A DNA stretch of 64,000 bases, taken from positions 3,711,001-3,775,000 of the forward strand of contig NC_019974.1 of NCBI RefSeq assembly GCF_000328685.1. The letters run 5' to 3'. Numbering within the stretch: position 1 is the stretch's first letter; every line of letters starts with the position of its first letter. Origin of the DNA: Natronococcus occultus SP4. Lineage in GTDB: Archaea > Halobacteriota > Halobacteria > Halobacteriales > Natrialbaceae. Of this stretch, positions 1 through 64,000 are shown one piece after another. The position numbers were made by a program, and so were the translations under genes. The notes below the pieces were generated by a model. It ran no database searches, was not told where the DNA came from, and saw nothing but the letters and a program-made list of their open reading frames with translations.

Positions 1-140
1 TCGACAGTCGGACCGACGTCGTCGAACGGTCCTGCGATCACTGCGGCTGGCACGCGGTCGACGACACGTACCCCGATCTGATCGAGCGGTACCAGTGCCA
101 CCTCCGGGAAGCGCATCCGAAGATCTGGCTTCGACGGTAG
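1..140 (+). CDS. Small zinc-finger protein, C-terminal part
   Basis: Reading from base 3, the window opens inside a gene that ends with TAG at 138-140; 45 codons are visible. The peptide has a CDHCGW motif followed about 22 residues later by CHLREAHP, which is a CxxC...CxxxxxH arrangement typical of small haloarchaeal zinc-finger proteins. The start lies outside the window, so full length and other domains are unknown. The function is not recognised; nucleic-acid or protein binding through zinc is an inference from the Cys/His pattern only. No neighbour is arranged with it as an operon, since the next gene runs the other way. Confidence 0.6.
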   Translation, partial: DSRTDVVERSCDHCGWHAVDDTYPDLIERYQCHLREAHPKIWLRR

Positions 141-184
141 CCACGCGGGCGAGTCGTTGCCAACGGTGTGGTCGGGGGCCGCCG

Positions 185-531
185 TTAGCCGATCGTCAGC
201 ACCCGATTCGCCGTCGTAACGGCCTCGAGGAGGTCGCTCATCGTCGAGATCGGACACACCTCGCTCTCGTCGCTGTTGCGAATCTCGAGGCAGGTGCCAC
301 ACGCCAGCAGCTCCCCACCCGCCTCGTCGAACGCTTCCATGCGCTGTCTGACGTCGAACTGGTCGTCGGTGATCTCCGCTGCCTCGACGCCCTCGCCGAC
401 AGGAACGCCGAGACGTCGTGGCCGTCCTCGAGCGCCGTGATCCCCAGTCGGAACGCGTTCCAGGCCCGTTCGGGGTCGCTGGTCTCCAGCACGATACCGG
501 TGTGTTCGACGTCGTCGGTCACTTCCACCAT
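185..531 (-). pseudogene. DsrE-like sulfur-relay family protein, single-base frameshift
   Basis: From the ATG at 529-531 the minus strand reads a DsrE-like N-terminus (residues 1-44, including HTGIVLETSDPERAWNAF). The frame is lost near 394-402. Restoring one missing base gives a continuous protein of about 115 aa that ends at the TAA at 185-187. The second half has LLACGTCLEIRN and EVCPIST, the conserved Cys-containing part of DsrE-like proteins. Total length is 347 nt, one short of a whole number of codons. DsrE-fold proteins carry or sense sulfur through a cysteine. Either this is a real pseudogene or a consensus error; the downstream frame looks undegraded, which favours error or a very recent mutation. 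Confidence 0.75.
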
Positions 532-751
532 TTTAGTGTATAATTCACACAATACTATTTCCCACCTGGTTGCCCGTTTTGGAAATATATGCCAGATGTC
601 GGCGTTACCAGGCAGCAATACGGAACAGAAGGTGACACGCCGATACAGCAGTTGTGCAATAACAGATAACAAATGAGGTCGAATATCGATCGGGGATTCC
701 GAACCCACGACCTGTCCCCGGTTTCGCCGTCGGGAACGATCGGTCGCCCTT

Positions 752-1918
752 TCAGGGCTCGAGCAGGACCTTGACGACGCCCTCTTCGCGGTCGTCGAAG
801 CGCTCGTACATCTCGGGGGCCTCCTCGAGGTCGACCCGGTGGGAGACGACCCAGCTGGGGTCGGCCCGCCCCTCGATGATCATATCCCGGAGCTGGCGGT
901 TGTACTCCTTGACGTTACACTGGCCGGTGCCGAACCGGTGGCCTTTCTCGAAGAGCTTCCCGAAGTCGATCCCGAGCCGGCCCTGAGCGGCCATCTCGTC
1001 CGGCGCGCCGGGGTCGGATGGGACGTACAGCCCCGGGACGCCGATCGCGCCGGTCGGCCGGACCGTCTGGATCAGCTGGTTGAGCACGACCGCGGGGTTC
1101 TCGCGAGCCGGATCGTAGGCGTCGTCGCCCGGATCCGTCTCGGGGTCGATCGCCTGGTAGCCGACGGCGTCGACGCCCTTGTCGACCTCGTCGCCGTGGG
1201 CCTCGACGATCTGTTCGACCGGGTCACCCTCCTCGAAGTTGATCGCGTGGGCGTCGCAGTGGTCCTCGGCCATCTCGAGGCGGCTCGGAACCCGATCGAC
1301 GACGTAGATTTCGGCGGCACCCTGTAGCTTCGCGCTGTAGGCGGCCATCAGCCCCACCGGCCCCGCCCCGTAGATCGCGATCGACTCACCCGGTTTGAGA
1401 TCCGCGAGCCGGGTGCCGTGCCACCCTGTCGGGAAGATGTCGGCCAGCAGTGCGAAGGCGTCCTCGTGTGCGTCGCCCTCGGGGAGTTTCAGTGCGTTGA
1501 AGTCGGCGTAGGGAACGCGGAGTTTCTCGGCCTGTCCACCCTTGTATGGACCCATCGCCACGTAGCCGTAGGCGCCGCCCGCGAACCCGGGGTTGACGTT
1601 CGTACAGAACCCCGTATACCCCTCCTCGCAGTTCTGACAGAACCCGCAGGCAACGTTGAACGGCATGACGACTCGGTCTCCCTCCTCAAGGCTCGTGACC
1701 GCCTCGCCGACCTCGCTGACGACCCCCATGTTCTCGTGGCCGAAGACGATCCCCTCCTCGGCGGCGGTTCGGCCCTCGTACATGTGGAGGTCTGACCCAC
1801 AGATTGCGGTCGTCGTGATGTCGACGACGACGTCGTTCGGGTGTTCGATCTCCGGCTCGTCTACCTCTTCGACGGCGACCTCGTGTGGCCCCTGGTATAC
1901 GACAGCGTCCATTGACAT
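752..1918 (-). CDS. Zn-dependent formaldehyde dehydrogenase-type medium-chain dehydrogenase
   Basis: This 388-aa MDR-family alcohol dehydrogenase is of the glutathione-independent formaldehyde dehydrogenase type. Catalytic zinc ligands are Cys40 (AICGSD), His61/Glu62 (GHENMG) and probably Asp162. The structural zinc set is Cys91, Cys94, Cys97 and Cys105. The Rossmann motif GAGPVG is at 184-189, and the long insert near 295-315 is typical of the FdhA subgroup. The reaction expected is NAD-dependent oxidation of formaldehyde or another small aldehyde or alcohol; the substrate is not proven. I start at the ATG at 1916-1918 (MSMDAV), because upstream codons are low-complexity and unlike the family; a second ATG lies 6 nt further in. 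It diverges from mobA. Confidence 0.85.
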   Translation of the reverse strand: MSMDAVVYQGPHEVAVEEVDEPEIEHPNDVVVDITTTAICGSDLHMYEGRTAAEEGIVFGHENMGVVSEVGEAVTSLEEGDRVVMPFNVACGFCQNCEEGYTGFCTNVNPGFAGGAYGYVAMGPYKGGQAEKLRVPYADFNALKLPEGDAHEDAFALLADIFPTGWHGTRLADLKPGESIAIYGAGPVGLMAAYSAKLQGAAEIYVVDRVPSRLEMAEDHCDAHAINFEEGDPVEQIVEAHGDEVDKGVDAVGYQAIDPETDPGDDAYDPARENPAVVLNQLIQTVRPTGAIGVPGLYVPSDPGAPDEMAAQGRLGIDFGKLFEKGHRFGTGQCNVKEYNRQLRDMIIEGRADPSWVVSHRVDLEEAPEMYERFDDREEGVVKVLLEP

Positions 1919-2109
1919 TTGGTATCTCTCCACGGTACGGTGGTACGATGCCGACGGTAAATCTTGCTGTGATCGGTCCCTGAAGAATTGTGTGCTCTTG
2001 CTATCTGATACTGCTACACTAGCATCGCTCGGGGTGGACGAATCAAGCGAACGGTCGGTTCCGGACCGAGCCCGACAGCTATTACGGCCCGCCACCCCAA
2101 GCTCCGGCC

Positions 2110-2748
2110 ATGAGTTCCCAGCGTTCACTGTCGGGGGTCGTCCTCGCGGGCGGCTACTCGACCCGGTTCGGCGAGGACGACAAGGCGGTCGCGGAGCTCG
2201 CGGGAACGCCGATGATTCGACGGGTCGCCGATCGGCTCGCGACCGTCTGCGACGAGCTCGTGATCAACTGCCGCGAGGACCAGCGCGAGGCGATCGAGGC
2301 GGCGATGGCCGACTTCCCCGACCTGGTCACGTTCGCGGTCGACCCCGAGCCCGATCGCGGACCGCTTGCCGGTATCGCAGTCGGGCTCGAGGCCGCCAAC
2401 CGGGAGTACGGCGCGGTCGTCGCCTGCGACATGCCGTTCGTCGATCCCGCCCTGATCGAGCAGCTGGCCGACCGCGCACGGGACCACGACGGGGCGCTCG
2501 TCAAGCTCGAGGACGGCTGGTACCAGACGACCCAGGCGGTCTACCGCGCCGAACCGATGGCCCGGGCCTGCGCCGACGTCCTCGAGCGCGAGGACGGACG
2601 GATCCTCGCCGCCCTCGAGGAGCTCGACACCGTCGTCGTCGGCGAGGACGAACTCGCGGACGTCGCCGAGGAGACGTTCGAGAGCATCGACACGAAGGCA
2701 GCACTCCGGGAGGCTGCCGAGCGGTTCGAGGCGCGGAGCCGGAGCTGA
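2110..2748 (+). CDS. mobA: Molybdenum cofactor guanylyltransferase (MobA-type nucleotidyltransferase)
   Basis: The 212-aa protein has the MobA/GlmU-type nucleotidyltransferase signature LAGGYSTRFG at 12-21 with the downstream Lys25, and the metal-binding CDMPFVD near residue 110. The family transfers GMP from GTP to molybdopterin to make the guanine dinucleotide cofactor of the DMSO-reductase class of molybdoenzymes. Length fits the family (about 200 aa). The ATG at 2110 follows a short upstream region shared with the divergent dehydrogenase gene. A related nucleotidyltransferase with another substrate, such as the MobA-like phosphosugar enzymes, cannot be excluded without neighbours from the moa/moe pathway, none of which is in view. 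Confidence 0.85.
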   Translation: MSSQRSLSGVVLAGGYSTRFGEDDKAVAELAGTPMIRRVADRLATVCDELVINCREDQREAIEAAMADFPDLVTFAVDPEPDRGPLAGIAVGLEAANREYGAVVACDMPFVDPALIEQLADRARDHDGALVKLEDGWYQTTQAVYRAEPMARACADVLEREDGRILAALEELDTVVVGEDELADVAEETFESIDTKAALREAAERFEARSRS

Positions 2749-2842
2749 CGATCGCCGACCGAACCCGTTAGCCGGGTTTCCGATCGCCAGCAACCCTTGA
2801 GGAGAAGGCGTGACTTATGTCCCCCCGAGACAAGATCCGACC

Positions 2843-4570
2843 ATGAGCAGCGATGACCGGTTCGAACATGGGAAAGACGAGCGCCTTCAGAGCCGCGAGG
2901 TCACGGAGGGCGCCGAGAAGGCACCACATCGCGCGATGTTTCGCGCGATGGGGTTCGACGACGAGGACCTCGGCTCGCCGCTGATCGGCGTCCCCAACCC
3001 AGCGGCCGACATCACACCCTGTAACGTCCACCTCGACGACGTCGCCGACGCGGCGCTCGAGGGCGCCGACGCGGCCGGCGGAATGCCCATCGAGTTCGGG
3101 ACGATCACGATCTCGGACGCGATCTCGATGGGGACCGAGGGGATGAAGGCGTCGCTGATCTCCCGGGAGCTGATCGCCGACAGCGTCGAGCTCGTCAGCT
3201 TCGGCGAGCGCATGGACGGCCTGGTTACGGTCGGGGGCTGTGACAAGAACCTGCCCGGAATGATGATGGCCGCCATCCGAACGGATCTCCCCTCCGTCTT
3301 CCTCTACGGCGGCTCGATCATGCCCGGCGAGCACGAGGGACGGGACGTCACTATCGTCCAAGTGTTCGAGGGCGTCGGCGCCTACGGCACCGGCGACATG
3401 GACGCCGAGGAGCTAGACGAACTCGAGCGCAACGCCTGTCCCGGCGCCGGCTCCTGTGGCGGGATGTTCACCGCGAACACGATGGCATCGATCTCCGAGG
3501 CCCTTGGGCTCGCCCCGCTGGGCAGTGCCTCGCCGCCCGCGGAGGACGAGGAGCGCTACGCGGTCGCCGAGCGAGCCGGCGAGCTCGCCGTCGAAGTCGT
3601 CGAGGAGGACCGCCGTCCCTCCGATATCCTCTCCCGGGAGTCCTTCGAGAACGCCATCGCGCTCCAGACCGCGATCGGGGGCTCGACCAACGGCGTGCTC
3701 CACCTGCTGGCGCTGGCCCGCGAGGCCGGGATCGACCTCGAGATCGAGGACTTCGACGAGATCTCGAAGCGAACCCCCAAGATCGTCGATCTCCAGCCCG
3801 GTGGTGCCCGCGTGATGAACGACCTCCACGAGCTGGGCGGGGTTCCGGTCGTGATCCGTCGGCTGCTCGAGGCCGACCTGTTCCACGGCGACGCGATGAC
3901 CGTCACGGGGCGGACGATCGCCGAGGAGCTCGAGGAGCTCGACCTGCCCGCTGACGAGGACCTCGAGGCCGACTTCCTCTACACCGTCGACGAGCCCAAA
4001 CAGGAGGAGGGCGCGATCAAGATCCTGACGGGGAACCTCGCGCCCGGCGGCGCCGTCCTCAAGGCCACCGGCGAGGACCAGTTCCACCACGAGGGGCCGG
4101 CCCGGATCTTCGAGAACGAGGAAGACGCCATGCGGTACGTTCAGGAGGGCGACATCGAGAGCGGCGACGTGATCGTCATCCGCAACGAGGGCCCCCAGGG
4201 CGGCCCGGGGATGCGCGAGATGCTCGGCGTTACCGCCGCGGTCGTCGGCGCCGGCCACGAGGACGACGTCGCCCTGATCACCGACGGGCGGTTCTCCGGC
4301 GCGACGCGGGGGCCGATGATCGGCCACGTCGCCCCCGAGGCGTTCGTCGGCGGCCCGATCGGCCTGCTCGAGGACGGCGACGAGATCACCGTCGACATTC
4401 CCGAACGCACCCTCGCGGTCGACGCCAGCGACGAGGAGCTCGAGGCCCGACGGGAGGAGTGGGACCGGCCGGAGCCGGCCTACGACGCCGGCGTGCTGGC
4501 GAAGTTCGGCCGGGACTTCGACTCGGCAGCGAACGGTGCCGTAACCAATCCGGGCGTCAAACGCGAGTAA
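2843..4570 (+). CDS. ilvD: Dihydroxy-acid dehydratase
   Basis: This 575-aa protein matches IlvD over its whole length. It dehydrates 2,3-dihydroxy-isovalerate and 2,3-dihydroxy-3-methylvalerate in valine, leucine and isoleucine synthesis. Iron-sulfur ligands are Cys60 (TPCN), Cys133 (GCDKNLPG) and Cys205 ([14 protein letters not shown]), followed by [11 protein letters not shown] and the C-terminal [11 protein letters not shown] active-site motif. I chose the ATG at 2843 ([10 protein letters not shown]); an in-frame upstream ATG at 2810 would add residues not seen in the family. A TATA-like acttatg lies about 30 nt upstream (near 2812), which suits a short leader. The other ilv genes are not in the window. 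Confidence 0.96.
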
Positions 4571-4636
4571 CGTCCCTTCGATTTCCTGCACGGGTCTTTC
4601 CCGGCCCCGTCCCCGACTATCGAACAGAGCCGAGGG

Positions 4637-4792
4637 ATGCACAAGTACTGTCTCGAGTGTGACTGGGAGGCGAGTACGGGCGACGACGACAGCGAGCAGG
4701 ACGTCTCGAGAAAGGCGATCGAGCACTTCGTCGAGACTGGACACACCGTGGATTCGATCCCGCGTCCCCCCCGCTTCGTGATCAAAAACTAG
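4637..4792 (+). CDS. 51-aa zinc-binding micro-protein
   Basis: The ORF encodes MHKYCLECDWEASTG and ends with a conserved-looking block AIEHFVETGHTVDSIP. A CxxC pair (Cys5, Cys8) and two His residues (His31, His37) make a CCHH-type zinc site likely. Proteins of this size and pattern are common in haloarchaea and mostly lack known function. It sits 66 nt after ilvD on the same strand and just before the convergent lipoprotein gene, whose stop is 10 nt away. Codon use is typical of the neighbours. The role is unknown. Confidence 0.75.
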   Translation: MHKYCLECDWEASTGDDDSEQDVSRKAIEHFVETGHTVDSIPRPPRFVIKN

Positions 4793-4802
4793 CGACGGCG
4801 GT

Positions 4803-6170
4803 TCAGAACGGCGGTGAGTTCGGAATCTCGCCCTCGGCGTCGCCGATCGGACGAACGCCGAGCCCGTGGAAGTCCGGAATGTCGGGTGCGTCCTCCGCTC
4901 CCTCCTGTGCGGCCTCGATCTCCTCGTCGGCGTAGTCGTCGATCGGATCCGGCTCGACAACCTCGACGATTTCGCGGCTCTCGACGTCGAGTACCGAGAA
5001 CCCGGGAGTAACGCCGGTCGCGGCGTGTGGGTCGCCCGACAGCGGCGCAGGACCCCGCAGGGTGACGAACATGTACTCGCCGTCGGGCGAGGTCCACATG
5101 ATGTCCGGGGCGTCTCGCTCCTCGGGGTCGTCGGCCTGGTCGGGGCCGAAGGCCTCGATCTCGTCGACGACCTCGTCGGTCTCGGGGTCGACGACGACGC
5201 CGTCGTTGGTCTCGCGGTTCAGCACCCACAGCTCCTCGCCGTCGGGGGTAAACCAGAACCCGTGAGCGTCGACGCCTCTTGTGCTCTCGCCGTCGACGAC
5301 GATCTCGTCCTCCTCGACGTCGTAGACGTAGTACTCACCGACGCCGTCCTCGCCTTCCTCGGGATCCGAGGGCAGCCCCGCGGTGAGGTAGAACTTCCCG
5401 TCCTCGAAGTGGGGCATGGTGCCACAGTTGGCCGGCAGCTCATCGCCGGAGTAGGCCCGTTCGACCTCGAAGTCGTCGTGGTCGACGATGACGACGCCGG
5501 CGTCGTGGTAGCTCGGACCGAGCGTGTGGATCGAGCGACCCTGCCCGTCGAACTGGTGGCAGATCGGGCTCGCGGACTCGATGCCGGCCTCCTGGACGGT
5601 CTCGTCCTCCGGCAGCTCGAGGCGGTCGACCTCCTCGAAGGACTCGGCCTCAAGGTCGGCCTCGACGCGGGCGACCGCCTCCTCGTCGATGACGTCGACG
5701 TGGATGTAGTCGTCGTCTGGCGCGAAGATCGCCATGTGCGAGCCGGGACCGGTCTCGACGTCGCCGACGAGCTCGTAGTCCTCGGTTCGGAACACGAGGA
5801 CGCGACGACCGGCCGTACAGGCGACGGCGGCGTACTCGTAGTCCGAGCTGAAATCGATCATATGCGGAACGATGTCGGCGTCGTCCTCGATGTCGACGCC
5901 GACGTCGTGGAGATCGAGACACTCGGTGCGGTCGAACTCACCCTCACCCTCCTCGGGCTCGTAGATGTGGATCGTGTCGGTCCCCTGATCGAGCGCCCAG
6001 ACCTCGTAGCTCTCCTCCTCGGGGGCGTCCGTCCCGTCGGCGTCGTCGGTTTCGCTCTCTTCGTCGGTCGGTTCGTCCTCGCTGGCCTCGTCGGCACAGC
6101 CGGCGACGGCGACGATACCTGCCGCCGTACCGCCGGCGATGAATCGTCGTCGAGTAGGCGTCGTCTGCAT
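4803..6170 (-). CDS. Secreted Tat lipoprotein with YVTN-like beta-propeller
   Basis: The 455-aa product begins with a twin-arginine signal (TPTRRRFIAGGTAAG) and a lipobox ending in AVAGC, so it should be exported folded and anchored as a lipoprotein. An acidic linker of about 35 residues follows (EDEPTDEESETDDADGTD). The rest has repeated WVLNRETND, YEYAAVACTAGRRVLVFRTED and MFVTLRGPAPLSGDPHA blocks, consistent with a seven-bladed YVTN/cytochrome-D1-like propeller. Such proteins bind ligands or act as extracellular electron-transfer or surface proteins; the exact role is not deducible. The ATG at 6168-6170 places the signal peptide at the N-terminus; a longer in-frame extension would bury it. 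Confidence 0.85.
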   Translation of the reverse strand: MQTTPTRRRFIAGGTAAGIVAVAGCADEASEDEPTDEESETDDADGTDAPEEESYEVWALDQGTDTIHIYEPEEGEGEFDRTECLDLHDVGVDIEDDADIVPHMIDFSSDYEYAAVACTAGRRVLVFRTEDYELVGDVETGPGSHMAIFAPDDDYIHVDVIDEEAVARVEADLEAESFEEVDRLELPEDETVQEAGIESASPICHQFDGQGRSIHTLGPSYHDAGVVIVDHDDFEVERAYSGDELPANCGTMPHFEDGKFYLTAGLPSDPEEGEDGVGEYYVYDVEEDEIVVDGESTRGVDAHGFWFTPDGEELWVLNRETNDGVVVDPETDEVVDEIEAFGPDQADDPEERDAPDIMWTSPDGEYMFVTLRGPAPLSGDPHAATGVTPGFSVLDVESREIVEVVEPDPIDDYADEEIEAAQEGAEDAPDIPDFHGLGVRPIGDAEGEIPNSPPF

Positions 6171-6381
6171 ACGCCATACTGGGAACTCACGACCCAAAAG
6201 TTTACGGGTTTTAGGCCCTCTACTGCTCGAAAACGGCGTTTTCGGCATAGAAGGAGGCAAGATTTGAATCCGTCCAGTCCTGTCAGCCGTGAGGAAAACC
6301 GACCGCGACGGCGTCGAGCCGTGAACCGCAGGTATGGTCCGAACGACGTCGAAAATATTGCCGATACCTACGTCGCCGATC

Positions 6382-6819
6382 CTACCCTCGGCGCTCGAGG
6401 ACGCGCTGGATGATCAGCCGCGTCGAGAGGAGTTCGTCCTCGCTTGTGGGTTCGCGCGCGCTCGCCCGCCGGACCTCGCAGTCGAGTCCTCGTGCCGACA
6501 GCGCCTCCCGGATCGCGTCGGCGTCGTGGTGCTGGTCGTGGCCCAGCGCGATCACGTCGGGATCGATCTCCTCGATCGGCACGAAGATGTCCTCCTCGTG
6601 GCCCAGCAGGGCCTCGTCGACCGGCTCGAGCGCGTCGACGACGTCCCGTCGCTGGCTCGCGGGACAGATCGGCGCCTCCTTGTGGTCGACGTTTGCCTTT
6701 CGGGCGACGATCACATAGAGGCGATCGCCCATCGCGGCGGCCTCCTCGAGGTAGTGGACGTGTCCCGGATGAAGGATGTCGAAGGTTCCCTGCGCGATGA
6801 CGGTGCGGCCGCGGCTCAT
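6382..6819 (-). CDS. ribL: FAD synthase, archaeal cytidylyltransferase type
   Basis: The 145-aa protein is a compact nucleotidyltransferase with [15 protein letters not shown] (residues 10-24), containing the HxGH catalytic motif, and a C-terminal [10 protein letters not shown] that replaces the ISSTxI motif. Archaeal RibL adenylates FMN to FAD. Length and motif order fit RibL better than glycerol-3-phosphate cytidylyltransferase, though that family is close. It lies 85 nt downstream of the JAMM protease gene on the same strand, so the two may be co-transcribed. The ATG at 6817-6819 is the first Met before the nucleotide-binding motif. Confidence 0.85.
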
Positions 6820-6904
6820 GTCGTCGATCTCGCCTCCGCCGTCGCCGGTCGTCGATCGGGGTCCGAGTCGTCGGTCGCCTCGAGCGGGGTCGTCGCGTTC
6901 CGGA

Positions 6905-7399
6905 TCATTGTAGGTCCTCGTCGATGTCGGCCTGGGTAAAATCGAAGAAATCGTCGCTCTCTGGAAGCTCGACGTCGATCACGTTCAGCGTCGTCGGCTC
7001 TCCCTGGGAGTCGAACGCCTTCCAGTCGTGGCGTCGGTACGGTGCGCCGATGATGACGTGAACGCTCCCGCGGCCGAACGTCTCCAGATCGGCGCTGCTC
7101 GGGCTGATCACGCCGTTAGGATGGGAGTGAACGCTCCCGAGCGCCTTCACGTCGTTGGGTATCTGGCTCGTCCGAACCGTCGCGCTGACGCTGTTGGCCT
7201 CGGTTCCCGGCACGACGAGCACGTCGGTAATAACGAGTCCTCGTCGGTCGAGGCCGAGCTCACGGGCCTCGGTGCCCCGGAGAAATCCCATATACTCGTC
7301 GGGGTGGGCCGCCTCGGAGGACTCGATGGCGAACTCGAGGGTTTCCTCGGCGATCCCGAGGATCTCGCTCGAGCGAAACAGCGCGTCGAACAGCCCCAT
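6905..7399 (-). CDS. JAMM/MPN+ metalloprotease, possible desampylase
   Basis: The 164-aa protein carries the complete JAMM signature. Numbering from the longer start at 7405, Glu37 (PDEYMGFL), His93 and His95 (VHSHPNG), Ser103 and Asp106 (SSADL) form the zinc site and catalytic acid. Archaeal JAMM proteases remove ubiquitin-like SAMP proteins from targets or process SAMP precursors; HvJAMM1 of Haloferax is the characterised case. This protein lacks extra domains. I start at MGLFDALF (7397-7399); an ATG two codons upstream is possible. It is followed by ribL on the same strand and diverges from the DHH nuclease gene. Confidence 0.85.
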
Positions 7400-7504
7400 A
7401 CCCACCCATCCGGGCTTGCGGTTGCTAAACGTTCCGAAAGACCACCCGCCGAGCCGGGTGGCTTAACAAGGGTTATACGCGCCCGTCACAAACAACGGGC
7501 AACG

Positions 7505-9409
7505 ATGACTGCTGAGCCCGCCGGCGACGCCGGCGACGGCGACGGGGATTCCGTCGTCTACGATCTCGACTCCGACTGTACCGCAGACGATCTCGAACGA
7601 AACCAATCCTATCTCGCTGAAATTAACGGTATCGTCGACTACGGTGTCTTCGTCGATCTCTCGGACTCGGTCTCCGGTCTCGTCCACGAGTCCGTCCTCG
7701 AGGGGACCTACGCCGTCGGCGACGAGCTCGTCGTCGAGCTCGAGACCGTTCGCGAGAACGGCGATATGGCGTTCGAGCCCGTCGATATCGACGACTACGT
7801 CCTCGAGTCGGTCTCACGGGACTACTCGCTGACCGGCACCGACCGCCTCGAGGCCAACGTCGGCGACCAGATTCACGTCGAGGGCGAGGTCGTCCAGGTC
7901 AAACAGACCGCCGGGCCGACGATTTTCCACGTCGCCGACGAGCAGGGGATCGTCCCCTGTGCGGCTTTCGAGGAGGCAGGGGTCCGGGCGTATCCGTCGA
8001 CCGAGGTCGGCGACATCGTCCGGGTCACCGGGATGCCCGAACACCGCGACGGCGACGTCCAGATCGAGGTCGACGGCCTCTCGAAGCTCGAGGGAGAGGA
8101 CGCCGACGAGGCCCGCCAGCGTCTCGAGGCCGCCCTCGAATCCCGGGCCGAACCCCGCGACGTCGAGCCGCTGATCGACTGGCCGGCCTTCGAGAAGCTC
8201 CGACCGAACCTGAAGGAGGTCGCGCGACTGCTCCGGCGAACGGTACTGGAGGGACGTCCCATCCGGGTGCGCCACCACGCCGACGGCGACGGGATGTGTG
8301 CCGCCGTTCCCGTCCAGATCGCCCTCGAGCGGTTCATCGCCGAGGTTCACGAGGACGAGGACGCACCCCGCCACCTCATCAAGCGACTGCCCGCGAAGGC
8401 GCCGTTCTACGAGATGGAAGACGCCACGCGGGACCTGAACTTCGCCTTGGAGGACCGCGATCGCCACGGTCAGCAGCTCCCGCTGCTGCTGATGCTCGAT
8501 AACGGCTCGACGGCCGAAGACGTCCCGGCCTACGAGACGCTGGCTCACTACGACATCCCGATCGTCGCGCTGGACCACCACCACCCCGACCCCGACGCGG
8601 TCGGCGAGCTGCTCGACGCCCACGTCAACCCCTACCTCCACGACGAGGATTACCGGATCACGACGGGGATGCTCTGTGTCGAGCTCGCGCGGATGATCTA
8701 CCCCGGGATGACCGAGGAGCTGCGCCACGTCCCCGCCGTCGCCGGTCTCGCGGACCGCTCGAAGGCCGACGCGATGGACGACTACCTCGAGCTCGCCGCC
8801 GAGGAGGGGTACGACGAACAGCGGCTCAAGGACGTCAGCGAGGCGCTGGACTACGCGGCCTTCTGGCTGCGGTACAACTCCGGCGACCAGCTGATCCAGG
8901 ACCTGCTCCAGATCGACACCAACGACGAGGGGCGCCACCGCGAGCTGGTTTCGTTCTTCGCCGACCGGGCCCGCGAGGAGGTCGACGAGCAGCTCGAGGC
9001 CGCCATGCCCCACGTCGAACACGAGGAGCTCGACAACGGCGCCCACCTCTACGGAATCGACGTCGAGAACTACGCCCACCGCTTTACCTACCCCGCACCG
9101 GGGAAGACGACGGGCGAGCTCCACGACCGCAAGATCGAGGAGACCGGCGACCCCGTCATCACGGTCGGCTACGGTCCCGACTTCGCCGTCCTGCGTTCGG
9201 ACGGCGTTCGGCTCGACATCCCGAACATGGTCTCGGAGCTGGAAGCGGAGATCCCCGGCGGCGGCGTCTCCGGCGGCGGCCACCTCGTCGTCGGCTCGAT
9301 CAAGTTCGTGAAGGGCAAACGCGAGGAAGTCGTCGACGCCCTGATCGAGAAGATGGCCGAGGCCGACATCGACGAGGCGCTCTCGAGTGCGGCGCTGATC
9401 GACGACTGA
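7505..9409 (+). CDS. DHH-family phosphoesterase (RecJ-like) with S1 and OB domains
   Basis: The 634-aa protein has an N-terminal S1 RNA-binding domain (about 35-92), a second OB-fold (about 120-195) and then DHH/DHHA1 catalytic domains. Catalytic motifs are HHADGDGM (257-264), LDNGS (331-335), LDHHHPD (356-362) and the C-terminal GGGVSGGGH. Archaeal proteins of this build are RecJ-like single-strand nucleases or nanoRNases, acting in repair, replication or RNA turnover; S1 suggests an RNA substrate. The ATG at 7505 follows a TATA-like ttatac at about 7472-7477, so the transcript may be nearly leaderless. An in-frame upstream extension crosses the JAMM gene and is rejected. Confidence 0.88.
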   Translation: MTAEPAGDAGDGDGDSVVYDLDSDCTADDLERNQSYLAEINGIVDYGVFVDLSDSVSGLVHESVLEGTYAVGDELVVELETVRENGDMAFEPVDIDDYVLESVSRDYSLTGTDRLEANVGDQIHVEGEVVQVKQTAGPTIFHVADEQGIVPCAAFEEAGVRAYPSTEVGDIVRVTGMPEHRDGDVQIEVDGLSKLEGEDADEARQRLEAALESRAEPRDVEPLIDWPAFEKLRPNLKEVARLLRRTVLEGRPIRVRHHADGDGMCAAVPVQIALERFIAEVHEDEDAPRHLIKRLPAKAPFYEMEDATRDLNFALEDRDRHGQQLPLLLMLDNGSTAEDVPAYETLAHYDIPIVALDHHHPDPDAVGELLDAHVNPYLHDEDYRITTGMLCVELARMIYPGMTEELRHVPAVAGLADRSKADAMDDYLELAAEEGYDEQRLKDVSEALDYAAFWLRYNSGDQLIQDLLQIDTNDEGRHRELVSFFADRAREEVDEQLEAAMPHVEHEELDNGAHLYGIDVENYAHRFTYPAPGKTTGELHDRKIEETGDPVITVGYGPDFAVLRSDGVRLDIPNMVSELEAEIPGGGVSGGGHLVVGSIKFVKGKREEVVDALIEKMAEADIDEALSSAALIDD

Positions 9410-9454
9410 GAACGGCCATACTCCTTATCCATCCGAAGCGACGATGAGTTCGGA

Positions 9455-12400
9455 ATGAGTTCGTCCCGAGACGACGCAGCGTTCGCCGACCGTTCGAGCC
9501 CGCAGGCGATCGTCGCGGAGCTGTCCGAGCTGGCGCTCCGGATCGACGACCCCGAGGAGCTGCTGGACGCGGTCGTCGATGCCGCCACGGGAGCCCTCGA
9601 GGCCGATGCCTGTCTGGTCTTCGAGCGACTCCCCCGTGGCGACCGTGCGGTATGTCGCCGGAGTACGGGAGCGAGCGACGGCGCCACGTCGGCGACGGTC
9701 GCGATCGATCCCGAGGACTCGCCCGTCGGACGGACGATCGCTCGCGGCGAGCCCGTCGCGGTCGACGAGCTGCGAACGGGTCACGAACCCGAGTGGCCGG
9801 ATCGGCTGTTCGAACGCGACGTCCGAAGCGGGCTCTGGGCGCCCGTCGGCACCGACGATCCCTGGGGCGTTCTCGAGGTTCACGCCGCGGTGCCCGACGC
9901 CTTCGACGCGGACGACGCCGCGACCCTGCGCACGATCGCCAACGTCCTCGCTGGCGCGCTCGAGTCCGCGTCGTCGGACGCGGACGACGAGCCCAGCGGG
10001 GAGTGGACCCGCAAGGGGGAGTTTCTGGAACGGAGCCCCGTCGGGATCACGGTCGTTGACGCCGACGGAACGCTGCAGTTCGCGAACGAGCGAGCGGAGG
10101 AGATTCTCGGACGGTGTCGCACGGAGATCGCCGACGTCGCCCACGACGACCCGCGCTGGGGGCTCGTCGACGCGAACGGGGAGCCGGTCTCGACCGACGA
10201 CCTCCCGTTCGACCGGGTTCTCGAGACCGGCGAACCGGTCACCGACGTGGAGCTCGGCGCGACCCGCCCGGACGGAACGCGAGTCTGGCTTTCGGTCGAC
10301 GCCGCGCCGTTGCGAACGGACGACACGGACCGTCCCGGCGCGGTCTTTGCGCTGACCGACGTCACCGACCGGAAACGAATCGAGACCGAGTTCGAGGAGA
10401 TACTGGACCGGGTGACCGACGCCTTCTACGCGCTCGACGCCGAGTGGCGGTTCACGCACGTCAACGAGCGTGCGGCGGAGCTGATCGACGTCACGGGTCG
10501 AGGACTGGTCGGCGAGCGCGTCTGGGACGTCTTCGAGTGGGCCGCCGACTCGAAGCTCCGCACGGAGTACGAACGCGCCATGGAGCGCCAGGAGGCGTCC
10601 TCGTTCGAACTCTACTACCCCGACCCGCTCGACACCTGGTTCGAGATCCATGTCTACCCCTCGGAGACGGGACTCTCCGTGTACTTCCGGGATATCTCGG
10701 AACAGAAAGAGCGGGAACGGCGCCTGCGCGAGGAGCGTGATCTCACTGACCGAATCATCGAGACGAATCCGACCGGAATCGTCACGCTCGGCCCCGACGG
10801 TTCGTTCGAACGGATGAACCGACGAGCCGAGGAGATCACGGGGTACGCGGCCGACGAGCTCGAGGACCTCGCAGGCGGCACGGCCGGCCTCGATCCCGTG
10901 AAACCAGACGGAGAGCCGTTTTCACCCGACGAGATTCCGACCCGACGGGTCTTTTCCGACGGCGAGACGATCCACGACCTCGAAATCGGGCTCGAGCGTG
11001 CCGACGGACGACGGATCTGGCTCTCGGTGAGCGGGACACCGCTGTGTGAGGACGGCGAGATCTCGGGGGCAGTGTTTTCGTTCGTCGACATCACCGAGCG
11101 AAAGCGGATCGAAACCGACCTCCGGGAGAGCGAGGCGAAGTTCCGCCAGGTCACGGAGAACGTTTCGGAGGTGGTCTGGCTGAGCAGCCCGGAGAAAGAC
11201 GAGATGTTCTACGTGAACCCGGCCTACGAGGACGTCTGGGGCCGGAGTCGTGACTCGCTGTACGAGGACCCGTCGTCGTTCGTCGACGCGATCCACCCCG
11301 AGGACAGGGACCGCGTCCGCGAGGCGCTGCCCGAGCAACGCGAGGGAACGTACGACGAGGAGTACCGCGTCGTCCAGCCGGACGGCGGGGTTCGCTGGGT
11401 GCGCGATCGCGCCGTTCCGATCCGCGACGACGACGGCGACGTCTACCGGATCGTCGGGATCGCGAGTGACGTAACCGAACAGCGAACCGTCGAACGGGAA
11501 CTGCGCGAGCGCGAACGAGAGCTCTCCCGACTGATGAGCAACGTCCCGGGGATGGTCTACCGCTGTCGGAACGAGCGCGGCTGGCCCATGGAGTTCGTCA
11601 GCGAGGGCTGCGAGGAGCTGACCGGCTACAGTTCGGACGTCCTCGAGCGAGGGGACGTACAGTGGGGGGCCGACGTCGTCAGCTCGGCTGACCGCACGGA
11701 GCTCTGGGAGCGGATTCAGACGAACGTCTCCGACCGCAAGCCGTTCTCGACGACCTACCGGATCGAAACCGCGACCGGAGCGAAGCGGTGGGTCAAAGAA
11801 ACCGGTCGGGCGGTCGTCGAAGACGGTACCATCGAGTGGCTCGAGGGCGTTGTCATCGACGTCACTGAGCGCAAGCGCTACCAGCAGCGCCTCGAGGAGA
11901 CGAACGCGCAACTCGAGCGGGCGAACGAACGCCTCGAGCGCACCAACGCCCGCCTCGAGAAGTCGAACGAACGGTTAGAGCAGTTCGCCTACGCCGCCAG
12001 TCACGACCTCCAGGAGCCGTTGCGGATGGTCTCGAGCTACCTCCGGCTGCTCGAGGACCGCTACGGCGACGAACTCGACGAGGACGGCGAGGAGTTTCTC
12101 GGATACGCCGTCGACGGCGCCGACCGGATGCGCGAGATGATCGACGGGCTGCTGGCGTACTCCCGGGTCGAGAACCAGGGCCAGCCCCTCGAGCCCGTCG
12201 ACCTCGCGGACGTCCTCGGGGACGTACGCGACGACCTCCAGCTCCGGCTCGAGGAAAGCGACGCGGTGCTTTCGGTCGACTCCATGCCCTGCGTTGAGGG
12301 TGACGCCAGCCAGCTCCGACAGCTGTTCCAGAACCTGCTCGAGAACGCGATCAAGTACAGCGGCGAGACACCCCCGAGAATCGAGATCTCGGCCGAACGA

Positions 12401-12640
12401 TCCGGCGAGATGTGGATCGTCTCGGTCAGCGACGATGGGATCGGCATTCCGGAAGGAGAGACCGACCTCGTCTTTGAGGTGTTCGAACGGCTCCACCCCG
12501 TTGATGACCACACCGGACCCGGGATCGGGCTCGCGCTCTGTCAACGGATCGTCGAGCGCCACGGCGGCGAGATCCGTGTCGACTCCGAGCCCGGCGAGGG
12601 ATCGACGTTCTCCGTCACGCTTCCGGCTCCGCAGAACTGA
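9455..12640 (+). CDS. Multi-PAS/GAF sensor histidine kinase
   Basis: The 1061-aa protein has a GAF-like N-terminus (about 15-170), five PAS/PAC units (about 185-310, 310-425, 430-550, 555-680, 685-810), a short coiled coil (repeats of LERANERLERTN) and a HisKA-HATPase core. The H-box is ASHDLQEP, the N-box NLLENAIKYS, and the G-boxes DDGIGIP and GPGIGLALC. No transmembrane segment is evident, so it is probably a cytosolic redox, light or small-molecule sensor. No response regulator lies beside it, which is usual for haloarchaeal orphan kinases. The start is an ATG 45 nt after the previous gene; the signal sensed is unknown. Confidence 0.93.
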   Translation: MSSSRDDAAFADRSSPQAIVAELSELALRIDDPEELLDAVVDAATGALEADACLVFERLPRGDRAVCRRSTGASDGATSATVAIDPEDSPVGRTIARGEPVAVDELRTGHEPEWPDRLFERDVRSGLWAPVGTDDPWGVLEVHAAVPDAFDADDAATLRTIANVLAGALESASSDADDEPSGEWTRKGEFLERSPVGITVVDADGTLQFANERAEEILGRCRTEIADVAHDDPRWGLVDANGEPVSTDDLPFDRVLETGEPVTDVELGATRPDGTRVWLSVDAAPLRTDDTDRPGAVFALTDVTDRKRIETEFEEILDRVTDAFYALDAEWRFTHVNERAAELIDVTGRGLVGERVWDVFEWAADSKLRTEYERAMERQEASSFELYYPDPLDTWFEIHVYPSETGLSVYFRDISEQKERERRLREERDLTDRIIETNPTGIVTLGPDGSFERMNRRAEEITGYAADELEDLAGGTAGLDPVKPDGEPFSPDEIPTRRVFSDGETIHDLEIGLERADGRRIWLSVSGTPLCEDGEISGAVFSFVDITERKRIETDLRESEAKFRQVTENVSEVVWLSSPEKDEMFYVNPAYEDVWGRSRDSLYEDPSSFVDAIHPEDRDRVREALPEQREGTYDEEYRVVQPDGGVRWVRDRAVPIRDDDGDVYRIVGIASDVTEQRTVERELRERERELSRLMSNVPGMVYRCRNERGWPMEFVSEGCEELTGYSSDVLERGDVQWGADVVSSADRTELWERIQTNVSDRKPFSTTYRIETATGAKRWVKETGRAVVEDGTIEWLEGVVIDVTERKRYQQRLEETNAQLERANERLERTNARLEKSNERLEQFAYAASHDLQEPLRMVSSYLRLLEDRYGDELDEDGEEFLGYAVDGADRMREMIDGLLAYSRVENQGQPLEPVDLADVLGDVRDDLQLRLEESDAVLSVDSMPCVEGDASQLRQLFQNLLENAIKYSGETPPRIEISAERSGEMWIVSVSDDGIGIPEGETDLVFEVFERLHPVDDHTGPGIGLALCQRIVERHGGEIRVDSEPGEGSTFSVTLPAPQN

Positions 12641-12662
12641 GACCGTCACTCGCGCCCGTCGG

Positions 12663-12986
12663 TTAGAACTGGTAGCGTCGCTCGTCGTCCATGCTCGGGT
12701 ACTGATCGGCGCCGGTCATCTCGTCGAAGGTCATCCCCGAGAGGTACTCGTCGTAGGTGACGTCGTACCCCGATCGCAGCTGGAAGTCGAGCTTCCCGCT
12801 GTCGACGGTCGTCTGGAACAGCATGTGAACCGCCCGCCGGACGAGCTCGTCGGTCTCCTCGGGCTCGAGAGCCGTCTCGAGCAGGGCGAGTTCGTTTCGC
12901 GTCTCGCGGTCGAGGGCGACGGCCAGCTCGTCGCCGATCTCGGCGTACGACTCCTCCATCTCGGCGTTGAGATCGTCGAGGCTCAT
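12663..12986 (-). CDS. Conserved acidic haloarchaeal protein, function unknown
   Basis: The 107-aa product starts MSLDDLNAEMEESYAEIG and is predicted mostly helical, with no Cys pairs, membrane segment or catalytic motif. The middle (LVRRAVHMLFQTTVDSGKLDF) and the end (EYLSGMTFDEMTGADQYP) look like conserved blocks rather than random coding. Codon use is normal. It converges on the histidine kinase gene (22 nt between the stops) and diverges from mutY. I do not recognise the family. Confidence 0.75.
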   Translation of the reverse strand: MSLDDLNAEMEESYAEIGDELAVALDRETRNELALLETALEPEETDELVRRAVHMLFQTTVDSGKLDFQLRSGYDVTYDEYLSGMTFDEMTGADQYPSMDDERRYQF

Positions 12987-13092
12987 ACGGGTGCCGACTC
13001 GTGCGGGTCGGATAGACCTTTCGTGCTCGCTCTCGATGCCTGCTGCGAGCCGATCCAGTACACGTAAGCCGGGGCAGTCGCTAGAACGGCCG

Positions 13093-14031
13093 ATGAGTGA
13101 GGCCGACGCAGACGTCGACGCCGACGACCCGTCGGTGCCCGACGATCTCGAGGACGTCCGCGAGTCGCTGATCGCGTGGTACGAGGACGACCATCGCTCG
13201 TTTCCGTGGCGCCGGACCGATGACCCCTACGAGATCCTGGTCAGCGAGGTGATGAGCCAGCAGACCCAGCTCGACCGGGTCGTCGACGCCTGGGAGAACT
13301 TCCTCGAGCGGTGGCCGACGACCGCCGCACTGGCGGCCGCGGATCGGGCCGACGTCGTCGGCTTCTGGACGGATCACAGCCTCGGTTACAACAACCGCGC
13401 GAAGTATCTCCACGAGGCCGCCGGACAGGTCGAGGAGGAGTACGAGGGCGAGTTCCCGGAGACGCCCGACGAGCTCCAGGAGCTGATGGGAGTCGGTCCC
13501 TACACCGCGAACGCGGTCGCGAGCTTCGCGTTCAACAACGGGAACGCGGTCGTCGACACCAACGTCAAACGCGTTCTGTATCGCGCCTTCGACGTGCCCG
13601 ACGAGGACGCGGCCTTCGAGGAAGCGGCGAACGAGCTCATGCCCGCCGACCGATCGCGGGTCTGGAACAACGCCATCATGGAGCTGGGCGGGGTCGCCTG
13701 CCGACAGACGCCCCGCTGCGACGAGGTCGGCTGTCCCTGGCGGGAGTGGTGTTCGGCCTACGAGACGGGCGATTTCACCGCGCCGGACGTGCCGACCCAG
13801 CCCAGCTTCGAGGGGAGCCGTCGACAGTTCCGCGGTCGCGTGATCGGAACGCTGCGGGAGTACGACGAGCTCGAGCTCGACGCGCTGGGACCGCGGATCC
13901 GGGTCGACTACGCGCCCGAGGGCGAGTACGGTCGGGCGTGGCTCGAGGGGCTCCTGTCGGATCTCGCGGACGACGGGTTAGTCGAGGTCGAAAATCGGGA
14001 CGGGGAAACGGTCGCGCGTCTGGAGCGCTAG
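13093..14031 (+). CDS. mutY: A/G-specific adenine DNA glycosylase
   Basis: The 312-aa protein is MutY, which removes adenine mispaired with 8-oxoguanine. Catalytic Glu52 lies in SEVMSQQTQ, the helix-hairpin-helix is LMGVGPYTANAV (131-142), and Asp155 is in AVVDTNVKR. Four cysteines for the 4Fe-4S cluster are at 203, 209, 214 and 220 (ACRQTPRCDEVGCPWREWC). The spacing is x5-x4-x5 rather than the bacterial x6-x2-x5. No full MutT-like C-terminal domain is obvious; the last 90 residues resemble a winged-helix-like tail. ATG 13093 is preceded by non-family sequence. The stop overlaps the convergent membrane protein gene by 4 nt. Confidence 0.93.
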   Translation: MSEADADVDADDPSVPDDLEDVRESLIAWYEDDHRSFPWRRTDDPYEILVSEVMSQQTQLDRVVDAWENFLERWPTTAALAAADRADVVGFWTDHSLGYNNRAKYLHEAAGQVEEEYEGEFPETPDELQELMGVGPYTANAVASFAFNNGNAVVDTNVKRVLYRAFDVPDEDAAFEEAANELMPADRSRVWNNAIMELGGVACRQTPRCDEVGCPWREWCSAYETGDFTAPDVPTQPSFEGSRRQFRGRVIGTLREYDELELDALGPRIRVDYAPEGEYGRAWLEGLLSDLADDGLVEVENRDGETVARLER

Positions 14032-14591
14032 CTCTCCGAGGCGTCGTCGAACGGCGTCTCGACGTCCTCGGCGCTCGATTCGGTGTCGACGAACACCGAG
14101 AACAACGCCCCGAGCAGGAGGCCGTACAGCAGGTGACCCGCGAGGGTCTCGGCGGCGACCCCCGGGAACACGGGGTCGGCGCCGCCGATCGAAACCAGGA
14201 CGGTGCCGGCGATAACCGGGAGCAGTGCCCACACCGCCAGCCCGTAGACGAAGCCGGCGAGGACGAACCGCACCGTCAGGCCGGTCTCTTCGAGGACGTC
14301 GAACTGGGTGTCCGCGGTGAGCGTCCCGAGGATCAGATCACGCGAGACCAGGAACCCGAACACGAGCCCGAGGATCAGGCCGTGGAACAGGTGGAACACC
14401 CAGCCGAGCGCGCCGTCGGGATCGAAGCCGTAGATCCCGGGGACGGTGTCGGTGACGATCGCCGGATCGACGACCCACAGCAGGGCGCCGAAGAGCAACG
14501 AGCCGACGATGCCCCCGATCGCGCCACCGAGCAGCCAGTTCGTGCTGCCGTCGAGGCCGTAGTCCGTGGGACTTGCGGATTCAGTGCTCAT
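14028..14591 (-). CDS. Four-helix membrane protein, function unknown
   Basis: The 187-aa protein has hydrophobic segments at about 19-42 (WLLGGAIGGIVGSLLFGALLW), 63-83, 108-133 and 145-168, with an acidic C-terminal tail (SSAEDVETPFDDASES) expected in the cytoplasm. Histidines in the second helix (VFHLFHGLILG) and Gly-rich first helix are notable, but there is no transport signature. Related-looking small multi-pass proteins are common in haloarchaea. Its stop overlaps the mutY stop, so the genes are convergent and not co-regulated. Confidence 0.8.
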   Translation of the reverse strand: MSTESASPTDYGLDGSTNWLLGGAIGGIVGSLLFGALLWVVDPAIVTDTVPGIYGFDPDGALGWVFHLFHGLILGLVFGFLVSRDLILGTLTADTQFDVLEETGLTVRFVLAGFVYGLAVWALLPVIAGTVLVSIGGADPVFPGVAAETLAGHLLYGLLLGALFSVFVDTESSAEDVETPFDDASES

Positions 14592-14660
14592 ACGGTCGAC
14601 CCTAGACCGATGTCGCGGATAAGTGTTCAGCAGGAAACATAAGATTGGGTATAGCGGCGC

Positions 14661-15012
14661 TTAACGGACGGATTCGAGCCCCGTGAGAACGGCTGCTTGC
14701 TCGAGTACGGACGTCCGATGGCACCGAACGGTATCAGTATCGTGGTCCTCGTCGACGGCAGCGGGGATCGCGTCCTCGGGCGTGTCGGCGACGAGCGCGC
14801 GGTAGAGTGCCCCTCGAAGCGTCTGCACGGCGTCGTTCGCCTGACGAACTCCTCGGAGCAGTATCGGACGCAACTCCACGGGATCGACGCTGAACGAAAC
14901 TCCAGGGATCTATCCCGACGGGCACGTAGCCTCGCTCGGATCGGCCGTTCTCCCCGGACTCGGACGGGAAAGCCGCGAGGTTTACATCCGCGATGGAGGA
15001 GGACTCAGCCAC
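14661..15012 (-). pseudogene. Hypothetical protein of about 116 aa, probable single-base frameshift
   Basis: The N-terminal part reads from GTG at 15010-15012 (MAESSSIADVNLAAFPSESG, then GYVPVGIDP). The C-terminal part, in another frame, reads VSFSVDPVELRPILLRGVRQ and runs to the stop at 14661. The frames join at the ccc of gatccctgg near 14908-14912 if one base is removed. The whole span is 352 nt, one more than 117 codons. A TATA-like tttaataa lies just upstream (about 15020-15027) on the same strand. The family is not recognised. The alternative is that only the C-terminal piece (from a GTG at 14879) is expressed, or that the match of frames is chance. Confidence 0.45.
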
Positions 15013-15100
15013 CGACGAATTATTAAACCTCGCCGTGACGATCGTTCTCAGATCGTTCGGACGCTGCCGCTCGTCTCTCGTCGATCGTTGGGCTGGCAGA

Positions 15101-15363
15101 ATGGGTTGAGGGAGATTTGAACCACGGTCGTTCCGCTCACTTCGTTCGCTTCACTCCCTGATTCAAATCCCCCGTGACAATTTTTCCAACGCGGATTCGT
15201 CGCTTCGCTCCTCGTCGTTGCGTTGGGAAAAATGGGTTGGGGCAGATTTGAACCACGGTCGTTCCGCTCACTTCGTTCGCTTCACTCCCTGATTCAAATC
15301 CCCCGTGACAATTTTTCCAACGCGGATTCGTCGCTTCGCTCCTCGTCGTTGCGTTGGGAAAAA
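15101..15363. repeat. Two tandem 131-bp repeats containing tRNA-Val 3'-end copies
   Basis: Positions 15101-15231 and 15232-15362 are near-identical 131-bp units, and the tRNA-Val gene begins in the same phase at 15363. Each unit opens with about 20 bp matching the tRNA 3' end (acceptor and T-arm, tgggttg...agatttgaac). It continues with a Ser/Arg-like low-complexity stretch (cgctcacttcgttcgcttc), an inverted copy of the T-arm-like motif (gattcaaatc), and ttgcgttgggaaaa. Unit 1 differs by tgaggga instead of tggggca. This looks like local tandem duplication downstream of the tRNA, or a relic of integration at the tRNA 3' end. No integrase is nearby. Confidence 0.85.
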
Positions 15364-15438
15364 TGGGTTGGGGCAGATTTGAACTGCCGGCCTCCTCCAT
15401 GTCAAGGAGGTGTCATAACCAGACTAGACCACCAACCC
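15364..15438 (-). tRNA. tRNA-Val (GAC)
   Basis: On the minus strand the 75-nt gene folds as a standard cloverleaf. The acceptor GGGTTGG pairs with CCAACCC, the anticodon stem CCTCC/GGAGG encloses the loop TTGACAT (anticodon GAC), the T-stem GGCAG/CTGCC encloses TTCAAAT, and the discriminator is A. CCA is not encoded. No intron is present. The 3' end abuts the 131-bp tandem repeats. Confidence 0.95.
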
Positions 15439-15558
15439 GCCTGGTTTCGCGTCCGTGGCGTCGTGCGCCACCTCGCCTGCACTCGTTCGTTGCCGGCCAC
15501 CGTAATTGAAGGTTTCGAATCGTCCGTCGTGCGTAACTCCTCACCACAGCCGGCGATA

Positions 15559-15606
15559 CCCTTAAGTTCGTGTACGGATTTGGACATCGTAAGACAACTC
15601 CGTACA
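15559..15606 (+). promoter_or_regulatory. trp operon promoter with inverted-repeat operator
   Basis: A TATA-like ccttaag at about 15559-15565 lies upstream of the trpD ATG (15619). Just downstream is a perfect 8-bp inverted repeat, tgtacgga (15571-15578) and tccgtaca (15599-15606), with arms 28 nt apart. The expected transcription start (about 15588-15592) falls between the arms, a good place for a repressor that senses tryptophan. The repressor's identity is not in the sequence. Confidence 0.6.
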
Positions 15607-15618
15607 TTGGTGCTCACT

Positions 15619-16647
15619 ATGCAGGACTTCATCGAACGGGTCACGATCGGGGAGGATCTCACGCAGGACGACGCTCGCGCGGCTTCGCGGGCCGTCTTCG
15701 AGGACGCGACCGACGCCCAGATCGGCGCCCTGCTGACCGCGCTGCGGGCGAAAGGCGAGACCGAGGCCGAGATCGCCGGCTTCGCCCAGGGGATGCGCGA
15801 GGCTGCCCGGACGATCGACCCCGACCGAGCGCCGCTGGTCGACACCTGCGGAACGGGCGGGGACGATTACGACACGATCAACGTCTCGACGACCAGCGCG
15901 ATCGTCGCCGCCGGCGCGGGCGTCCCGGTCGCCAAACACGGCAACTACTCCGTCTCGTCGTCGTCGGGCAGCGCGGACGTCCTCGAGGAGGTCGGCGTCG
16001 AGGTCGAGGCCGAACCCCCCGCTGTCGAGGACGCCATCGAGCGCGACGGGATCGGCTTCATGCTCGCGCCCGTCTTCCACCCGGCGATGAAGGCCGTCAT
16101 CGGCCCGCGCAAGGAGCTCGGAATGCGGACGCTGTTTAACGTCCTCGGGCCGCTGACCAACCCCGCGGGCGCCGACGCCCAGGTCGTCGGCGTCTACGAC
16201 CCCGAGCTGGTGCCCGTCCTCGCGGACGCGCTCGCACGGATGGACGTCGAGCGCGCGCTGGTCGCCCACGGCGCGGGCACCGACGAGATCGCGATCCACG
16301 GCGAGACGCGGGTCGCGGAGGTCGAGGGAACCGACGTCGAGGAGTACGTCCTCGAGCCGACCGACCTCGGGCTCCCCGACCACGAGATCGGCGACATCGC
16401 GGGCGGTTCACCGACCGAGAACGCACGCGACATGCGCGGCATCGTCGAGGGCGACGTCACCGGCGCCAAGCGGGACGTGATCCTCGCGAACGCCGGCGCG
16501 GCGGTGTACGTCGCCGGCGAGGCCGACACGCTCGCTGCCGGGGCCGACGCCGCCCTCGAGGCGATCGAGTCGGGCGACGCCGCGGCGAAACTCGAGGAAC
16601 TGTGCGCCCAGAACCGCGCCGCGCCCCCGGAACAGGAGGCCCGATGA
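15619..16647 (+). CDS. trpD: Anthranilate phosphoribosyltransferase
   Basis: The 342-aa protein transfers phosphoribose from PRPP to anthranilate, the second step from chorismate to tryptophan. Motifs are DTCGTGGDDYDTINVSTT (PRPP-binding loop, about 75-92), KHGNYSVSSSSGSADVLE (about 110-127, where bacterial enzymes have KHGNRSVSS) and VLGPLTNPAGA. The start is the ATG at 15619, which follows a short leader after the TATA element; the in-frame upstream sequence crosses the tRNA-Val gene and is rejected. It is the first gene of trpDFEG, overlapping trpF by 4 nt. Confidence 0.96.
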   Translation: MQDFIERVTIGEDLTQDDARAASRAVFEDATDAQIGALLTALRAKGETEAEIAGFAQGMREAARTIDPDRAPLVDTCGTGGDDYDTINVSTTSAIVAAGAGVPVAKHGNYSVSSSSGSADVLEEVGVEVEAEPPAVEDAIERDGIGFMLAPVFHPAMKAVIGPRKELGMRTLFNVLGPLTNPAGADAQVVGVYDPELVPVLADALARMDVERALVAHGAGTDEIAIHGETRVAEVEGTDVEEYVLEPTDLGLPDHEIGDIAGGSPTENARDMRGIVEGDVTGAKRDVILANAGAAVYVAGEADTLAAGADAALEAIESGDAAAKLEELCAQNRAAPPEQEAR

Positions 16648-17303
16648 CGCGGGTGAAACTCTGCGGGACGACCGACGAGGACGACCTCGAAGCGGCCGTC
16701 GCCGCGGGCGCCGACGCGGTCGGGCTCATCTCCGCGGTTCCCGTCGACACCCACCGCGAGCTCGCGCCCGCTCGCGCGGCCGAGCTTGCCGCAGCCGCGC
16801 CGCCGTTCGTGACGACCGTCCTCGTGACGATGCCAGAGACGCCGGCGGCGGCGATCGAGCTGGTCGAGACGGTCGGTCCCGACGCCGTCCAGCTCCACGG
16901 CACGCTCGAGCCCGACGCCGTCGCGACCGTCCGCGAGGACGTCGACGCGACGGTGGTTGTCGCCCTCGAGGCCGGCGAGACCGACGCTACGACCGCCGGG
17001 CGGTACGGCGACGTCGCGGACGGGCTGCTCGTCGACACCCCCGCGGACGGGGGCGGCGGTGGCACCGGCGAGACCCACGACTGGGAGCTGACCCGCGAGC
17101 TGACGGCCGCGCTCGACTCGCCGATCGTCCTCGCGGGCGGGCTGGCGCCGGAAAACGTCGCCGACGCGGTGCGGACGGTCGAACCGTTCGCCGTCGACGT
17201 CGCCAGCGGCATCGAGGACGCCGACGGCGCGACCGACGCCGACGCGGCCCGGACGTTCGTCGAGCGAGCGAGAAACGCACTCGCCCCGATCCCCGGATCA
17301 TGA
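16644..17303 (+). CDS. trpF: Phosphoribosylanthranilate isomerase
   Basis: The 219-aa TIM-barrel protein starts MTRVKLCGTT, matching the VKICG motif with the catalytic Cys. QLHG (DAVQLHGTL) and the C-terminal phosphate-binding VLAGGLAPENV and VDVASGIED are the standard TrpF motifs; the catalytic Asp is probably that of LLVDTP. It isomerises phosphoribosylanthranilate to CdRP. The ATG overlaps the trpD stop (ATGA), and its stop overlaps the trpE start, so translational coupling is likely. Confidence 0.95.
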   Translation: MTRVKLCGTTDEDDLEAAVAAGADAVGLISAVPVDTHRELAPARAAELAAAAPPFVTTVLVTMPETPAAAIELVETVGPDAVQLHGTLEPDAVATVREDVDATVVVALEAGETDATTAGRYGDVADGLLVDTPADGGGGGTGETHDWELTRELTAALDSPIVLAGGLAPENVADAVRTVEPFAVDVASGIEDADGATDADAARTFVERARNALAPIPGS

Positions 17304-19047
17304 CCGGCGCTGACCGAACGCCGAGCGACGGTTTCGAGTTCGACCTCGAACGGGCAGCGTTTCGCTCCCATGCCGACGCGAGCGACGCGGAGCGTCCCGT
17401 CGTCGTCCGGGCCGTCGCCGAGCTCGACGTCGAGACGTCACCGCTTGCGGCCTACGCCGCGCTGACCGGGCGCTCCGAGAGCTGTGACCGCGAGCGCTCG
17501 CCGTACGCCTTCCTGCTCGAGAGCGCGGAGAAGACCGCCTCGAGCGACCCCGACGGCGCCTTCCGACCGAACGCCTCGCGGGCCGACCGCCACGCCCGCT
17601 ACTCCTACGTCGGCTACGATCCCGAGGCCGTCGTCACCGTCGACCCAGAGGGGGCCACGGTCGAGGCGCTCTCGGCGGATCCGCCCCTCGAGGAGCTCGA
17701 ACGCGATCCCGACGGCGACACCGTCGACACCCTCAGAGCCGCCCTGCCCGACGTTCGGCTCGCGAACTTCCCCGATCACGACCGCCAGCACCTGGAGGGC
17801 GGGCTGGTCGGCTTTCTGGCGTACGACGCCGTCTACGACCTCTGGCTCGAGGAGGTCGGCTGCGAGCGACCCGACTCGCGGTTCCCCGACGCGCAGTTCC
17901 TGCTTACGACCAAGACCGTCGCGTTCGACGAGCGCGACGGGACCGTCTCGCTCGTCTTTACGCCCGTCCTCGAGAACGGCGACGACCCGGACGCGGTCTA
18001 CGACGAGCTGCTCGCGGAGGCCGAGGACGTCACGGACACTCTCTCAGCGAGGCCTCGGAGCCGGACTCGGGCGGGTTCGTCCGCGAGGACGAGCGGGCGG
18101 GCTCGCGCGAGGCGTACGAGGAGAGCGTCCAGCGAGCGAAAGAGCACGTCCTCGACGGCGACATCTACCAGGGCGTCATCTCACGCACCCGGGAGCTGTA
18201 CGGCGAGATCGATCCGATCGGTTTCTACGAGGCGATGCGGGAGATCAACCCCTCGCCGTACATGTACCTGCTCGATCACGACGAGCTGACCGTCGTCGGC
18301 GCGAGCCCCGAGACGCTGGTCTCGGTGCGGGGCCGCGAGGTCATGTCGAACCCGATCGCGGGCACCTGCGACCGGGGGTCGGGCCCCGTCGAGGACCGAC
18401 GGCTGGCCGGCGAGATGCTGGCCGACGAGAAGGAACGCGCCGAGCACACGATGCTGGTCGATCTTGCGCGCAACGACGTGCGCCGAGTCGCCGAACCCGG
18501 CTCCGTGCGGGTCGACGAGTTCATGAACGTGTTGAAGTACAGCCACGTCCAGCACATCGAGTCGACGGTGACGGGGCAGCTCGCAGCGGAGTCGGACGTT
18601 GCCGAACCGCGTTCGGCAGCCCGGGAGACCGCGTCTCCCGACGCGTTCGACGCGACCCGGGCCGCGTTCCCCGCGGGCACCCTCTCGGGGGCCCCGAAGA
18701 TCCGCGCGATGGAGATCATCGACGATCTCGAGAGCGAACCTCGCGGGCTGTACGGCGGCGGGGTCGGCTACTACTCCTGGACGGGCGACGCTGACTTCGC
18801 GATCGTGATCCGTACCGCAACCGTCGAGAAGAGCGCGGCGCGTGGTACCGCGGATAAGCGAGCGGGGAACCCGCGAGCCGACGGAGACCGCGATCGGATC
18901 ACCGTCCAGGCCGGCGCCGGGCTCGTCGCCGACAGCGACCCGACCGCCGAGTACGAGGAGACCGAACAGAAGATGGGCGGCGTACTCGCCGCGCTCGAAG
19001 CAATCGAGGAGGACCGGCACGAGGCGACGCCGGAGGTGGGTCGATGA
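17300..19047 (+). pseudogene. trpE: Anthranilate synthase component I, frameshifted by one base
   Basis: Codons from the ATG at 17300 encode the TrpE N-terminal domain through EDVTDTLS. The frame is lost in actctctcagcgag near 18040-18046. With one base added it continues ASEPDSGGFVREDERAG and the chorismate-binding domain (INPSPYMYLLD, SNPIAGTCDRG, LVDLARNDVRR, FPAGTLSGAPKIRAMEIID, GGGVGYYSW). The total is 1748 nt, one short of whole codons; the repaired protein is about 582 aa. TrpE makes anthranilate from chorismate with ammonia from TrpG. The break falls in the linker between domains. All catalytic motifs remain intact, which favours a consensus error. No TrpC lies here. Confidence 0.85.
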
Positions 19048-19679
19048 GCGCAACAGGAGCCGAATCCGAGGACGCAGACGAAGCCGAGGGAGAGCCCGTC
19101 CGGGTCCTCGTGATCGACAACTACGACTCCTTTACTTACAACCTCGTCGAGTACGTCAGCCAGCAGCCCGGGACCGAGACCGAGGTGCTGAAAAACACGG
19201 CCTCGCTCGAGGACGTCCGCGCCGTCGACCCCGACGGGATCATCGTCAGCCCCGGTCCGGGCCACCCAAAGAACGACCGCGACGTCGGCGTCTCGACGGC
19301 CGTCCTCCGGGAGCTCGGCCCCGACGTGCCGACCCTTGGGGTGTGTCTCGGCCTCGAGGCGGCCGTCTACGCCTACGGGGGCTCGGTCGGTCGCGCGCCC
19401 GACCCGGTCCACGGGAAGGCGTGGGCGGTCGACCACGACGGCGAGGGCGTCTACGCCGGTCTCGAGCAGGGGTTTCGGGCCGGCCGCTACCACTCGCTGG
19501 TCGCGACCGAGGTGCCCGACTGCTTCGCGGTGACGGCGACGGCCGACCACGATGGGACCGAGTTGGTCATGGGCGTGCGCCACCGCGAGCACCCGATCGA
19601 GTGCGTGCAGTTTCACCCCGAAAGCGTCCTCACGGCGGTCGGCCACGACGTGATCGAGAACTTCCTCGAGGGGCTGTAA
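19044..19679 (+). CDS. trpG: Anthranilate synthase component II (glutamine amidotransferase) with altered CLGHQ motif
   Basis: The 211-aa class I glutamine amidotransferase supplies ammonia to TrpE. It has IDNYDSFTYN (25-34), SPGPGHP (69-75), nucleophile Cys101, and His191 and Glu193 in FHPES. The usual GVCLGHQ reads GVCLGLE (codons ctc gag), so the His-Gln pair after the nucleophile is Leu104-Glu105. An acidic 20-residue N-terminal extension precedes VRVLVIDNYDSF; a start further in cannot be ruled out. The ATG overlaps the trpE stop by 4 nt and it ends the operon. The triad is intact, but glutamine binding may be weakened. Confidence 0.92.
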   Translation: MSATGAESEDADEAEGEPVRVLVIDNYDSFTYNLVEYVSQQPGTETEVLKNTASLEDVRAVDPDGIIVSPGPGHPKNDRDVGVSTAVLRELGPDVPTLGVCLGLEAAVYAYGGSVGRAPDPVHGKAWAVDHDGEGVYAGLEQGFRAGRYHSLVATEVPDCFAVTATADHDGTELVMGVRHREHPIECVQFHPESVLTAVGHDVIENFLEGL

Positions 19680-19939
19680 CGGGTGTCGGTTCGGCTACTT
19701 TTGGCTTGACTTCTGTCACTCCCGACTGAGCGACCGGCATTGCAGTGGCGCGCGCTGACCGAGAGCGAGCGAACTGCGAGCTCTCGGACCCAAGCCGTGC
19801 GAGGGATGAGTAAACGAAGGAAGTGAGTGAGCGAATCGGCTGGGGAGGGCGCGGCGATCCCGTGTTGTCGGCTCGAGCAGCACGCTCGAGTCTTCGGCAA
19901 TCGCTACACAGCCGATACCGTCATGGATTCTCGAACGAC
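19680..19939. other. Intergenic, no gene seen
   Basis: This 260-bp stretch after trpG has only low-complexity haloarchaeal intergenic sequence (gagcgagcgaactgcgag and similar). No credible start with coding-like codon use was found on either strand, and no tRNA was seen. Confidence 0.6.
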
Positions 19940-20110
19940 CTATCCGATGACGCCGACGGTGTAGAGCCCCGCGAGAGCGACGCCGGCGACGAGGCCGACG
20001 CGAACGGCGAGTTTGATCGCGACACGGACTGCGAGGATCGCAACGACGACGAGGACGACCGCAAGCAGTGCGAGCAGGAGTCCCGTGCTGGATGTCAGCG
20101 GGTCGAGCAT
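19940..20110 (-). CDS. 56-aa small membrane protein
   Basis: ATG at 20108-20110 opens MLDPLTSSTGLLLALLAVVL, then VVVAILAVRVAIK and VALAGLYTVGVIG, ending in TAG at 19940-19942. It has one long hydrophobic segment, a short positively charged break (RVAIKLAVRVG) and a second hydrophobic segment. This is the pattern of a small two-helix hairpin or a single-helix anchor. Small proteins like this occur across haloarchaea with no known role. It stands alone between the trp operon and nrdJ. Confidence 0.6.
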   Translation of the reverse strand: MLDPLTSSTGLLLALLAVVLVVVAILAVRVAIKLAVRVGLVAGVALAGLYTVGVIG

Positions 20111-20507
20111 AGGAGAGACTCCGGACGGGAACTATGTAGTCTTTCTGGATATTCTGAATGACAGCTTTGATATTCAGTCTACTTTCCGAATAGTTTCTGG
20201 GATAGATGAGAGTATTCCTCGCCCGCAAATTCACTTTCAGTCTGGTCTGAAAATCATTAAGTCGGTCGCCGCCGTAGTCTCTCACAAGCGCGAAGCAAGC
20301 CGTTTCACCCTCGCGTCGCAACCGTGACGGAGTAGATGCGTAGCTACGCAACTATGATTGTACTACTACAAAAAGAATGGAAGAATACCACTACAATTAT
20401 GTGCCGCCGATGAATACCGATTCGTCGCTACAAATGACCGACGCCACCACTTCTGTCCCCGCCCGAATCGACGGCCGGCGGCGGGTTAACTGCGAGGTGA
20501 CCCGCGC
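20111..20507. other. AT-richer upstream region of nrdJ
   Basis: About 400 bp with lower GC than its surroundings (for example ctactacaaaaagaatgg near 20364). It contains several TATA-like and repeated ctac/actac elements (gtactactac, accactacaatt) and probably the nrdJ promoter. No coding sequence is supported on either strand. Confidence 0.5.
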
Positions 20508-23500
20508 ATGAGCGAGCCGGAGCTCTCCGCGGAAGAGCTGACCCTCCCGATCAAACGCACCGAGGGCAACACCCTCGAGGAGCGACTGACCGCCAACGCC
20601 TACGAGAACATCCTCCCCGCCCGCTACCTCCGCAAGGACGCCGACGGCGAGCTGATCGAACAGCAGGAGGACCTGTTCGACCGCGTCGGCAAGAACATCG
20701 CGCTCGCGGAGGCCGTCTTCGAGGCCGAGAAACGCGACCTCGAGATCACGGTCACGCCCGACCAGCTCAAACCCGACCACCCGCGGCGAGACGAACTCGC
20801 CGCAGAGGTCTTCGGTGCCGGGACGACGGCGGACGATGACGCCGAAGCCGCGCTCTCTATCTACAACGTCAACAAGTTCGCCTACGACACCGTCGTTCCC
20901 GAGCTGCCCGAGGAGGTCCGGGCCCACGTCGAGGACGTTGCCGCGGAGTTCCAGGGGATGATGGAAAACCTGGACTTCATGCCGAACTCGCCGACGCTGA
21001 TGAACGCGGGCGACGAGCTCCAGCAGCTCTCGGCGTGTTTCGTCGACTCTCCCGAGGACGACATCGACGACATCCACCAGACCGCCAAAGAGGCCGCACA
21101 GGTCTTCCAGAGCGGCGGCGGCATGGGGTATGCCTTCTGGCGGCTCCGACCCTACGGCGACGCGGTCGGGAGCACCGGCGGCATCGCCAGCGGCCCGATC
21201 ACGTTTATGCGCACCTACGACCAGATGTGCGAGACGATCGCCCAGGGCGGCGCCCGACGGGGCGCCCAGATGGGGGTCATGCGTGTCTCCCATCCGGACG
21301 TCATCCAGTTCATCCACGCAAAGAACAAGGACGTCTCGCTGGCCGAGACGCTGCGCCTGAACGACCCTGACGACTACACCCACACCTCCTTCCAGGACGC
21401 CCTCGAAGAGGCCCGCGAACTGATCGACGACGAAGGCCGAGTGCCGAAACACCTTCGCAACGCCGTCGAGGGCCACCTCTCGAATTTCAACATCTCCGTC
21501 GGGATCACCGACGACTTTATGGAGGCCGTCCAGAACGGCGAGGAGTTTACCTTCACCAACCCCCGGACGGGCGAGCCACATATCGCGACCGCGGAGACCA
21601 AGGAGCTGTACGAGATGTTCGACCTCGGCGAGCACGTCGAGGTCGGTGAGGAGCTGTCGATCCCGGCCGAGGAGCTGTGGGACGACATCGTCGAGGGCGC
21701 CCACGAGAACGGCGAGCCCGGCGTGATCTACCTCGAGCGAGTCAACAAGCAACACTCCTTCGATGTGGACAAACATCCAGATCATAGAATTCTTGCAACA
21801 AATCCTTGCGGAGAACAACCTTTGGAGGAGTACGAGGCCTGTAACCTCGGACACATCAACCTCTCGACGCTCGCCGATCTGGAGGCGCCGGACTGGCGCG
21901 TCTGGTACGACGAGCACGGCGACGAGTACGAGTCGCTGGAGGACGCGGTCGACGCCTTCCTCGCGGACGCCGTCGACTTCGAGGAGTTCGACCGTCGCAT
22001 CGAGATGGGGACGCGATTCCTCGAGAACGTCGTCACGATGAGCGACTTCCCGGTCGAGAAGATCGAGCAGAAGGTCCGGGAGATGCGCAAGATCGGCCTG
22101 GGTATCATGGGGCTGGCACAGCTGTACATCCAGCTCGGGATGGAGTACGGCAGCGAGGCCTCCAACGAAGTCGCCCGCCAGCTGATGACCCACATCAACC
22201 ACACCTCGAAGTGGACCTCCCACGAGCTCGCCGAAGAGCGCGGGAGCTTCGATGAGTGGGACAACTCGAAGTACGCGAACCCGACGGAGTACCGCGAGTG
22301 GTTCGAGCACCAGACCGGCGAGGACGCCGACGACTGGGCCGAGGGGTTCCCGATTCGCAACCACAACACGACGACCATCGCACCGACGGGCACCACGAGT
22401 ATGGTGGGCAACACCACCGGCGGCTGTGAGCCGATCTACAACGTCGCCTACTACAAGAACGTCTCCGACGACGTCCAGGGCGACGAGATGTTAGTCGAGT
22501 TCGACGACTACTTCCTCCGGGTACTGGAGGACAACGGCATCGACGTCGACGCCGTCAAGGAAGAGGCCCAGGAGCAGATGGCGACCAACCAGTTCAACGG
22601 CGTCGAGGGGCTCTCGACGGTGCCCGACGCCATCGGCGAACTGTTCGTCACGACCGGCGACCTCTCGGCGAAAGACCACGCCGGCGTCCAGGTCGCCTGT
22701 CAGGCCGGCGTCGACTCCGCGATCTCGAAGACGGTCAACGCGCCCAGCGACTCCACGCTCGAGGACGCCAAGGACGTCTTCGAGTACATCTACGAACACG
22801 GCGGCAAGGGCGTCACCTACTACCGCGACGGCACCCGCAGCAAGCAGGTGCTGACGACCCGCGCCGACAACGCCGAGTTCGCCGACGAGACCGAAGCCGC
22901 CGAGGCCCTCGTCGAACAGATCGACGAGATCTTCGGCGGTCTCGAGGCGTTCCTCGAGAGCGAGGACGTCCAGGATATCCTCGAGGCGGACGTCGACTCG
23001 ATGGCCGGGACGGACGACCGCGACCCCGTCCAGGTCGACTTCACCGAGAAGCGCGAACGGCCCGACGCCCTACACGGCGTCAGCCAGCGCATCGACACCG
23101 GCTACGGGAAGGTGTACGTGACGATCAACGAGGACCCCGAAACGGGCCAGCCGTTCGAGCTGTTCGCGAACATCGGCCACTCGGGCGGGTTCACGAACTC
23201 CTTTACCGAGGCGCTGGCGAAGGTCATCTCGACCTCGCTGCGCTCGGGCGTCGACCCCGAGGAGATCGTCGACGAACTCTGTGGTACTCGGAGCCCGAAG
23301 GTCGCCTGGGACAAAGGCGAGCAGATCCAGTCGATCCCCGACGCCATCGGCACCGCGATGCGTCGCTACCTCGAGGGCGAGATCGACAAGCCGTACCCGA
23401 CCCAGCAGACCCTAGAGGACGCGACGGACGCCGAGATCGCCGACGGGCCGAAGACCGACGGCGGCGCCGCGGCCGCGGAGACGGCTGGCGACGACGACGC

Positions 23501-23618
23501 CGTCCAGGACCTCATTGACGCGGGCGAATCCCCCGAGTGTCCCGACTGCGGCTCGCTCTCGCTGTACTACTCGGAGGGCTGCAAGACCTGCGAGTCCTGC
23601 GGCTGGAGCGAGTGCTGA
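20508..23618 (+). CDS. nrdJ: Adenosylcobalamin-dependent (class II) ribonucleotide reductase
   Basis: This 1036-aa enzyme reduces ribonucleotides to deoxyribonucleotides using a B12-generated thiyl radical. The catalytic loop is LATNPCGEQPLEEYEACNLGHINLS, with the radical Cys434 flanked by Asn432 and Glu436. The redox cysteines are in LSACFV (about 182) and EACNLG. APTGTTSMVGNTTGG is the C-terminal substrate-barrel motif. The last 30 residues form a Cys-rich tail (CPDCGSL, CKTCESCGW), the usual re-reduction or zinc module. Codons 419-439 use mostly A/T-ending codons, unlike the rest of the gene. The ATG at 20508 is the first plausible one. Confidence 0.96.
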   Translation: MSEPELSAEELTLPIKRTEGNTLEERLTANAYENILPARYLRKDADGELIEQQEDLFDRVGKNIALAEAVFEAEKRDLEITVTPDQLKPDHPRRDELAAEVFGAGTTADDDAEAALSIYNVNKFAYDTVVPELPEEVRAHVEDVAAEFQGMMENLDFMPNSPTLMNAGDELQQLSACFVDSPEDDIDDIHQTAKEAAQVFQSGGGMGYAFWRLRPYGDAVGSTGGIASGPITFMRTYDQMCETIAQGGARRGAQMGVMRVSHPDVIQFIHAKNKDVSLAETLRLNDPDDYTHTSFQDALEEARELIDDEGRVPKHLRNAVEGHLSNFNISVGITDDFMEAVQNGEEFTFTNPRTGEPHIATAETKELYEMFDLGEHVEVGEELSIPAEELWDDIVEGAHENGEPGVIYLERVNKQHSFDVDKHPDHRILATNPCGEQPLEEYEACNLGHINLSTLADLEAPDWRVWYDEHGDEYESLEDAVDAFLADAVDFEEFDRRIEMGTRFLENVVTMSDFPVEKIEQKVREMRKIGLGIMGLAQLYIQLGMEYGSEASNEVARQLMTHINHTSKWTSHELAEERGSFDEWDNSKYANPTEYREWFEHQTGEDADDWAEGFPIRNHNTTTIAPTGTTSMVGNTTGGCEPIYNVAYYKNVSDDVQGDEMLVEFDDYFLRVLEDNGIDVDAVKEEAQEQMATNQFNGVEGLSTVPDAIGELFVTTGDLSAKDHAGVQVACQAGVDSAISKTVNAPSDSTLEDAKDVFEYIYEHGGKGVTYYRDGTRSKQVLTTRADNAEFADETEAAEALVEQIDEIFGGLEAFLESEDVQDILEADVDSMAGTDDRDPVQVDFTEKRERPDALHGVSQRIDTGYGKVYVTINEDPETGQPFELFANIGHSGGFTNSFTEALAKVISTSLRSGVDPEEIVDELCGTRSPKVAWDKGEQIQSIPDAIGTAMRRYLEGEIDKPYPTQQTLEDATDAEIADGPKTDGGAAAAETAGDDDAVQDLIDAGESPECPDCGSLSLYYSEGCKTCESCGWSEC

Positions 23619-23734
23619 CGGGCGAGAGCTGAACGCGATCGCCGGTTCGCCCTTTTCGCGGGCTCGAGCGAATCGAGCCTGCTCCCATCATGTTCAGGTG
23701 ATACCATTTTCCACGTGGCGTGCGAACGTTCAGC

Positions 23735-24052
23735 ATGAGAACGACGCGATCGCTCGTCCTGGAGGTCGACAGCGACGAGGTACTGCTGGGCGAGCCCGTC
23801 ACGATCCGCGTGCGGGATCGGTTACAGAACCCGATCGAAGGCGCCACCGTCTCTACCCGACAGAAGGGCGTCCGAACCGACAAGACGGGGCGCTGTCAGC
23901 TCACCTTCCACGCACCGGGCCTATGGTCGCTCACTGCGACCAAGCCGGGTGAGGGCGAGATCTCCTACCGGCCCGCGACGGTGCTTCTGCGTGCGGTTAC
24001 CAGACCCGCGATGGCGCGGCGGATCCGTCGGATCGCGGCCTGTTCGCAGTAA
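23735..24052 (+). CDS. Small protein with Ig/carboxypeptidase-regulatory-like fold
   Basis: The 105-aa protein has VDSDEVLLGEPVTIRVRDRL, then GATVSTRQKGVRTDKTGRC and LTATKPGEG. This is the pattern of a carboxypeptidase-regulatory-like or big-Ig-type beta-sandwich (value, ornament, then gly-turn). The tail RPAMARRIRRIAAC is basic and could bind membrane or nucleic acid. I chose the ATG at 23735; a GTG 15 nt upstream in the same frame is an alternative. There is no signal peptide. The function is unknown; it stands alone, not in an operon. Confidence 0.7.
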   Translation: MRTTRSLVLEVDSDEVLLGEPVTIRVRDRLQNPIEGATVSTRQKGVRTDKTGRCQLTFHAPGLWSLTATKPGEGEISYRPATVLLRAVTRPAMARRIRRIAACSQ

Positions 24053-24096
24053 GGCCGAACCCCGCAGTACTTGGTCGCTCGAGCGAACGGACTGGT

Positions 24097-24243
24097 ATGA
24101 GCGACGAGGACGACGGAGCGACCGCCGAATCGGCGAGCCCGCCGACCTGCCCGCACTGTCGGGCGCCGCTGTACAGCCGCCACTGCAAGTACGTCTGTCC
24201 CCAGCACGGCGTCGTGATCGACTGCAGCGACCCGTTCCGGTGA
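24097..24243 (+). CDS. 48-aa zinc-finger micro-protein
   Basis: The gene encodes MSDEDDGATAESASPPTCPHC, then RAPLYSRHCKYVCPQHGVVI and DCSDPFR, with stop TGA at 24241-24243. CPHC (Cys18, Cys21) and a second Cys/His set (HCKYVCPQH) give a treble-clef-like or double-zinc site. Haloarchaeal CPxCG-type micro-proteins are widespread, and deletion of several in Haloferax changes motility or biofilm phenotypes. The specific role here is unknown. It lies 44 nt after the previous gene on the same strand and may be co-transcribed. Confidence 0.78.
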   Translation: MSDEDDGATAESASPPTCPHCRAPLYSRHCKYVCPQHGVVIDCSDPFR

Positions 24244-24247
24244 CCGC

Positions 24248-24937
24248 TCAGTCGGCGCTTCCGGCAGGCCGGGAGTAAAACAGCAGTCGGCGGGAGATCG
24301 GCCCGGCGAGCAACAGGGCCGCAGCGCCCGTGCAGGCAAGCGCCAGCGAGAGTCCCAGTTCACCGACCCCGTCAGCGGCGACCGTCGCCGTCGAGGCGCC
24401 GACGACGACCGCGGCAACCGTCCACGGAAGTTCTCCGACGACCGTTCCGGCCACGAGCTGTCGGAGCGAGACGCCGCTTATCGCCGCGCCACAGGTCGCG
24501 ACGTCCGAGGGGATCGGCGCGAGCCGGGCGGCGACGACCCCCCGAATCGGTCCCGCGGTCTCGTAGTAGCGCTCGACCGTGTCGCGGGCGCGACCGAGGA
24601 CGCGGCCGACCCTCCCCGGAGACGTCCCTGCGTCCTCGGTCCGGACGAACCGGCGAGCAACCAGAAAGACCGGAACGACGGTCACCGCGACGCCCGCGAG
24701 GGCGATCGGGATCCCGATTGCGACGCCGTAGCCGTAGCCGACGACGACCGCGAGCGGAGTCGTCGGCAGGGTCGCGAGCGGACGGAGCAGGTACAGCCCC
24801 GCGACGAGGATGCCGAAGCGGACCGGGTCCGTCGTCGCCGGTTCGACGGCTGCGACGATCGCCGATGACGGGACGAGCGCCCCAACGCCGAGAACCGAGA
24901 GGACGGCGACCGCGACGAGCGTGCGATCCGTACGCAT
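24248..24937 (-). CDS. VTT/DedA-like (TVP38/TMEM64) membrane protein
   Basis: The 229-aa protein has about five hydrophobic segments and the VTT-domain pattern: LATLPTTPLAVVVGYGYGVAIG, then VERYYETAGPIRGVVAARLAPIPSDVATCGAAISGVSLRQL. This matches the family glycine/proline-rich re-entrant region (PxxxG...G) and the phenylalanine/arginine motif ARLxPxP. Such proteins act in lipid scrambling or membrane homeostasis. The ATG at 24935-24937 (MRTDRTLVAVAV) places the first hydrophobic segment at the N-terminus; upstream sequence in frame is not like the family. It converges on the zinc-protein gene. Confidence 0.82.
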   Translation of the reverse strand: MRTDRTLVAVAVLSVLGVGALVPSSAIVAAVEPATTDPVRFGILVAGLYLLRPLATLPTTPLAVVVGYGYGVAIGIPIALAGVAVTVVPVFLVARRFVRTEDAGTSPGRVGRVLGRARDTVERYYETAGPIRGVVAARLAPIPSDVATCGAAISGVSLRQLVAGTVVGELPWTVAAVVVGASTATVAADGVGELGLSLALACTGAAALLLAGPISRRLLFYSRPAGSAD

Positions 24938-25018
24938 CGGCCGTCGTTCGGCCCCTCCCGTTGAAGGCTTTGTGCCCGAGCACAACGTTTATTCGCTCCG
25001 CCGCGCCAGTTCCCGCCG

Positions 25019-25402
25019 ATGAACGGCGACGAGCGCGCGGTCGAGCCCACCGACGACCGCGTCGAACTCGGACTGGCGCTGCTCGAGCGACTCGAACACG
25101 AGTCGCTGCCCCTGCCCGCGGTCGTCGATCGGATCGAGACCGTCACCACCGATCCGACGGTGACCCGGACGATCCTCGACCAGGCCGAGCTCCGCGGGAT
25201 CATCGACCGCGAGGACGGGATCGTCCGTCCGAAGAGCCGCCAGTACGTGCAGTTCGACCGGGACGTGATCACGAAAGACGGGGAGTTCTCCTGTCGGCGC
25301 TGTGGCTCAGGGCTCTCGACGGGTTATTTCATCGACCTCGATGCCGGCGAACTCGGGCCGTACGGCTCCTCCTGTATCCGGAAGGTGACGGGCCGGGAGT
25401 GA
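25019..25402 (+). CDS. wHTH-like protein with CxxC zinc motif, function unknown
   Basis: The 127-aa protein has an N-terminal helical half (VELGLALLERLEHESLPLPA, then RTILDQAELRGIIDRED) resembling a winged helix-turn-helix. A treble-clef-like C-terminal half follows, with CRRCGSGLSTGYFID and SSCIRKV (Cys residues at about 92, 95 and 119). A transcription factor or nucleic-acid-binding role is inferred from this. It stands 81 nt from the divergent VTT gene and stops 2 nt before the stop of the following minus-strand gene. The family is not firmly recognised. Confidence 0.7.
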   Translation: MNGDERAVEPTDDRVELGLALLERLEHESLPLPAVVDRIETVTTDPTVTRTILDQAELRGIIDREDGIVRPKSRQYVQFDRDVITKDGEFSCRRCGSGLSTGYFIDLDAGELGPYGSSCIRKVTGRE

Positions 25403-25403
25403 G

Positions 25404-26393
25404 CTATCGGCCCTGGCGGAGCTCCTCGATGAGCCGATCGATCGTTCGCTGTTGTTCCTGGAGGCGTTCGTTCTGACGCTCGACCGCGTCCTCGAGGGCC
25501 TCGAGGCGTTCGAGGACTTCCCGGCTAGCGCCGTCGTGGGACTGCCCGGCGACGGCGGCACGGCCGACCTCCCCCGTCGCGTCAGCCGCGGCGGCGTCGG
25601 CACCGTCGGCCATCGGCTGGCGCTTTTCGACCGCGGCTCGCTGATTCTCCGTCGGCTGGGCCCGAACGGCCCGCCGGGATCTGGCGGACGCCTCGCCTCG
25701 CGAACGTGAGGTCGAGTCCGCTCTCGATGCTGGCTCCGCGTCGGCGTCGTTCGCGGACTCGTCGAGGGTGTCGTCGAGCTCCGCGGAGTCGGTCTCGTAG
25801 TAGGAGATCAGCGCCCGCTTGAGTCGCTCGCGAACGTCGTCGGCCGCGTCGTTGGGCGTCTTGATCCGCCGCGGACGGCCGTCGACCTCGAGGACGATCC
25901 GGGTCGCGACGTCGCCGTCCTCGAAGGAAAGGTTCGTCACGTCCTCGAAGTGGTACTCCTGGGACTCCTCGTCCCAGACGGCGCTCCCGACGTGTTCGAG
26001 CAGGCGCTTCTCGGTCAACACGAGGGTGAGTTCGCTGAACCGGTAGAGCTCGATGAGGGATTCGTCGGCGTCGACGGCGCCGTTGGCCTCGAGGACGCCC
26101 GCCAGGAGCGGGCGGAGGACGTCCTCGGTGTTGGTAGCGGGGATCGACACCTCGCTGGTTCCCTCGAGGGAGTACTCGAGGGTGATCGAGGACTTGCGTC
26201 GGCCCTCCGAGAGGGTCAGGCGGTCGGCGTCGTAGGGAAGTTCCTCGATCGATTCGTCGGTCAGCAGGCCCTCGGCCCGGTAGACGAGACACTTCGAGTC
26301 GGCGACGAAGAGTTCGTCGTCACCGCCGATCGAGACCCGTGTGTGGATCTCCTCGCCGTGGAGAGCGGACTGAACGATGGCGGGAACGGTCAT
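25404..26393 (-). CDS. PH-like N-domain, acidic linker and coiled-coil protein
   Basis: The 329-aa protein has a conserved N-terminal region of about 190 residues (SIGGDDELFVADSKCLVYRA, GRPRRIKTP) that resembles a beta-sandwich or PH-like domain repeated twice. A disordered Ala/Arg/Asp-rich linker (about 200-280) and a C-terminal coiled coil (REVLERLEALEDAVERQNER) follow. This is a haloarchaea-restricted architecture of unknown function; the coiled coil suggests oligomerisation. I chose the ATG at 26391-26393 because the longer reading runs through the tRNA-Met region. A TATA-like tttatca lies on the minus strand about 25 nt upstream. Confidence 0.8.
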   Translation of the reverse strand: MTVPAIVQSALHGEEIHTRVSIGGDDELFVADSKCLVYRAEGLLTDESIEELPYDADRLTLSEGRRKSSITLEYSLEGTSEVSIPATNTEDVLRPLLAGVLEANGAVDADESLIELYRFSELTLVLTEKRLLEHVGSAVWDEESQEYHFEDVTNLSFEDGDVATRIVLEVDGRPRRIKTPNDAADDVRERLKRALISYYETDSAELDDTLDESANDADAEPASRADSTSRSRGEASARSRRAVRAQPTENQRAAVEKRQPMADGADAAAADATGEVGRAAVAGQSHDGASREVLERLEALEDAVERQNERLQEQQRTIDRLIEELRQGR

Positions 26394-26495
26394 TATCCGG
26401 CGTTGGGTAGCGCAGGTGATAAATGCGTGGGTCCTGCTTGCACGGCCGACGCGAAAGGGAAGGTTAAAGAAACAGACCGCACTACTCGAAAACGA

Positions 26496-26647
26496 GCCCG
26501 GGTGGCTTAGCTGGACATAGCGCCGCACTCATAGGGTTCAGAGATTCGGTGCGGTTTCGCCTTGGAAGCCTCCGTGTCCCACAGAGGACTGCCGAGCCTC
26601 GGACCTGGGACATGCGGAGATCGAGGGTTCGGAGCCCTCCCCGGGCA
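26496..26647 (+). tRNA. Elongator tRNA-Met (CAT) with 78-nt intron
   Basis: The gene has acceptor GCCCGGG (26496-26502) pairing with CCCGGGC (26640-26646), then A as discriminator. The anticodon stem CCGCA (26523-26527) pairs with TGCGG (26613-26617), with anticodon CAT at 26530-26532. Intron 26534-26611 interrupts after position 37, the canonical archaeal site, and folds around the exon ends as expected for bulge-helix-bulge splicing. CCA is not encoded. An intron in elongator tRNA-Met is known in haloarchaea. Confidence 0.93.
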
Positions 26648-26676
26648 CTCATCAAATTATTTACATGGCCACGTAA

Positions 26677-26700
26677 AAACACCCCGAGAGACGGGTGTTT
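26677..26700 (+). terminator. Inverted repeat downstream of tRNA-Met
   Basis: aaacaccc (26677-26684) and gggtgttt (26693-26700) are a perfect 8-bp inverted repeat with an 8-nt loop, followed by gcggtc. It is placed 30 nt after the tRNA. It could stop transcription or mark the boundary of the foreign island; archaeal termination usually needs a T-run, which is short here. Confidence 0.4.
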
Positions 26701-26704
26701 GCGG

Positions 26705-26995
26705 TCATTCCTCGGCTTCCTGTAGTGCCAATTCTATAGCAGATAGCAGGTTGCAGCGTCCTCGAGCGGCGACAACGGGGGTGACAGCATGACGTCGGTC
26801 GCCGACAACCACAATTGTGGCCACCACGTCGACGACGTCCTCGGAATGCACGGTTAACAATAAACCACGGTGGTCACGATGATCCGTGAGGAGCACAAGT
26901 TCGAATACATCGACACTAGTTCGACGCGGCGTCACGTCGAAATTATCCTGAGGGCAGCTGATGACGGGATTAAGCACGACTCTGGGAATTTCCAC
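26705..26995 (-). CDS. Possible 96-aa hypothetical protein
   Basis: The minus strand can encode MEIPRVVLNPVISCPQDNFD followed by a Val- and Asp-rich middle (DVVDVVATIVVVGD) and LLSAIELALQEAEE. Codon use is partly G/C-ending, unlike the AT-rich gene beyond it, so it could be a separate small gene at the island edge. The plus strand carries a shorter competing 41-codon frame (26879-27004, starting MIREEHKFEYIDT), so I am unsure which strand, if either, is coding. No family is recognised. Confidence 0.35.
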   Translation of the reverse strand: MEIPRVVLNPVISCPQDNFDVTPRRTSVDVFELVLLTDHRDHRGLLLTVHSEDVVDVVATIVVVGDRRHAVTPVVAARGRCNLLSAIELALQEAEE

Positions 26996-27194
26996 AACAA
27001 GTAGCGGTCGGTGATGAATACCGACGAGATCCTACACTGTCCGTAGTGCTAGGCGCAAACCAACCACTGACGGGGTCGGCTAGTAACTCATTCTAAATAG
27101 TAGGATGTAGTGAATATTCTACTTTGAATATAGTATACTGGTGTCCGATTATACAACTATATTGAAGTGTAATCAACAATAACTAATCGGACAG

Positions 27195-28835
27195 ATGAAG
27201 TTGTACGAGCTAATTGATCGGAGTTGGAATAGCTATGAACGAAAACGGTTTGTCAACGATGATACCAAGACTAAGACTGATGATTTCAATCCAGAAGAAT
27301 TCAAACACAACGGCTTTTCTAACCGAGAATTATATTTGAAGGAATACGTTCCAGCACTCGCCGCTGAAGAACGCCTCACACAGGAACTCAATAACTTCAC
27401 TCCTCCAAGACTTAGCGAAATTAACAATTCACCATACCAAGCTCTCGTCATCCGGTATGGCATTCTTCGGCAACTTATTCAGCAGTCCGAGTATAATATG
27501 GAAAAAACAGAACTGATAGACGCTGTTCAAAGTTGGCAACGGGACCTCATTCGATCCTACGACGAAGACTCATTTTCCGAAACTGACGATCTCCTTCACC
27601 TCGCGCAAGCCGCTGTCGATTATGAAAGTCAAATTGATGATTCTGAACTTCATATGGTGTCCAGCTATTTCGAGATCCACAACAACGCCACGAACAGCAA
27701 GCACGAATACTACACTTGGCTTGATTTCTTCCAGCGGCTGTCTACACTTGGCCGATTTCCGAAAGTAACACGATCGGACAGCCCTGAACACGCTCATGAT
27801 ACTATCGAGAAAGGGGTTTGGTCACTCCAAGAACAGGCACTCATCTATGAGGTTGATGATCCTAATTACGACGAACTCGTTGGAATTCCTGAAGATTATA
27901 TTGAGAAGATTCGAGACTGGTTGTACTACGAAATGTCCGACGAAAACTATCGTCAGATGCTCGAGACTCTCGATGTCTTTGACCGTCAATCGATCCTAAT
28001 CGAGGCTCGTGGGGAATTCGATATCAGCGGGAAAAACTACGGTAAAAATGAAAATCGTCGGGGGAACATTATTCAAGAAGGTATCTATCCGAGTGAGTTA
28101 TTAAGGGAAGTAGTTCCGAAGGATGATCTGAAAGATATCGTCGATCGGTATGGTCTCGATGCACACAAACTGAAGACAGGCGAAATGGTATCTGCGATTA
28201 TTGAGTATTTCGAGTTGTCTCAAAATACGGTTGAGGGTGAAGACGAGAAGATTGATCTGTATTTAAATTCCTATGAAGACATCGCAGATGGTGCCGTTAC
28301 TGAGGTACCACCGCAGCTCCAGGATCTCATTGACGCCGACGATATTTCTGACAAGCTAGATATACTCTTTGAGGAGGCAACCGGGGAAATATTCCGAGAA
28401 GTGTTCAATCTCGAGGAGACAAACCAACTAGGACAACAGGCGACTGGTGTGGTTGCAGATGGCGAAATCGAACAGAACGACCAGTGGCTTCTCTGGGATA
28501 ATAAACGCCGCCGCCAGGGATTCTCACTTGGAAGTGATACCCGGAGTAAGATTAAGAATTATATCGATACGAAAGATCAACAGCACGACGTAGAGTGGTT
28601 CCTTATTATTGCCCCTGAGTTCACAGACAAAGCACCAGCAAACGCATTACAATTAGAAATGCAAGTTGGAACGGATATTCGATTAGTGAGGGCAGAGGAT
28701 TTGACAGCACTGGCCGAATTGTGGCAAGAGAATTATGCAGCGGAGGGACGGGAACTACCATTATCAGTTTTTACTGGATCAAAGATATTCGACGTAGAGA
28801 CCGCGGCTAGTTTACTGGAAACCCAGTTTGCATAG
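27195..28835 (+). CDS. FokI-like PD-(D/E)xK endonuclease
   Basis: The 546-aa protein is AT-rich in codon use, in contrast to all neighbours. Its C-terminal domain (about 385-520) resembles the FokI cleavage domain. It has Glu393/394 in LFEEATGEIF, VADGEI with Asp422, WLLWDNKRR with Asp435-Lys437, then QGFSLGSDTRSKIKNY and a later LVRAEDLTALAELW. That order (DG...DxK...GF.L, then a ..V...L.. strand) matches FokI-type catalysis. Residues 1-300 are helical and unrecognised, possibly DNA recognition; 300-345 (DDLKDIVDRYGLDAHKLKTG) is SAP-like. The ATG 27195 is preceded by an AT-rich promoter-like region (aatagtaggatgtag). No methyltransferase adjoins it. It could be a type IIS-like restriction enzyme or a standalone defence nuclease. 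Confidence 0.6.
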   Translation: MKLYELIDRSWNSYERKRFVNDDTKTKTDDFNPEEFKHNGFSNRELYLKEYVPALAAEERLTQELNNFTPPRLSEINNSPYQALVIRYGILRQLIQQSEYNMEKTELIDAVQSWQRDLIRSYDEDSFSETDDLLHLAQAAVDYESQIDDSELHMVSSYFEIHNNATNSKHEYYTWLDFFQRLSTLGRFPKVTRSDSPEHAHDTIEKGVWSLQEQALIYEVDDPNYDELVGIPEDYIEKIRDWLYYEMSDENYRQMLETLDVFDRQSILIEARGEFDISGKNYGKNENRRGNIIQEGIYPSELLREVVPKDDLKDIVDRYGLDAHKLKTGEMVSAIIEYFELSQNTVEGEDEKIDLYLNSYEDIADGAVTEVPPQLQDLIDADDISDKLDILFEEATGEIFREVFNLEETNQLGQQATGVVADGEIEQNDQWLLWDNKRRRQGFSLGSDTRSKIKNYIDTKDQQHDVEWFLIIAPEFTDKAPANALQLEMQVGTDIRLVRAEDLTALAELWQENYAAEGRELPLSVFTGSKIFDVETAASLLETQFA

Positions 28836-28965
28836 CCACTTCGGTGAAATCAGAATTTTGTATCGATTCCTCGGGTAGGGTATTGATTCAGACTAGCGTT
28901 CACAGAGGCACTTTTGAAATTTCAAGAGGTGATCATGGACGAGGTGTAGCAGTTACCTGAGGACG
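28836..28965. other. AT-rich spacer at the end of the island
   Basis: No gene is supported. The sequence keeps the low GC of the nuclease gene until about 28930 and then returns to the high-GC pattern. This marks the right edge of the acquired segment. An ATG at 28935 opens a four-codon frame that stops at once. Confidence 0.5.
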
Positions 28966-29154
28966 TCATCCCCGAAGATCGGGACGCTCCGAGTCGACGT
29001 CGGATGGGGAGAACGCCTCGAACTCCGTACAGCCACAGGACTTACAGCCCGCGGGACAGCCGATGGGGTTCAGGCCACCGCTCGCGACCTGCCGTGCTGC
29101 GTACTTCCTGCCACACTCCGTACAGATGGCGAGCCCGCGAGAGTTATCTCCCAT
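28966..29154 (-). CDS. 62-aa zinc-binding micro-protein
   Basis: From the ATG at 29152-29154 the gene reads MGDNSRGLAICTECGRKYAA, GGLNPIGCPAGCKSCGC and TEFEAFSPSDVDSERP. CTEC (Cys11, Cys14) and CPAGCKSCGC form a zinc site with four or more cysteines. It belongs to the same class of haloarchaeal micro-proteins as the genes at 4637 and 24097; the function is unknown. Longer in-frame readings add residues that look non-coding. It sits outside the AT-rich island in high-GC sequence. Confidence 0.72.
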   Translation of the reverse strand: MGDNSRGLAICTECGRKYAARQVASGGLNPIGCPAGCKSCGCTEFEAFSPSDVDSERPDLRG

Positions 29155-29324
29155 ACCGCGTGAAAACCACCCTGACGGGATAAGCGGCGTGTGAGTATAG
29201 CCGGAGTAACAGCGCCGAGGACGTCCCCAGCAGTACCACTCCCAGCGACGCTGCCCTCGCACGGCACCCCGTCGCGAGTCCCCGATCGAAAACTACCACG
29301 CTCTTTGCGGAAGCAACACTACTG

Positions 29325-30380
29325 ATGGGTGTCATGGCCGACCCGTCCCAGGGGATCACCGAACAGACCGCGCTCGGAATCGTCGCGGCGATAAGCGGCG
29401 TCCTCGCGCTGTTGCTCGTGCTCCCGTACCTGCAGTACGTGTTGCTCGCCGTGGTGCTCGCCTACGTCCTCGCGCCCGCCCAGACCGCCCTCGAGCGGGT
29501 GATGAGTCCGACCGCGTCGGCACTGACGCTGATCGCGGCCGCCCTGCTCGTGCTCGTCCTCCCGGTGTTGTACGTCCTCGTCGTCGCGATCCGCCAGGCT
29601 GCCCAGCTCGTGGGGACGATCCAACAGCAGGGACTCGACGTGACGGCGATCGACCGACAGCTCGAGCAGTTCGGCTACCAGCTCGACCCCGACGCCGCGT
29701 TTGCGGCCCTCGAGGCCAACCAGGACCAGATCGACGACGGCCTCCACGGGCTCCACGGCGCGGTGACCGGTACCCTCGAGTTCCTCGGCGGACTCCCGTC
29801 GATGGCGTTCGGGCTCACGGTGACGGCGTTCGTTCTCTTCGGCCTGCTCCGGGACGGCGATCGGCTGGTCGACTGGCTCCAGACCGTCGTGCCGATCAGC
29901 GACGACGCCAGAGACGAGCTGTTCGCCGAACTCGATCGGCTCATGTGGGCGTCGGTCGTCGGCAACGTGATCGTCTCGGCGATCCAGGCGATCCTGCTGG
30001 GGCTCGGCCTGTGGGTTCTCGATGTACCCGGCGTCGTCTTCCTCACGGTCGCGACGTTCGTGCTTGCACTGCTGCCGCTGATCGGCGCCTTCGGGATCTG
30101 GGTGCCGGTTTCGGTCTACCTCCTCGCGGTCGGGGAGCCGTTCTCGGCCCTGGCACTGGTGATCTACGGGACGCTCGTCAGCGCCTCTGATATGTACCTC
30201 CGGCCGGCGATCATCGGCAAAAGCGGCGCGCTCAGCTCGGCGGTGATCGTTCTGGGAATCTTCGGCGGCGTCGCCGTCCTCGGCGCCGTCGGTCTGTTCG
30301 TCGGTCCCGTCGTCCTCGGCGCGGCCAAGATCGCGTTCGACCTCTTCAGTCAGGCGCGTCGCGAACCGACGGCCGCGTAG
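29325..30380 (+). CDS. AI-2E family (PerM/YdiK-like) permease
   Basis: The 351-aa protein has about eight hydrophobic helices with the AI-2E family layout: two N-terminal pairs, a soluble central part (about 85-150, QLEQFGYQLDPDAAFAALEA) and a C-terminal half with GLLRDGDRLVDWLQTVVPIS. The half also has DVPGVVFLTVATFVLALLPLIGAFGIWVP and YLRPAIIGKSGALSSAVI. Members are proposed as exporters or Na+/H+ antiporter-like transporters; the substrate is unknown. The ATG at 29325 gives MGVMADPS; the second ATG 9 nt in is also possible. It is monocistronic. Confidence 0.88.
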   Translation: MGVMADPSQGITEQTALGIVAAISGVLALLLVLPYLQYVLLAVVLAYVLAPAQTALERVMSPTASALTLIAAALLVLVLPVLYVLVVAIRQAAQLVGTIQQQGLDVTAIDRQLEQFGYQLDPDAAFAALEANQDQIDDGLHGLHGAVTGTLEFLGGLPSMAFGLTVTAFVLFGLLRDGDRLVDWLQTVVPISDDARDELFAELDRLMWASVVGNVIVSAIQAILLGLGLWVLDVPGVVFLTVATFVLALLPLIGAFGIWVPVSVYLLAVGEPFSALALVIYGTLVSASDMYLRPAIIGKSGALSSAVIVLGIFGGVAVLGAVGLFVGPVVLGAAKIAFDLFSQARREPTAA

Positions 30381-30406
30381 AACCAGTCCGGCGTCGTCAG
30401 TCTCAA

Positions 30407-30514
30407 CTACGTGTCTGGCTCGTCCCGTCCTCGGGACCAGACGTTCGTCACGGAGTCGCCGCTCGGCGGCGTGTGGCTGACGTCTTTCATCGTCTGGGTG
30501 GTGTGTTTCGACAT
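30407..30514 (-). CDS. 35-aa small protein, conserved type
   Basis: The ORF reads MSKHTTQTMKDVSHTPPSGD followed by SVTNVWSRGRDEPDT and a TAG stop. It resembles a short conserved haloarchaeal peptide family starting with TMKDVSHTPPSG, which I recall without a known function. It lies alone between the AI-2E gene and a HalOD1 gene. There is a TATA-rich stretch (gtttatacacc, minus-strand reading) near 30580, about 65 nt upstream of its start. Confidence 0.6.
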   Translation of the reverse strand: MSKHTTQTMKDVSHTPPSGDSVTNVWSRGRDEPDT

Positions 30515-30658
30515 AGCTCGCTGTTTCGATCGAGAACGGATAGCCGTTTCGGTGGTGGAATAATTACAATATAATGTGTTTATACACCATGGTATGCGAT
30601 GGCTACGAGCTGTCGTCGGTCCGAGTTGAGAGCGAAGCGGTGGTCACACCGAACGGAA

Positions 30659-30958
30659 CTACGCGGTCGTGACGCGGATCTCGCCGTCGGCCGTAACGGT
30701 GACCGAACAGCCGTTGTACTCGAAGGTTACCGAACCCTCGCTCCGGAGGCCGTCGGCTCGAGGCGCGAACAGGCGCTCGAGCGCCTCGGGGTTGATCACG
30801 TAGTACAGCGGCTCGAGTTCGGTCGCGTCGATGTCTCGGTAGGTCGCGACCGCGTTGGCGATCGCGACGCTGAGCGGCGTCTCGTCGAGTCGGTCGTACT
30901 GGATAACGTAGCAGTCTGTCGTCGATACGGACGGCTGTTGTTGTGTCGTTTCAGTCAT
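30659..30958 (-). CDS. HalOD1 domain protein
   Basis: The 99-aa protein is a full HalOD1 (haloarchaeal output domain 1). YVIQYDRLDETPLSVAIANA is the beta-helix start, ELEPLYYVINPEALERLFAP the middle block, and GSVTFEYNGCSVTVTADGEI the C-terminal beta-hairpin. Such domains are thought to be outputs of archaeal signal transduction. Here the domain stands alone, with a 14-residue N-terminal tail of Thr/Gln (TETTQQQPSVSTT). The gene is upstream of the Bat-like regulator on the same strand, 98 nt away; a functional link is plausible. Confidence 0.85.
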   Translation of the reverse strand: MTETTQQQPSVSTTDCYVIQYDRLDETPLSVAIANAVATYRDIDATELEPLYYVINPEALERLFAPRADGLRSEGSVTFEYNGCSVTVTADGEIRVTTA

Positions 30959-31056
30959 ACTACCCCACTGTGAGTCGTCGACCGATCCTTCTCGACTGGA
31001 CGCAAAGAGTCTGCTCGTTAACTGTGTAACGGGTCGTTCGGGGGGCGGTTAAGCTA

Positions 31057-33825
31057 TTAACCGTCCGTCGTCACGCCCTCGAACAGCGCCGCGAACAGCT
31101 TTCCCTCGACGTATCGGACGTGTTTGTGAAACGCCGGCGGCGAGATCGACAGCGAGTCGGCGACCGACTCACCCGTCGTCCGGCGGGGCCACTCGAAAAA
31201 GCCGCTGTGGTAGGCCGTTCGGACGACTTCCCGCTGGCGGGGCGTGAGCTGTTCGAGCAGCGCCTTCCGCGCCGGCCCGCCGAGCGAGGACGCGTCGTCC
31301 GACGGGCGATCCCGGCGCGCGACCATCGACGCCGACAGGCCGTGGCGTTCGAAATCCGCGAGGACGGTCCGGAGCTCGAGGCCGGCCGGGAGGTCGACGG
31401 TCGCCCGATAGCTCGTCTCATCGCAGACGAGGTCACGAAGCGTGGCGCCGCGGTCGCCGACGATCGTCCCGACGAACGGCCCGGTCACCCGGAGCTGGAC
31501 GAGCGTCCGGTCCTCGGAAGCGGTAAGCACCATCGCGTCCTCGATCCCCTCGACCGACGCCCCGAGGACGTCGGCGTCGATCGCGGGCTCGAGGGAGACG
31601 AACGCCAGCGCGGTCCCGTCGTCCTGCAGGGTCGCGCCCTCGAACGCGAGTCGGCGATCGAGGGCGTCGGCAAACCGACACAGCGGCGACGCGGTCGTCA
31701 ACTCGAGTTCGACCTCGGTGACGCCGTCCGCCAGCAGCGCGTTCTTTCGCTGGATGGCGTCGATCGTATACGCGACGCTCTCTCCGAGATCAGCGAGCAT
31801 CGACTCGAATGGGTCGTCGAAGGCGTCCGGTTCGTCGGCGTACACCGAGAGGACGCCGTAGCGGTGGCCGTCGTAGACCAGTGGGATCGAGAGCACCGAC
31901 TGGAAGCTCCGCGAGAGCGCGTCGGTTCGCCACTCGCCGTCCCCCACGTTGTCGGCGACGTTCTCGACGGCTACCGGACGGCCGGTCCGGGCTGCCCGTC
32001 CCGACGGCTCCGCCGCGGAGTCGTCGACGGCCGTCGCCGTGACCGTCTCGAGGTAGCCCCGGTCGAGACCAGCGTGGGTCCGGGGTCGGATCCGGCTCCC
32101 GCTCGGGTCGGAGTCGCCGATCCAGGCGAACGAGCAGCTATCGGTCTCGACGAGTCTGGTACAGACGCCACGCTCGATCGCCTCCCGCGAGTCGGAACGC
32201 AGCAGGTGTTCCTCGATATCCTGCCGGATCTGTTTCGAGGCGTTCACCCGCTCGAGGTTACGATTCTGTCGTTTCAGCTTCCGCTCGCTGTCGTGGAGCC
32301 GGCGGGTCCGTCCGATACGGTCGAGCGCCGCCTCTGCCGTCGTCGCGAACAGCTCCACCAGTTCGACGGTGTCCTCGTCGTACCGATCGACCACCGTCGA
32401 CACCGCGGCGAAGACGCCGTGTTCGCCGAGCGGAACGTAGAGCCCACTCCGGACGTCGGTCGATTCGTTGTAGACCAGCTCGGACTCCCGAACGTCGCCG
32501 AACACCGACGGCTCGCCGGTGGCGAACGTCTCCCACGTGATCCCCTCGTCGGGCGCCAGACGCGGCGGCGTGCCGACCGCCCGTTCGAGCTCGTCGGAGT
32601 ACGCCGCCGGCACGAGCTCGTTGTGCTGCTCGTCGAACCGGTAGACGATGCTATCGAGATCGAGGACGTCGTCGGCGACCCTGACGACGTACTCGCAGGC
32701 CTCGTCCTTCGAGTCGACAGTCAGCAGGTGACTGGTCGCCTCGTGGAGCGCGCTCAGTGCCTCCCGATACTGGACGCGCTCGGTGACGTCCCGGAAGGCG
32801 ACAGAGAGCCCGGTTGCGGAGGGATAGACGTTGATCTCCATCCAGATCCCGAGCGACTCCGAGTTGTGTTCCCAGGAGAGCGACTCCTGGTGCTCCATCG
32901 CCGTCTCGAAGCGCTCGAACAGCTCCGAGCGGAACCCGTGGGGGAACAGCTCCCGGACGTCCTCGCCGAGCAGTTCCGACCGCGAGTAGCCAAGCAGCTC
33001 CGCGGCCCGGCTGTTGACGTAGGTGAACCGCCAGTCCGAATCGAGCGCGTAGAACGCGTCGCTGACTCGTTCGAGCGACTCGGCGAGCTCGCGCTCGACT
33101 CGGTAGTAGCGAGTCACGTCCCGGATCGAGGCGATCACCCCGTCGACGACCGGGTCCGCGAGGTGGTTCGCGAACGCCGTCTCGTGGACGCGCCAGGACC
33201 CGTCCCGGCGGTAGCGGTAAGTGACGGTTCGACTCGCGCCCGGCGGATCGTCGAGGACGGCGTCGAACGCGTCGGCGACGGCCGGCCTGTCCTCAGGGTG
33301 GATCGCCCCGAGGACGTCCTCGCCGTCGAGTGCGGTCGCCTCGAAGCCGAGGACGTCCTCGAGACTGGAGCCGGCGTCGGTGATCCGTCCGGCGTCGTCG
33401 ACGACGATCACGAGGTCCGAGGAGCGCTCGAGCAGCGACCGGTACCGCGCCTCGTCGCAGTCGGTCGACGCGACCGCAAGCCCCAGCCGTCGGGCGAGAA
33501 GCGCGGCTCGGTCGCTCGCCCGCGCGTCGACGACGTCGGTCGCGCCGTCGGCCAGGATCGCTTCGACATCGGCCTCGCGGACGTCCTCGACGGCGCAGAC
33601 GACCGGGAGCCGGCCGTCGACCTCCCGGAGGACGGTTCGATCGTCGGTCAGCACGCAGTCCGCGGCGGCGAGTCGCTCGGGATCGAGATCGCGGGACGGG
33701 TCGGTATCGACGAGGACCGCAGAACGGTCCTCGAGGACGGTCGCCGCGCGCTCGATCCAGGGCGCCGAGCCGACGACGAGCACGCGAACCGCCCCCACCC
33801 CCGCAGCCTCGAGTCCGGAATCCAT
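31057..33825 (-). CDS. Bat-like sensor-regulator (PAS-PAS-GAF-GAF-HTH_10)
   Basis: The 922-aa protein resembles bacterio-opsin activator-type regulators. It has a receiver-like N-terminal region (about 1-120, without the phospho-acceptor set), two PAS domains (about 125-245 and 245-365), a GAF (about 370-530), a second GAF (about 550-700), a Bat-type domain (about 710-850) and a C-terminal HTH_10 (RQREVVRTAYHSGFFEWPRR and SPPAFHKHVRYVEGKLF). It likely senses small molecules, light or oxygen and regulates transcription directly. The ATG at 33823-33825 (MDSGLEAAG) is preferred; an in-frame ATG 45 nt upstream is possible. No bop gene is nearby, so the target is unknown. Confidence 0.92.
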   Translation of the reverse strand: MDSGLEAAGVGAVRVLVVGSAPWIERAATVLEDRSAVLVDTDPSRDLDPERLAAADCVLTDDRTVLREVDGRLPVVCAVEDVREADVEAILADGATDVVDARASDRAALLARRLGLAVASTDCDEARYRSLLERSSDLVIVVDDAGRITDAGSSLEDVLGFEATALDGEDVLGAIHPEDRPAVADAFDAVLDDPPGASRTVTYRYRRDGSWRVHETAFANHLADPVVDGVIASIRDVTRYYRVERELAESLERVSDAFYALDSDWRFTYVNSRAAELLGYSRSELLGEDVRELFPHGFRSELFERFETAMEHQESLSWEHNSESLGIWMEINVYPSATGLSVAFRDVTERVQYREALSALHEATSHLLTVDSKDEACEYVVRVADDVLDLDSIVYRFDEQHNELVPAAYSDELERAVGTPPRLAPDEGITWETFATGEPSVFGDVRESELVYNESTDVRSGLYVPLGEHGVFAAVSTVVDRYDEDTVELVELFATTAEAALDRIGRTRRLHDSERKLKRQNRNLERVNASKQIRQDIEEHLLRSDSREAIERGVCTRLVETDSCSFAWIGDSDPSGSRIRPRTHAGLDRGYLETVTATAVDDSAAEPSGRAARTGRPVAVENVADNVGDGEWRTDALSRSFQSVLSIPLVYDGHRYGVLSVYADEPDAFDDPFESMLADLGESVAYTIDAIQRKNALLADGVTEVELELTTASPLCRFADALDRRLAFEGATLQDDGTALAFVSLEPAIDADVLGASVEGIEDAMVLTASEDRTLVQLRVTGPFVGTIVGDRGATLRDLVCDETSYRATVDLPAGLELRTVLADFERHGLSASMVARRDRPSDDASSLGGPARKALLEQLTPRQREVVRTAYHSGFFEWPRRTTGESVADSLSISPPAFHKHVRYVEGKLFAALFEGVTTDG

Positions 33826-33878
33826 ACCCTCGATGGGATCGGCGCAGGGAAAAACGTCGCGACGGTTCACCCGGTGGT

Positions 33879-35546
33879 TCAGTAGCCGATCGGCGTCCCG
33901 TCCTTTCGGGGTTCGGTCGCGCCCGACAGCGTTTCCCCGTTTCGGCGGACGGCCTGGGCCCCGCCGAACATCACGGGCGGGAGGACGCCGACGTCGTGGC
34001 CCTTTCGGGCGAGCTTCGCGGCGCCGGGCAGTCGTTCCTCGATCCCGAGGCTGCCGTCCTCGCGGTAGCGCCAGCGGGGGCGATCCAGGGCCTCCTGCAG
34101 GTCCATCCCGTAGTCGACGAGATTCGAGAGCACCTGGACGTGGCCCTGGGGCTGCATGTAGCCGCCCATGACGCCGAAGGCGAGCCAGTCGTCCTCGTCG
34201 AGCTTCGCGATCGCCGGAACCAGCGTGTGGAACGGCCGCTTGCCGGGTTCGAGGCTGTTCGGGTGGTCGGGATCGAGCGAGAACGACGCGCCGCGGTTCT
34301 GGAGCGCGATTCCGGTGTCGCCCGCGACCAGTCCGCTGCCGAAGCCGGCAAAGCGGGAGTTGATGTAGGAGACGAGGTTGCCCTCCTCGTCGCCGACCGT
34401 GAGCAGGACGGTGTCGGCGTCCTCGGCCGCCCGCGTCGGGACGCCAACCTCGGGGTCCTGGATCGGCGTATCGCCGATCGCGTCGGCCCGTTCGCGGGCG
34501 TACTCCTTCGAGGCCAGCGGCGGGATCTCCTCGAACTCGGGGTCGGTGACGTAGTGGTGACCGTCGACGAACGCCAGCTTCATCGCCTCCGCGAAGGCGT
34601 GGACCCGCTCTGGCGAGTCGTACTCGTGCTCGCCAGCACCGATCTCCTCGGCGATGTTCAGCGCCTCGAGCGCGACCAGCCCCTGGTTGTTCGGCGGGAG
34701 TTCGTACACCTCGGTTCCATTATAGGTCGTGCTGACGGGCTCGACGAACTCCGGCGAGAACTCGGCGAGGTCCTCGTGGGTCATGAAGCCGCCCGCGGAC
34801 TGGATCTCCTCGACGATCGCGTCGGCGATCTCGCCCTCGTAGAAGGCGTCGGCGCCCTCCTCGGAGATCTGCCGGAGGGAGTCGCCCAGCCGCGGCAGCG
34901 TGACCGTCTGGCCGACGTCGGGCGCCTTGCCGTCGAAGAGGTACGCCTCGCGTGCGTTCTCGTCGGTGAAGAGCTCCTCGGCACCCTGCCAGTGGTCCGC
35001 GATGATCGGCGAGACGGGGTAGCCCTCCGTCGCGTAGCCGATTGCGGGCTCGAGGGCTTCCGCGAGCGAGAGCGTGCCCAGCTCCTCGATCGTCGCCTCC
35101 CACCCCCGGGCTGTCCCGGGCACGGTCACGGCGTGTGGTCCGAGGAACGGCATCTCCAGCTCGTCGCCGCCGGCGTCGCCGTCGACGGCGTACCCTCGCG
35201 ACTCGGGATAATACTGCGAGACGTCGTCGGCGTCCTCGAGGGCGCCTCTGACGTTCTCGATCGTCGCCTCGGCGGGCGCGGGCCCACAGGAGCGCATCGC
35301 GCCAACCTCGCCATCGGCGGTGCGGTACAGCGCGAAGACGTCCCCGCCAAGTCCCGTCGAGGTGGGCTCGACGACGTTGAGCGCGGCCGCGGTCGCGACC
35401 GCCGCGTCGAAGGCGTTCCCGCCATCCCGCAGGATCGACAGCCCAGCCTCCGCGGCGAGGGGCTGGCTCGTCGCGACCATGCCCCGGTTGGCGTAGGCCG
35501 TCGAGCGTCTCGAGTCGAATCGGTCCGGATCGGCTGTGCCGTCCAT
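33879..35546 (-). CDS. ggt: Gamma-glutamyltranspeptidase
   Basis: The 555-aa protein is an Ntn-hydrolase. The N-terminal part has NRGMVATSQPLAAEAG, ALNVVEPTSTGLGGDVFALY (about 57-74) and GTARGWEATIEELG. The autoprocessing nucleophile is Thr379 (DADTVLLTVGDEEGN), and the small subunit continues NSRFAGFGSGLV and KRPFHTLVPAIAK. The usual TTHxSV reads DTVLLTV, so the second Thr and the His are replaced. The family hydrolyses gamma-glutamyl bonds, of gamma-glutamylcysteine in haloarchaea, or transfers them. No signal peptide is evident, so a cytosolic location is likely. A TATA-like tttttatc lies upstream near 35570. Confidence 0.88.
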   Translation of the reverse strand: MDGTADPDRFDSRRSTAYANRGMVATSQPLAAEAGLSILRDGGNAFDAAVATAAALNVVEPTSTGLGGDVFALYRTADGEVGAMRSCGPAPAEATIENVRGALEDADDVSQYYPESRGYAVDGDAGGDELEMPFLGPHAVTVPGTARGWEATIEELGTLSLAEALEPAIGYATEGYPVSPIIADHWQGAEELFTDENAREAYLFDGKAPDVGQTVTLPRLGDSLRQISEEGADAFYEGEIADAIVEEIQSAGGFMTHEDLAEFSPEFVEPVSTTYNGTEVYELPPNNQGLVALEALNIAEEIGAGEHEYDSPERVHAFAEAMKLAFVDGHHYVTDPEFEEIPPLASKEYARERADAIGDTPIQDPEVGVPTRAAEDADTVLLTVGDEEGNLVSYINSRFAGFGSGLVAGDTGIALQNRGASFSLDPDHPNSLEPGKRPFHTLVPAIAKLDEDDWLAFGVMGGYMQPQGHVQVLSNLVDYGMDLQEALDRPRWRYREDGSLGIEERLPGAAKLARKGHDVGVLPPVMFGGAQAVRRNGETLSGATEPRKDGTPIGY

Positions 35547-35609
35547 ACGCATGGACGGAGGGACGGCGATAAAAATCCTGTCGGGATCGGCGTCGTCCCG
35601 TGCGGGCGA

Positions 35610-36038
35610 TCAGACGATCGTCACGGGAACGCTCGCACGCTTCGCGACGGTCTGGCAAACGCTCCCGGTACCGAGCCGGCTTGCACTGCCGTCTCGGGAG
35701 CCGAGGACGAGGTGGTCGACGTCGGCCTCGGCCGCGTAGTCGACGATCGCTCCCGGCGCCCGGCCGTCCTCGAGGACGGTCCGGACCTCGCGGCCCCGGT
35801 CCGCAGCGAGCGACGTCACCTCCTCGAGCAGGGCCGCGCCGCGCTCGCGGCCGGCCCGGGCGAACTCCACGTACCGGTCGCCCGACCCGCCCGTCGCGTC
35901 GGCGTAGATGTGCGGATGGGTCGGGTCGAAGACGTGGAGGACGGTGATCGTCGCGTCGGGGTACTCGGCGAGCGCGTACTCGAAGGCCGCCCGCGAGGCC
36001 TCGGTGTCGTCGACCGCGACGAGAACGTGCCGACTCAT
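35610..36038 (-). CDS. Universal stress protein A family
   Basis: The 142-aa protein starts MSRHVLVAVDDTEASRAAFE, with the Usp fold and the C-terminal ATP-binding motif HLVLGSRDGSASRLGTGSVCQTVAKRASVPVTIV, which fits the G-2x-G-9x-G(S/T) pattern. Length and pattern fit a single Usp domain. It is upstream of ggt on the same strand (35610 versus 35546), with only 63 nt between, so co-transcription is possible. The role is in stress response or nucleotide sensing, not specified by sequence. Confidence 0.9.
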   Translation of the reverse strand: MSRHVLVAVDDTEASRAAFEYALAEYPDATITVLHVFDPTHPHIYADATGGSGDRYVEFARAGRERGAALLEEVTSLAADRGREVRTVLEDGRAPGAIVDYAAEADVDHLVLGSRDGSASRLGTGSVCQTVAKRASVPVTIV

Positions 36039-36123
36039 ACGCGCCGTTCGGGGTTGTCACTCAAGGCTCGCTCGCTTCCACGTGAAAGCATCCCACGGGA
36101 ACGCACGACGGGACGGTGGTCGG

Positions 36124-37179
36124 CTACTCGACGAGCGGTTCGTGGGTCGCCCGGTAGCCGTCGCCGTCCGCGAGCGGGTCGAGCCCGCTGACCTCCCGGA
36201 AGCGGATCTCGCGTTCCATCTTCGTCATCACGGGCGTGTCGTAGTACGCGGCCTCGTAGGACGGCTCGTCGCCCTCGCGGCGTCGCTGGGCGACGAACTC
36301 CCGGTGGCGCTCGAGGCGTCGCCGCCCGATCGCCCGCGATAGCTCGGGGACGTCCGCGACGCGGTCGGCGAAGACCTTGCGGAAGGCGTCCTCGAGTTCG
36401 TACCCGATCGAGTTTCGCCCGGCACACAGCGCCGCAAGCGAGGTCGTCCCGGTTCCCCAGAACGGATCGAGGACGGTGTCGCCGTAGGTCGAGTACATAC
36501 AGAGCAGCCGGTAGGGGATCTCGAGGGGGTAGGCCGCCGAGCGCTCCCGGAGCTCCTCGTGGTCGTCCCCGAGCGCCTGTAGCTCGCCCCGGACCTCGGT
36601 CCAGACGTCGGTGAACCAGCGGTTTCGCTCCTCCCAGAAGTAGGCGGCCTCGTACCGGCGGTCGGCACCGGGCTCGAACGAGCGGCTCTCACCGCCGTTG
36701 CGGAAGATCAGGACGTACTCGTGTTCGAGCGTGACGTAGGCGTTTGGCGGGATCATCCCGCTGCCCATGAACTTCGCCGCGCTGTTTGCGGGCTTGCGCC
36801 AGAGGACGTCCGGCAACGGATCGAACCCACGGGCCTCGAAGGCCTCGAGCACGCGGGCGTGGTTGGGGTAGACCCGGAAGCTCCCGTCGAGCGTGCGGGT
36901 CGCGTCGCCGACGTTGATACAGGCGATGCCGCCGTCGACGAGGACGCGCTCGAGCTCGTCCCAGACGGCCTCGAGCTGGGCGTGCATCGCCTCGAAAGCG
37001 GCCCGGCCGTCGCCGTCCTCGAGGGCCGTCCCGATCGCGGGATCGAGCTCGGTGAACAGCTCGTCCCACATCTCGATCATCGGATACGGCGGGGAGGTGA
37101 CGACGAGTTCGACGGAGTCGTCGTCGACCGCCGAGAGCTCGCGGGCGTCGCCGACGACGACGCGGTGGGTCGTCTCCAT
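36124..37179 (-). CDS. DNA methyltransferase, CTAG-type (Zim-like)
   Basis: The 351-aa beta-class methyltransferase has TSPPYPMIEMWDE (motif IV, S/T-P-P-Y at 29-32) and the SAM-binding DPFWGTGTTSLAA (238-250), with motif IV before motif I as in the beta class. It most resembles the solitary haloarchaeal CTAG-modifying enzyme (Zim in Haloferax), named here by similarity of the N-terminal block and size. The recognition site cannot be shown from sequence alone. No restriction gene lies beside it, so it is an orphan. It diverges in function from the nuclease at 27195, which is 7 kb away. Confidence 0.72.
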   Translation of the reverse strand: METTHRVVVGDARELSAVDDDSVELVVTSPPYPMIEMWDELFTELDPAIGTALEDGDGRAAFEAMHAQLEAVWDELERVLVDGGIACINVGDATRTLDGSFRVYPNHARVLEAFEARGFDPLPDVLWRKPANSAAKFMGSGMIPPNAYVTLEHEYVLIFRNGGESRSFEPGADRRYEAAYFWEERNRWFTDVWTEVRGELQALGDDHEELRERSAAYPLEIPYRLLCMYSTYGDTVLDPFWGTGTTSLAALCAGRNSIGYELEDAFRKVFADRVADVPELSRAIGRRRLERHREFVAQRRREGDEPSYEAAYYDTPVMTKMEREIRFREVSGLDPLADGDGYRATHEPLVE

Positions 37180-37264
37180 CGAGTGGAGTGTGTCGGCGTC
37201 GCCCCCTTAGCTCCTTCGTCGAGCGCCGCCGCTGAAGGAACGAAAAGCGAAAGAACGGAACGGC

Positions 37265-37855
37265 TTACTCCTCGTCGGCGTCGCCGGCCTCGGCCTCGAG
37301 CCCGTCGTCCTCCTCGTCCTCGTCGTCGGCGTCGATCTCGGTCGCCGGCTCGAACTCCTCGATCGGCTCCCACTCCTCCTCGTCGCCGCCGCCGAGCCGA
37401 CGGCGCAACACGGCGAGACCGATCAGGAGACCGGCCGCAAGCACCAGCCGACCCAGCCAGCCCGAGGAGCTGCCGTCCGCGGGCTCCTCGTCGGTTTCGG
37501 TCTCGGCCTCGACCGCTTCGGCCTCGGCGTCTTCCGCTTCGAGTTCCGCCTCGCTCTCTGTCTCGTCCTCGTCACCACCCGTCACGTCCTCGATGATCTC
37601 GGGCTCCTCGACGTCCTCCAGCGAGACGTCCCCGACGTCGGTGGACTCGCGGCCGGCAAGGTAGCCGATCGCAGCGCCGACACCGACGAGCGCGCCCGCG
37701 ATCGGAAGGTTTCGCGAGCCGCCCTCGCTGTCGCCGCCCTCGGATTCCTCGACGGCCTCGAGGATCGGATCCCGCATCGAGGACTCGAGTCCCTGTCCGA
37801 CGAGTTCCTTGACGACGAGTTCCGACAGCGTCTGCTCGGATTCGGTCTCTTCCAT
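37265..37855 (-). CDS. Acidic single- or double-pass membrane protein
   Basis: The 196-aa protein has an N-terminal cytosolic part (EETESEQTLSELVVKELVGQ), a hydrophobic segment at about 49-66 (PIAGALVGVGAAIGYLAG), a long acidic linker rich in Glu and Asp (about 75-130), a second hydrophobic segment (WLGRLVLAAGLLIGLAVL, about 132-150) and a very acidic tail (DADDEDEEDDGLEAEAGDAD). Very acidic charge is a salt-in adaptation. I chose the ATG at 37853-37855 (MEETES). No family recognised; no operon partner. Confidence 0.75.
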   Translation of the reverse strand: MEETESEQTLSELVVKELVGQGLESSMRDPILEAVEESEGGDSEGGSRNLPIAGALVGVGAAIGYLAGRESTDVGDVSLEDVEEPEIIEDVTGGDEDETESEAELEAEDAEAEAVEAETETDEEPADGSSSGWLGRLVLAAGLLIGLAVLRRRLGGGDEEEWEPIEEFEPATEIDADDEDEEDDGLEAEAGDADEE

Positions 37856-38046
37856 ACACCGGCCATTGACATCCCGATACATAGGTTTATCCAACGGGAC
37901 ACTCTCCCGTGAGGGATACTAACTCACCACAAGGAGAGACGCTTGCCGGCTATGTGGCGCTCGACCGAACAGTTTCGGACACCGGTTCGGGGGCGAAAAC
38001 CGGATAACCGTCACATAACAAAACGGCTATACTCGGACGGAGAGGT

Positions 38047-38688
38047 ATGAGCACGCTCCGACAGCCGGGCGCCTTTGGACGGCCGACGCGTCGCCACGTC
38101 TTCGACGCCGTCGCCGCTGTCTCGGCGGGTGCCGTCGAGGCCGCTTCGGTCGGCCTCTGGTTCGCCCTGGTTGCCGGCTCGCGGACGACGACGACGGCGC
38201 TCGTCGGCGCCGCCGTCCTCGTCGTCGGAATCCTCCTTCGAACGCGGATCGTCGCCGCGGCCGTCGACGGCTGGCGGCTCCGTCACGCCCCCCGGCGAGT
38301 CGGGCTTGCGCTCGCGCTTGCAGCGGGCTGGATCTGCTGGCTGCTGCTGGCCGAAACCGTCGGCTCACCGGCAGGGGCGATCGTCGCGACGGCGCTGCTC
38401 GGTGCAGGAGTTGCCGCCCAGTTCGAACTTGAGGGTGCGACCTGTCGGCCGCGGTCGGCCGACGGGGATCGCCTGGCGTCGATCGTTCCGGGACTACTGC
38501 TCGCACTCGGCGCGGGAGGGCTGCTCTGGGCGAACTGGGCTGCCGGATGGACGATCGTCTCGCCGCCGCTCCCGCTCGGCGTGACGACGGTCGTCGTCCG
38601 GATCGAGGCCGTTCAGCTCGGCCTGCTCGGGTTCGCCGTCCTCGCGGTAGCCGCCCACCGACTGCGGCTGGGACGGCTCCGCGGCTGA
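38047..38688 (+). CDS. Multi-pass membrane protein, function unknown
   Basis: The 213-aa protein has about five hydrophobic helices: at about 17-45 (VFDAVAAVSAGAVEAASVGLW), 50-65, 85-103 (LALALAAGWICWLLLAET), 108-123, 148-168 and 183-200. There is no transport motif. A TATA-like ctatact lies about 20 nt before ATG 38047. The C-terminus is basic (HRLRLGRLRG), probably cytoplasmic. The family is not recognised. It is upstream of a Usp-like gene on the same strand by 98 nt. Confidence 0.75.
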   Translation: MSTLRQPGAFGRPTRRHVFDAVAAVSAGAVEAASVGLWFALVAGSRTTTTALVGAAVLVVGILLRTRIVAAAVDGWRLRHAPRRVGLALALAAGWICWLLLAETVGSPAGAIVATALLGAGVAAQFELEGATCRPRSADGDRLASIVPGLLLALGAGGLLWANWAAGWTIVSPPLPLGVTTVVVRIEAVQLGLLGFAVLAVAAHRLRLGRLRG

Positions 38689-38786
38689 TCGATCTTCGAC
38701 ACGCGATGCCGATTGCGCACATTTATCCAGATCAAACACCTAGTACGGGTGAAACGCGACTCGACGACTCCTTTCGGGACACACCC

Positions 38787-39785
38787 ATGATAGAGACAGC
38801 ATCGTTCGGCGGCGTCGTCGCGGCCGGGTTCGTCCTCGTCGCGGTCTTCGTGTACTGGTTCCTCCACCGCACCCGCGGATCGGACGCGGCGTCGCAGTCG
38901 ACGGCGAGTGCCGACACGGAAACTGGGGGGTCGCGACTGCCGTTCCTCGAGCGAGCCGACGATTCCTCGTCCGGGCCGATCGATCCACAGATTCTCCTCC
39001 CCGTTCCGAACGACGCCGAAACCGGCTGTCGACTCACGGCCATCGCGTGTGCGCTCAAACACCGCTACGGCGACGAACCGCTCCGCCTCCTCCGGATCGA
39101 GGACGGGACGGCTCCCGACGCCGACGCGTTCGCCGAGCGACTCGACGAACGGGAAACCGCGACCAACACCGCGATCCGGTCCGAGACGATCGACGACGAG
39201 GACGTCACCGACGCGATCGTTCGGGCCGCGCCGGAGCCGAACACCGATCTGGTCGTGGCGACGTGGACGGCGACCGACGGCGCCGCAAGCGAGGGTGTCG
39301 TCGACGGGATCGTCTCGCGAACACCGCTGCCGATCTACCGGTTCCGGCTCGCGCGGTCCCCGGACGAACTCGCGCGGCTCCGGGTCGTGCTGCCGCGCCA
39401 CGTCGACCACCACGAGGGGTTCTACGAGGGGATCTACAACGTCAAGCAGCTGGCGGACAACCTCGGACTCCCGATCACGGTCTACGTCTTCGAGCAAACC
39501 GTCGACCACTACCGGACACTCTTCGATCTCGTCGAGATCGACGTGCTGGCCGAGTTCCGGTCGGTCGACTCCTGGGCGGTGCTGGAGTCGAAGCTCCGGA
39601 CCGACGGCGAGCCCGACGATCTCCTCCTGGCGCTTGCGGTTCGGGAAGATGAGATCGGCTGGGACCCCGAGCTCCCGACCGTCGGCGACCGGTTCGCCGA
39701 GCTGCCGCCCCGATCGCTCGGGCTGTGGTACCTCCGAAAGGACGAACCGGCCTACGACGAGCGCTTCCTGCGGACCGAATCGTAG
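38787..39785 (+). CDS. Membrane-anchored Usp-like protein, antiporter-tail type
   Basis: The 332-aa protein starts with a hydrophobic segment (SFGGVVAAGFVLVAVFVYWFL, 6-26). After a Ser/Asp-rich linker it has a tandem Usp-like domain region (ILLPVPNDAETGCRLTAIAC, DLVVATWTATDG, LARLRVVLPRHVDHHEGFYE, LPITVYVFEQTVDHYRTLF). This layout resembles the C-terminal domain of haloarchaeal Na+/H+ antiporters without the transporter. It may be a membrane-anchored sensor. An in-frame upstream region could give a longer start, but ATG 38787 directly precedes the membrane segment. It is 98 nt after the membrane protein gene and may share its promoter; a TATA-like atttatcc (near 38722) is also available. Confidence 0.7.
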   Translation: MIETASFGGVVAAGFVLVAVFVYWFLHRTRGSDAASQSTASADTETGGSRLPFLERADDSSSGPIDPQILLPVPNDAETGCRLTAIACALKHRYGDEPLRLLRIEDGTAPDADAFAERLDERETATNTAIRSETIDDEDVTDAIVRAAPEPNTDLVVATWTATDGAASEGVVDGIVSRTPLPIYRFRLARSPDELARLRVVLPRHVDHHEGFYEGIYNVKQLADNLGLPITVYVFEQTVDHYRTLFDLVEIDVLAEFRSVDSWAVLESKLRTDGEPDDLLLALAVREDEIGWDPELPTVGDRFAELPPRSLGLWYLRKDEPAYDERFLRTES

Positions 39786-39894
39786 TCTGGACGGTCGACG
39801 GCGAGTGCCGCGCCGCCAGCCGACATGTTCCGACGACGCGATCGAACGGCGCCGAGATCGAACGGTAGAAAAGTCACGACCGTCTCGGGCGGAT

Positions 39895-40803
39895 ATGGAG
39901 GTTCTCGGCCGGCTGCTTGCGATGCTCGCGGTGTTGTTGGTCGGGACCGGGCTCAGGTCCTCGGGCGCATTGAACGACGCCAGAACCGCACGGCTCAACG
40001 CGACGGCCTACTACGTCGCCCTCCCGGCGCTCGTCTTCGTCGCGACCTACGATCAGTCGATCGGCGACCTGCTCTCGACGGAGCTGTTCGTCGGCTCGCT
40101 GGCCGTCCTCTTCGCGACGGGCGCGATCGCCTGGATCGCCTACCGGAACCGGCTCTCAAACGACCGCCGGAGTGTCGCCATCATCCAGTCGTACCACTCG
40201 AATCTCGGCTACCTCGGGCTACCGCTGGTGGCCGCGACCTTCGACACGCAGGTCACCGCGATCGCGAGCGTGATCCTTGGGTTCGTGACGCTCGTCCAGC
40301 TCCCGCTGACGATCGTCGTCCTCAGTGCGTTCGGCGCGGCCGAAGCAGCGATCGGACGCGAGCTCGCCGCCCTCGCGAAAAATCCCGTGTTGCTCGCACT
40401 GATCGCCGGGCTCACGGTGGGCTCGATCGGCGTCACGTTCCCGGGCGGCGTCGTCGTCGGGCTCGACGCGCTGGGCTCGCTCGCGCTCCCGCTGGCGCTT
40501 TTGTGTGTCGGCGCCGCCCTCCAGATCGACGCCGACGCGGTCGATTTCGAGGCCGTCGGCTCGGTCGTCGCGCTGAAGCTCTGCTGTATGCCGCTTCTGG
40601 CCTGGGTGGTGTTCTCCGCGCTCTCGGTCGACCGGGCCACCTTCACCGCGGGCGTCGTGATGCTCGGGATGCCGACCGCGGTGTCGACGTACGTCTACGC
40701 GAACGAGCTGGGCGGGGACGCCGAGTTCGCCTCGCTGAACGTCTTCGCGACCACGGTCGCCTCCGTCGCCAGCCTGTTCGTGCTCATCACGCTGCTGGGC
40801 TGA
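39895..40803 (+). CDS. AEC family (auxin-efflux-carrier-like) transporter
   Basis: The 302-aa protein has about nine or ten hydrophobic helices. These are MEVLGRLLAMLAVLLVGTGL, an N-domain with NATAYYVALPALVFVATYDQ, YHSNLGYLGLPLVAATFD (the motif of the first repeat), and a second repeat with LALPLALLCVGAALQI and MPTAVSTYVYANELGGD. This is the AEC fold with two inverted five-helix repeats. Substrates of archaeal members are unknown but organic acids are plausible. The ATG at 39895 follows a TATA-like gtagaaaag; it is 110 nt after the Usp-like gene. Confidence 0.88.
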   Translation: MEVLGRLLAMLAVLLVGTGLRSSGALNDARTARLNATAYYVALPALVFVATYDQSIGDLLSTELFVGSLAVLFATGAIAWIAYRNRLSNDRRSVAIIQSYHSNLGYLGLPLVAATFDTQVTAIASVILGFVTLVQLPLTIVVLSAFGAAEAAIGRELAALAKNPVLLALIAGLTVGSIGVTFPGGVVVGLDALGSLALPLALLCVGAALQIDADAVDFEAVGSVVALKLCCMPLLAWVVFSALSVDRATFTAGVVMLGMPTAVSTYVYANELGGDAEFASLNVFATTVASVASLFVLITLLG

Positions 40804-40844
40804 GCGCGGCTGGACTGTGTCCTCGCGGCGCCGCGAGACGACGG

Positions 40845-41666
40845 CTACCCCAGTGGCGTCGGCACGTCCGCGGCGTCCTCGGCCAGGGACGGCCGCGCGA
40901 GGACGACGTTGACCACCGCACCGAGAAGGATCAGGATCCCGGCGAAATAGAGCCAGGTGACGAAGAGGATGACGACGCCGATCGCGCCGTAGGCGGCGTA
41001 CTGGCCGGCGTTCGCGGCGTAGAGCTGAAATCCGACCTGCAGGATCGTCCAGCCGACGGCGGCGACGACCGTCCCGGGGAGGATCTCCCGTACCGTGACC
41101 GAGATCGGCGGCAACACGTAGTAGATCGGCAGAAAGACCAGAACCAGTCCGACCAGCAGCGTGATCCAGCTCGTGAGCCCGGCCAGCGGGATCACGTCCG
41201 CGGCGATCCCCAGCATCGCCCCGATGACGATCATCAACGCGAGCGCGCCGGTCCCGGCCAGGATCACGGTGATCCCGTCCCGAAGCTCGTCGAGAAACGT
41301 GTTCTCGGCGGCCTCACCGTAGACCATGTCGAACGCACGGCTGAGGCCGCGAAAGACCTTGAGCGCACCCCAGGCGGCGACCGCCAGCGCGACGACCGTC
41401 GCCTGACTGCGCCCCGACTCGGTCGCCAGCGCCTCCGCGACCAGCTCCTCGCCGGCCGGCGGCAGGAAATCCCCGGTGACGAGCACCAGCCGCTCGGCCA
41501 CGTCCTCGCCGCCGAGCAAGGAGCCGACGACCAGCGCGAGCAACACCATCGGGATCAGCGAGACGAACGCGTAGTAGGCGAAGCCGGCCGCGAGAAAGGT
41601 GATCTCCCGATCCTGTGCCGTCCGATAGATCGAGAGCAGCGTCGTCGACAGCCGCGTCGTATCCAT
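40845..41666 (-). CDS. YihY/UPF0761 family membrane protein
   Basis: The 273-aa protein has six or seven hydrophobic helices and the YihY pattern: AAGFAYYAFVSLIPMVLLALV (the FYxxxSLxP motif), VAAWGALKVFRGLSRAFDMVYG, LPPISVTVREILPGTVVAAVG and AAYGAIGVVILFVTWLYFAG. The ATG at 41664-41666 (MDTTRLSTT) is the best start. Members are membrane proteins of unclear role, once annotated as RNase BN by error. It is flanked by genes on both strands and is monocistronic. Confidence 0.88.
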   Translation of the reverse strand: MDTTRLSTTLLSIYRTAQDREITFLAAGFAYYAFVSLIPMVLLALVVGSLLGGEDVAERLVLVTGDFLPPAGEELVAEALATESGRSQATVVALAVAAWGALKVFRGLSRAFDMVYGEAAENTFLDELRDGITVILAGTGALALMIVIGAMLGIAADVIPLAGLTSWITLLVGLVLVFLPIYYVLPPISVTVREILPGTVVAAVGWTILQVGFQLYAANAGQYAAYGAIGVVILFVTWLYFAGILILLGAVVNVVLARPSLAEDAADVPTPLG

Positions 41667-41710
41667 ACCCGTAGTACGGACGGCGGCGCCAAGAGTGTAG
41701 GACCTCTCGG

Positions 41711-42478
41711 CTACCACTCGTGACAGAAGTTATGCGTCGCGAACACCTGGCCGTCGTCCGCGACGTAGACGCCGACGCCGCCGCGGTCCCAGCCGTGGGG
41801 GACGTTCTCCTCGAGGATCGCCTCGCGGTGGTCCGTGGAGTTCATCCACTGGTTGACCAGCCCCTCCGCGAGCCCCTCCGCGGTCTGGTGTTCGACAGTA
41901 CCGTCGTCGCCGGACTGCTCGACCGGTCTGTCGACCCAGGTCATCGCGATGTTCTCGCCGTACCCCTGACAGTAGTCCTCGACGTCACTGAACCGGTCGT
42001 AGGGCTGCTCGCCGTCGGGGTTCGTGTGCGCGAAGTACTCCCGATCGGCCATGTCGGCGCTGTGGGCCCGCGAGACAGACGCGACGGTCCCGTCCCAGTC
42101 GATGGCCTCGAGGTCGTGGTCGGCACGGCGGTCGTTGACCTCGGCGTGGACGAACTCTTCGACGTCCTCGGAGACGACCGTCTCGACGTCAGTTTCGTAG
42201 CTCGACTCGTTCGGATCGTCCGGATCTGTCACCTCGGGATCGTCCTCGCCGGTCGGCGGCGGGTCGGAACTAGGTGAGGGCTGCGTTCCGACCTCGATCT
42301 CGTCGACGTCGTCGAACTCGTCGATCTCGTCGACCAGCGCGGGACCGTAGGTCGCGCCGGCCAGCGCGATCGCACCGACCAGCGCCACGAGGACGACCAG
42401 TCTGAGGAGGCCGCGCAGCAGTCCCCGGTCGGCGTCGGCTCCGTCCGGGCCCGGACGCGCGGGAGGGCGAGTGTTCAT
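41711..42478 (-). CDS. CAP/SCP domain secreted protein
   Basis: The 255-aa protein has a basic N-terminus, one hydrophobic helix (LLRLVVLVALVGAIALAGATY, about 24-43) and an acidic linker. The CAP (SCP/PR-1) domain follows at about 115-255. Motifs are HAEVNDRRADHDL, RAHSADMADREYFAHTNPDG, GYGENIAM and VNQWMNSTDHREAIL, ending GGVGVYVADDGQVFATHNFC. These correspond to the CAP His/Glu cavity and the HNxYR-like N-terminal region. It is probably membrane-anchored or secreted. Function in archaea is unknown. The ATG at 42476-42478 was chosen. Confidence 0.87.
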   Translation of the reverse strand: MNTRPPARPGPDGADADRGLLRGLLRLVVLVALVGAIALAGATYGPALVDEIDEFDDVDEIEVGTQPSPSSDPPPTGEDDPEVTDPDDPNESSYETDVETVVSEDVEEFVHAEVNDRRADHDLEAIDWDGTVASVSRAHSADMADREYFAHTNPDGEQPYDRFSDVEDYCQGYGENIAMTWVDRPVEQSGDDGTVEHQTAEGLAEGLVNQWMNSTDHREAILEENVPHGWDRGGVGVYVADDGQVFATHNFCHEW

Positions 42479-42541
42479 CGTTCCTAGGCAAGCGATTGGG
42501 AACCAAGAGTGTCGCGGTTGCACACATCCTGTAAGGCGGTC

Positions 42542-42844
42542 CTACTCCGCTCCGAACAGCGTCTCGTGGAAGGCGATCACCAGTCCCGGCACGACGGCCA
42601 TGAAGATATGTTCCTCGATGGGGATGCCGGCGACCTCGATCCCGGTCCGGAGCTTGATATCGAAGACGCCGACCGCGAGCGTGTACCGGTCCCAGACGTA
42701 CGCGATGGGGTACAGTGCGAGGATCGTCGCCCCTGCTCGCCGGAGCGCGTTCGCTCGGCGAAGGAGCAAGAACGCGATCGCACCCCAGAACAGTTCCGTC
42801 GCGAGATACGTGTACCGACCGAAGGCGCTGATATCGGGCACCAT
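42542..42844 (-). CDS. Single lycopene-cyclase-like domain protein
   Basis: The 100-aa protein has three hydrophobic helices and the lycopene cyclase domain pattern. It has YTYLATELFWGAIAFLLLRR, LYPIAYVWDRYTLAVGVFDI, GIEVAGIPIEEHIFMAVVPGLV; the EEHIF block is the core of CrtYc/CrtYd-type cyclases. Archaeal cyclases are usually two such domains fused; this is a single domain with no partner nearby. It could be a heterodimer subunit or a divergent paralogue. It converges with no gene; 63 nt separates its stop from the CAP gene's start. Confidence 0.75.
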   Translation of the reverse strand: MVPDISAFGRYTYLATELFWGAIAFLLLRRANALRRAGATILALYPIAYVWDRYTLAVGVFDIKLRTGIEVAGIPIEEHIFMAVVPGLVIAFHETLFGAE

Positions 42845-42948
42845 ACGACGGCTACGGAACCGTTATCAAAAAATAATGGCCCTGATCCCAGCCGGCAGCA
42901 CCGTGCAGTACGTTAAATACGCCGGCGTGAGTAGATCGACCCAGAACG

Positions 42949-44106
42949 ATGAATATCGCTGATATCGCGACGAAGGAGTTTATCGAAGTCGACGTTGGCA
43001 AACGGATGGGCAAGGTCCGTTCGACGTTCGAGGACGGCAATCCCAAGGGGATCATCGTCACCGACGACGGGGAGTACGAGGGCGTACTCAGCGAGCGCGA
43101 GGTGCTCCAGTCCCACGTCGAAGACGACGCGAAGGTCGCGGCGCTGATCAAGCCGAGTCGCAACTCGCCGGCGCCGAAGATCGACCGCCAGGAAGACGTC
43201 CGCGAAACCGCGCGGATGCTCATCGAGAGCAACTCGAAGGTCGCCCCTGTCTTCGAGAACGACGAGCTCTGGGGTGTTATCACCGACGACGCCATCCTGG
43301 AGGCGGTCCTGGAGAACCTCGACGCGCTATCCGTCGAGGACGTCTACACCTCCGACCCCGTAACACTCCAGGAGAAAGACGGAATCGGAAAGGCGATCAA
43401 CCACCTGCGAGAACACGGCATCTCGCGGCTACCGATTCTCAACGAGAACGGCTTCCTCACGGGCGTCGTCACGACCCACGACATCGCCGACTTCGTCATC
43501 CGAGAGAACAACAAGACGACGGTTGGCGACCGGGTCGGCGACACCGACCGGATGCTCGACGTCCCGATCTACGACATCATGAACAGTCCGGTCAGAACGA
43601 CCTCGCTCGATACCTCCGCCCAGGACGCCGTCGAGACGATGCTCGACGACGACTACGCGGGACTAATGGTCACCCCCGAGGACGACGACCGGGTCGTCAT
43701 CGGCGTCATCACCAAGACCGACGTCCTGCGGGCGCTTACCTTCACCGAGGAGGAACGCATGGACGTCCAGATCACCAACATCTCGATGCTCGATACGATC
43801 ACCCGGGAGGGGATCACTGAGAGCATCCAGGACGTTGCCGACAAGTACGCCGACATGCAGGTGATGCACGCCCACGTCCGGTTCACCGAGCACAAAGAGA
43901 AACTCCGGGGGACGCCGCTGGTGCAGTGTCAGATCCGCCTGCGGACGAACAAAGGCCAGGTCGCCGGCACCGGCGAGGGGTACGGCGCCGAGAACGCCTT
44001 CCGGGTCGCGCTCGATAAGCTCGAGCGCAACGTCTTAGAGCTGAAAGGCGTCACCAGCGACGAGGAGTACCGCGGCCAGCTGCTGCGGAAGCTGAACGAA
44101 CTGTAG
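42949..44106 (+). CDS. Four-CBS-domain protein with HPF-like C-terminal domain
   Basis: The 385-aa protein has four CBS units (about 1-60, 70-130, 132-190, 200-270), each with the I/V-DDG-EYEGVLSERE-like or HGISRLPILNENGF-type pattern. The C-terminal 90 residues (YADMQVMHAHVRFTEHKEKL, PLVQCQIRLRTNKGQVAG, NAFRVALDKLERNV) resemble the fold of ribosome-hibernation (HPF/S30AE) domains. CBS pairs bind adenosyl ligands such as AMP, ATP or SAM. A ribosome role is inferred from the C-terminal resemblance and not shown. A TATA-like gttaaatac (about 42911-42919) precedes ATG 42949. Confidence 0.82.
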   Translation: MNIADIATKEFIEVDVGKRMGKVRSTFEDGNPKGIIVTDDGEYEGVLSEREVLQSHVEDDAKVAALIKPSRNSPAPKIDRQEDVRETARMLIESNSKVAPVFENDELWGVITDDAILEAVLENLDALSVEDVYTSDPVTLQEKDGIGKAINHLREHGISRLPILNENGFLTGVVTTHDIADFVIRENNKTTVGDRVGDTDRMLDVPIYDIMNSPVRTTSLDTSAQDAVETMLDDDYAGLMVTPEDDDRVVIGVITKTDVLRALTFTEEERMDVQITNISMLDTITREGITESIQDVADKYADMQVMHAHVRFTEHKEKLRGTPLVQCQIRLRTNKGQVAGTGEGYGAENAFRVALDKLERNVLELKGVTSDEEYRGQLLRKLNEL

Positions 44107-44168
44107 ACGCCAGTCACGGCCGTTTTTCGCGCGATTCGACGGAACGGAGCGTTCGCTTCCCGACGAGA

Positions 44169-44879
44169 TCAGCGAAGCCTGTCGCCGTCGTCGGCCTCCA
44201 GTCCCGTCTCCGTGATCCGGAACTGGACCGAGTCGCCGACGGGTTTCGAGCGGTGTTTCTCGAGGGTCGCCCGTCGGTTCCCGCCGCGGAACCGCTCGAT
44301 CCGTAGCACCGACCCCGTCCAGTGCTCCAGGGTGTTCCCACCGAGCGGACGCGTTCGATCGGCGTCGGGATCCGAGAAGACCTGGTTCGTGAGCACGACC
44401 GCCAGATCGTGTTTGCGAGCCAGCGAGAGGAGATGGGTGACCTGACGGGCGACGCCCCGAAGCGCCTCGCCGTCGTCGCCCTCGCCGGTGCGCTCGAGGC
44501 GGTAGAACCCGGTGGCGCTGTCCAGGACGATCAGCGAGGCCCGGTCGGCGAACTCCTCGGTGTCCCGGACCGCCTCCTCCTGCTGGTCGAAATCCAGCGC
44601 CTCCTCGATGACGATCCGGGAGGCGACGCGCTCGACGTCCTCGGGGTCGTCGACCCGCGCGGAGAGAAGTTGCTCGAAGCGATCGACCGAGAGCCCCTCG
44701 GTGTCGATGTAGACGGCGGTCCCGTCGGCGACGGCGGTTTCGACCGCGGCCGACAGCGCGAGGTTCGTCTTGCCCGCGGCCGGCGGCCCGTACAGCTGCG
44801 TGACGGTTCCCCGTTCGAATCCGCCGCCGAGCAGCTCATCGATGGGTCCACAGCCCGTCGGAATCGCCTCGTCGTTCAC
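44169..44879 (-). CDS. radB: DNA repair and recombination protein RadB
   Basis: The 236-aa RecA-fold ATPase has Walker A GPPAAGKTNL (31-40), Walker B LIVLDSATGFYRLE, ALRGVARQVTHLLSLARKHD and the C-terminal VVLTNQVFSDPDADRTRPLGGNTLEHW. RadB is the archaeal RadA paralogue that helps load RadA and acts in recombination. It lacks the helix-hairpin-helix N-domain of RadA, as expected. It diverges from a RuvC-like gene at 44979, with 99 nt between starts, so both may be regulated from one intergenic region. Confidence 0.92.
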   Translation of the reverse strand: MNDEAIPTGCGPIDELLGGGFERGTVTQLYGPPAAGKTNLALSAAVETAVADGTAVYIDTEGLSVDRFEQLLSARVDDPEDVERVASRIVIEEALDFDQQEEAVRDTEEFADRASLIVLDSATGFYRLERTGEGDDGEALRGVARQVTHLLSLARKHDLAVVLTNQVFSDPDADRTRPLGGNTLEHWTGSVLRIERFRGGNRRATLEKHRSKPVGDSVQFRITETGLEADDGDRLR

Positions 44880-44978
44880 GGGCGATATTGCTCGCCATCC
44901 CGCAAAAACCCCCTGAAATCCGCCGTGGCGCCGACGCAGTTCGCGTACGTTTATTCGAATTGGGAGCGAAGGGCGACC

Positions 44979-45728
44979 GTGATCGTCGTCGCCACGTCAG
45001 ACTTCGAGGTGTACCACGGCGTCGTCAACGAGCTGCGCGAGCGCGGCGCCGCGTTCACGACCGTCGAACCCGACGACTCGCTCCCCGAGGAGACGACGGT
45101 CGTCGTCACGGACGAGTCACACGCTGACGCGTTCCCGGACGTGACGACGGTCGTCGCCGCTCCCGACGGCTCGCGGCGGGCGGTCGATCAGGCGCTGACG
45201 ACGGCCCGCGGAGAGGGCGGACGAACGATCGTCGGCGTCGATCCCGGTCGGAAGCCGGGGATCGCCGTGCTGGCCGGCGAGATGGTCGTCGCCGCGTTCC
45301 AGGTTCCGCTCGCCGAAGCGGTCGACGTCATCCAGCAGGAGGTCGCCGAGGCGTCCTCGCCGGTCGTGCGGATCGGGGACGGCTCCCGGCTCCAGAGCTC
45401 GACGCTGGTCAACGACCTCGAGGACGTCCGGGTCGAGCTCGTCGACGAAACTGGGACGACACCGTACCTCGGGACGGGCTCGCGAGGGATGGGGGACGTG
45501 CTGGCCGCGGTCAACATCGCTCGCCTCGAGGGCGAACCGATCGAGACCCGTGAGATCGAACCGACCGCGGGTGAGCTTCAGATGATCAAGGACCGAGCGC
45601 GCGAGCGAAGCGAGACCAACCGGGCGATCGACGAGCGGCTGGCACGGCGGGTCGCCGCGGGCGAGCTGACGATCGAGGAGGCGCTGGCGGAACACCGCGA
45701 CGGGACGGACGACGAGTCCGACTCCTAA
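44979..45728 (+). CDS. RuvC-like RNase H-fold protein
   Basis: The 249-aa protein starts at GTG 44979, with a TATA-like tttattc (about 44950-44956) 25-30 nt upstream, so the transcript is probably leaderless. The N-terminal part (about 1-80) is unrecognised. Residues 84-100 read IVGVDPGRKPGIAVLAG, matching the first catalytic strand of RuvC/YqgF-like RNase H-fold nucleases (D88), and SRGMGDVLAAVNIARLEG is a later conserved block. The end is a basic coiled region (IKDRARERSETNRAIDE). A nuclease or Holliday-junction-linked role is inferred, supported by the divergent RadB; not shown. Confidence 0.65.
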   Translation: MIVVATSDFEVYHGVVNELRERGAAFTTVEPDDSLPEETTVVVTDESHADAFPDVTTVVAAPDGSRRAVDQALTTARGEGGRTIVGVDPGRKPGIAVLAGEMVVAAFQVPLAEAVDVIQQEVAEASSPVVRIGDGSRLQSSTLVNDLEDVRVELVDETGTTPYLGTGSRGMGDVLAAVNIARLEGEPIETREIEPTAGELQMIKDRARERSETNRAIDERLARRVAAGELTIEEALAEHRDGTDDESDS

Positions 45729-45908
45729 GTGGATCACCCGCGTTCATTCCGAGCGGTTCAGCGGCTTTCTCGGCTCAGCGTCTTTCTCCGGGATTTGTGG
45801 GCTGTTCAGCGGTTTCTCCGAGGTTCGGACTACCATATTCTCCCCCCAACCAACAGTCAAGTTAAACTGTAAGTTCAAAATTCCATAACAGTAATATAGT
45901 TGGAAGAT

Positions 45909-47150
45909 ATGAAAGTGTGTATGGGTGAATGGAACCGACGATCGGTGATGGTCTCGAGTGCCGCCCTCGCAACCGGAACCGCTCTCGCCGCAGCCGGAAC
46001 GAGTAGCGCGAACGACTCCCCCGCCGCCTCCGTGCCGACCGAGCCGAGCGGCTGGTCGTCTCACGGCGGGACGATCGGCAACTGTCGGCACGTTCCGGCA
46101 ACCGACGGGTTCGAGCGGCCCGATACGATCGCCTGGCGGTACGACCACAGTGGCCCGGCCGCAGCCGTCGACGGCGCCGTCTACCTCCAGACCGAGGGCG
46201 AGCTCCACTCACTGGACGCGAGCGACGGCTCTCGGCGCTGGATCGCCGACGGGATCGACGCCGCCGGAACGCCCGCGGTCGTCGGCGGGGTCGTCTACGT
46301 CGCTGGCGAGGGAGTCACCGCGTTCGACGCCGAAACCGGCGATCGGCACTGGAACGTGTCGTTCGACGGTGCAAAAGCGGTCTCCGCTCCCGTCGTCGCC
46401 AACGGGACGGTCTACACGAGCGCCGACGGAACGCTCCGGGCGCTCGACGCCGAAACCGGCGACCGCCGCTGGGAGCGCGAGACCGTCGACGTGGCCTTCG
46501 ACGGCGAGAGCGAGACCGGGCCCGGCGAGGTCGCGTACGGCTTTCACTCGAGCGACGGCACGGTCGCCGTCGCCGACGACACCGTCTGGGCGCTGCTCGA
46601 CGAGGAGCGAACCGAAGACGGGGCAGACGCCGACGCGGTCGCCGCGCTCGATCCGGCGACGGGCGAGGTTCTGGGGGCGACCCACCTGTCGTCGGGACGG
46701 ATCGCGAGCGGGCTGGCCGCGACCGAGGACGCCCTGTTCGTCGAGACGCCCAGCGAGGAGGGGGTCGTCGTCCTCGACCCCGGCTCACGGGAGGTCGTCG
46801 ACACCGTCAGCGACGCCTTCGACAGCGCGGCGGTCGGCGGGACCGCGGTGACCCACGGTCGACACACCCTCTCGAGCACCGGGGCCGACGCGCCCTGGAA
46901 CGACCGGGAGACCCACGCGTACGGGAAGCCGACGATCGTCGGCGATCTCGTGGTCGTCGCCCACAGCCGCTGTGGCCGCTCCTCGCCCGACGAGCTCGTC
47001 GGGTTCGACCTCGAGGACGGCAGCGAGCGCTGGACGTTCGCGTTCGACGACCGCCACTGGTGTGACGGGTTCCCGATCGACGCGGTCGTCGAGGGCGAGA
47101 CGATCTACGTCGACAGGGACGGTCAGCTAACGGCCGTTCGACCGTCGTAG
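45909..47150 (+). CDS. Tat-exported PQQ-like beta-propeller protein
   Basis: The 413-aa protein has a twin-arginine signal (WNRRSVMVSSAALATGTALA) and then repeated PQQ-like propeller blades: LHSLDASDGSRRWIADG, VTAFDAETGDRHWNVSFDG, LRALDAETGDRRWERETVD, VVVLDPGSREVVDTV and LVGFDLEDGSERWTFAFDD. The blade consensus (ALDAxTGxxxW) is obvious. There is no enzyme active site or cofactor site in view. It may be a BamB-like or binding protein outside the cell. ATG 45909 was used; ATG 45921 (MGEWNRRS) is equally possible. The upstream DNA is AT-rich. Confidence 0.85.
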   Translation: MKVCMGEWNRRSVMVSSAALATGTALAAAGTSSANDSPAASVPTEPSGWSSHGGTIGNCRHVPATDGFERPDTIAWRYDHSGPAAAVDGAVYLQTEGELHSLDASDGSRRWIADGIDAAGTPAVVGGVVYVAGEGVTAFDAETGDRHWNVSFDGAKAVSAPVVANGTVYTSADGTLRALDAETGDRRWERETVDVAFDGESETGPGEVAYGFHSSDGTVAVADDTVWALLDEERTEDGADADAVAALDPATGEVLGATHLSSGRIASGLAATEDALFVETPSEEGVVVLDPGSREVVDTVSDAFDSAAVGGTAVTHGRHTLSSTGADAPWNDRETHAYGKPTIVGDLVVVAHSRCGRSSPDELVGFDLEDGSERWTFAFDDRHWCDGFPIDAVVEGETIYVDRDGQLTAVRPS

Positions 47151-47229
47151 TCGGTTACGACGGCTGCTCGGGATCGGTCTCCATCGAAGAAACATACGTA
47201 CTTCTATCCTCCGCGATCGTAGACGACGT

Positions 47230-48087
47230 ATGAACGGAGCCGCGCCCGACCGTACCGCCGAGCTCGCACTTCTGCTGGAGGTCGCGGGCACGCCGAAACC
47301 CGGGAACGTCGATCGCCACCGGGATCTCGAGGACCTGCGTTTCGAACACTTCCTCGCGGGGGCCGTCGGCGCCCGCGACGGGCTCGAGCTGGCCGCCTCG
47401 GGGGCGGCCGTCGGCCCTGCCTTCGAGCGGGCCGTCGAGGGGATGGCCACCCAGGAGGGCGGCAACACCCAGTTCGGCGCGTTGTTGTTGCTCGTCCCGC
47501 TGGTGCGGGCCGCCCGCAACGAACTCTCCCAGCCCGTCGTCGAGAGCGTCCTCGAGGGAACGACCGTCGCCGACGCGGCCGCCTTCTACCGGGCGTTCGA
47601 GCACGTCGACGTCTTCGTCGCCGACCCGCCCGCGGAGCTGGCCCCGCTCGACGTCCGCCGCGGCGCCGACGCGATCCCCGTCCTCGAGGAGCGTGGACTC
47701 ACTCTGCTCGACGTGATGGACCGCAGCGTTCCGGGCGACGACGTCGCCCGCGAGTGGGTCACCGCGTTCGAGCGCTCGTTCGCCGCCGCCGAGGCACTCG
47801 CCGCGGCCGACGGGCCCGTCCCCGAGCGAACCGCCGCCGTCTTCCTCTCCCTGCTGGCCGAGCGCCCCGACACCCTCGTCGCCGATCGGTGCGGTGAGTC
47901 GGTCGCGGCCGAAGTGACCGAGCGCGCCGCCACGCTGGTCGAGCGCGACGCCCTCGAAACTGATCGCGACGCCGTCGAGGCGTTCGCCGACGAGCTCGTC
48001 GGTCGGGGCATCAATCCCGGAACGACGGCCGACGTCACCGCCGCCGGACTGTTCATCGCCCTCGAGCACGAAACGGTCGAGCTATGA
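47230..48087 (+). CDS. Triphosphoribosyl-dephospho-CoA synthase-like protein
   Basis: The 285-aa protein has TPKPGNVDRHRDLEDL (17-36 region), EGGNTQFGALLLLVPLVRA, and the C-terminal RGINPGTTADVTAAGLFIA. These are the CitG/MdcB motifs. That family joins dephospho-CoA to ATP-derived triphosphoribose for the citrate lyase or malonate decarboxylase prosthetic group. No lyase genes are here, so a different reaction on another cofactor is likely. The stop overlaps the next start by 4 nt, so it pairs with the DUF447 gene. Confidence 0.82.
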   Translation: MNGAAPDRTAELALLLEVAGTPKPGNVDRHRDLEDLRFEHFLAGAVGARDGLELAASGAAVGPAFERAVEGMATQEGGNTQFGALLLLVPLVRAARNELSQPVVESVLEGTTVADAAAFYRAFEHVDVFVADPPAELAPLDVRRGADAIPVLEERGLTLLDVMDRSVPGDDVAREWVTAFERSFAAAEALAAADGPVPERTAAVFLSLLAERPDTLVADRCGESVAAEVTERAATLVERDALETDRDAVEAFADELVGRGINPGTTADVTAAGLFIALEHETVEL

Positions 48088-48695
48088 GCGACGATTCACG
48101 GCCGGACGGCGATCGAACCGCCGACGTCGAGTGGCCCGTCGAACTCGCCGGCGTCACCGAGTCCGTCGTGACGACGCTTGGCCCCAACGACCGGTGGAAC
48201 GCCGCCCCGCTCGGACTGTTCGCCGCCGAGGACGAGGACGCAGTTACCGCCACGACATGGGGCAACACCAGAACCCGACGGAACTTCCACCGCCAGGGCG
48301 AGGGGTACGTCCAGTTCACCGTCGACCCCGTCGTCTTCGCCGACGCCGCCCTCTCGATCGTCGAGTTCGACGAGCCCGTCCTCGAATCGGCCGACGCCTG
48401 GGTGCGAGTCGAGGTCGAACGGATCGAGGCGGGAACCGAGGACGGCACCCGCCGGGAGAAGTGGGCGCTTCGCCCCGTCGAGTCGCAGGTCGTCAACGAG
48501 CGGGTGACGACGATCGATCGCGGATTCGGTGCGGTGATCGAGGCGACCGTGGCCGCCTCACGGCTCGACGTTCCCGGGTACGACACCGAACGGCTCCGGG
48601 ATCGCCTCGAGTACTACGCCTCGGTCGTCGAGCGTGCGGGGAGTCCTCGGGAGCGGGCGGCTCTCGAGCGCGTCCGGGACTACACCGACTGGTAG
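48084..48695 (+). CDS. DUF447 flavin-binding-like protein
   Basis: The 203-aa protein starts MSDDSRPDGDRTADVEWPVE, then has ESVVTTLGPNDRWNAAPLGL, ATTWGNTRTRRNFHRQGEGY and NERVTTIDRGFGAVIEATVA. The first part (about 25-105) matches the FMN-binding split-barrel fold of DUF447 proteins. The function is unknown. Its ATG lies within the stop of the CitG-like gene (ATGA), so the two are co-translated and likely act together on a cofactor. Confidence 0.8.
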   Translation: MSDDSRPDGDRTADVEWPVELAGVTESVVTTLGPNDRWNAAPLGLFAAEDEDAVTATTWGNTRTRRNFHRQGEGYVQFTVDPVVFADAALSIVEFDEPVLESADAWVRVEVERIEAGTEDGTRREKWALRPVESQVVNERVTTIDRGFGAVIEATVAASRLDVPGYDTERLRDRLEYYASVVERAGSPRERAALERVRDYTDW

Positions 48696-48747
48696 CCCGG
48701 CGGCGAAGAACGAATGGCTTTAGGGCGCGCTCCGAAAACCCATCGGT

Positions 48748-48939
48748 ATGGCAATCAAACCGGCCTACGTCAAGAAGACCGGGAACCTCCTCCTGGAGCG
48801 GTACCCGGAGGCGTTCACGACCGACTTCGAGCAGAACAAAGACAGCGTCACGAAGCTGACAAACGTCGAGTCCAAGGGCGTTCGCAACCGGATCGCCGGC
48901 TACGTTACGCGGAAGAAAAGCGGCGAAGTGCCGGCGTAG
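48748..48939 (+). CDS. rps17e: 30S ribosomal protein S17e
   Basis: The 63-aa protein begins MAIKPAYVKKTGNLLLERYP and ends with VRNRIAGYVTRKKSGE. It matches eS17, a small-subunit protein of archaea and eukaryotes. A TATA-like gctttaggg at about 48718-48726 lies 25 nt before the ATG, consistent with a leaderless transcript. It is monocistronic; 52 nt separate it from DUF447. Its length fits the family. Confidence 0.96.
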   Translation: MAIKPAYVKKTGNLLLERYPEAFTTDFEQNKDSVTKLTNVESKGVRNRIAGYVTRKKSGEVPA

Positions 48940-49034
48940 TTCGAGTTCTCGCTCACGTTCGTCTCCGAAAGAACGCAACCCGATAGCGACGGGTTCGGTG
49001 CGTCGAAGTCGTCGAACGTCGTTCTGACGGGGAG

Positions 49035-49295
49035 TCAGTGTCCCTGATCGTCACCGAAGCCGGGGTCCATGTAGACCGCGGCGACGAACGCGACGAGAGC
49101 GAAAAAGAGCCCGAAGAAAAGACCGACAGTTCCGGTGATGATCGAGAGGTCACCGGCCAGCGGAAGGCTCATCTCCTGGTACCCCATGACACCGAAGGCG
49201 ACTCCGAGCACGAGCGCCAGCGCGGCGATCACCGTCGCGCCGGTGCTAAACCGCGTCTCGAACAGGCCGCTCAGGCCGGCAGTCGAGTTCGTCAT
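49035..49295 (-). CDS. Small three-helix membrane protein
   Basis: The 86-aa protein has hydrophobic segments at about 19-41 (ATVIAALALVLGVAFGVMG) and 50-76 (LSIITGTVGLFFGLFFALVA), the latter long enough for one or two helices, and an acidic C-terminus (DPGFGDDQGH). ATG 49293-49295 was chosen (MTNSTAGLSG). Such small proteins are of unknown function. It lies between S17e and asd; it diverges from asd, with which it shares a 233-bp upstream region. Confidence 0.7.
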   Translation of the reverse strand: MTNSTAGLSGLFETRFSTGATVIAALALVLGVAFGVMGYQEMSLPLAGDLSIITGTVGLFFGLFFALVAFVAAVYMDPGFGDDQGH

Positions 49296-49528
49296 CGGAA
49301 CCACCCCGAACGAGGCTGCTGGAGCAGGCTGCTCCCGGTGGCAGCCGGATCGATACCTGAACCGCATCGGTCCTGGTGGAAGCGCATCGGTCGATACCAT
49401 CCACTCCGTTTTCTTAACCTCTTCTATGCAGTCCGCTGTGGACCGACAGCGCTCGGTCGAGTATCGCCGTCCGCAGCAGTCGCGCGAATCCAAACCGTTT
49501 TGCGCACACAACCCCGAGCAACGGGAAA

Positions 49529-50563
49529 ATGGCAGTACGAGTAGGCGTACTTGGCGCAACCGGAGCCGTCGGACAGCGACTGATCCAGCTTCTCGACCCC
49601 CACCCGGAGTTCGAGATCGCCGCCCTCACGGCGAGCGACTCCAGTGCGGGCAAGACGTACCGACAGGCCGCGAAGTGGCGCGTCGAGGGTCCGATCCCCG
49701 ACGACGTCGCGGAGACGACCGTCTCGGCAACCGACCCCGACGAGGTCCCCGATGACGTCGACCTGCTGTTCTCGTCGCTCCCCTCGAGCGTCGGCGCGGA
49801 GGTCGAGCCCGACTTCTGCGAGGCGGGCTACGTCATGTCCTCGAACTCCTCGAACGCACGGATGGCCGACGACGTTCCGCTCGTAATCCCGGAGGTCAAC
49901 GCCGAACACCTCGATCTGCTCGAGGTCCAGCGCGACGAGCGGGGCTGGGACGGCGCGATGGTCAAAAACCCCAACTGCTCGACGATCACCTTCGTTCCCA
50001 CGCTGGCCGCGCTCGCGGAGTACGGCCTCGAGTCGGTCCACGTCGCGACGCTGCAGGCGGTTTCGGGCGCGGGCTACGACGGCGTCTCCTCGATGGAGAT
50101 CATCGACAACGCGATCCCCTACATCGGCAGCGAGGAGGACAAACTCGAGACCGAGTCCCGCAAGCTGCTCGGCGAGTTCGACGGCGCCGAACTCAGCCAT
50201 AACAGCGTCGAGGTCGCCGCCTCCTGTAACCGAATCCCGACGATCGACGGCCACCTCGAGAACGTCTGGGTCGAGACCGAGGACGACCTTACGCCCGAGG
50301 ACGCCGCCGACGCGATGGCTTCGTACCCTTCCCTCGAGCTGCCGTCCTCGCCCGACCAGCTCATCCACGTCTTCGACGAGCCCGACCGCCCACAGCCACG
50401 CCTCGACCGAACGCTCGGCGACGGGATGGCTATCGCGGCTGGCGGGCTACGCGAGTCGTCGTTCGGGCTCCAGTACAACTGCCTGGCCCACAACACGATC
50501 CGCGGCGCCGCGGGTGCGAGCGTTCTGAACGGCGAACTGCTGCTCGAGAACGGCTACCTGTAG
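49529..50563 (+). CDS. asd: Aspartate-semialdehyde dehydrogenase
   Basis: The 344-aa NADP-dependent enzyme reduces beta-aspartyl phosphate to aspartate semialdehyde for lysine, threonine and methionine. The nucleotide-binding VGVLGATGAVGQRL is at 5-18 and the catalytic Cys150 is in KNPNCSTIT. QAVSGAGYDGVSS and VAASCNRIPTIDGH carry the substrate and His residues; the archaeal/fungal-type variant of Asd is indicated by the motif spacing. ATG 49529 starts directly at the fold. The upstream 233-bp region carries cttaacctc (about 49414-49422). Confidence 0.95.
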   Translation: MAVRVGVLGATGAVGQRLIQLLDPHPEFEIAALTASDSSAGKTYRQAAKWRVEGPIPDDVAETTVSATDPDEVPDDVDLLFSSLPSSVGAEVEPDFCEAGYVMSSNSSNARMADDVPLVIPEVNAEHLDLLEVQRDERGWDGAMVKNPNCSTITFVPTLAALAEYGLESVHVATLQAVSGAGYDGVSSMEIIDNAIPYIGSEEDKLETESRKLLGEFDGAELSHNSVEVAASCNRIPTIDGHLENVWVETEDDLTPEDAADAMASYPSLELPSSPDQLIHVFDEPDRPQPRLDRTLGDGMAIAAGGLRESSFGLQYNCLAHNTIRGAAGASVLNGELLLENGYL

Positions 50564-50567
50564 GCCG

Positions 50568-50999
50568 TTACGTCGACTCCTGGGGTAAAGCGACGACGGG
50601 CACGGACGCCTCCTTGACGAGTCGCCGCGCGACGTCGCCCGTCAGCAGCTCCGCGAGGCGGTTCCCCTCTCGCGCGTTGAAGACGACGGCGTCGGCGCCC
50701 TCCTCGCGGGCGGCCTCGAAGATGCGCTCGACGACGTCGGTGCCGTACAACACCTCCGTCTCGACCGCGGCTGGTGACTCATCGAGGACGTCCCTGATCC
50801 GCTCGAAGATATCGGCGGCGTGGTCTTCGCGTTGTTCCATCGGGGCCTTGTCGATCCCGCCGCCCGATTTCTCGACCACGTTGACCGCGACGACGGTGCT
50901 TGCCGGAGCGAGATGGGGCTCGAGCGCCCTGGCGGTTCGCTCGCCGTCGTCCGGATCGGCCGCGGGAACGACCACCGTCCCGTCGATGGTAAGCGTCAC
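50568..50999 (-). CDS. Universal stress protein-like protein
   Basis: The 143-aa product reads from GTG 50997-50999 as VTLTIDGTVVVPAADPDDGE, then EREDHAADIFERIRDVL-like helix and VEAAREEGADAVVFNAREGN with RLVKEASVPVVALPQ. The end matches the Usp C-terminal strand. Its ATP-binding loop (NAREGNRLAELLTGDVARRL) lacks the strict G-2x-G-9x-G pattern, so it may not bind ATP. The longer in-frame start at 51083 adds sequence unlike Usp. The stop is 4 nt from asd's, convergent. Confidence 0.78.
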   Translation of the reverse strand: MTLTIDGTVVVPAADPDDGERTARALEPHLAPASTVVAVNVVEKSGGGIDKAPMEQREDHAADIFERIRDVLDESPAAVETEVLYGTDVVERIFEAAREEGADAVVFNAREGNRLAELLTGDVARRLVKEASVPVVALPQEST

Positions 51000-51128
51000 C
51001 GGCCGCCACCTCGGTTCGGACGAGCCGTGGCAACTCGAGGCGAGCGCGCTGGGCGAGCCATCGCTAGTGGTACCATGGTTCAACGTGGTTCGCCGCGGGG
51101 AAAAAGGTACAGTCGGACCGCGCGGGGA

Positions 51129-52091
51129 TCAGGGAACGACCTGGTTGCGAAGCTCGTCGCTTCCCTCGTCGAACCGACGCACGTTCTCGACGACGATATC
51201 GGCCAGACGCTCGTAGTAACGGGGCGTCTGACCCGCGTTGTGGGGCGTGATCTGGACGTTCCCGAAGTTCCACAGCGGGTGGTCCTCCGGCAGCGGCTCG
51301 GGGTCGGTAACGTCGAGCGACGCCCCGCGGATCCAGCCCGAGCGCAGCGCGTCGACGAGCGCGTCGGTGTCGACCACCGGTCCTCGCGCGACGTTGACGA
51401 TCACGGCCTCCGGATCGAGCGTGATCATCGTCTCCCGGTCGATCAGCCCCCGGGTGAGATCAGTCAGCGGACACGCGAGCACGAGGTAGTCGGTCCGGGC
51501 GAGGGCGTCCTCGAACGGCTCGTCCTCGAAGCCGACGACCTCGTCTGTCGGGCCGCCCTTCTCGGGCGTGTAGCGAACACCGATCGTCTCGACGTCGAAC
51601 GGCTCGAGGCGCTCGGCCGTTGCCCGTCCGATCGCGCCGAGTCCGACGATCGTGACCGTCGACCCCTGAAGCTCGTGGGCCTTGTAGTGGCGCCACTCGC
51701 GGCGGCGCTGTCTGCGCTCGGCGACGTGAAACCGACGGGTGAAATGCAAAATCGCACCGAGGACGTGCTCGCCCATGTTCGGCCCGTGGACACCGGACGC
51801 GTTGGTCACCGCGACGCCGCGTTCCCGAAGCCGGTCCAGCGGCAGGTGACCCGTTCCCGCGTACGCACAGGCGAACACCTCGAGGTCTGGGGCGGCCTCG
51901 AGCAGCTCCTCCTCGAGGGTCATCCCGGTGACAAAACGGGCGTCCTCGATCAGCTCGCGCTCGGCGGTCGGCGTGCGAGCGAGCTCGACGGTCCGATCGG
52001 GAAGTCGCTCCCGGAGCGTCTCGGCGTACTGCTCGATCGGCGTTCCGTGGGTCCCCTTGCGCAACACGAGGAGGTCCGTCTCGTCGGGCAT
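51129..52091 (-). CDS. D-isomer-specific 2-hydroxyacid dehydrogenase
   Basis: The 320-aa enzyme has the NAD-binding GLGAIGRATAERLEPF (about 147-162), ARGPVVDTDALVDALRSG with Arg and the C-terminal PHNAGQTPRYYERL with the catalytic His. The Asp-Glu-His triad of the family is completed by DVTDPEPLPEDHPLW. It reduces 2-keto acids such as glyoxylate, hydroxypyruvate or phosphoglycerate-type substrates; the substrate is not clear. It is shorter than SerA (no ACT domain). ATG 52089-52091 (MPDETD) was chosen; a longer in-frame start is at 52118. Confidence 0.88.
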   Translation of the reverse strand: MPDETDLLVLRKGTHGTPIEQYAETLRERLPDRTVELARTPTAERELIEDARFVTGMTLEEELLEAAPDLEVFACAYAGTGHLPLDRLRERGVAVTNASGVHGPNMGEHVLGAILHFTRRFHVAERRQRRREWRHYKAHELQGSTVTIVGLGAIGRATAERLEPFDVETIGVRYTPEKGGPTDEVVGFEDEPFEDALARTDYLVLACPLTDLTRGLIDRETMITLDPEAVIVNVARGPVVDTDALVDALRSGWIRGASLDVTDPEPLPEDHPLWNFGNVQITPHNAGQTPRYYERLADIVVENVRRFDEGSDELRNQVVP

Positions 52092-52204
52092 GTCAGGTGT
52101 CTCGAGCGGTATGGTCAAAAACGTTCAGTTCGCGGGGAGTACCGCCGCGGCAGTCGATCCGAACTTCAGACAGTTTAATACGGGCCGTCCAGTCCCAACG
52201 AAGT

Positions 52205-53590
52205 ATGGAACGCGTTGATGTCGCGATCGTCGGCGGCGGGCCCGCGGGCGCCTGTGCGGCGGAACGAGCCGCCGCACACGGCGCCGAGACGGTCCTGTTC
52301 GAGCAGGGTGTCCCGCGGGAGGACCGTGACGAGCTCGGTCCAGACTCGACCGACGCGGCCGGGATGCTCGACTACTGGATCGATATCATGGATTTCGACC
52401 ACCGGGAGATCCCCGACGACGTCATCCATCAGGAGCTCGACGCCACGGAGTTTGTCGGCCCGTCGAGCCGTCTCGAGCTCTCGACCACCGGGATCGACGC
52501 CGATTATCCAAGATTCGGCTACACCTTTCACCGCGCCCGGATGGACGACTGGCTCCACGAGCGCGCGAGCGACGCCGGCGCCGACCTGCGGGTCGGAACC
52601 GGGGTCAAATCTCTCGAGACCGACCTTCGAGCCGCGAGCCCGAAGGGGCCGACCCACACGCTGACCCTCTCGGACGGCGCCCAGCTCGAAGCCCAGTACG
52701 TCGTCCTCGCGGACGGGCCACAGCGACGGATCACCCTCGAGGCGCTGGATCAGTTCACCCCGCCCGGACGGAGCGTCTCGGACCACCTCTCGCCGCCCGA
52801 GGCGAACCACATCGCTTACCAGGAGTACCGGGAGTTCCCGCCCGAGCTATTCGAGGAGGACCGACTCAAGTTCTGGTGGGGGTACATGCCCGGTGAGACC
52901 GCCTACCCGTGGATGTTTCCCAACGACGGCACCGTCGCCCGCGTCGGCCTGACGATGCCGATCGGGATGGACCTCGAGGACGTCCCGAACCCCGGAGCGT
53001 ACGCCTTGCTGGAGCCGACCGACGACCAGCTCCCCTCCGGCGCCGAGTACATCCGTCGACTGCTCGAACGCGAGTACGGCGACGAGTACGACGTCGAGGA
53101 AGACATCCCGATCGTCGAGGACCGCGGCAAATCCAAGGGAACGGAGACCTATCCGATCTCCTCGACGCGCCCGATCGACTCGCCGGTCGGCGCGAACATC
53201 GCCGTCGCCGGCGGGGCGATGGGGACCACCTCGGCGTTCCACGAGGGCGGCTACCACGTTGCCGTCCGAACGGGGAAAATCGCCGGGCGTCTCGCCGCGA
53301 CCGACTCCCTCGAGAGCTACAACGACGTCTGGAAGCGCGCGATCGGCGACGAGATCGTCCGCAACGTCGCCTTCGCGGATATCGTCGCCGACTACGAACC
53401 CGACGACTGGGATCGTGCGTTCGAGATCGTCACCGACATGCAGGGCTCCGGGGACGAGAACGCGATCCTCGAGCGGACCTACTCCGCAGGGATCGGGGCG
53501 ACGAAGCTGCTCACGGCCTACAAGAAACGCAAGTTCGGCTACCGCGACGGCCGGTACGTCCAGCTCACCGAGGACGAGTACTTCTACTGA
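52205..53590 (+). CDS. Geranylgeranyl reductase family flavoprotein
   Basis: The 461-aa protein has the FAD-binding VDVAIVGGGPAGACAAERAA (4-23), an EQGVPREDRDEL segment, and a GG-reductase-type motif GYTFHRARMDDWLHERAS with YPISSTRPIDSPVGANIAVA and GGAMGTTSAFHEGGYHVAVR (FAD pyrophosphate and O2 site). Family members saturate geranylgeranyl chains of archaeal lipids or act on quinones. The exact paralogue is unclear. A TATA-like gtttaatac (about 52172-52180) precedes the ATG by 25-30 nt, so the transcript is probably leaderless. Confidence 0.9.
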   Translation: MERVDVAIVGGGPAGACAAERAAAHGAETVLFEQGVPREDRDELGPDSTDAAGMLDYWIDIMDFDHREIPDDVIHQELDATEFVGPSSRLELSTTGIDADYPRFGYTFHRARMDDWLHERASDAGADLRVGTGVKSLETDLRAASPKGPTHTLTLSDGAQLEAQYVVLADGPQRRITLEALDQFTPPGRSVSDHLSPPEANHIAYQEYREFPPELFEEDRLKFWWGYMPGETAYPWMFPNDGTVARVGLTMPIGMDLEDVPNPGAYALLEPTDDQLPSGAEYIRRLLEREYGDEYDVEEDIPIVEDRGKSKGTETYPISSTRPIDSPVGANIAVAGGAMGTTSAFHEGGYHVAVRTGKIAGRLAATDSLESYNDVWKRAIGDEIVRNVAFADIVADYEPDDWDRAFEIVTDMQGSGDENAILERTYSAGIGATKLLTAYKKRKFGYRDGRYVQLTEDEYFY

Positions 53591-53644
53591 GCGACGGCCA
53601 ATCCGTCGACTCGGTATCACCGCGACGGACCACGGACGATCGGC

Positions 53645-54082
53645 TCACTCCGTTTCGGAATCCGCCGACGGGCGGAGATCGAGCCCGACGGTAACCAGCG
53701 CGCGGTTCGTCTCCGATACCGCGTCCCGTATCTCACCGATCGCCAGCGATCGATTCGCACGAAGCGGACCATCGGTCAACAGGATCGCTCGCAACGACGG
53801 GGCGTGATCGTAGCTGATCGCGTGTGCCCGGTCGTACGAATCGAACCCCCGCGGCTGCCACCCGACCCCTTCTTCGAGGACCGTCACCCGGGAGCCGGGA
53901 ACGACCTGATACGGAGCTATCGCCCCCTCCTCGATCTCGGCTCGTTCGGACGGGCCGTCCTCGCGAGTCGCCCCAGCGGCCGTTCCCGAGCCGCCCGCGA
54001 GAAGGCCAGTCGAGAGCGCACCGTACTTGGCGAAGGTTCGTCGCGACATCGATCGCGTGTTGCGCGTGTACATCGCACTCAT
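53645..54082 (-). CDS. Tat-exported small protein, function unknown
   Basis: The 145-aa protein starts MSAMYTRNTRSMSRRTFAKY, a twin-arginine signal with SRRTFAKYGALSTGLLAGGS. The mature part (about 38-145) has VVPGSRVTVLEEGVGWQPR and LVTVGLDLRPSADSETE and no domain I recognise. A TATA-like ggttatgg about 25-30 nt upstream of 54082 supports that start; ATG 54049 (MSRRTF) is also possible. It diverges from the catalase gene. Confidence 0.72.
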   Translation of the reverse strand: MSAMYTRNTRSMSRRTFAKYGALSTGLLAGGSGTAAGATREDGPSERAEIEEGAIAPYQVVPGSRVTVLEEGVGWQPRGFDSYDRAHAISYDHAPSLRAILLTDGPLRANRSLAIGEIRDAVSETNRALVTVGLDLRPSADSETE

Positions 54083-54200
54083 GTTCGCGGTAACACCACC
54101 GAGATCTCCATAACCGTTCGCCAGTCTGGTGCAACGGTGGACGTTTCAACTATCCATTCAGGCCACAGTTTTATTTCCGTCACCGTGGCCCGCTTCCCTG

Positions 54201-55019
54201 ATGTTCTTCCACGAACCGGAGCTCCAGTACGAGGTCACGGTCGAGAACCCGGATCCCCACTTCGCGAAACTGCTCCAGCAGGCTATCGGCGGCCAGGAGG
54301 GTGAGATGCGCGTTGCGATGCAGTACATGTTCCAGGCATGGGCCCTCCCCGAAGAGTACGAGGAGTATCGAACCCTCCTGATGGAGACCGCCGTCGAGGA
54401 GCTCGGCCACATCGAGATGCTCGCGACGGCCGTCACGAAGAACCTCCGAGGCTCGTCCAAGCAGATGAGCGAGGACGCCGAAGCGGTCGCCTCGACCGCT
54501 GCGTCGATGACTGGACAGAATCCGCGTCAGTTCCTCTCGGCGGGCCAGTCGGCGATGCCCGTCGACAGCAACGGCGTTCCGTTCTCCGGGGGCTACGTCG
54601 TCGCCTCGGGGAACCTCGCTGGCGACCTCTACGCCAATGTGATGGCCGAAGGGACCGGGCGAACCCTCGCGACCCGCCTCTACGAGTACACCGACGATCC
54701 CGGTATGCGAGACATGCTCTCGTATCTCATTGCGCGCGACACGATGCACCAGAACCAGTGGCTCGCCGCTCTCGAATCGCTCGAGAACCCGACTCCGGTA
54801 CCGGCGAGTTTCCCACAGGAGGAGGAGAATCAGGACGTCAACTACGCGTTCATGTCGACCCGTCGGGAGCAACAACCCGATCCGGAAGCACCCTGGACCC
54901 AGGGCGACGCCCCGGACAGCAGAGGCGAGTTCTCCTATCTCGCCGAACAGCCCGGCGACGGCGACGGTGTTCCGCCGGCACCGGATCCGAGCACGTACAA
55001 CGTTCCCGAAGACGAGTAG
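54201..55019 (+). CDS. Manganese catalase (dinuclear Mn)
   Basis: The 272-aa ferritin-like protein has Mn-ligand residues in GGQEGEMRVAMQYMFQAW (Glu35), EELGHIEMLATAV (Glu67, His70), GDLYANVMAEGTGRTLATRL (Glu) and ARDTMHQNQWLAAL (His), giving an E-ExxH-E-ExxH-type set. It breaks down hydrogen peroxide without heme. The C-terminus (GDGDGVPPAPDPSTYNVP) is acidic and disordered. A TATA-like gttttattt (about 54169-54177) lies before ATG 54201. It diverges from the small Tat protein, so oxidative stress control may act on both. Confidence 0.92.
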   Translation: MFFHEPELQYEVTVENPDPHFAKLLQQAIGGQEGEMRVAMQYMFQAWALPEEYEEYRTLLMETAVEELGHIEMLATAVTKNLRGSSKQMSEDAEAVASTAASMTGQNPRQFLSAGQSAMPVDSNGVPFSGGYVVASGNLAGDLYANVMAEGTGRTLATRLYEYTDDPGMRDMLSYLIARDTMHQNQWLAALESLENPTPVPASFPQEEENQDVNYAFMSTRREQQPDPEAPWTQGDAPDSRGEFSYLAEQPGDGDGVPPAPDPSTYNVPEDE

Positions 55020-55382
55020 GGATCGGTTCCGATAGGGACCGGCCCCTCCATCACCGATACTCGACCCTTCACGCGACGCGTTCGTCTGTAAGACTTAAAC
55101 GGGCCACGACCCTATTACGACTGCGTGCCTTTAGTCCCCGTCCGAGTGAACCCGTTTCGGGTGCGATGACAGCACGGCGAACCCGGGCACGCGACATTGG
55201 ATCGACCGCGACGGACCACTCCGTCGCACTCGGGGACGATCGTCCCCCGCCCGGCACGAGGGTTAGCCAGCCGACGCGGCATGCCGCCACGGGATGACGC
55301 TGGACGTTAGTGTTCCGGGCGACAGTCGTTCCTTCGACGACCATCTCACCAGCAGCCGCTGTTCTCCCCGAAACCGTTCTGG
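55020..55382. other. 363-bp gap, no supported gene
   Basis: A 43-codon plus-strand frame (55166-55297, MTARRTRARDIGSTATDHSV) and an 83-codon minus reading exist, but both are Arg- and Thr-rich and unlike proteins. Nothing else is seen. There is no tRNA, and no repeat. Confidence 0.6.
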
Positions 55383-55781
55383 TTAGTTACCCGACGCAGG
55401 CTCCGCGTAGCGCACCGAATCGATCGGCTCCTCGACCGGACCCACGTCGCCATCGAGAACCCGGGCCTGCTTGATCTCTTCGCGTCTCGGTTCGAACCCT
55501 GCAGCGCGTGTGACGCTTCCACTTCGAGGATCGAACTCGACGAGTCCGTCCTCGTCAAGTCGCGGAAGGTGATCATGTATTAGTGACGTTCGAACGGGAC
55601 GACGTGCCGACTCGGAAACCGTCTCCGGAGACTCGCCGCGTTCCCAGGCGGTGATCTGTCTACTTAACGTTTCGATATCCGTATGGCGGGTTTCCAGTAA
55701 ATAGTACGTCACGTACCGACAGCGCGAGTGGGAGAGAAGACCGGAGGTAGACGGTGTGGTTGGCCGAGTTGCTTTTGACAT
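55383..55781 (-). CDS. DUF7344-type wHTH regulator
   Basis: The 132-aa protein has the haloarchaeal wHTH pattern: LLSHSRCRYVTYYLLETRHT, DIETLSRQITAWERG and SARRPVRTSLIHDHLPRLDED then GLVEFDPRSGSVTR. This is the recurring LSHxRRRxVLxYL...L...HHxHLPxLxxxGLVxYD signature. The ATG at 55779-55781 (MSKATRP) is preferred; the longer in-frame reading runs through 5S rRNA. It is a possible transcription regulator with unknown target. It lies immediately downstream of the 5S rRNA gene in the same direction. Confidence 0.8.
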   Translation of the reverse strand: MSKATRPTTPSTSGLLSHSRCRYVTYYLLETRHTDIETLSRQITAWERGESPETVSESARRPVRTSLIHDHLPRLDEDGLVEFDPRSGSVTRAAGFEPRREEIKQARVLDGDVGPVEEPIDSVRYAEPASGN

Positions 55782-55887
55782 ATTGCGTGGATTACTACCG
55801 CTCTCGCATAAGATACAGTCCAAAGATATTGGGAGGTTACGAACAGTCATCGATGGTGAGGATCTTCCTATACGACGTGTTCTCACA

Positions 55888-55931
55888 CCGTATAAATACG
55901 GAACGCCCACACAGCGGGCGCTGTGCGGGCG
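55888..55931 (-). promoter_or_regulatory. Quasi-palindromic TATA element and GC hairpin after 5S rRNA
   Basis: ccgtataaatacgg at 55888-55901 is a near-palindrome with a TATA-like centre. It is joined directly by a hairpin of 13-bp arms (55904-55916 and 55919-55931, one mismatch, cgcccac...gcgggcg). Downstream of 5S on the minus strand, this could be rRNA operon termination or processing, and the TATA element could drive the wHTH gene about 105 nt away. Confidence 0.5.
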
Positions 55932-55946
55932 TGAATCAGTATGAGT

Positions 55947-56068
55947 GGTGGCGGCGAATCGGATTTCCCAGAGGGTCTCCCACTCCAGTACTGACCGAAA
56001 CGCAGGCGAGCTTATCTTCCGTGTTCGGGATGGGTACGGGAGGCACCTCGCCGCTGTGGCCGCCGTAA
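55947..56068 (-). rRNA. rrf: 5S ribosomal RNA
   Basis: The minus strand reads TTACGGCGGCCACAGCGGCG, with CCCATCCCGAACACGGAAG, AGTACTGGAGTGGGAGACCC and GATTCGCCGCCACC. The 3' and 5' ends pair (GGCGGC/GCCGCC), giving a 122-nt molecule. It is the last rRNA gene of the operon. No tRNA-Cys follows, although one is often found there in haloarchaea. Confidence 0.95.
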
Positions 56069-56123
56069 TGCCGATCGACGGAGTCGAACCGTCGTCAAAC
56101 CCTAATCGGTCAACGACCGTAAT

Positions 56124-56155
56124 GTACGTGTAGTCCAGTTTGCGTCCGGACCCGT
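56124..56155 (-). other. Pre-23S rRNA processing stem, 3' arm
   Basis: gtacgtgtagtccag (56124-56138) is complementary to ctggactacacgtac (59166-59180). The next bases form a bulge (ttt, 56139-56141), then gcgtcc pairs with ggacgc (59160-59165), a bulge (agt, 59157-59159), and ggacccg pairs with cgggtcc. This is the bulge-helix-bulge-like structure around 23S for archaeal endonuclease cutting, with a 6-bp rather than 4-bp central helix. Confidence 0.7.
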
Positions 56156-56184
56156 TTCCGGGCACTGTGATCCGAATGCGAATA

Positions 56185-59105
<2,921 letters not shown>

Positions 59106-59156
59106 TCGTCGGATCAGGGTTGCAAAGCAACCGTGTAGTGACCCGGGAACGGGTCC

Positions 59157-59180
59157 AGTGGACGCCTGGACTACACGTAC
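59157..59180 (-). other. Pre-23S rRNA processing stem, 5' arm
   Basis: agtggacgc and ctggactacacgtac (59157-59180) pair with 56124-56147 to form the 23S processing helix described for the 3' arm. It lies about 50 nt upstream of the mature 23S 5' end. Confidence 0.68.
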
Positions 59181-59333
59181 ACACGGTCTCATCTGCACGC
59201 CGGTAGACGGCCGGCCTGCATTAACCCTTCCCAGCCACACTTGCGCGGGCTGGTGCATCGGTTTCGTCTGCGGATTTGATCGAAAGTTCCTGCCCCACTT
59301 AAGGGACACGATCTTCGATCGCTTCCGCAATCA

Positions 59334-59405
59334 TGGACCCACAGGGATTCGAACCCTGGGCATCCTCCTTGCAAAGGAGGCACTCTCCCACTGAGCTATG
59401 GGCCC
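59334..59405 (-). tRNA. tRNA-Ala (TGC)
   Basis: On the minus strand: acceptor GGGCCCA with TGGGTCC, anticodon stem CTCCT/AGGAG around TTTGCAA (anticodon TGC), T-loop TTCGAAT. It is 72 nt without intron or CCA, in the 16S-23S spacer as in most haloarchaea. Confidence 0.96.
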
Positions 59406-59445
59406 ACTCTCTACAGGCCGGATGTGGCCCGTAGAGAGCGTAGAT

Positions 59446-59509
59446 GGTGTGAGCCTCGGTAGTTCAAGGGTGCCCGGTCGGCCCGTGATGGGCGCGAACC
59501 GAACGTGGA
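59446..59509 (-). other. Pre-16S rRNA processing stem, 3' arm
   Basis: gtgagcctcggtagttc (about 59449-59465) pairs with gaactaccaaggctcac (about 61151-61167) with one mismatch. Then aag (59466-59468) bulges, ggtg pairs with cacc, cgt (61144-61146) bulges on the other side, and cccg pairs with cggg. That is a canonical bulge-helix-bulge (two 3-nt bulges, 4-bp helix). The helix resumes at ccgaacgtgga (59499-59509) with tccacgttcgg (61106-61116). Confidence 0.85.
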
Positions 59510-59569
59510 CTGCGTGGCGCAACGCGCCACGAGTTTGGTGGGCCACCCCGTCGGGGTGGTCCCGGTCTG

Positions 59570-61041
<1,472 letters not shown>

Positions 61042-61105
61042 GCTCTTTCCCCCAAAGTGGGGGAGGTTGGCGGAGTATGAATCGAATCACACTCACTTGA
61101 ATGGG

Positions 61106-61167
61106 TCCACGTTCGGATCGGCCGCGATCGCAGACCGATCGGGCGTCACCGAACTACCAAGGCTCAC
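61106..61167 (-). other. Pre-16S rRNA processing stem, 5' arm
   Basis: tccacgttcgg (61106-61116) and gaactaccaaggctcac (61151-61167), with the cgt bulge at 61144-61146, pair with the 59446-59509 arm to complete the bulge-helix-bulge. Confidence 0.83.
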
Positions 61168-61224
61168 ATCAGATCCCATCTGTACGGCGGACCGCAGGGG
61201 TAGGATCCTCATTTCCTTCGGACG

Positions 61225-61242
61225 TATTCATAAGCGTCGAGG
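61225..61242 (-). promoter_or_regulatory. Candidate rRNA operon promoter (16S-proximal)
   Basis: Minus-strand reading cctcgacgcttatgaata: a TATA-like cttatga preceded by tcgacg, followed on the plus strand by ggggtacttaacccc. It resembles the two further-upstream elements at 61340 and 61496 with the shared (t)cgacg-g/c-cttat/aag core. Confidence 0.65.
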
Positions 61243-61339
61243 GGTACTTAACCCCTTCGAAGCCAAATCGCCCGAACCGACGGGGCCGCAGAACGGCGCT
61301 GTCGGGTTCTCGATTGCGTTCCATCCGAATCCTCGTATG

Positions 61340-61355
61340 TACTTAAGGCCGTCGG
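61340..61355 (-). promoter_or_regulatory. Candidate rRNA operon promoter (middle)
   Basis: Minus-strand ccgacggccttaagta: TATA-like ccttaagta after cgacgg, about 300 nt upstream of 16S. It repeats the sequence of the upstream promoter and so is likely one of several tandem start sites. Confidence 0.7.
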
Positions 61356-61495
61356 ATCGACCGCGGCCCACGAGTACGGAGATCGGTTGACCGATGAGGA
61401 CGTCGGATGGAGCACCTGCCTTCGCGCCGAAATCGGCCGAAGGGGACGTGACGAGTGCGCCACGTCGTTCGCATTAATGACGAGGACCCGGTCCA

Positions 61496-61514
61496 TACAT
61501 AAGGCCGTCGAACG
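61496..61514 (-). promoter_or_regulatory. Candidate rRNA operon promoter (distal)
   Basis: Minus-strand cgttcgacggccttatgta: TATA-like ccttatgta after ttcgacgg, about 455-475 nt upstream of 16S, matching the known haloarchaeal rRNA promoter style. Confidence 0.7.
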
Positions 61515-61811
61515 TCGGACAGTTCGGTCCGGGCTCACATGTCATGGTCACCAGTCAATAAATTAATAGTAGCTGCTTCTGTGGCCGTCGTGCGATCACT
61601 GTACAAGCGATTGCAGTCGTTACTATCGGGAAAAGTATCGCGCGGGCGGAGGTCGGCCGGTCATCCACCCCTTGAAGGGATAGTCGGACCGAATGATACC
61701 CGCGCAGTCTCGAGCTCGGGTCCGCACCCGCAAGAAGGCTTCGGCAATAGCGAGCATGGCGAGGACGTGCATCGATGCGAATAAACCCGGTGCGTTACAA
61801 GGGACAGACGA

Positions 61812-62189
61812 ATGGTCCAGGATCCGATCACTTCGGAGCCACCGCCGTCACCGGAAGTGATCTGTTCCGCGCTCGACGATCCCGACTGTCGGGAGATCAT
61901 CCGGAAGCTCGAGGAACCGATGACGGCTGCAGAGCTCAACGCGCAGTGTGAGATCCCACAGTCCACACTGTATCGAAAGCTCGAGCTGTTAACTGACTCG
62001 ACACTCCTCGAGGAGTCGACCGAGATCCGTCAGGACGGCCATCACGCGAGCAAGTACTCCGTGGCGTTCGACGAGATCACGCTCTCCCTCGAGGACGACC
62101 GATCGCTGTCGGTAGAGATCGAGCGGCCGGCCCGGACAGCCGATGAACGACTCGCCGAACTGTGGTCTGAGGTGCGAAAGGAGACATGA
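61812..62189 (+). CDS. ArsR-like winged-helix regulator
   Basis: The 125-aa protein has a wHTH: DDPDCREIIRKLEEPMTAAE, LNAQCEIPQSTLYRKLELLT and a wing around HHASKYSVAFDEI. The C-terminal helix (ARTADERLAELWSEVRKE) may dimerise. Its ATG is about 25 nt after a TATA-like element, so the leader is short. The stop overlaps the next gene's start (ATGA), which makes a two-gene unit common in haloarchaea. Target unknown. Confidence 0.82.
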   Translation: MVQDPITSEPPPSPEVICSALDDPDCREIIRKLEEPMTAAELNAQCEIPQSTLYRKLELLTDSTLLEESTEIRQDGHHASKYSVAFDEITLSLEDDRSLSVEIERPARTADERLAELWSEVRKET

Positions 62190-62467
62190 CTGGAATCGAA
62201 CTTGCGCTCGTACTGGCTATCGTGAAGACACTTGTTCTCGTCGTCGGAAGCGTAATCACCTACTTCGCGTTCAAGGCGTACCGCCGAACGCGCCAGCCCG
62301 CGCTTGGCTATCTCGCGGGCGGGTTCGGAATCGTGACGCTCGGATTCGTTCTGGCGGGCGTCCTCCACGAAATTTTGGGTGTCTCGCTGGTTACCGGAGT
62401 ATTACTCGAGAGTTTGCTCGTCCTCATTGGCTTTTTCGTGATCGCGTACTCGTTGTACGTCCAGTAG
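62186..62467 (+). CDS. DUF7521-type small membrane protein
   Basis: The 93-aa protein has three hydrophobic helices (about 5-29, 41-62, 68-90) with GSVITYFAFKAYRRTRQPAL between the first two and GFVLAGVLHEILG in the second. It is almost always next to a wHTH gene in haloarchaea. Start overlaps the regulator's stop by 4 nt. Function unknown; a membrane partner of the regulator is an inference. Confidence 0.8.
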   Translation: MTGIELALVLAIVKTLVLVVGSVITYFAFKAYRRTRQPALGYLAGGFGIVTLGFVLAGVLHEILGVSLVTGVLLESLLVLIGFFVIAYSLYVQ

Positions 62468-62649
62468 GAGGGCGTCGATACGCTTCGGCCACACGTAACC
62501 CCTCCCGATGCGACGAGGACACGATCGACTGCTACTGCGGTGGTTCGTCGTCGAGCGGGCGATCACGGACCGCACTCGGCGGTTTCGGTTACCGAACCGT
62601 CGTGAGCGGGCGATAGAACGAACGACGCTCGCCCGAGGACGGCGCCTCG
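62468..62649. other. Short intergenic gap
   Basis: A 50-codon Arg-rich plus-strand frame (about 62509-62661) is open but is not protein-like. Nothing else is seen in this gap. Confidence 0.6.
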
Positions 62650-64000
62650 CTACCGATTGAGGGTGTGGATCGCGTGACCGAGCGCGTTCTCGGCGGCCTC
62701 CATTACGGATTCCGAGAGCGTCGGATGGGTGTGGACCGTCGAGGCGACGTCCTCGAGTGTTGCCCCGAGTTCGATCGCGAGCCCGAGTTCGGCGATCAGT
62801 TCCGAGGCCTCGGGACCGACGATCTGGGCGCCGAGGACGTACCCCTCTTCCTGGTCGGCGACGATCTTGACGAACCCGTCCGACTCGCCGGTGGTCAGCG
62901 CGCGGCCGCTGGCCCGGAACGGGAACTTCCCGATGACGGTCTCGAAACCGGCGTCCTCGGCCTCGCTTTCGGACATGCCGACGGTGCCGATCTCGGGTTC
63001 GGTAAACACCGCCGCGGGCATCGCCTGGTAGTCGATCGCCGACGGCTCGCCGGCGATCACCTCGGCGGCGACCTGGCCCTCCATGCTGCCCTTGTGAGCG
63101 AGCATCGGCTCGCCGGCGACGTCGCCGACGGCAAAGACGTGGTCGACGTTCGAGCGAGCACGCGAATCGGTCTGGATGAACCCGCGGTCGTCGGTCTCGA
63201 CGCCGGCGTTCTCGAGTTCGAGCGTGTCCGAGACCGGTTCCCGGCCGACGGCGACGAGGACTTTCTCGGCGTCGAGTTCGAGCGGTTCGTCCTCGACGGC
63301 CTCCGCGTTCGCTTCTTCCGAGGCCTGTGGCGTCTCGCTTCCCCCGTCGGCAGCCGCCTCGTCGGGCGTCTCGGCGACGACGCGGATCCCGTCGCCCTGC
63401 TGTTCCCACTCCGAGGCCGCGTACCCGAAGTGGAACTCGATCCCGAGGTCGCTCGCGCGCTGTTTGACGGGGCGTTTGAGATCGTCGTCGTAGCCCGGCA
63501 GGATGCTATCGAGCATCTCGATGACGGTGACGTCGGTGCCGAGCTTGGCGTAGACGCCGGCAAGCTCCATTCCGATGTAGCCGGCGCCGACGATCACCAT
63601 CGAGTCGGGGACCGACTCGAGTGCGAGCGCCTGCGTCGAGTCGATCACCGGCTCGTCGTCGTACTCGAACCCGGGGATCTCGATCGGTCGCGATCCCGTC
63701 GCGACGATGGCGTGTTCGAACTCGAGGGTTTCCGACCCCTGGCCCTCACCGCTGTGGGAGACCCGGACAGTGTTTTCGTCGGCGAAGGTGGCGGTTCCCT
63801 CGAGCAGATTGACGCTGTTTGCCTTGCAGAGCTTCTCGACGCCGCCGGTGAGCTGGTCGACGACGTCGTCCTTCCAGCCCATCATCCCCGCGAGGTCGAT
63901 CGCGGGGTCGGCGTGGATCCCCATCTCCTCGGCGTTGCCCGCTTCGTGAGCAACGTTGGTGGCGGTGATCAGCGCCTTCGAGGGGATACAGCCGTCGTTC
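62650..64000 (-). CDS. lpdA: Dihydrolipoamide dehydrogenase, N-terminus cut by window end
   Basis: The minus strand enters the window in NDGCIPSKALITATNVAHEA (second redox Cys of the CxxxxC pair), then has IVATGSRPIEIPGF, IVGAGYIGMELAGVYAKLG (NAD binding), VFAVGDVAGEPMLAHK and TVHTHPTLSESVMEAAENALGH (catalytic His-Glu). It is the E3 subunit of 2-oxoacid dehydrogenase complexes; the other subunits are outside the window. An acidic insert (DEAAADGGSETPQASEEANA, then EAVEDEPLELD) of about 30 residues lies within the NAD domain and is longer than usual. No start is visible. Confidence 0.95.
   Translation of the reverse strand, partial: NDGCIPSKALITATNVAHEAGNAEEMGIHADPAIDLAGMMGWKDDVVDQLTGGVEKLCKANSVNLLEGTATFADENTVRVSHSGEGQGSETLEFEHAIVATGSRPIEIPGFEYDDEPVIDSTQALALESVPDSMVIVGAGYIGMELAGVYAKLGTDVTVIEMLDSILPGYDDDLKRPVKQRASDLGIEFHFGYAASEWEQQGDGIRVVAETPDEAAADGGSETPQASEEANAEAVEDEPLELDAEKVLVAVGREPVSDTLELENAGVETDDRGFIQTDSRARSNVDHVFAVGDVAGEPMLAHKGSMEGQVAAEVIAGEPSAIDYQAMPAAVFTEPEIGTVGMSESEAEDAGFETVIGKFPFRASGRALTTGESDGFVKIVADQEEGYVLGAQIVGPEASELIAELGLAIELGATLEDVASTVHTHPTLSESVMEAAENALGHAIHTLNR

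What the first reader, a model, noticed from the sequence alone, without database searches (positions are those of the whole stretch)
15101..15438. 131-bp tandem repeats that each begin with a copy of the tRNA-Val 3' end
Seen: two near-identical 131-bp units end exactly where tRNA-Val(GAC) begins, and each unit starts with about 20 bp of the tRNA 3' end; period 131 continues into the tRNA. Known: integrases use tRNA 3' ends as attachment sites and regenerate partial copies. Inference: successive integrations/excisions or slippage duplicated this end. The middle of the repeat is low-complexity and has an inverted T-arm-like motif.
Basis: partly seen in the sequence, partly recalled or inferred. 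Interest (0 to 1): 0.5.

Follow-up and report, generated by a model that had tools for sequence, protein, structure and literature searches.

The report
tRNA-end hairpin repeats in haloarchaea
In salt-loving archaea about a third of the tRNA genes examined, including this one, are followed by short hairpin-forming units that carry both a direct and a mirror-image copy of that tRNA's own end, a plan otherwise familiar from one locus of E. coli.

Summary
The repeat is real: two 131-bp units downstream of tRNA-Val(GAC), which lies on the minus strand. They differ at 2 of 131 positions, both in the distal tRNA-end copy. A unit reads: H1 hairpin, T' (inverted T-loop/T-stem copy), purine-rich hairpin core, T (direct copy of tRNA nt 53/54-73).

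It is not an isolated scar. In four Halobacteria genomes 70 of 200 tRNA genes have a copy of their own 3' end 48-289 nt downstream; upstream 1 of 200, swapped ends 33 of 1000, relatives outside the class 0 of 57. Two genomes lacking the search core give 21 of 58. One core occurs 83 times in 79 contigs, 73 times just after an intact tRNA, and in no viral contig searched. T' covaries with T, while the core is shared between tRNAs.

No integrase lies nearby, and the clear integrase-linked tRNA duplications seen are longer. The array most likely grew by recombination or slippage between tRNA-end copies; the unit is probably a structured tRNA trailer. E. coli tyrT repeats show the same direct-plus-inverted plan. 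Function and original insertion mechanism are unknown.

The parts
15364..15438 (-). tRNA-Val(GAC)
   Evidence: ARAGORN; Rfam RF00005 64.7 bits
15312..15363 (-). proximal unit, H1 hairpin (TTTTTCCCAACGC...GCGTTGGAAAAA)
   Evidence: sequence; fold
15291..15304 (-). proximal unit, T' (inverted copy of T-loop and T-stem)
   Evidence: inverted repeat I3
15253..15290 (-). proximal unit, purine-rich hairpin core
15233..15252 (-). proximal unit, T: direct copy of tRNA nt 54-73 (20/20)
15181..15232 (-). distal unit, H1 hairpin, identical to the proximal one
15160..15173 (-). distal unit, T'
   Evidence: inverted repeat I1
15122..15159 (-). distal unit, hairpin core
15102..15121 (-). distal unit, T copy with 2 substitutions (18/20)

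Best explanation
This is one locus of a Halobacteria-wide family of tRNA 3'-flank units. Shown by sequence: a unit reads H1 hairpin, T' (inverted copy of the T-loop and 3-4 nt of the T-stem), hairpin core, T (direct copy of tRNA nt 53/54-73). T, and less strictly T', match the tRNA they sit behind, while the core is shared between tRNAs and genera. Inferred, most likely: arrays lengthen and shorten by unequal recombination or slippage between the short direct tRNA-end copies, which renews the copy nearest the tRNA and leaves distal copies to decay. Inferred, less certain: hairpins are exchanged as whole modules, and T' is brought to match T by hairpin-templated (quasipalindrome) correction or by selection for pairing. 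Inferred, untested: the unit is transcribed as the 3' trailer of the pre-tRNA and cut off by tRNase Z; in it T' pairs with the downstream T copy and so does not invade the T-arm of the tRNA.
For: 70 of 200 tRNA genes in four genomes have an own 3'-end copy downstream, against 1 of 200 upstream and 33 of 1000 with swapped ends; 21 of 58, 0 of 58 and 6 of 290 in two genomes without the core pattern. 73 of 83 core copies lie 43-314 nt after an intact tRNA on the same strand, over 20 isoacceptors. T'/T pairing 9.78 of 12 against 8.20 permuted, maximum 8.66 in 2000 permutations. Apical pair G-C 14, A-T 12, G-T 2, other 2 of 30 parsed long cores. Folding z of units: median -3.42, 36 of 43 below -2, against 29 of 106 tRNAs without a unit and 8 of 54 upstream stretches. 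Copies bounded at nt 53 and 73. Polarity: in 66 arrays the first copy is closer to the tRNA in 45, equal in 21, worse in 0. Here the two units differ only inside the distal T. Orthologous Natrinema Val-CAC loci keep flank, H1 and T but carry different cores.
Against: T-stem specificity of T' is moderate: 2.56 of 5 own against 1.76 other tRNAs, and 11 of 67 units do not pair better with their own T than with the average other T. T' of this very locus pairs worse with tRNA-Val (10 + 1 wobble of 12) than with six other tRNA ends of the genome (11 of 12). 7 of 43 units do not reach z < -2. Only 42 of 142 units have an uninterrupted H1 stem of 8 bp or more (shuffled 2 of 142, tRNAs without a copy 12 of 133). 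Movement between tRNAs through chimeric T copies is not established: 4 cases outside tRNA clusters against a simulated mean of 1.2 and maximum of 5, and reversed chimeras are about as many (9 against 10 in all). The polarity count is biased, because a second copy was allowed 6 edits and a first copy 4. Transcription and processing were not observed.
Confidence: 0.55

Rival explanations
1. Scars of integrative elements: integrases acting on the tRNA 3' end left partial tRNA copies, and repeated integration and excision built the array.
For: tRNA 3' parts are common archaeal att sites (PMC8371274, passages). Integrase genes sit beside truncated tRNA-Val pieces followed by units in L024 and L111.
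Against: No integrase near this locus. Core absent from viral contigs and unit without match in phages; one plasmid record only. The clear integrase-linked tRNA pieces are longer than the unit copies. Units carry no gene and contain an inverted copy that follows the tRNA.
Confidence: 0.1
2. A non-autonomous mobile hairpin that inserts at the T-loop and duplicates about 20 bp of target (nt 54-73), moved by an unidentified transposase or by ssDNA annealing at the universal T-loop sequence.
For: Sharp limits of the direct copy, the same core at 20 isoacceptors, tRNA genes with and without units in the same genus, different cores at one orthologous site.
Against: No terminal inverted repeat independent of the target: T' follows the target. 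No exact empty site was aligned. No transposase was sought beyond integrases.
Confidence: 0.25
3. A selected RNA element: the trailer hairpins act in pre-tRNA folding, termination or 3' processing, or are released as small RNAs as with E. coli rttR or the leuZ 3' ETS.
For: Same orientation, downstream only; strong folding; pairs conserved through compensatory change; trailer RNAs with a function exist (PMC8166272, passages).
Against: About two thirds of tRNA genes lack a recognisable unit in the same genomes; the set of tRNAs that carry one differs between genomes; no expression data.
Confidence: 0.3

Closest known systems
E. coli tyrT/tyrV terminal repeats (rttR sRNA, tpr)
   Same: Tandem units downstream of a tRNA, each with a direct copy of the tRNA 3' end: in MG1655 at 154, 332 and 510 nt (period 178). 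As computed here, each unit also has an inverted T' (11/13), and for the first unit folding predicts that it pairs with the T copy.
   Different: One E. coli locus was examined; in Halobacteria about a third of tRNA genes in the genomes examined carry units. The E. coli copy lacks the TTCG of the T-loop and includes CCA. No common ancestry is shown.
tRNA att-site duplications of integrative elements
   Same: A copy of a tRNA 3' part behind a tRNA.
   Different: The clear integrase-linked tRNA pieces seen here (L024, L111) start around the anticodon loop; unit copies are 20 nt and lie 47-206 nt behind the tRNA with only hairpin sequence between in the units read.
REP / RAYT palindromic elements
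   Same: Short non-coding hairpins in many copies.
   Different: Tied to tRNA 3' ends in one orientation, with arms that follow the target. The RepRanger survey (PMC12306157, passages only) gave no hit for Halobacteria or haloarchaea; its single 'tRNA' hit is a size marker. It lists rttR and the leuZ 3' ETS as REP-bearing sRNAs.
d(GCGNAGC) mini-hairpins
   Same: Apical GC-GNA-GC with a variable middle base (GNA in 20 of 30 long cores).
   Different: Described for synthetic DNA oligomers (PMC4686876, passages). Whether the archaeal units act as DNA or as RNA is not known.

Membership tests
E. coli tyrT-type terminal repeats | tandem units 3' of a tRNA gene, each ending in a copy of its 3' end (definition recalled) | tested here: met
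   E. coli control
E. coli tyrT-type terminal repeats | inverted T' that can pair with the copy (noticed here, not in the recalled definition) | tested here: met
   for E. coli; for Halobacteria
E. coli tyrT-type terminal repeats | a small RNA released from the repeat | not testable with these tools
   no expression data; rttR is annotated in E. coli
E. coli tyrT-type terminal repeats | match to an Rfam family other than tRNA (an rtT family is recalled to exist) | tested here: not met
   cmscan of 14600-15700 at E up to 1 lists only the tRNA
tyrosine-recombinase att scar | integrase gene or element between or beside the copies | tested here: not met
tyrosine-recombinase att scar | unit present on viruses or plasmids | tested here: not met
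   viral contigs and phages none; one 828-kb Natronorubrum plasmid record
non-autonomous transposon with target duplication | direct duplication with sharp limits | tested here: met
non-autonomous transposon with target duplication | terminal inverted repeats borne by the element and independent of the target | tested here: not met
   T' follows the target tRNA
non-autonomous transposon with target duplication | exact empty sites in close relatives | tested here: inconclusive
   tRNA loci without units exist, but I did not align them with filled sites

The most novel reading that the evidence does not exclude
A target-tailored mobile hairpin: a family of DNA hairpins, held together by G.A pairs and GNA loops, that spreads among the tRNA genes of Halobacteria by recombination in the universal T-loop sequence and remakes both of its arms (direct T and inverted T') from whichever tRNA it lands behind; E. 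coli tyrT would be an independent bacterial case of the same process.
Probability: 0.25. Interest if true: 0.85.

Novelty: new variant of a known kind. Interest (0 to 1): 0.64.

Why it matters
Repeats that carry a tRNA 3'-end copy have stood, as far as I recall, as an oddity of the E. coli tyrT operon. Here the same plan, with an inverted copy predicted to pair with the direct one, follows about a third of the tRNA genes in six genomes of an archaeal class. That turns one curiosity into many natural replicates and makes two questions testable: why a tRNA end is copied downstream of itself, and how a hairpin shared between tRNAs gets arms that fit each tRNA. It also warns that a partial tRNA copy behind a haloarchaeal tRNA is not by itself evidence for a provirus. 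Four searches of an open-access library gave no listed title or abstract start that describes it; I saw listings and passages only, and subscription papers are mostly not held.

Tried and rejected
Integrase scar: rejected as the main account. Chance and low complexity: rejected. The motif CGARCGNAGYGAG as a genome-wide element: 52 hits against 17 for the reversed pattern; its R/Y pair is 16 A-T and 32 G-C against 3 A-C and 1 G-T (my count; Fisher 1.5e-9). But two of the four hits in the window lie inside long ORFs, so the motif alone was not used as evidence. Primer-binding site for reverse transcription: rejected because T' pairing fades at T position 13 and does not reach the acceptor end. 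Copying from mature tRNA: not favoured, since the copies end at nt 73 and no added CCA follows in the sequences read. Chimeric T copies as proof of movement between tRNAs: 10 of 69 explained, 6 of them neighbouring tRNA genes in clusters, leaving 4 against a simulated mean of 1.2 (maximum 5); reversed chimeras 9 of 69 against 0.9 (maximum 4). Ser(CGA) origin of the window unit: suggestive only; the distal T equals Ser(CGA) in its first 14 nt, but the core is identical to that of a Val unit in another genome (L005). Intron-aware ARAGORN gave merged false genes and was replaced. Papers on E. coli tyrT were not found; that background is recalled.

Rows dropped or limits of counts. and 47 sets leave out three locus/tRNA names taken as next tRNA genes. 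One search used 88 first copies (at most 1 edit, no net indel) of the 137 tRNAs with a copy. One search used 67 distinct of 73 units. One search parsed 30 of 31 long cores. In one search the GA positions were fixed by the search expression; the 3x3 loops (GRA/GRA in 27 of 30), triloops and paired steps were free. G141, G030 and G174 were chosen because they had core-pattern matches; G013 and G014 were added to test that choice, with the 30 best-scoring tRNA loci each, and two of the 11 rows of G014 repeat a neighbour's array. In one search, L139 has a core after tRNA-Ala whose T does not match that tRNA.

Full report
Observation. Tandem Repeats Finder and the repeat finder confirm a 131-bp period at 15100-15384. 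tRNA-Val(GAC) is on the minus strand (15438..15364), so the units follow the tRNA. In tRNA sense the two units are identical at 129 of 131 positions; both differences lie in the distal tRNA-end copy.

Anatomy. A unit reads: H1, a hairpin starting directly after the tRNA; T', an inverted copy of the T-loop and upper T-stem; a purine-rich core; and T, a direct copy of the tRNA from nt 53/54 to 73. RNAfold predicts H1 as one hairpin and T'-core-T as a second long one in most of the units printed. In the commonest core, 2-bp Watson-Crick steps alternate with GA/GA and GRA/GRA loops and end in a triloop that is GNA in 20 of 30 long cores (the GA/GA positions were fixed by the search expression, the rest was free). 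The apical pair is G-C 14, A-T 12, G-T 2, other 2 of 30 parsed long cores, a compensatory pattern in a part that the collection pattern left free.

Not a single locus. With other tRNA genes masked, an own 3'-end copy (at most 4 edits in 20) lies 48-289 nt downstream of 18/47, 16/53, 17/49 and 19/51 tRNA genes in four Halobacteria genomes (70 of 200). Controls: upstream 1 of 200; other tRNAs' ends 33 of 1000; 57 tRNA genes of the same phylum outside the class 0 (loci, a sample biased to high-scoring tRNAs). Three of the four genomes were chosen for having the core pattern; two genomes without it give 11 of 29 (two rows repeat a neighbour's array) and 10 of 29, upstream 0 of 58, swapped 6 of 290. 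ARAGORN was run without introns, so intron-containing tRNAs are missing.

The core is tied to tRNAs. One core pattern gave 83 copies in 79 named contigs, nearly all labelled as haloarchaea, and matched 55 of 292 genomes of the class, with no match of the reversed pattern in the table. 73 of 83 copies lie 43-314 nt after an intact tRNA on the same strand. I read the other 10 by eye: five follow intron-containing tRNAs with the same T end, two are cut by a contig start, L111 follows a truncated tRNA-Val beside an integrase gene, L074 follows a decayed T copy, and L089 lies beside an integrase N-terminal domain with no clear tRNA piece. The core was not found in viral contigs; the window unit has no match in phages and matches one 828-kb plasmid record.

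T and T' follow the host tRNA. In 67 distinct units T' pairs with its own T at 9.78 of 12 positions, against 8.20 when partners are permuted (maximum 8.66 in 2000). Covarying positions are 5, 7, 10, 11 and 12 of T; pairing fades at position 13. In a pattern-free set an anti-T-loop is present in 39 of 43 units; T-stem agreement is 2.56 of 5 with the own tRNA against 1.76 with others. In this locus T' fits six other tRNA ends better than Val. T copies are bounded: nt 53 identical in 87 of 88, nt 51 in 23 of 88, first base after nt 73 in 46 of 88.

Dynamics. In 66 arrays with two or more copies the first copy is closer to the tRNA than the second in 45, equal in 21, never worse; a second copy was allowed more edits (6 against 4), which inflates the excess. 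Here the distal T equals tRNA-Ser(CGA) in its first 14 nt and tRNA-Val in its last 6; across all arrays such chimeras are at most weakly in excess, in either direction. In four Natrinema genomes flank, H1 and T of tRNA-Val(CAC) align, but the core is of one type in L226 and another in L231-L233, with a nested insert in L233: whole hairpins are exchanged inside an inherited unit. After tRNA-Val(GAC) nine genomes of the genus have 0, 1 or 2 units (by eye).

Structure. Median folding z is -3.42 for 43 units (36 below -2), -1.06 for 106 downstream stretches without a unit (29 below -2) and -0.77 for 54 upstream stretches (8 below -2). Uninterrupted H1 stems of at least 8 bp occur in 42 of 142 units, 12 of 133 tRNAs without a copy and 2 of 142 shuffles; stems of 7 bp or more have 52 different 5' arms.

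Integrase question. The genome has 13 matches over Pfam's integrase cut-off, none within about 0.6 Mb of the locus even if the contig is circular; none of ten neighbouring proteins is an integrase. In L024 and L111 an integrase gene sits beside a truncated tRNA-Val that starts around the anticodon loop and is followed by a unit. That is the classical att arrangement described for archaea (PMC8371274, passages; Haloquadratum, PMC3119063, passages), and it is longer than the unit copies.

Closest known. E. coli tyrV/tyrT in MG1655 has copies of its 3' end at 154, 332 and 510 nt and, as computed here, an inverted T' in each unit (11/13); folding of the first unit pairs T' with T. The older literature on the 178-bp tyrT repeats is recalled; searches for it gave nothing. 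Trailer RNAs can have a function, as the leuZ 3' ETS does (PMC8166272, passages). The passages seen of the Haloferax splicing-endonuclease paper (PMC7714728) do not mention such units.

Verdict. Shown: the plan, its spread in Halobacteria, its absence in the outgroup sample, covariation, sharp copy limits. Inferred: growth by recombination between tRNA-end copies, module exchange, transcription as trailer. Unknown: function, original insertion mechanism, and whether DNA or RNA hairpins matter.

Noticed in passing
L008, L011, L224, L233, L237 (downstream of tRNA-Val): A nested insert of about 65 nt with two hairpins around a CGTGATGACGA stretch sits in the apical loop of different host hairpins (H1 or core) in different genomes: hairpins inserted into hairpins.
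   Followed up: partly
L024, L111: Truncated tRNA-Val 3' parts next to an integrase gene and followed by a unit: the element seems to have entered at the anticodon-loop end and left the unit on its far side.
   Followed up: partly
G000:C1:1785915-1786095: Four copies of CGAACGAAGTGAG at 56-bp spacing, not near any tRNA gene listed.
   Followed up: no
L077, L103, L116, L127, L135 (Thr-CGT); L034, L043; L115; L110: T copies with an extra base in the T-loop (GTTCACAATC and similar) recur at several tRNAs and genera, while the T' sequences printed for them mostly lack it, which would leave a bulge.
   Followed up: no
window 38535-38631 (+): ARAGORN reports a tRNA-??? with a four-base anticodon; the tRNA family search of the genome lists no match there, so it looks like a false positive.
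   Followed up: partly
L239-L251 (tRNA-Val(CAC), genus of G149): 12 of these 13 loci show no tRNA-end copy behind Val-CAC (L249 has one); whether other inserted DNA took the site was not checked.
   Followed up: no
G141:C3:160610-162592 (L186): A cluster of tRNA genes on a 409-kb secondary contig.
   Followed up: no
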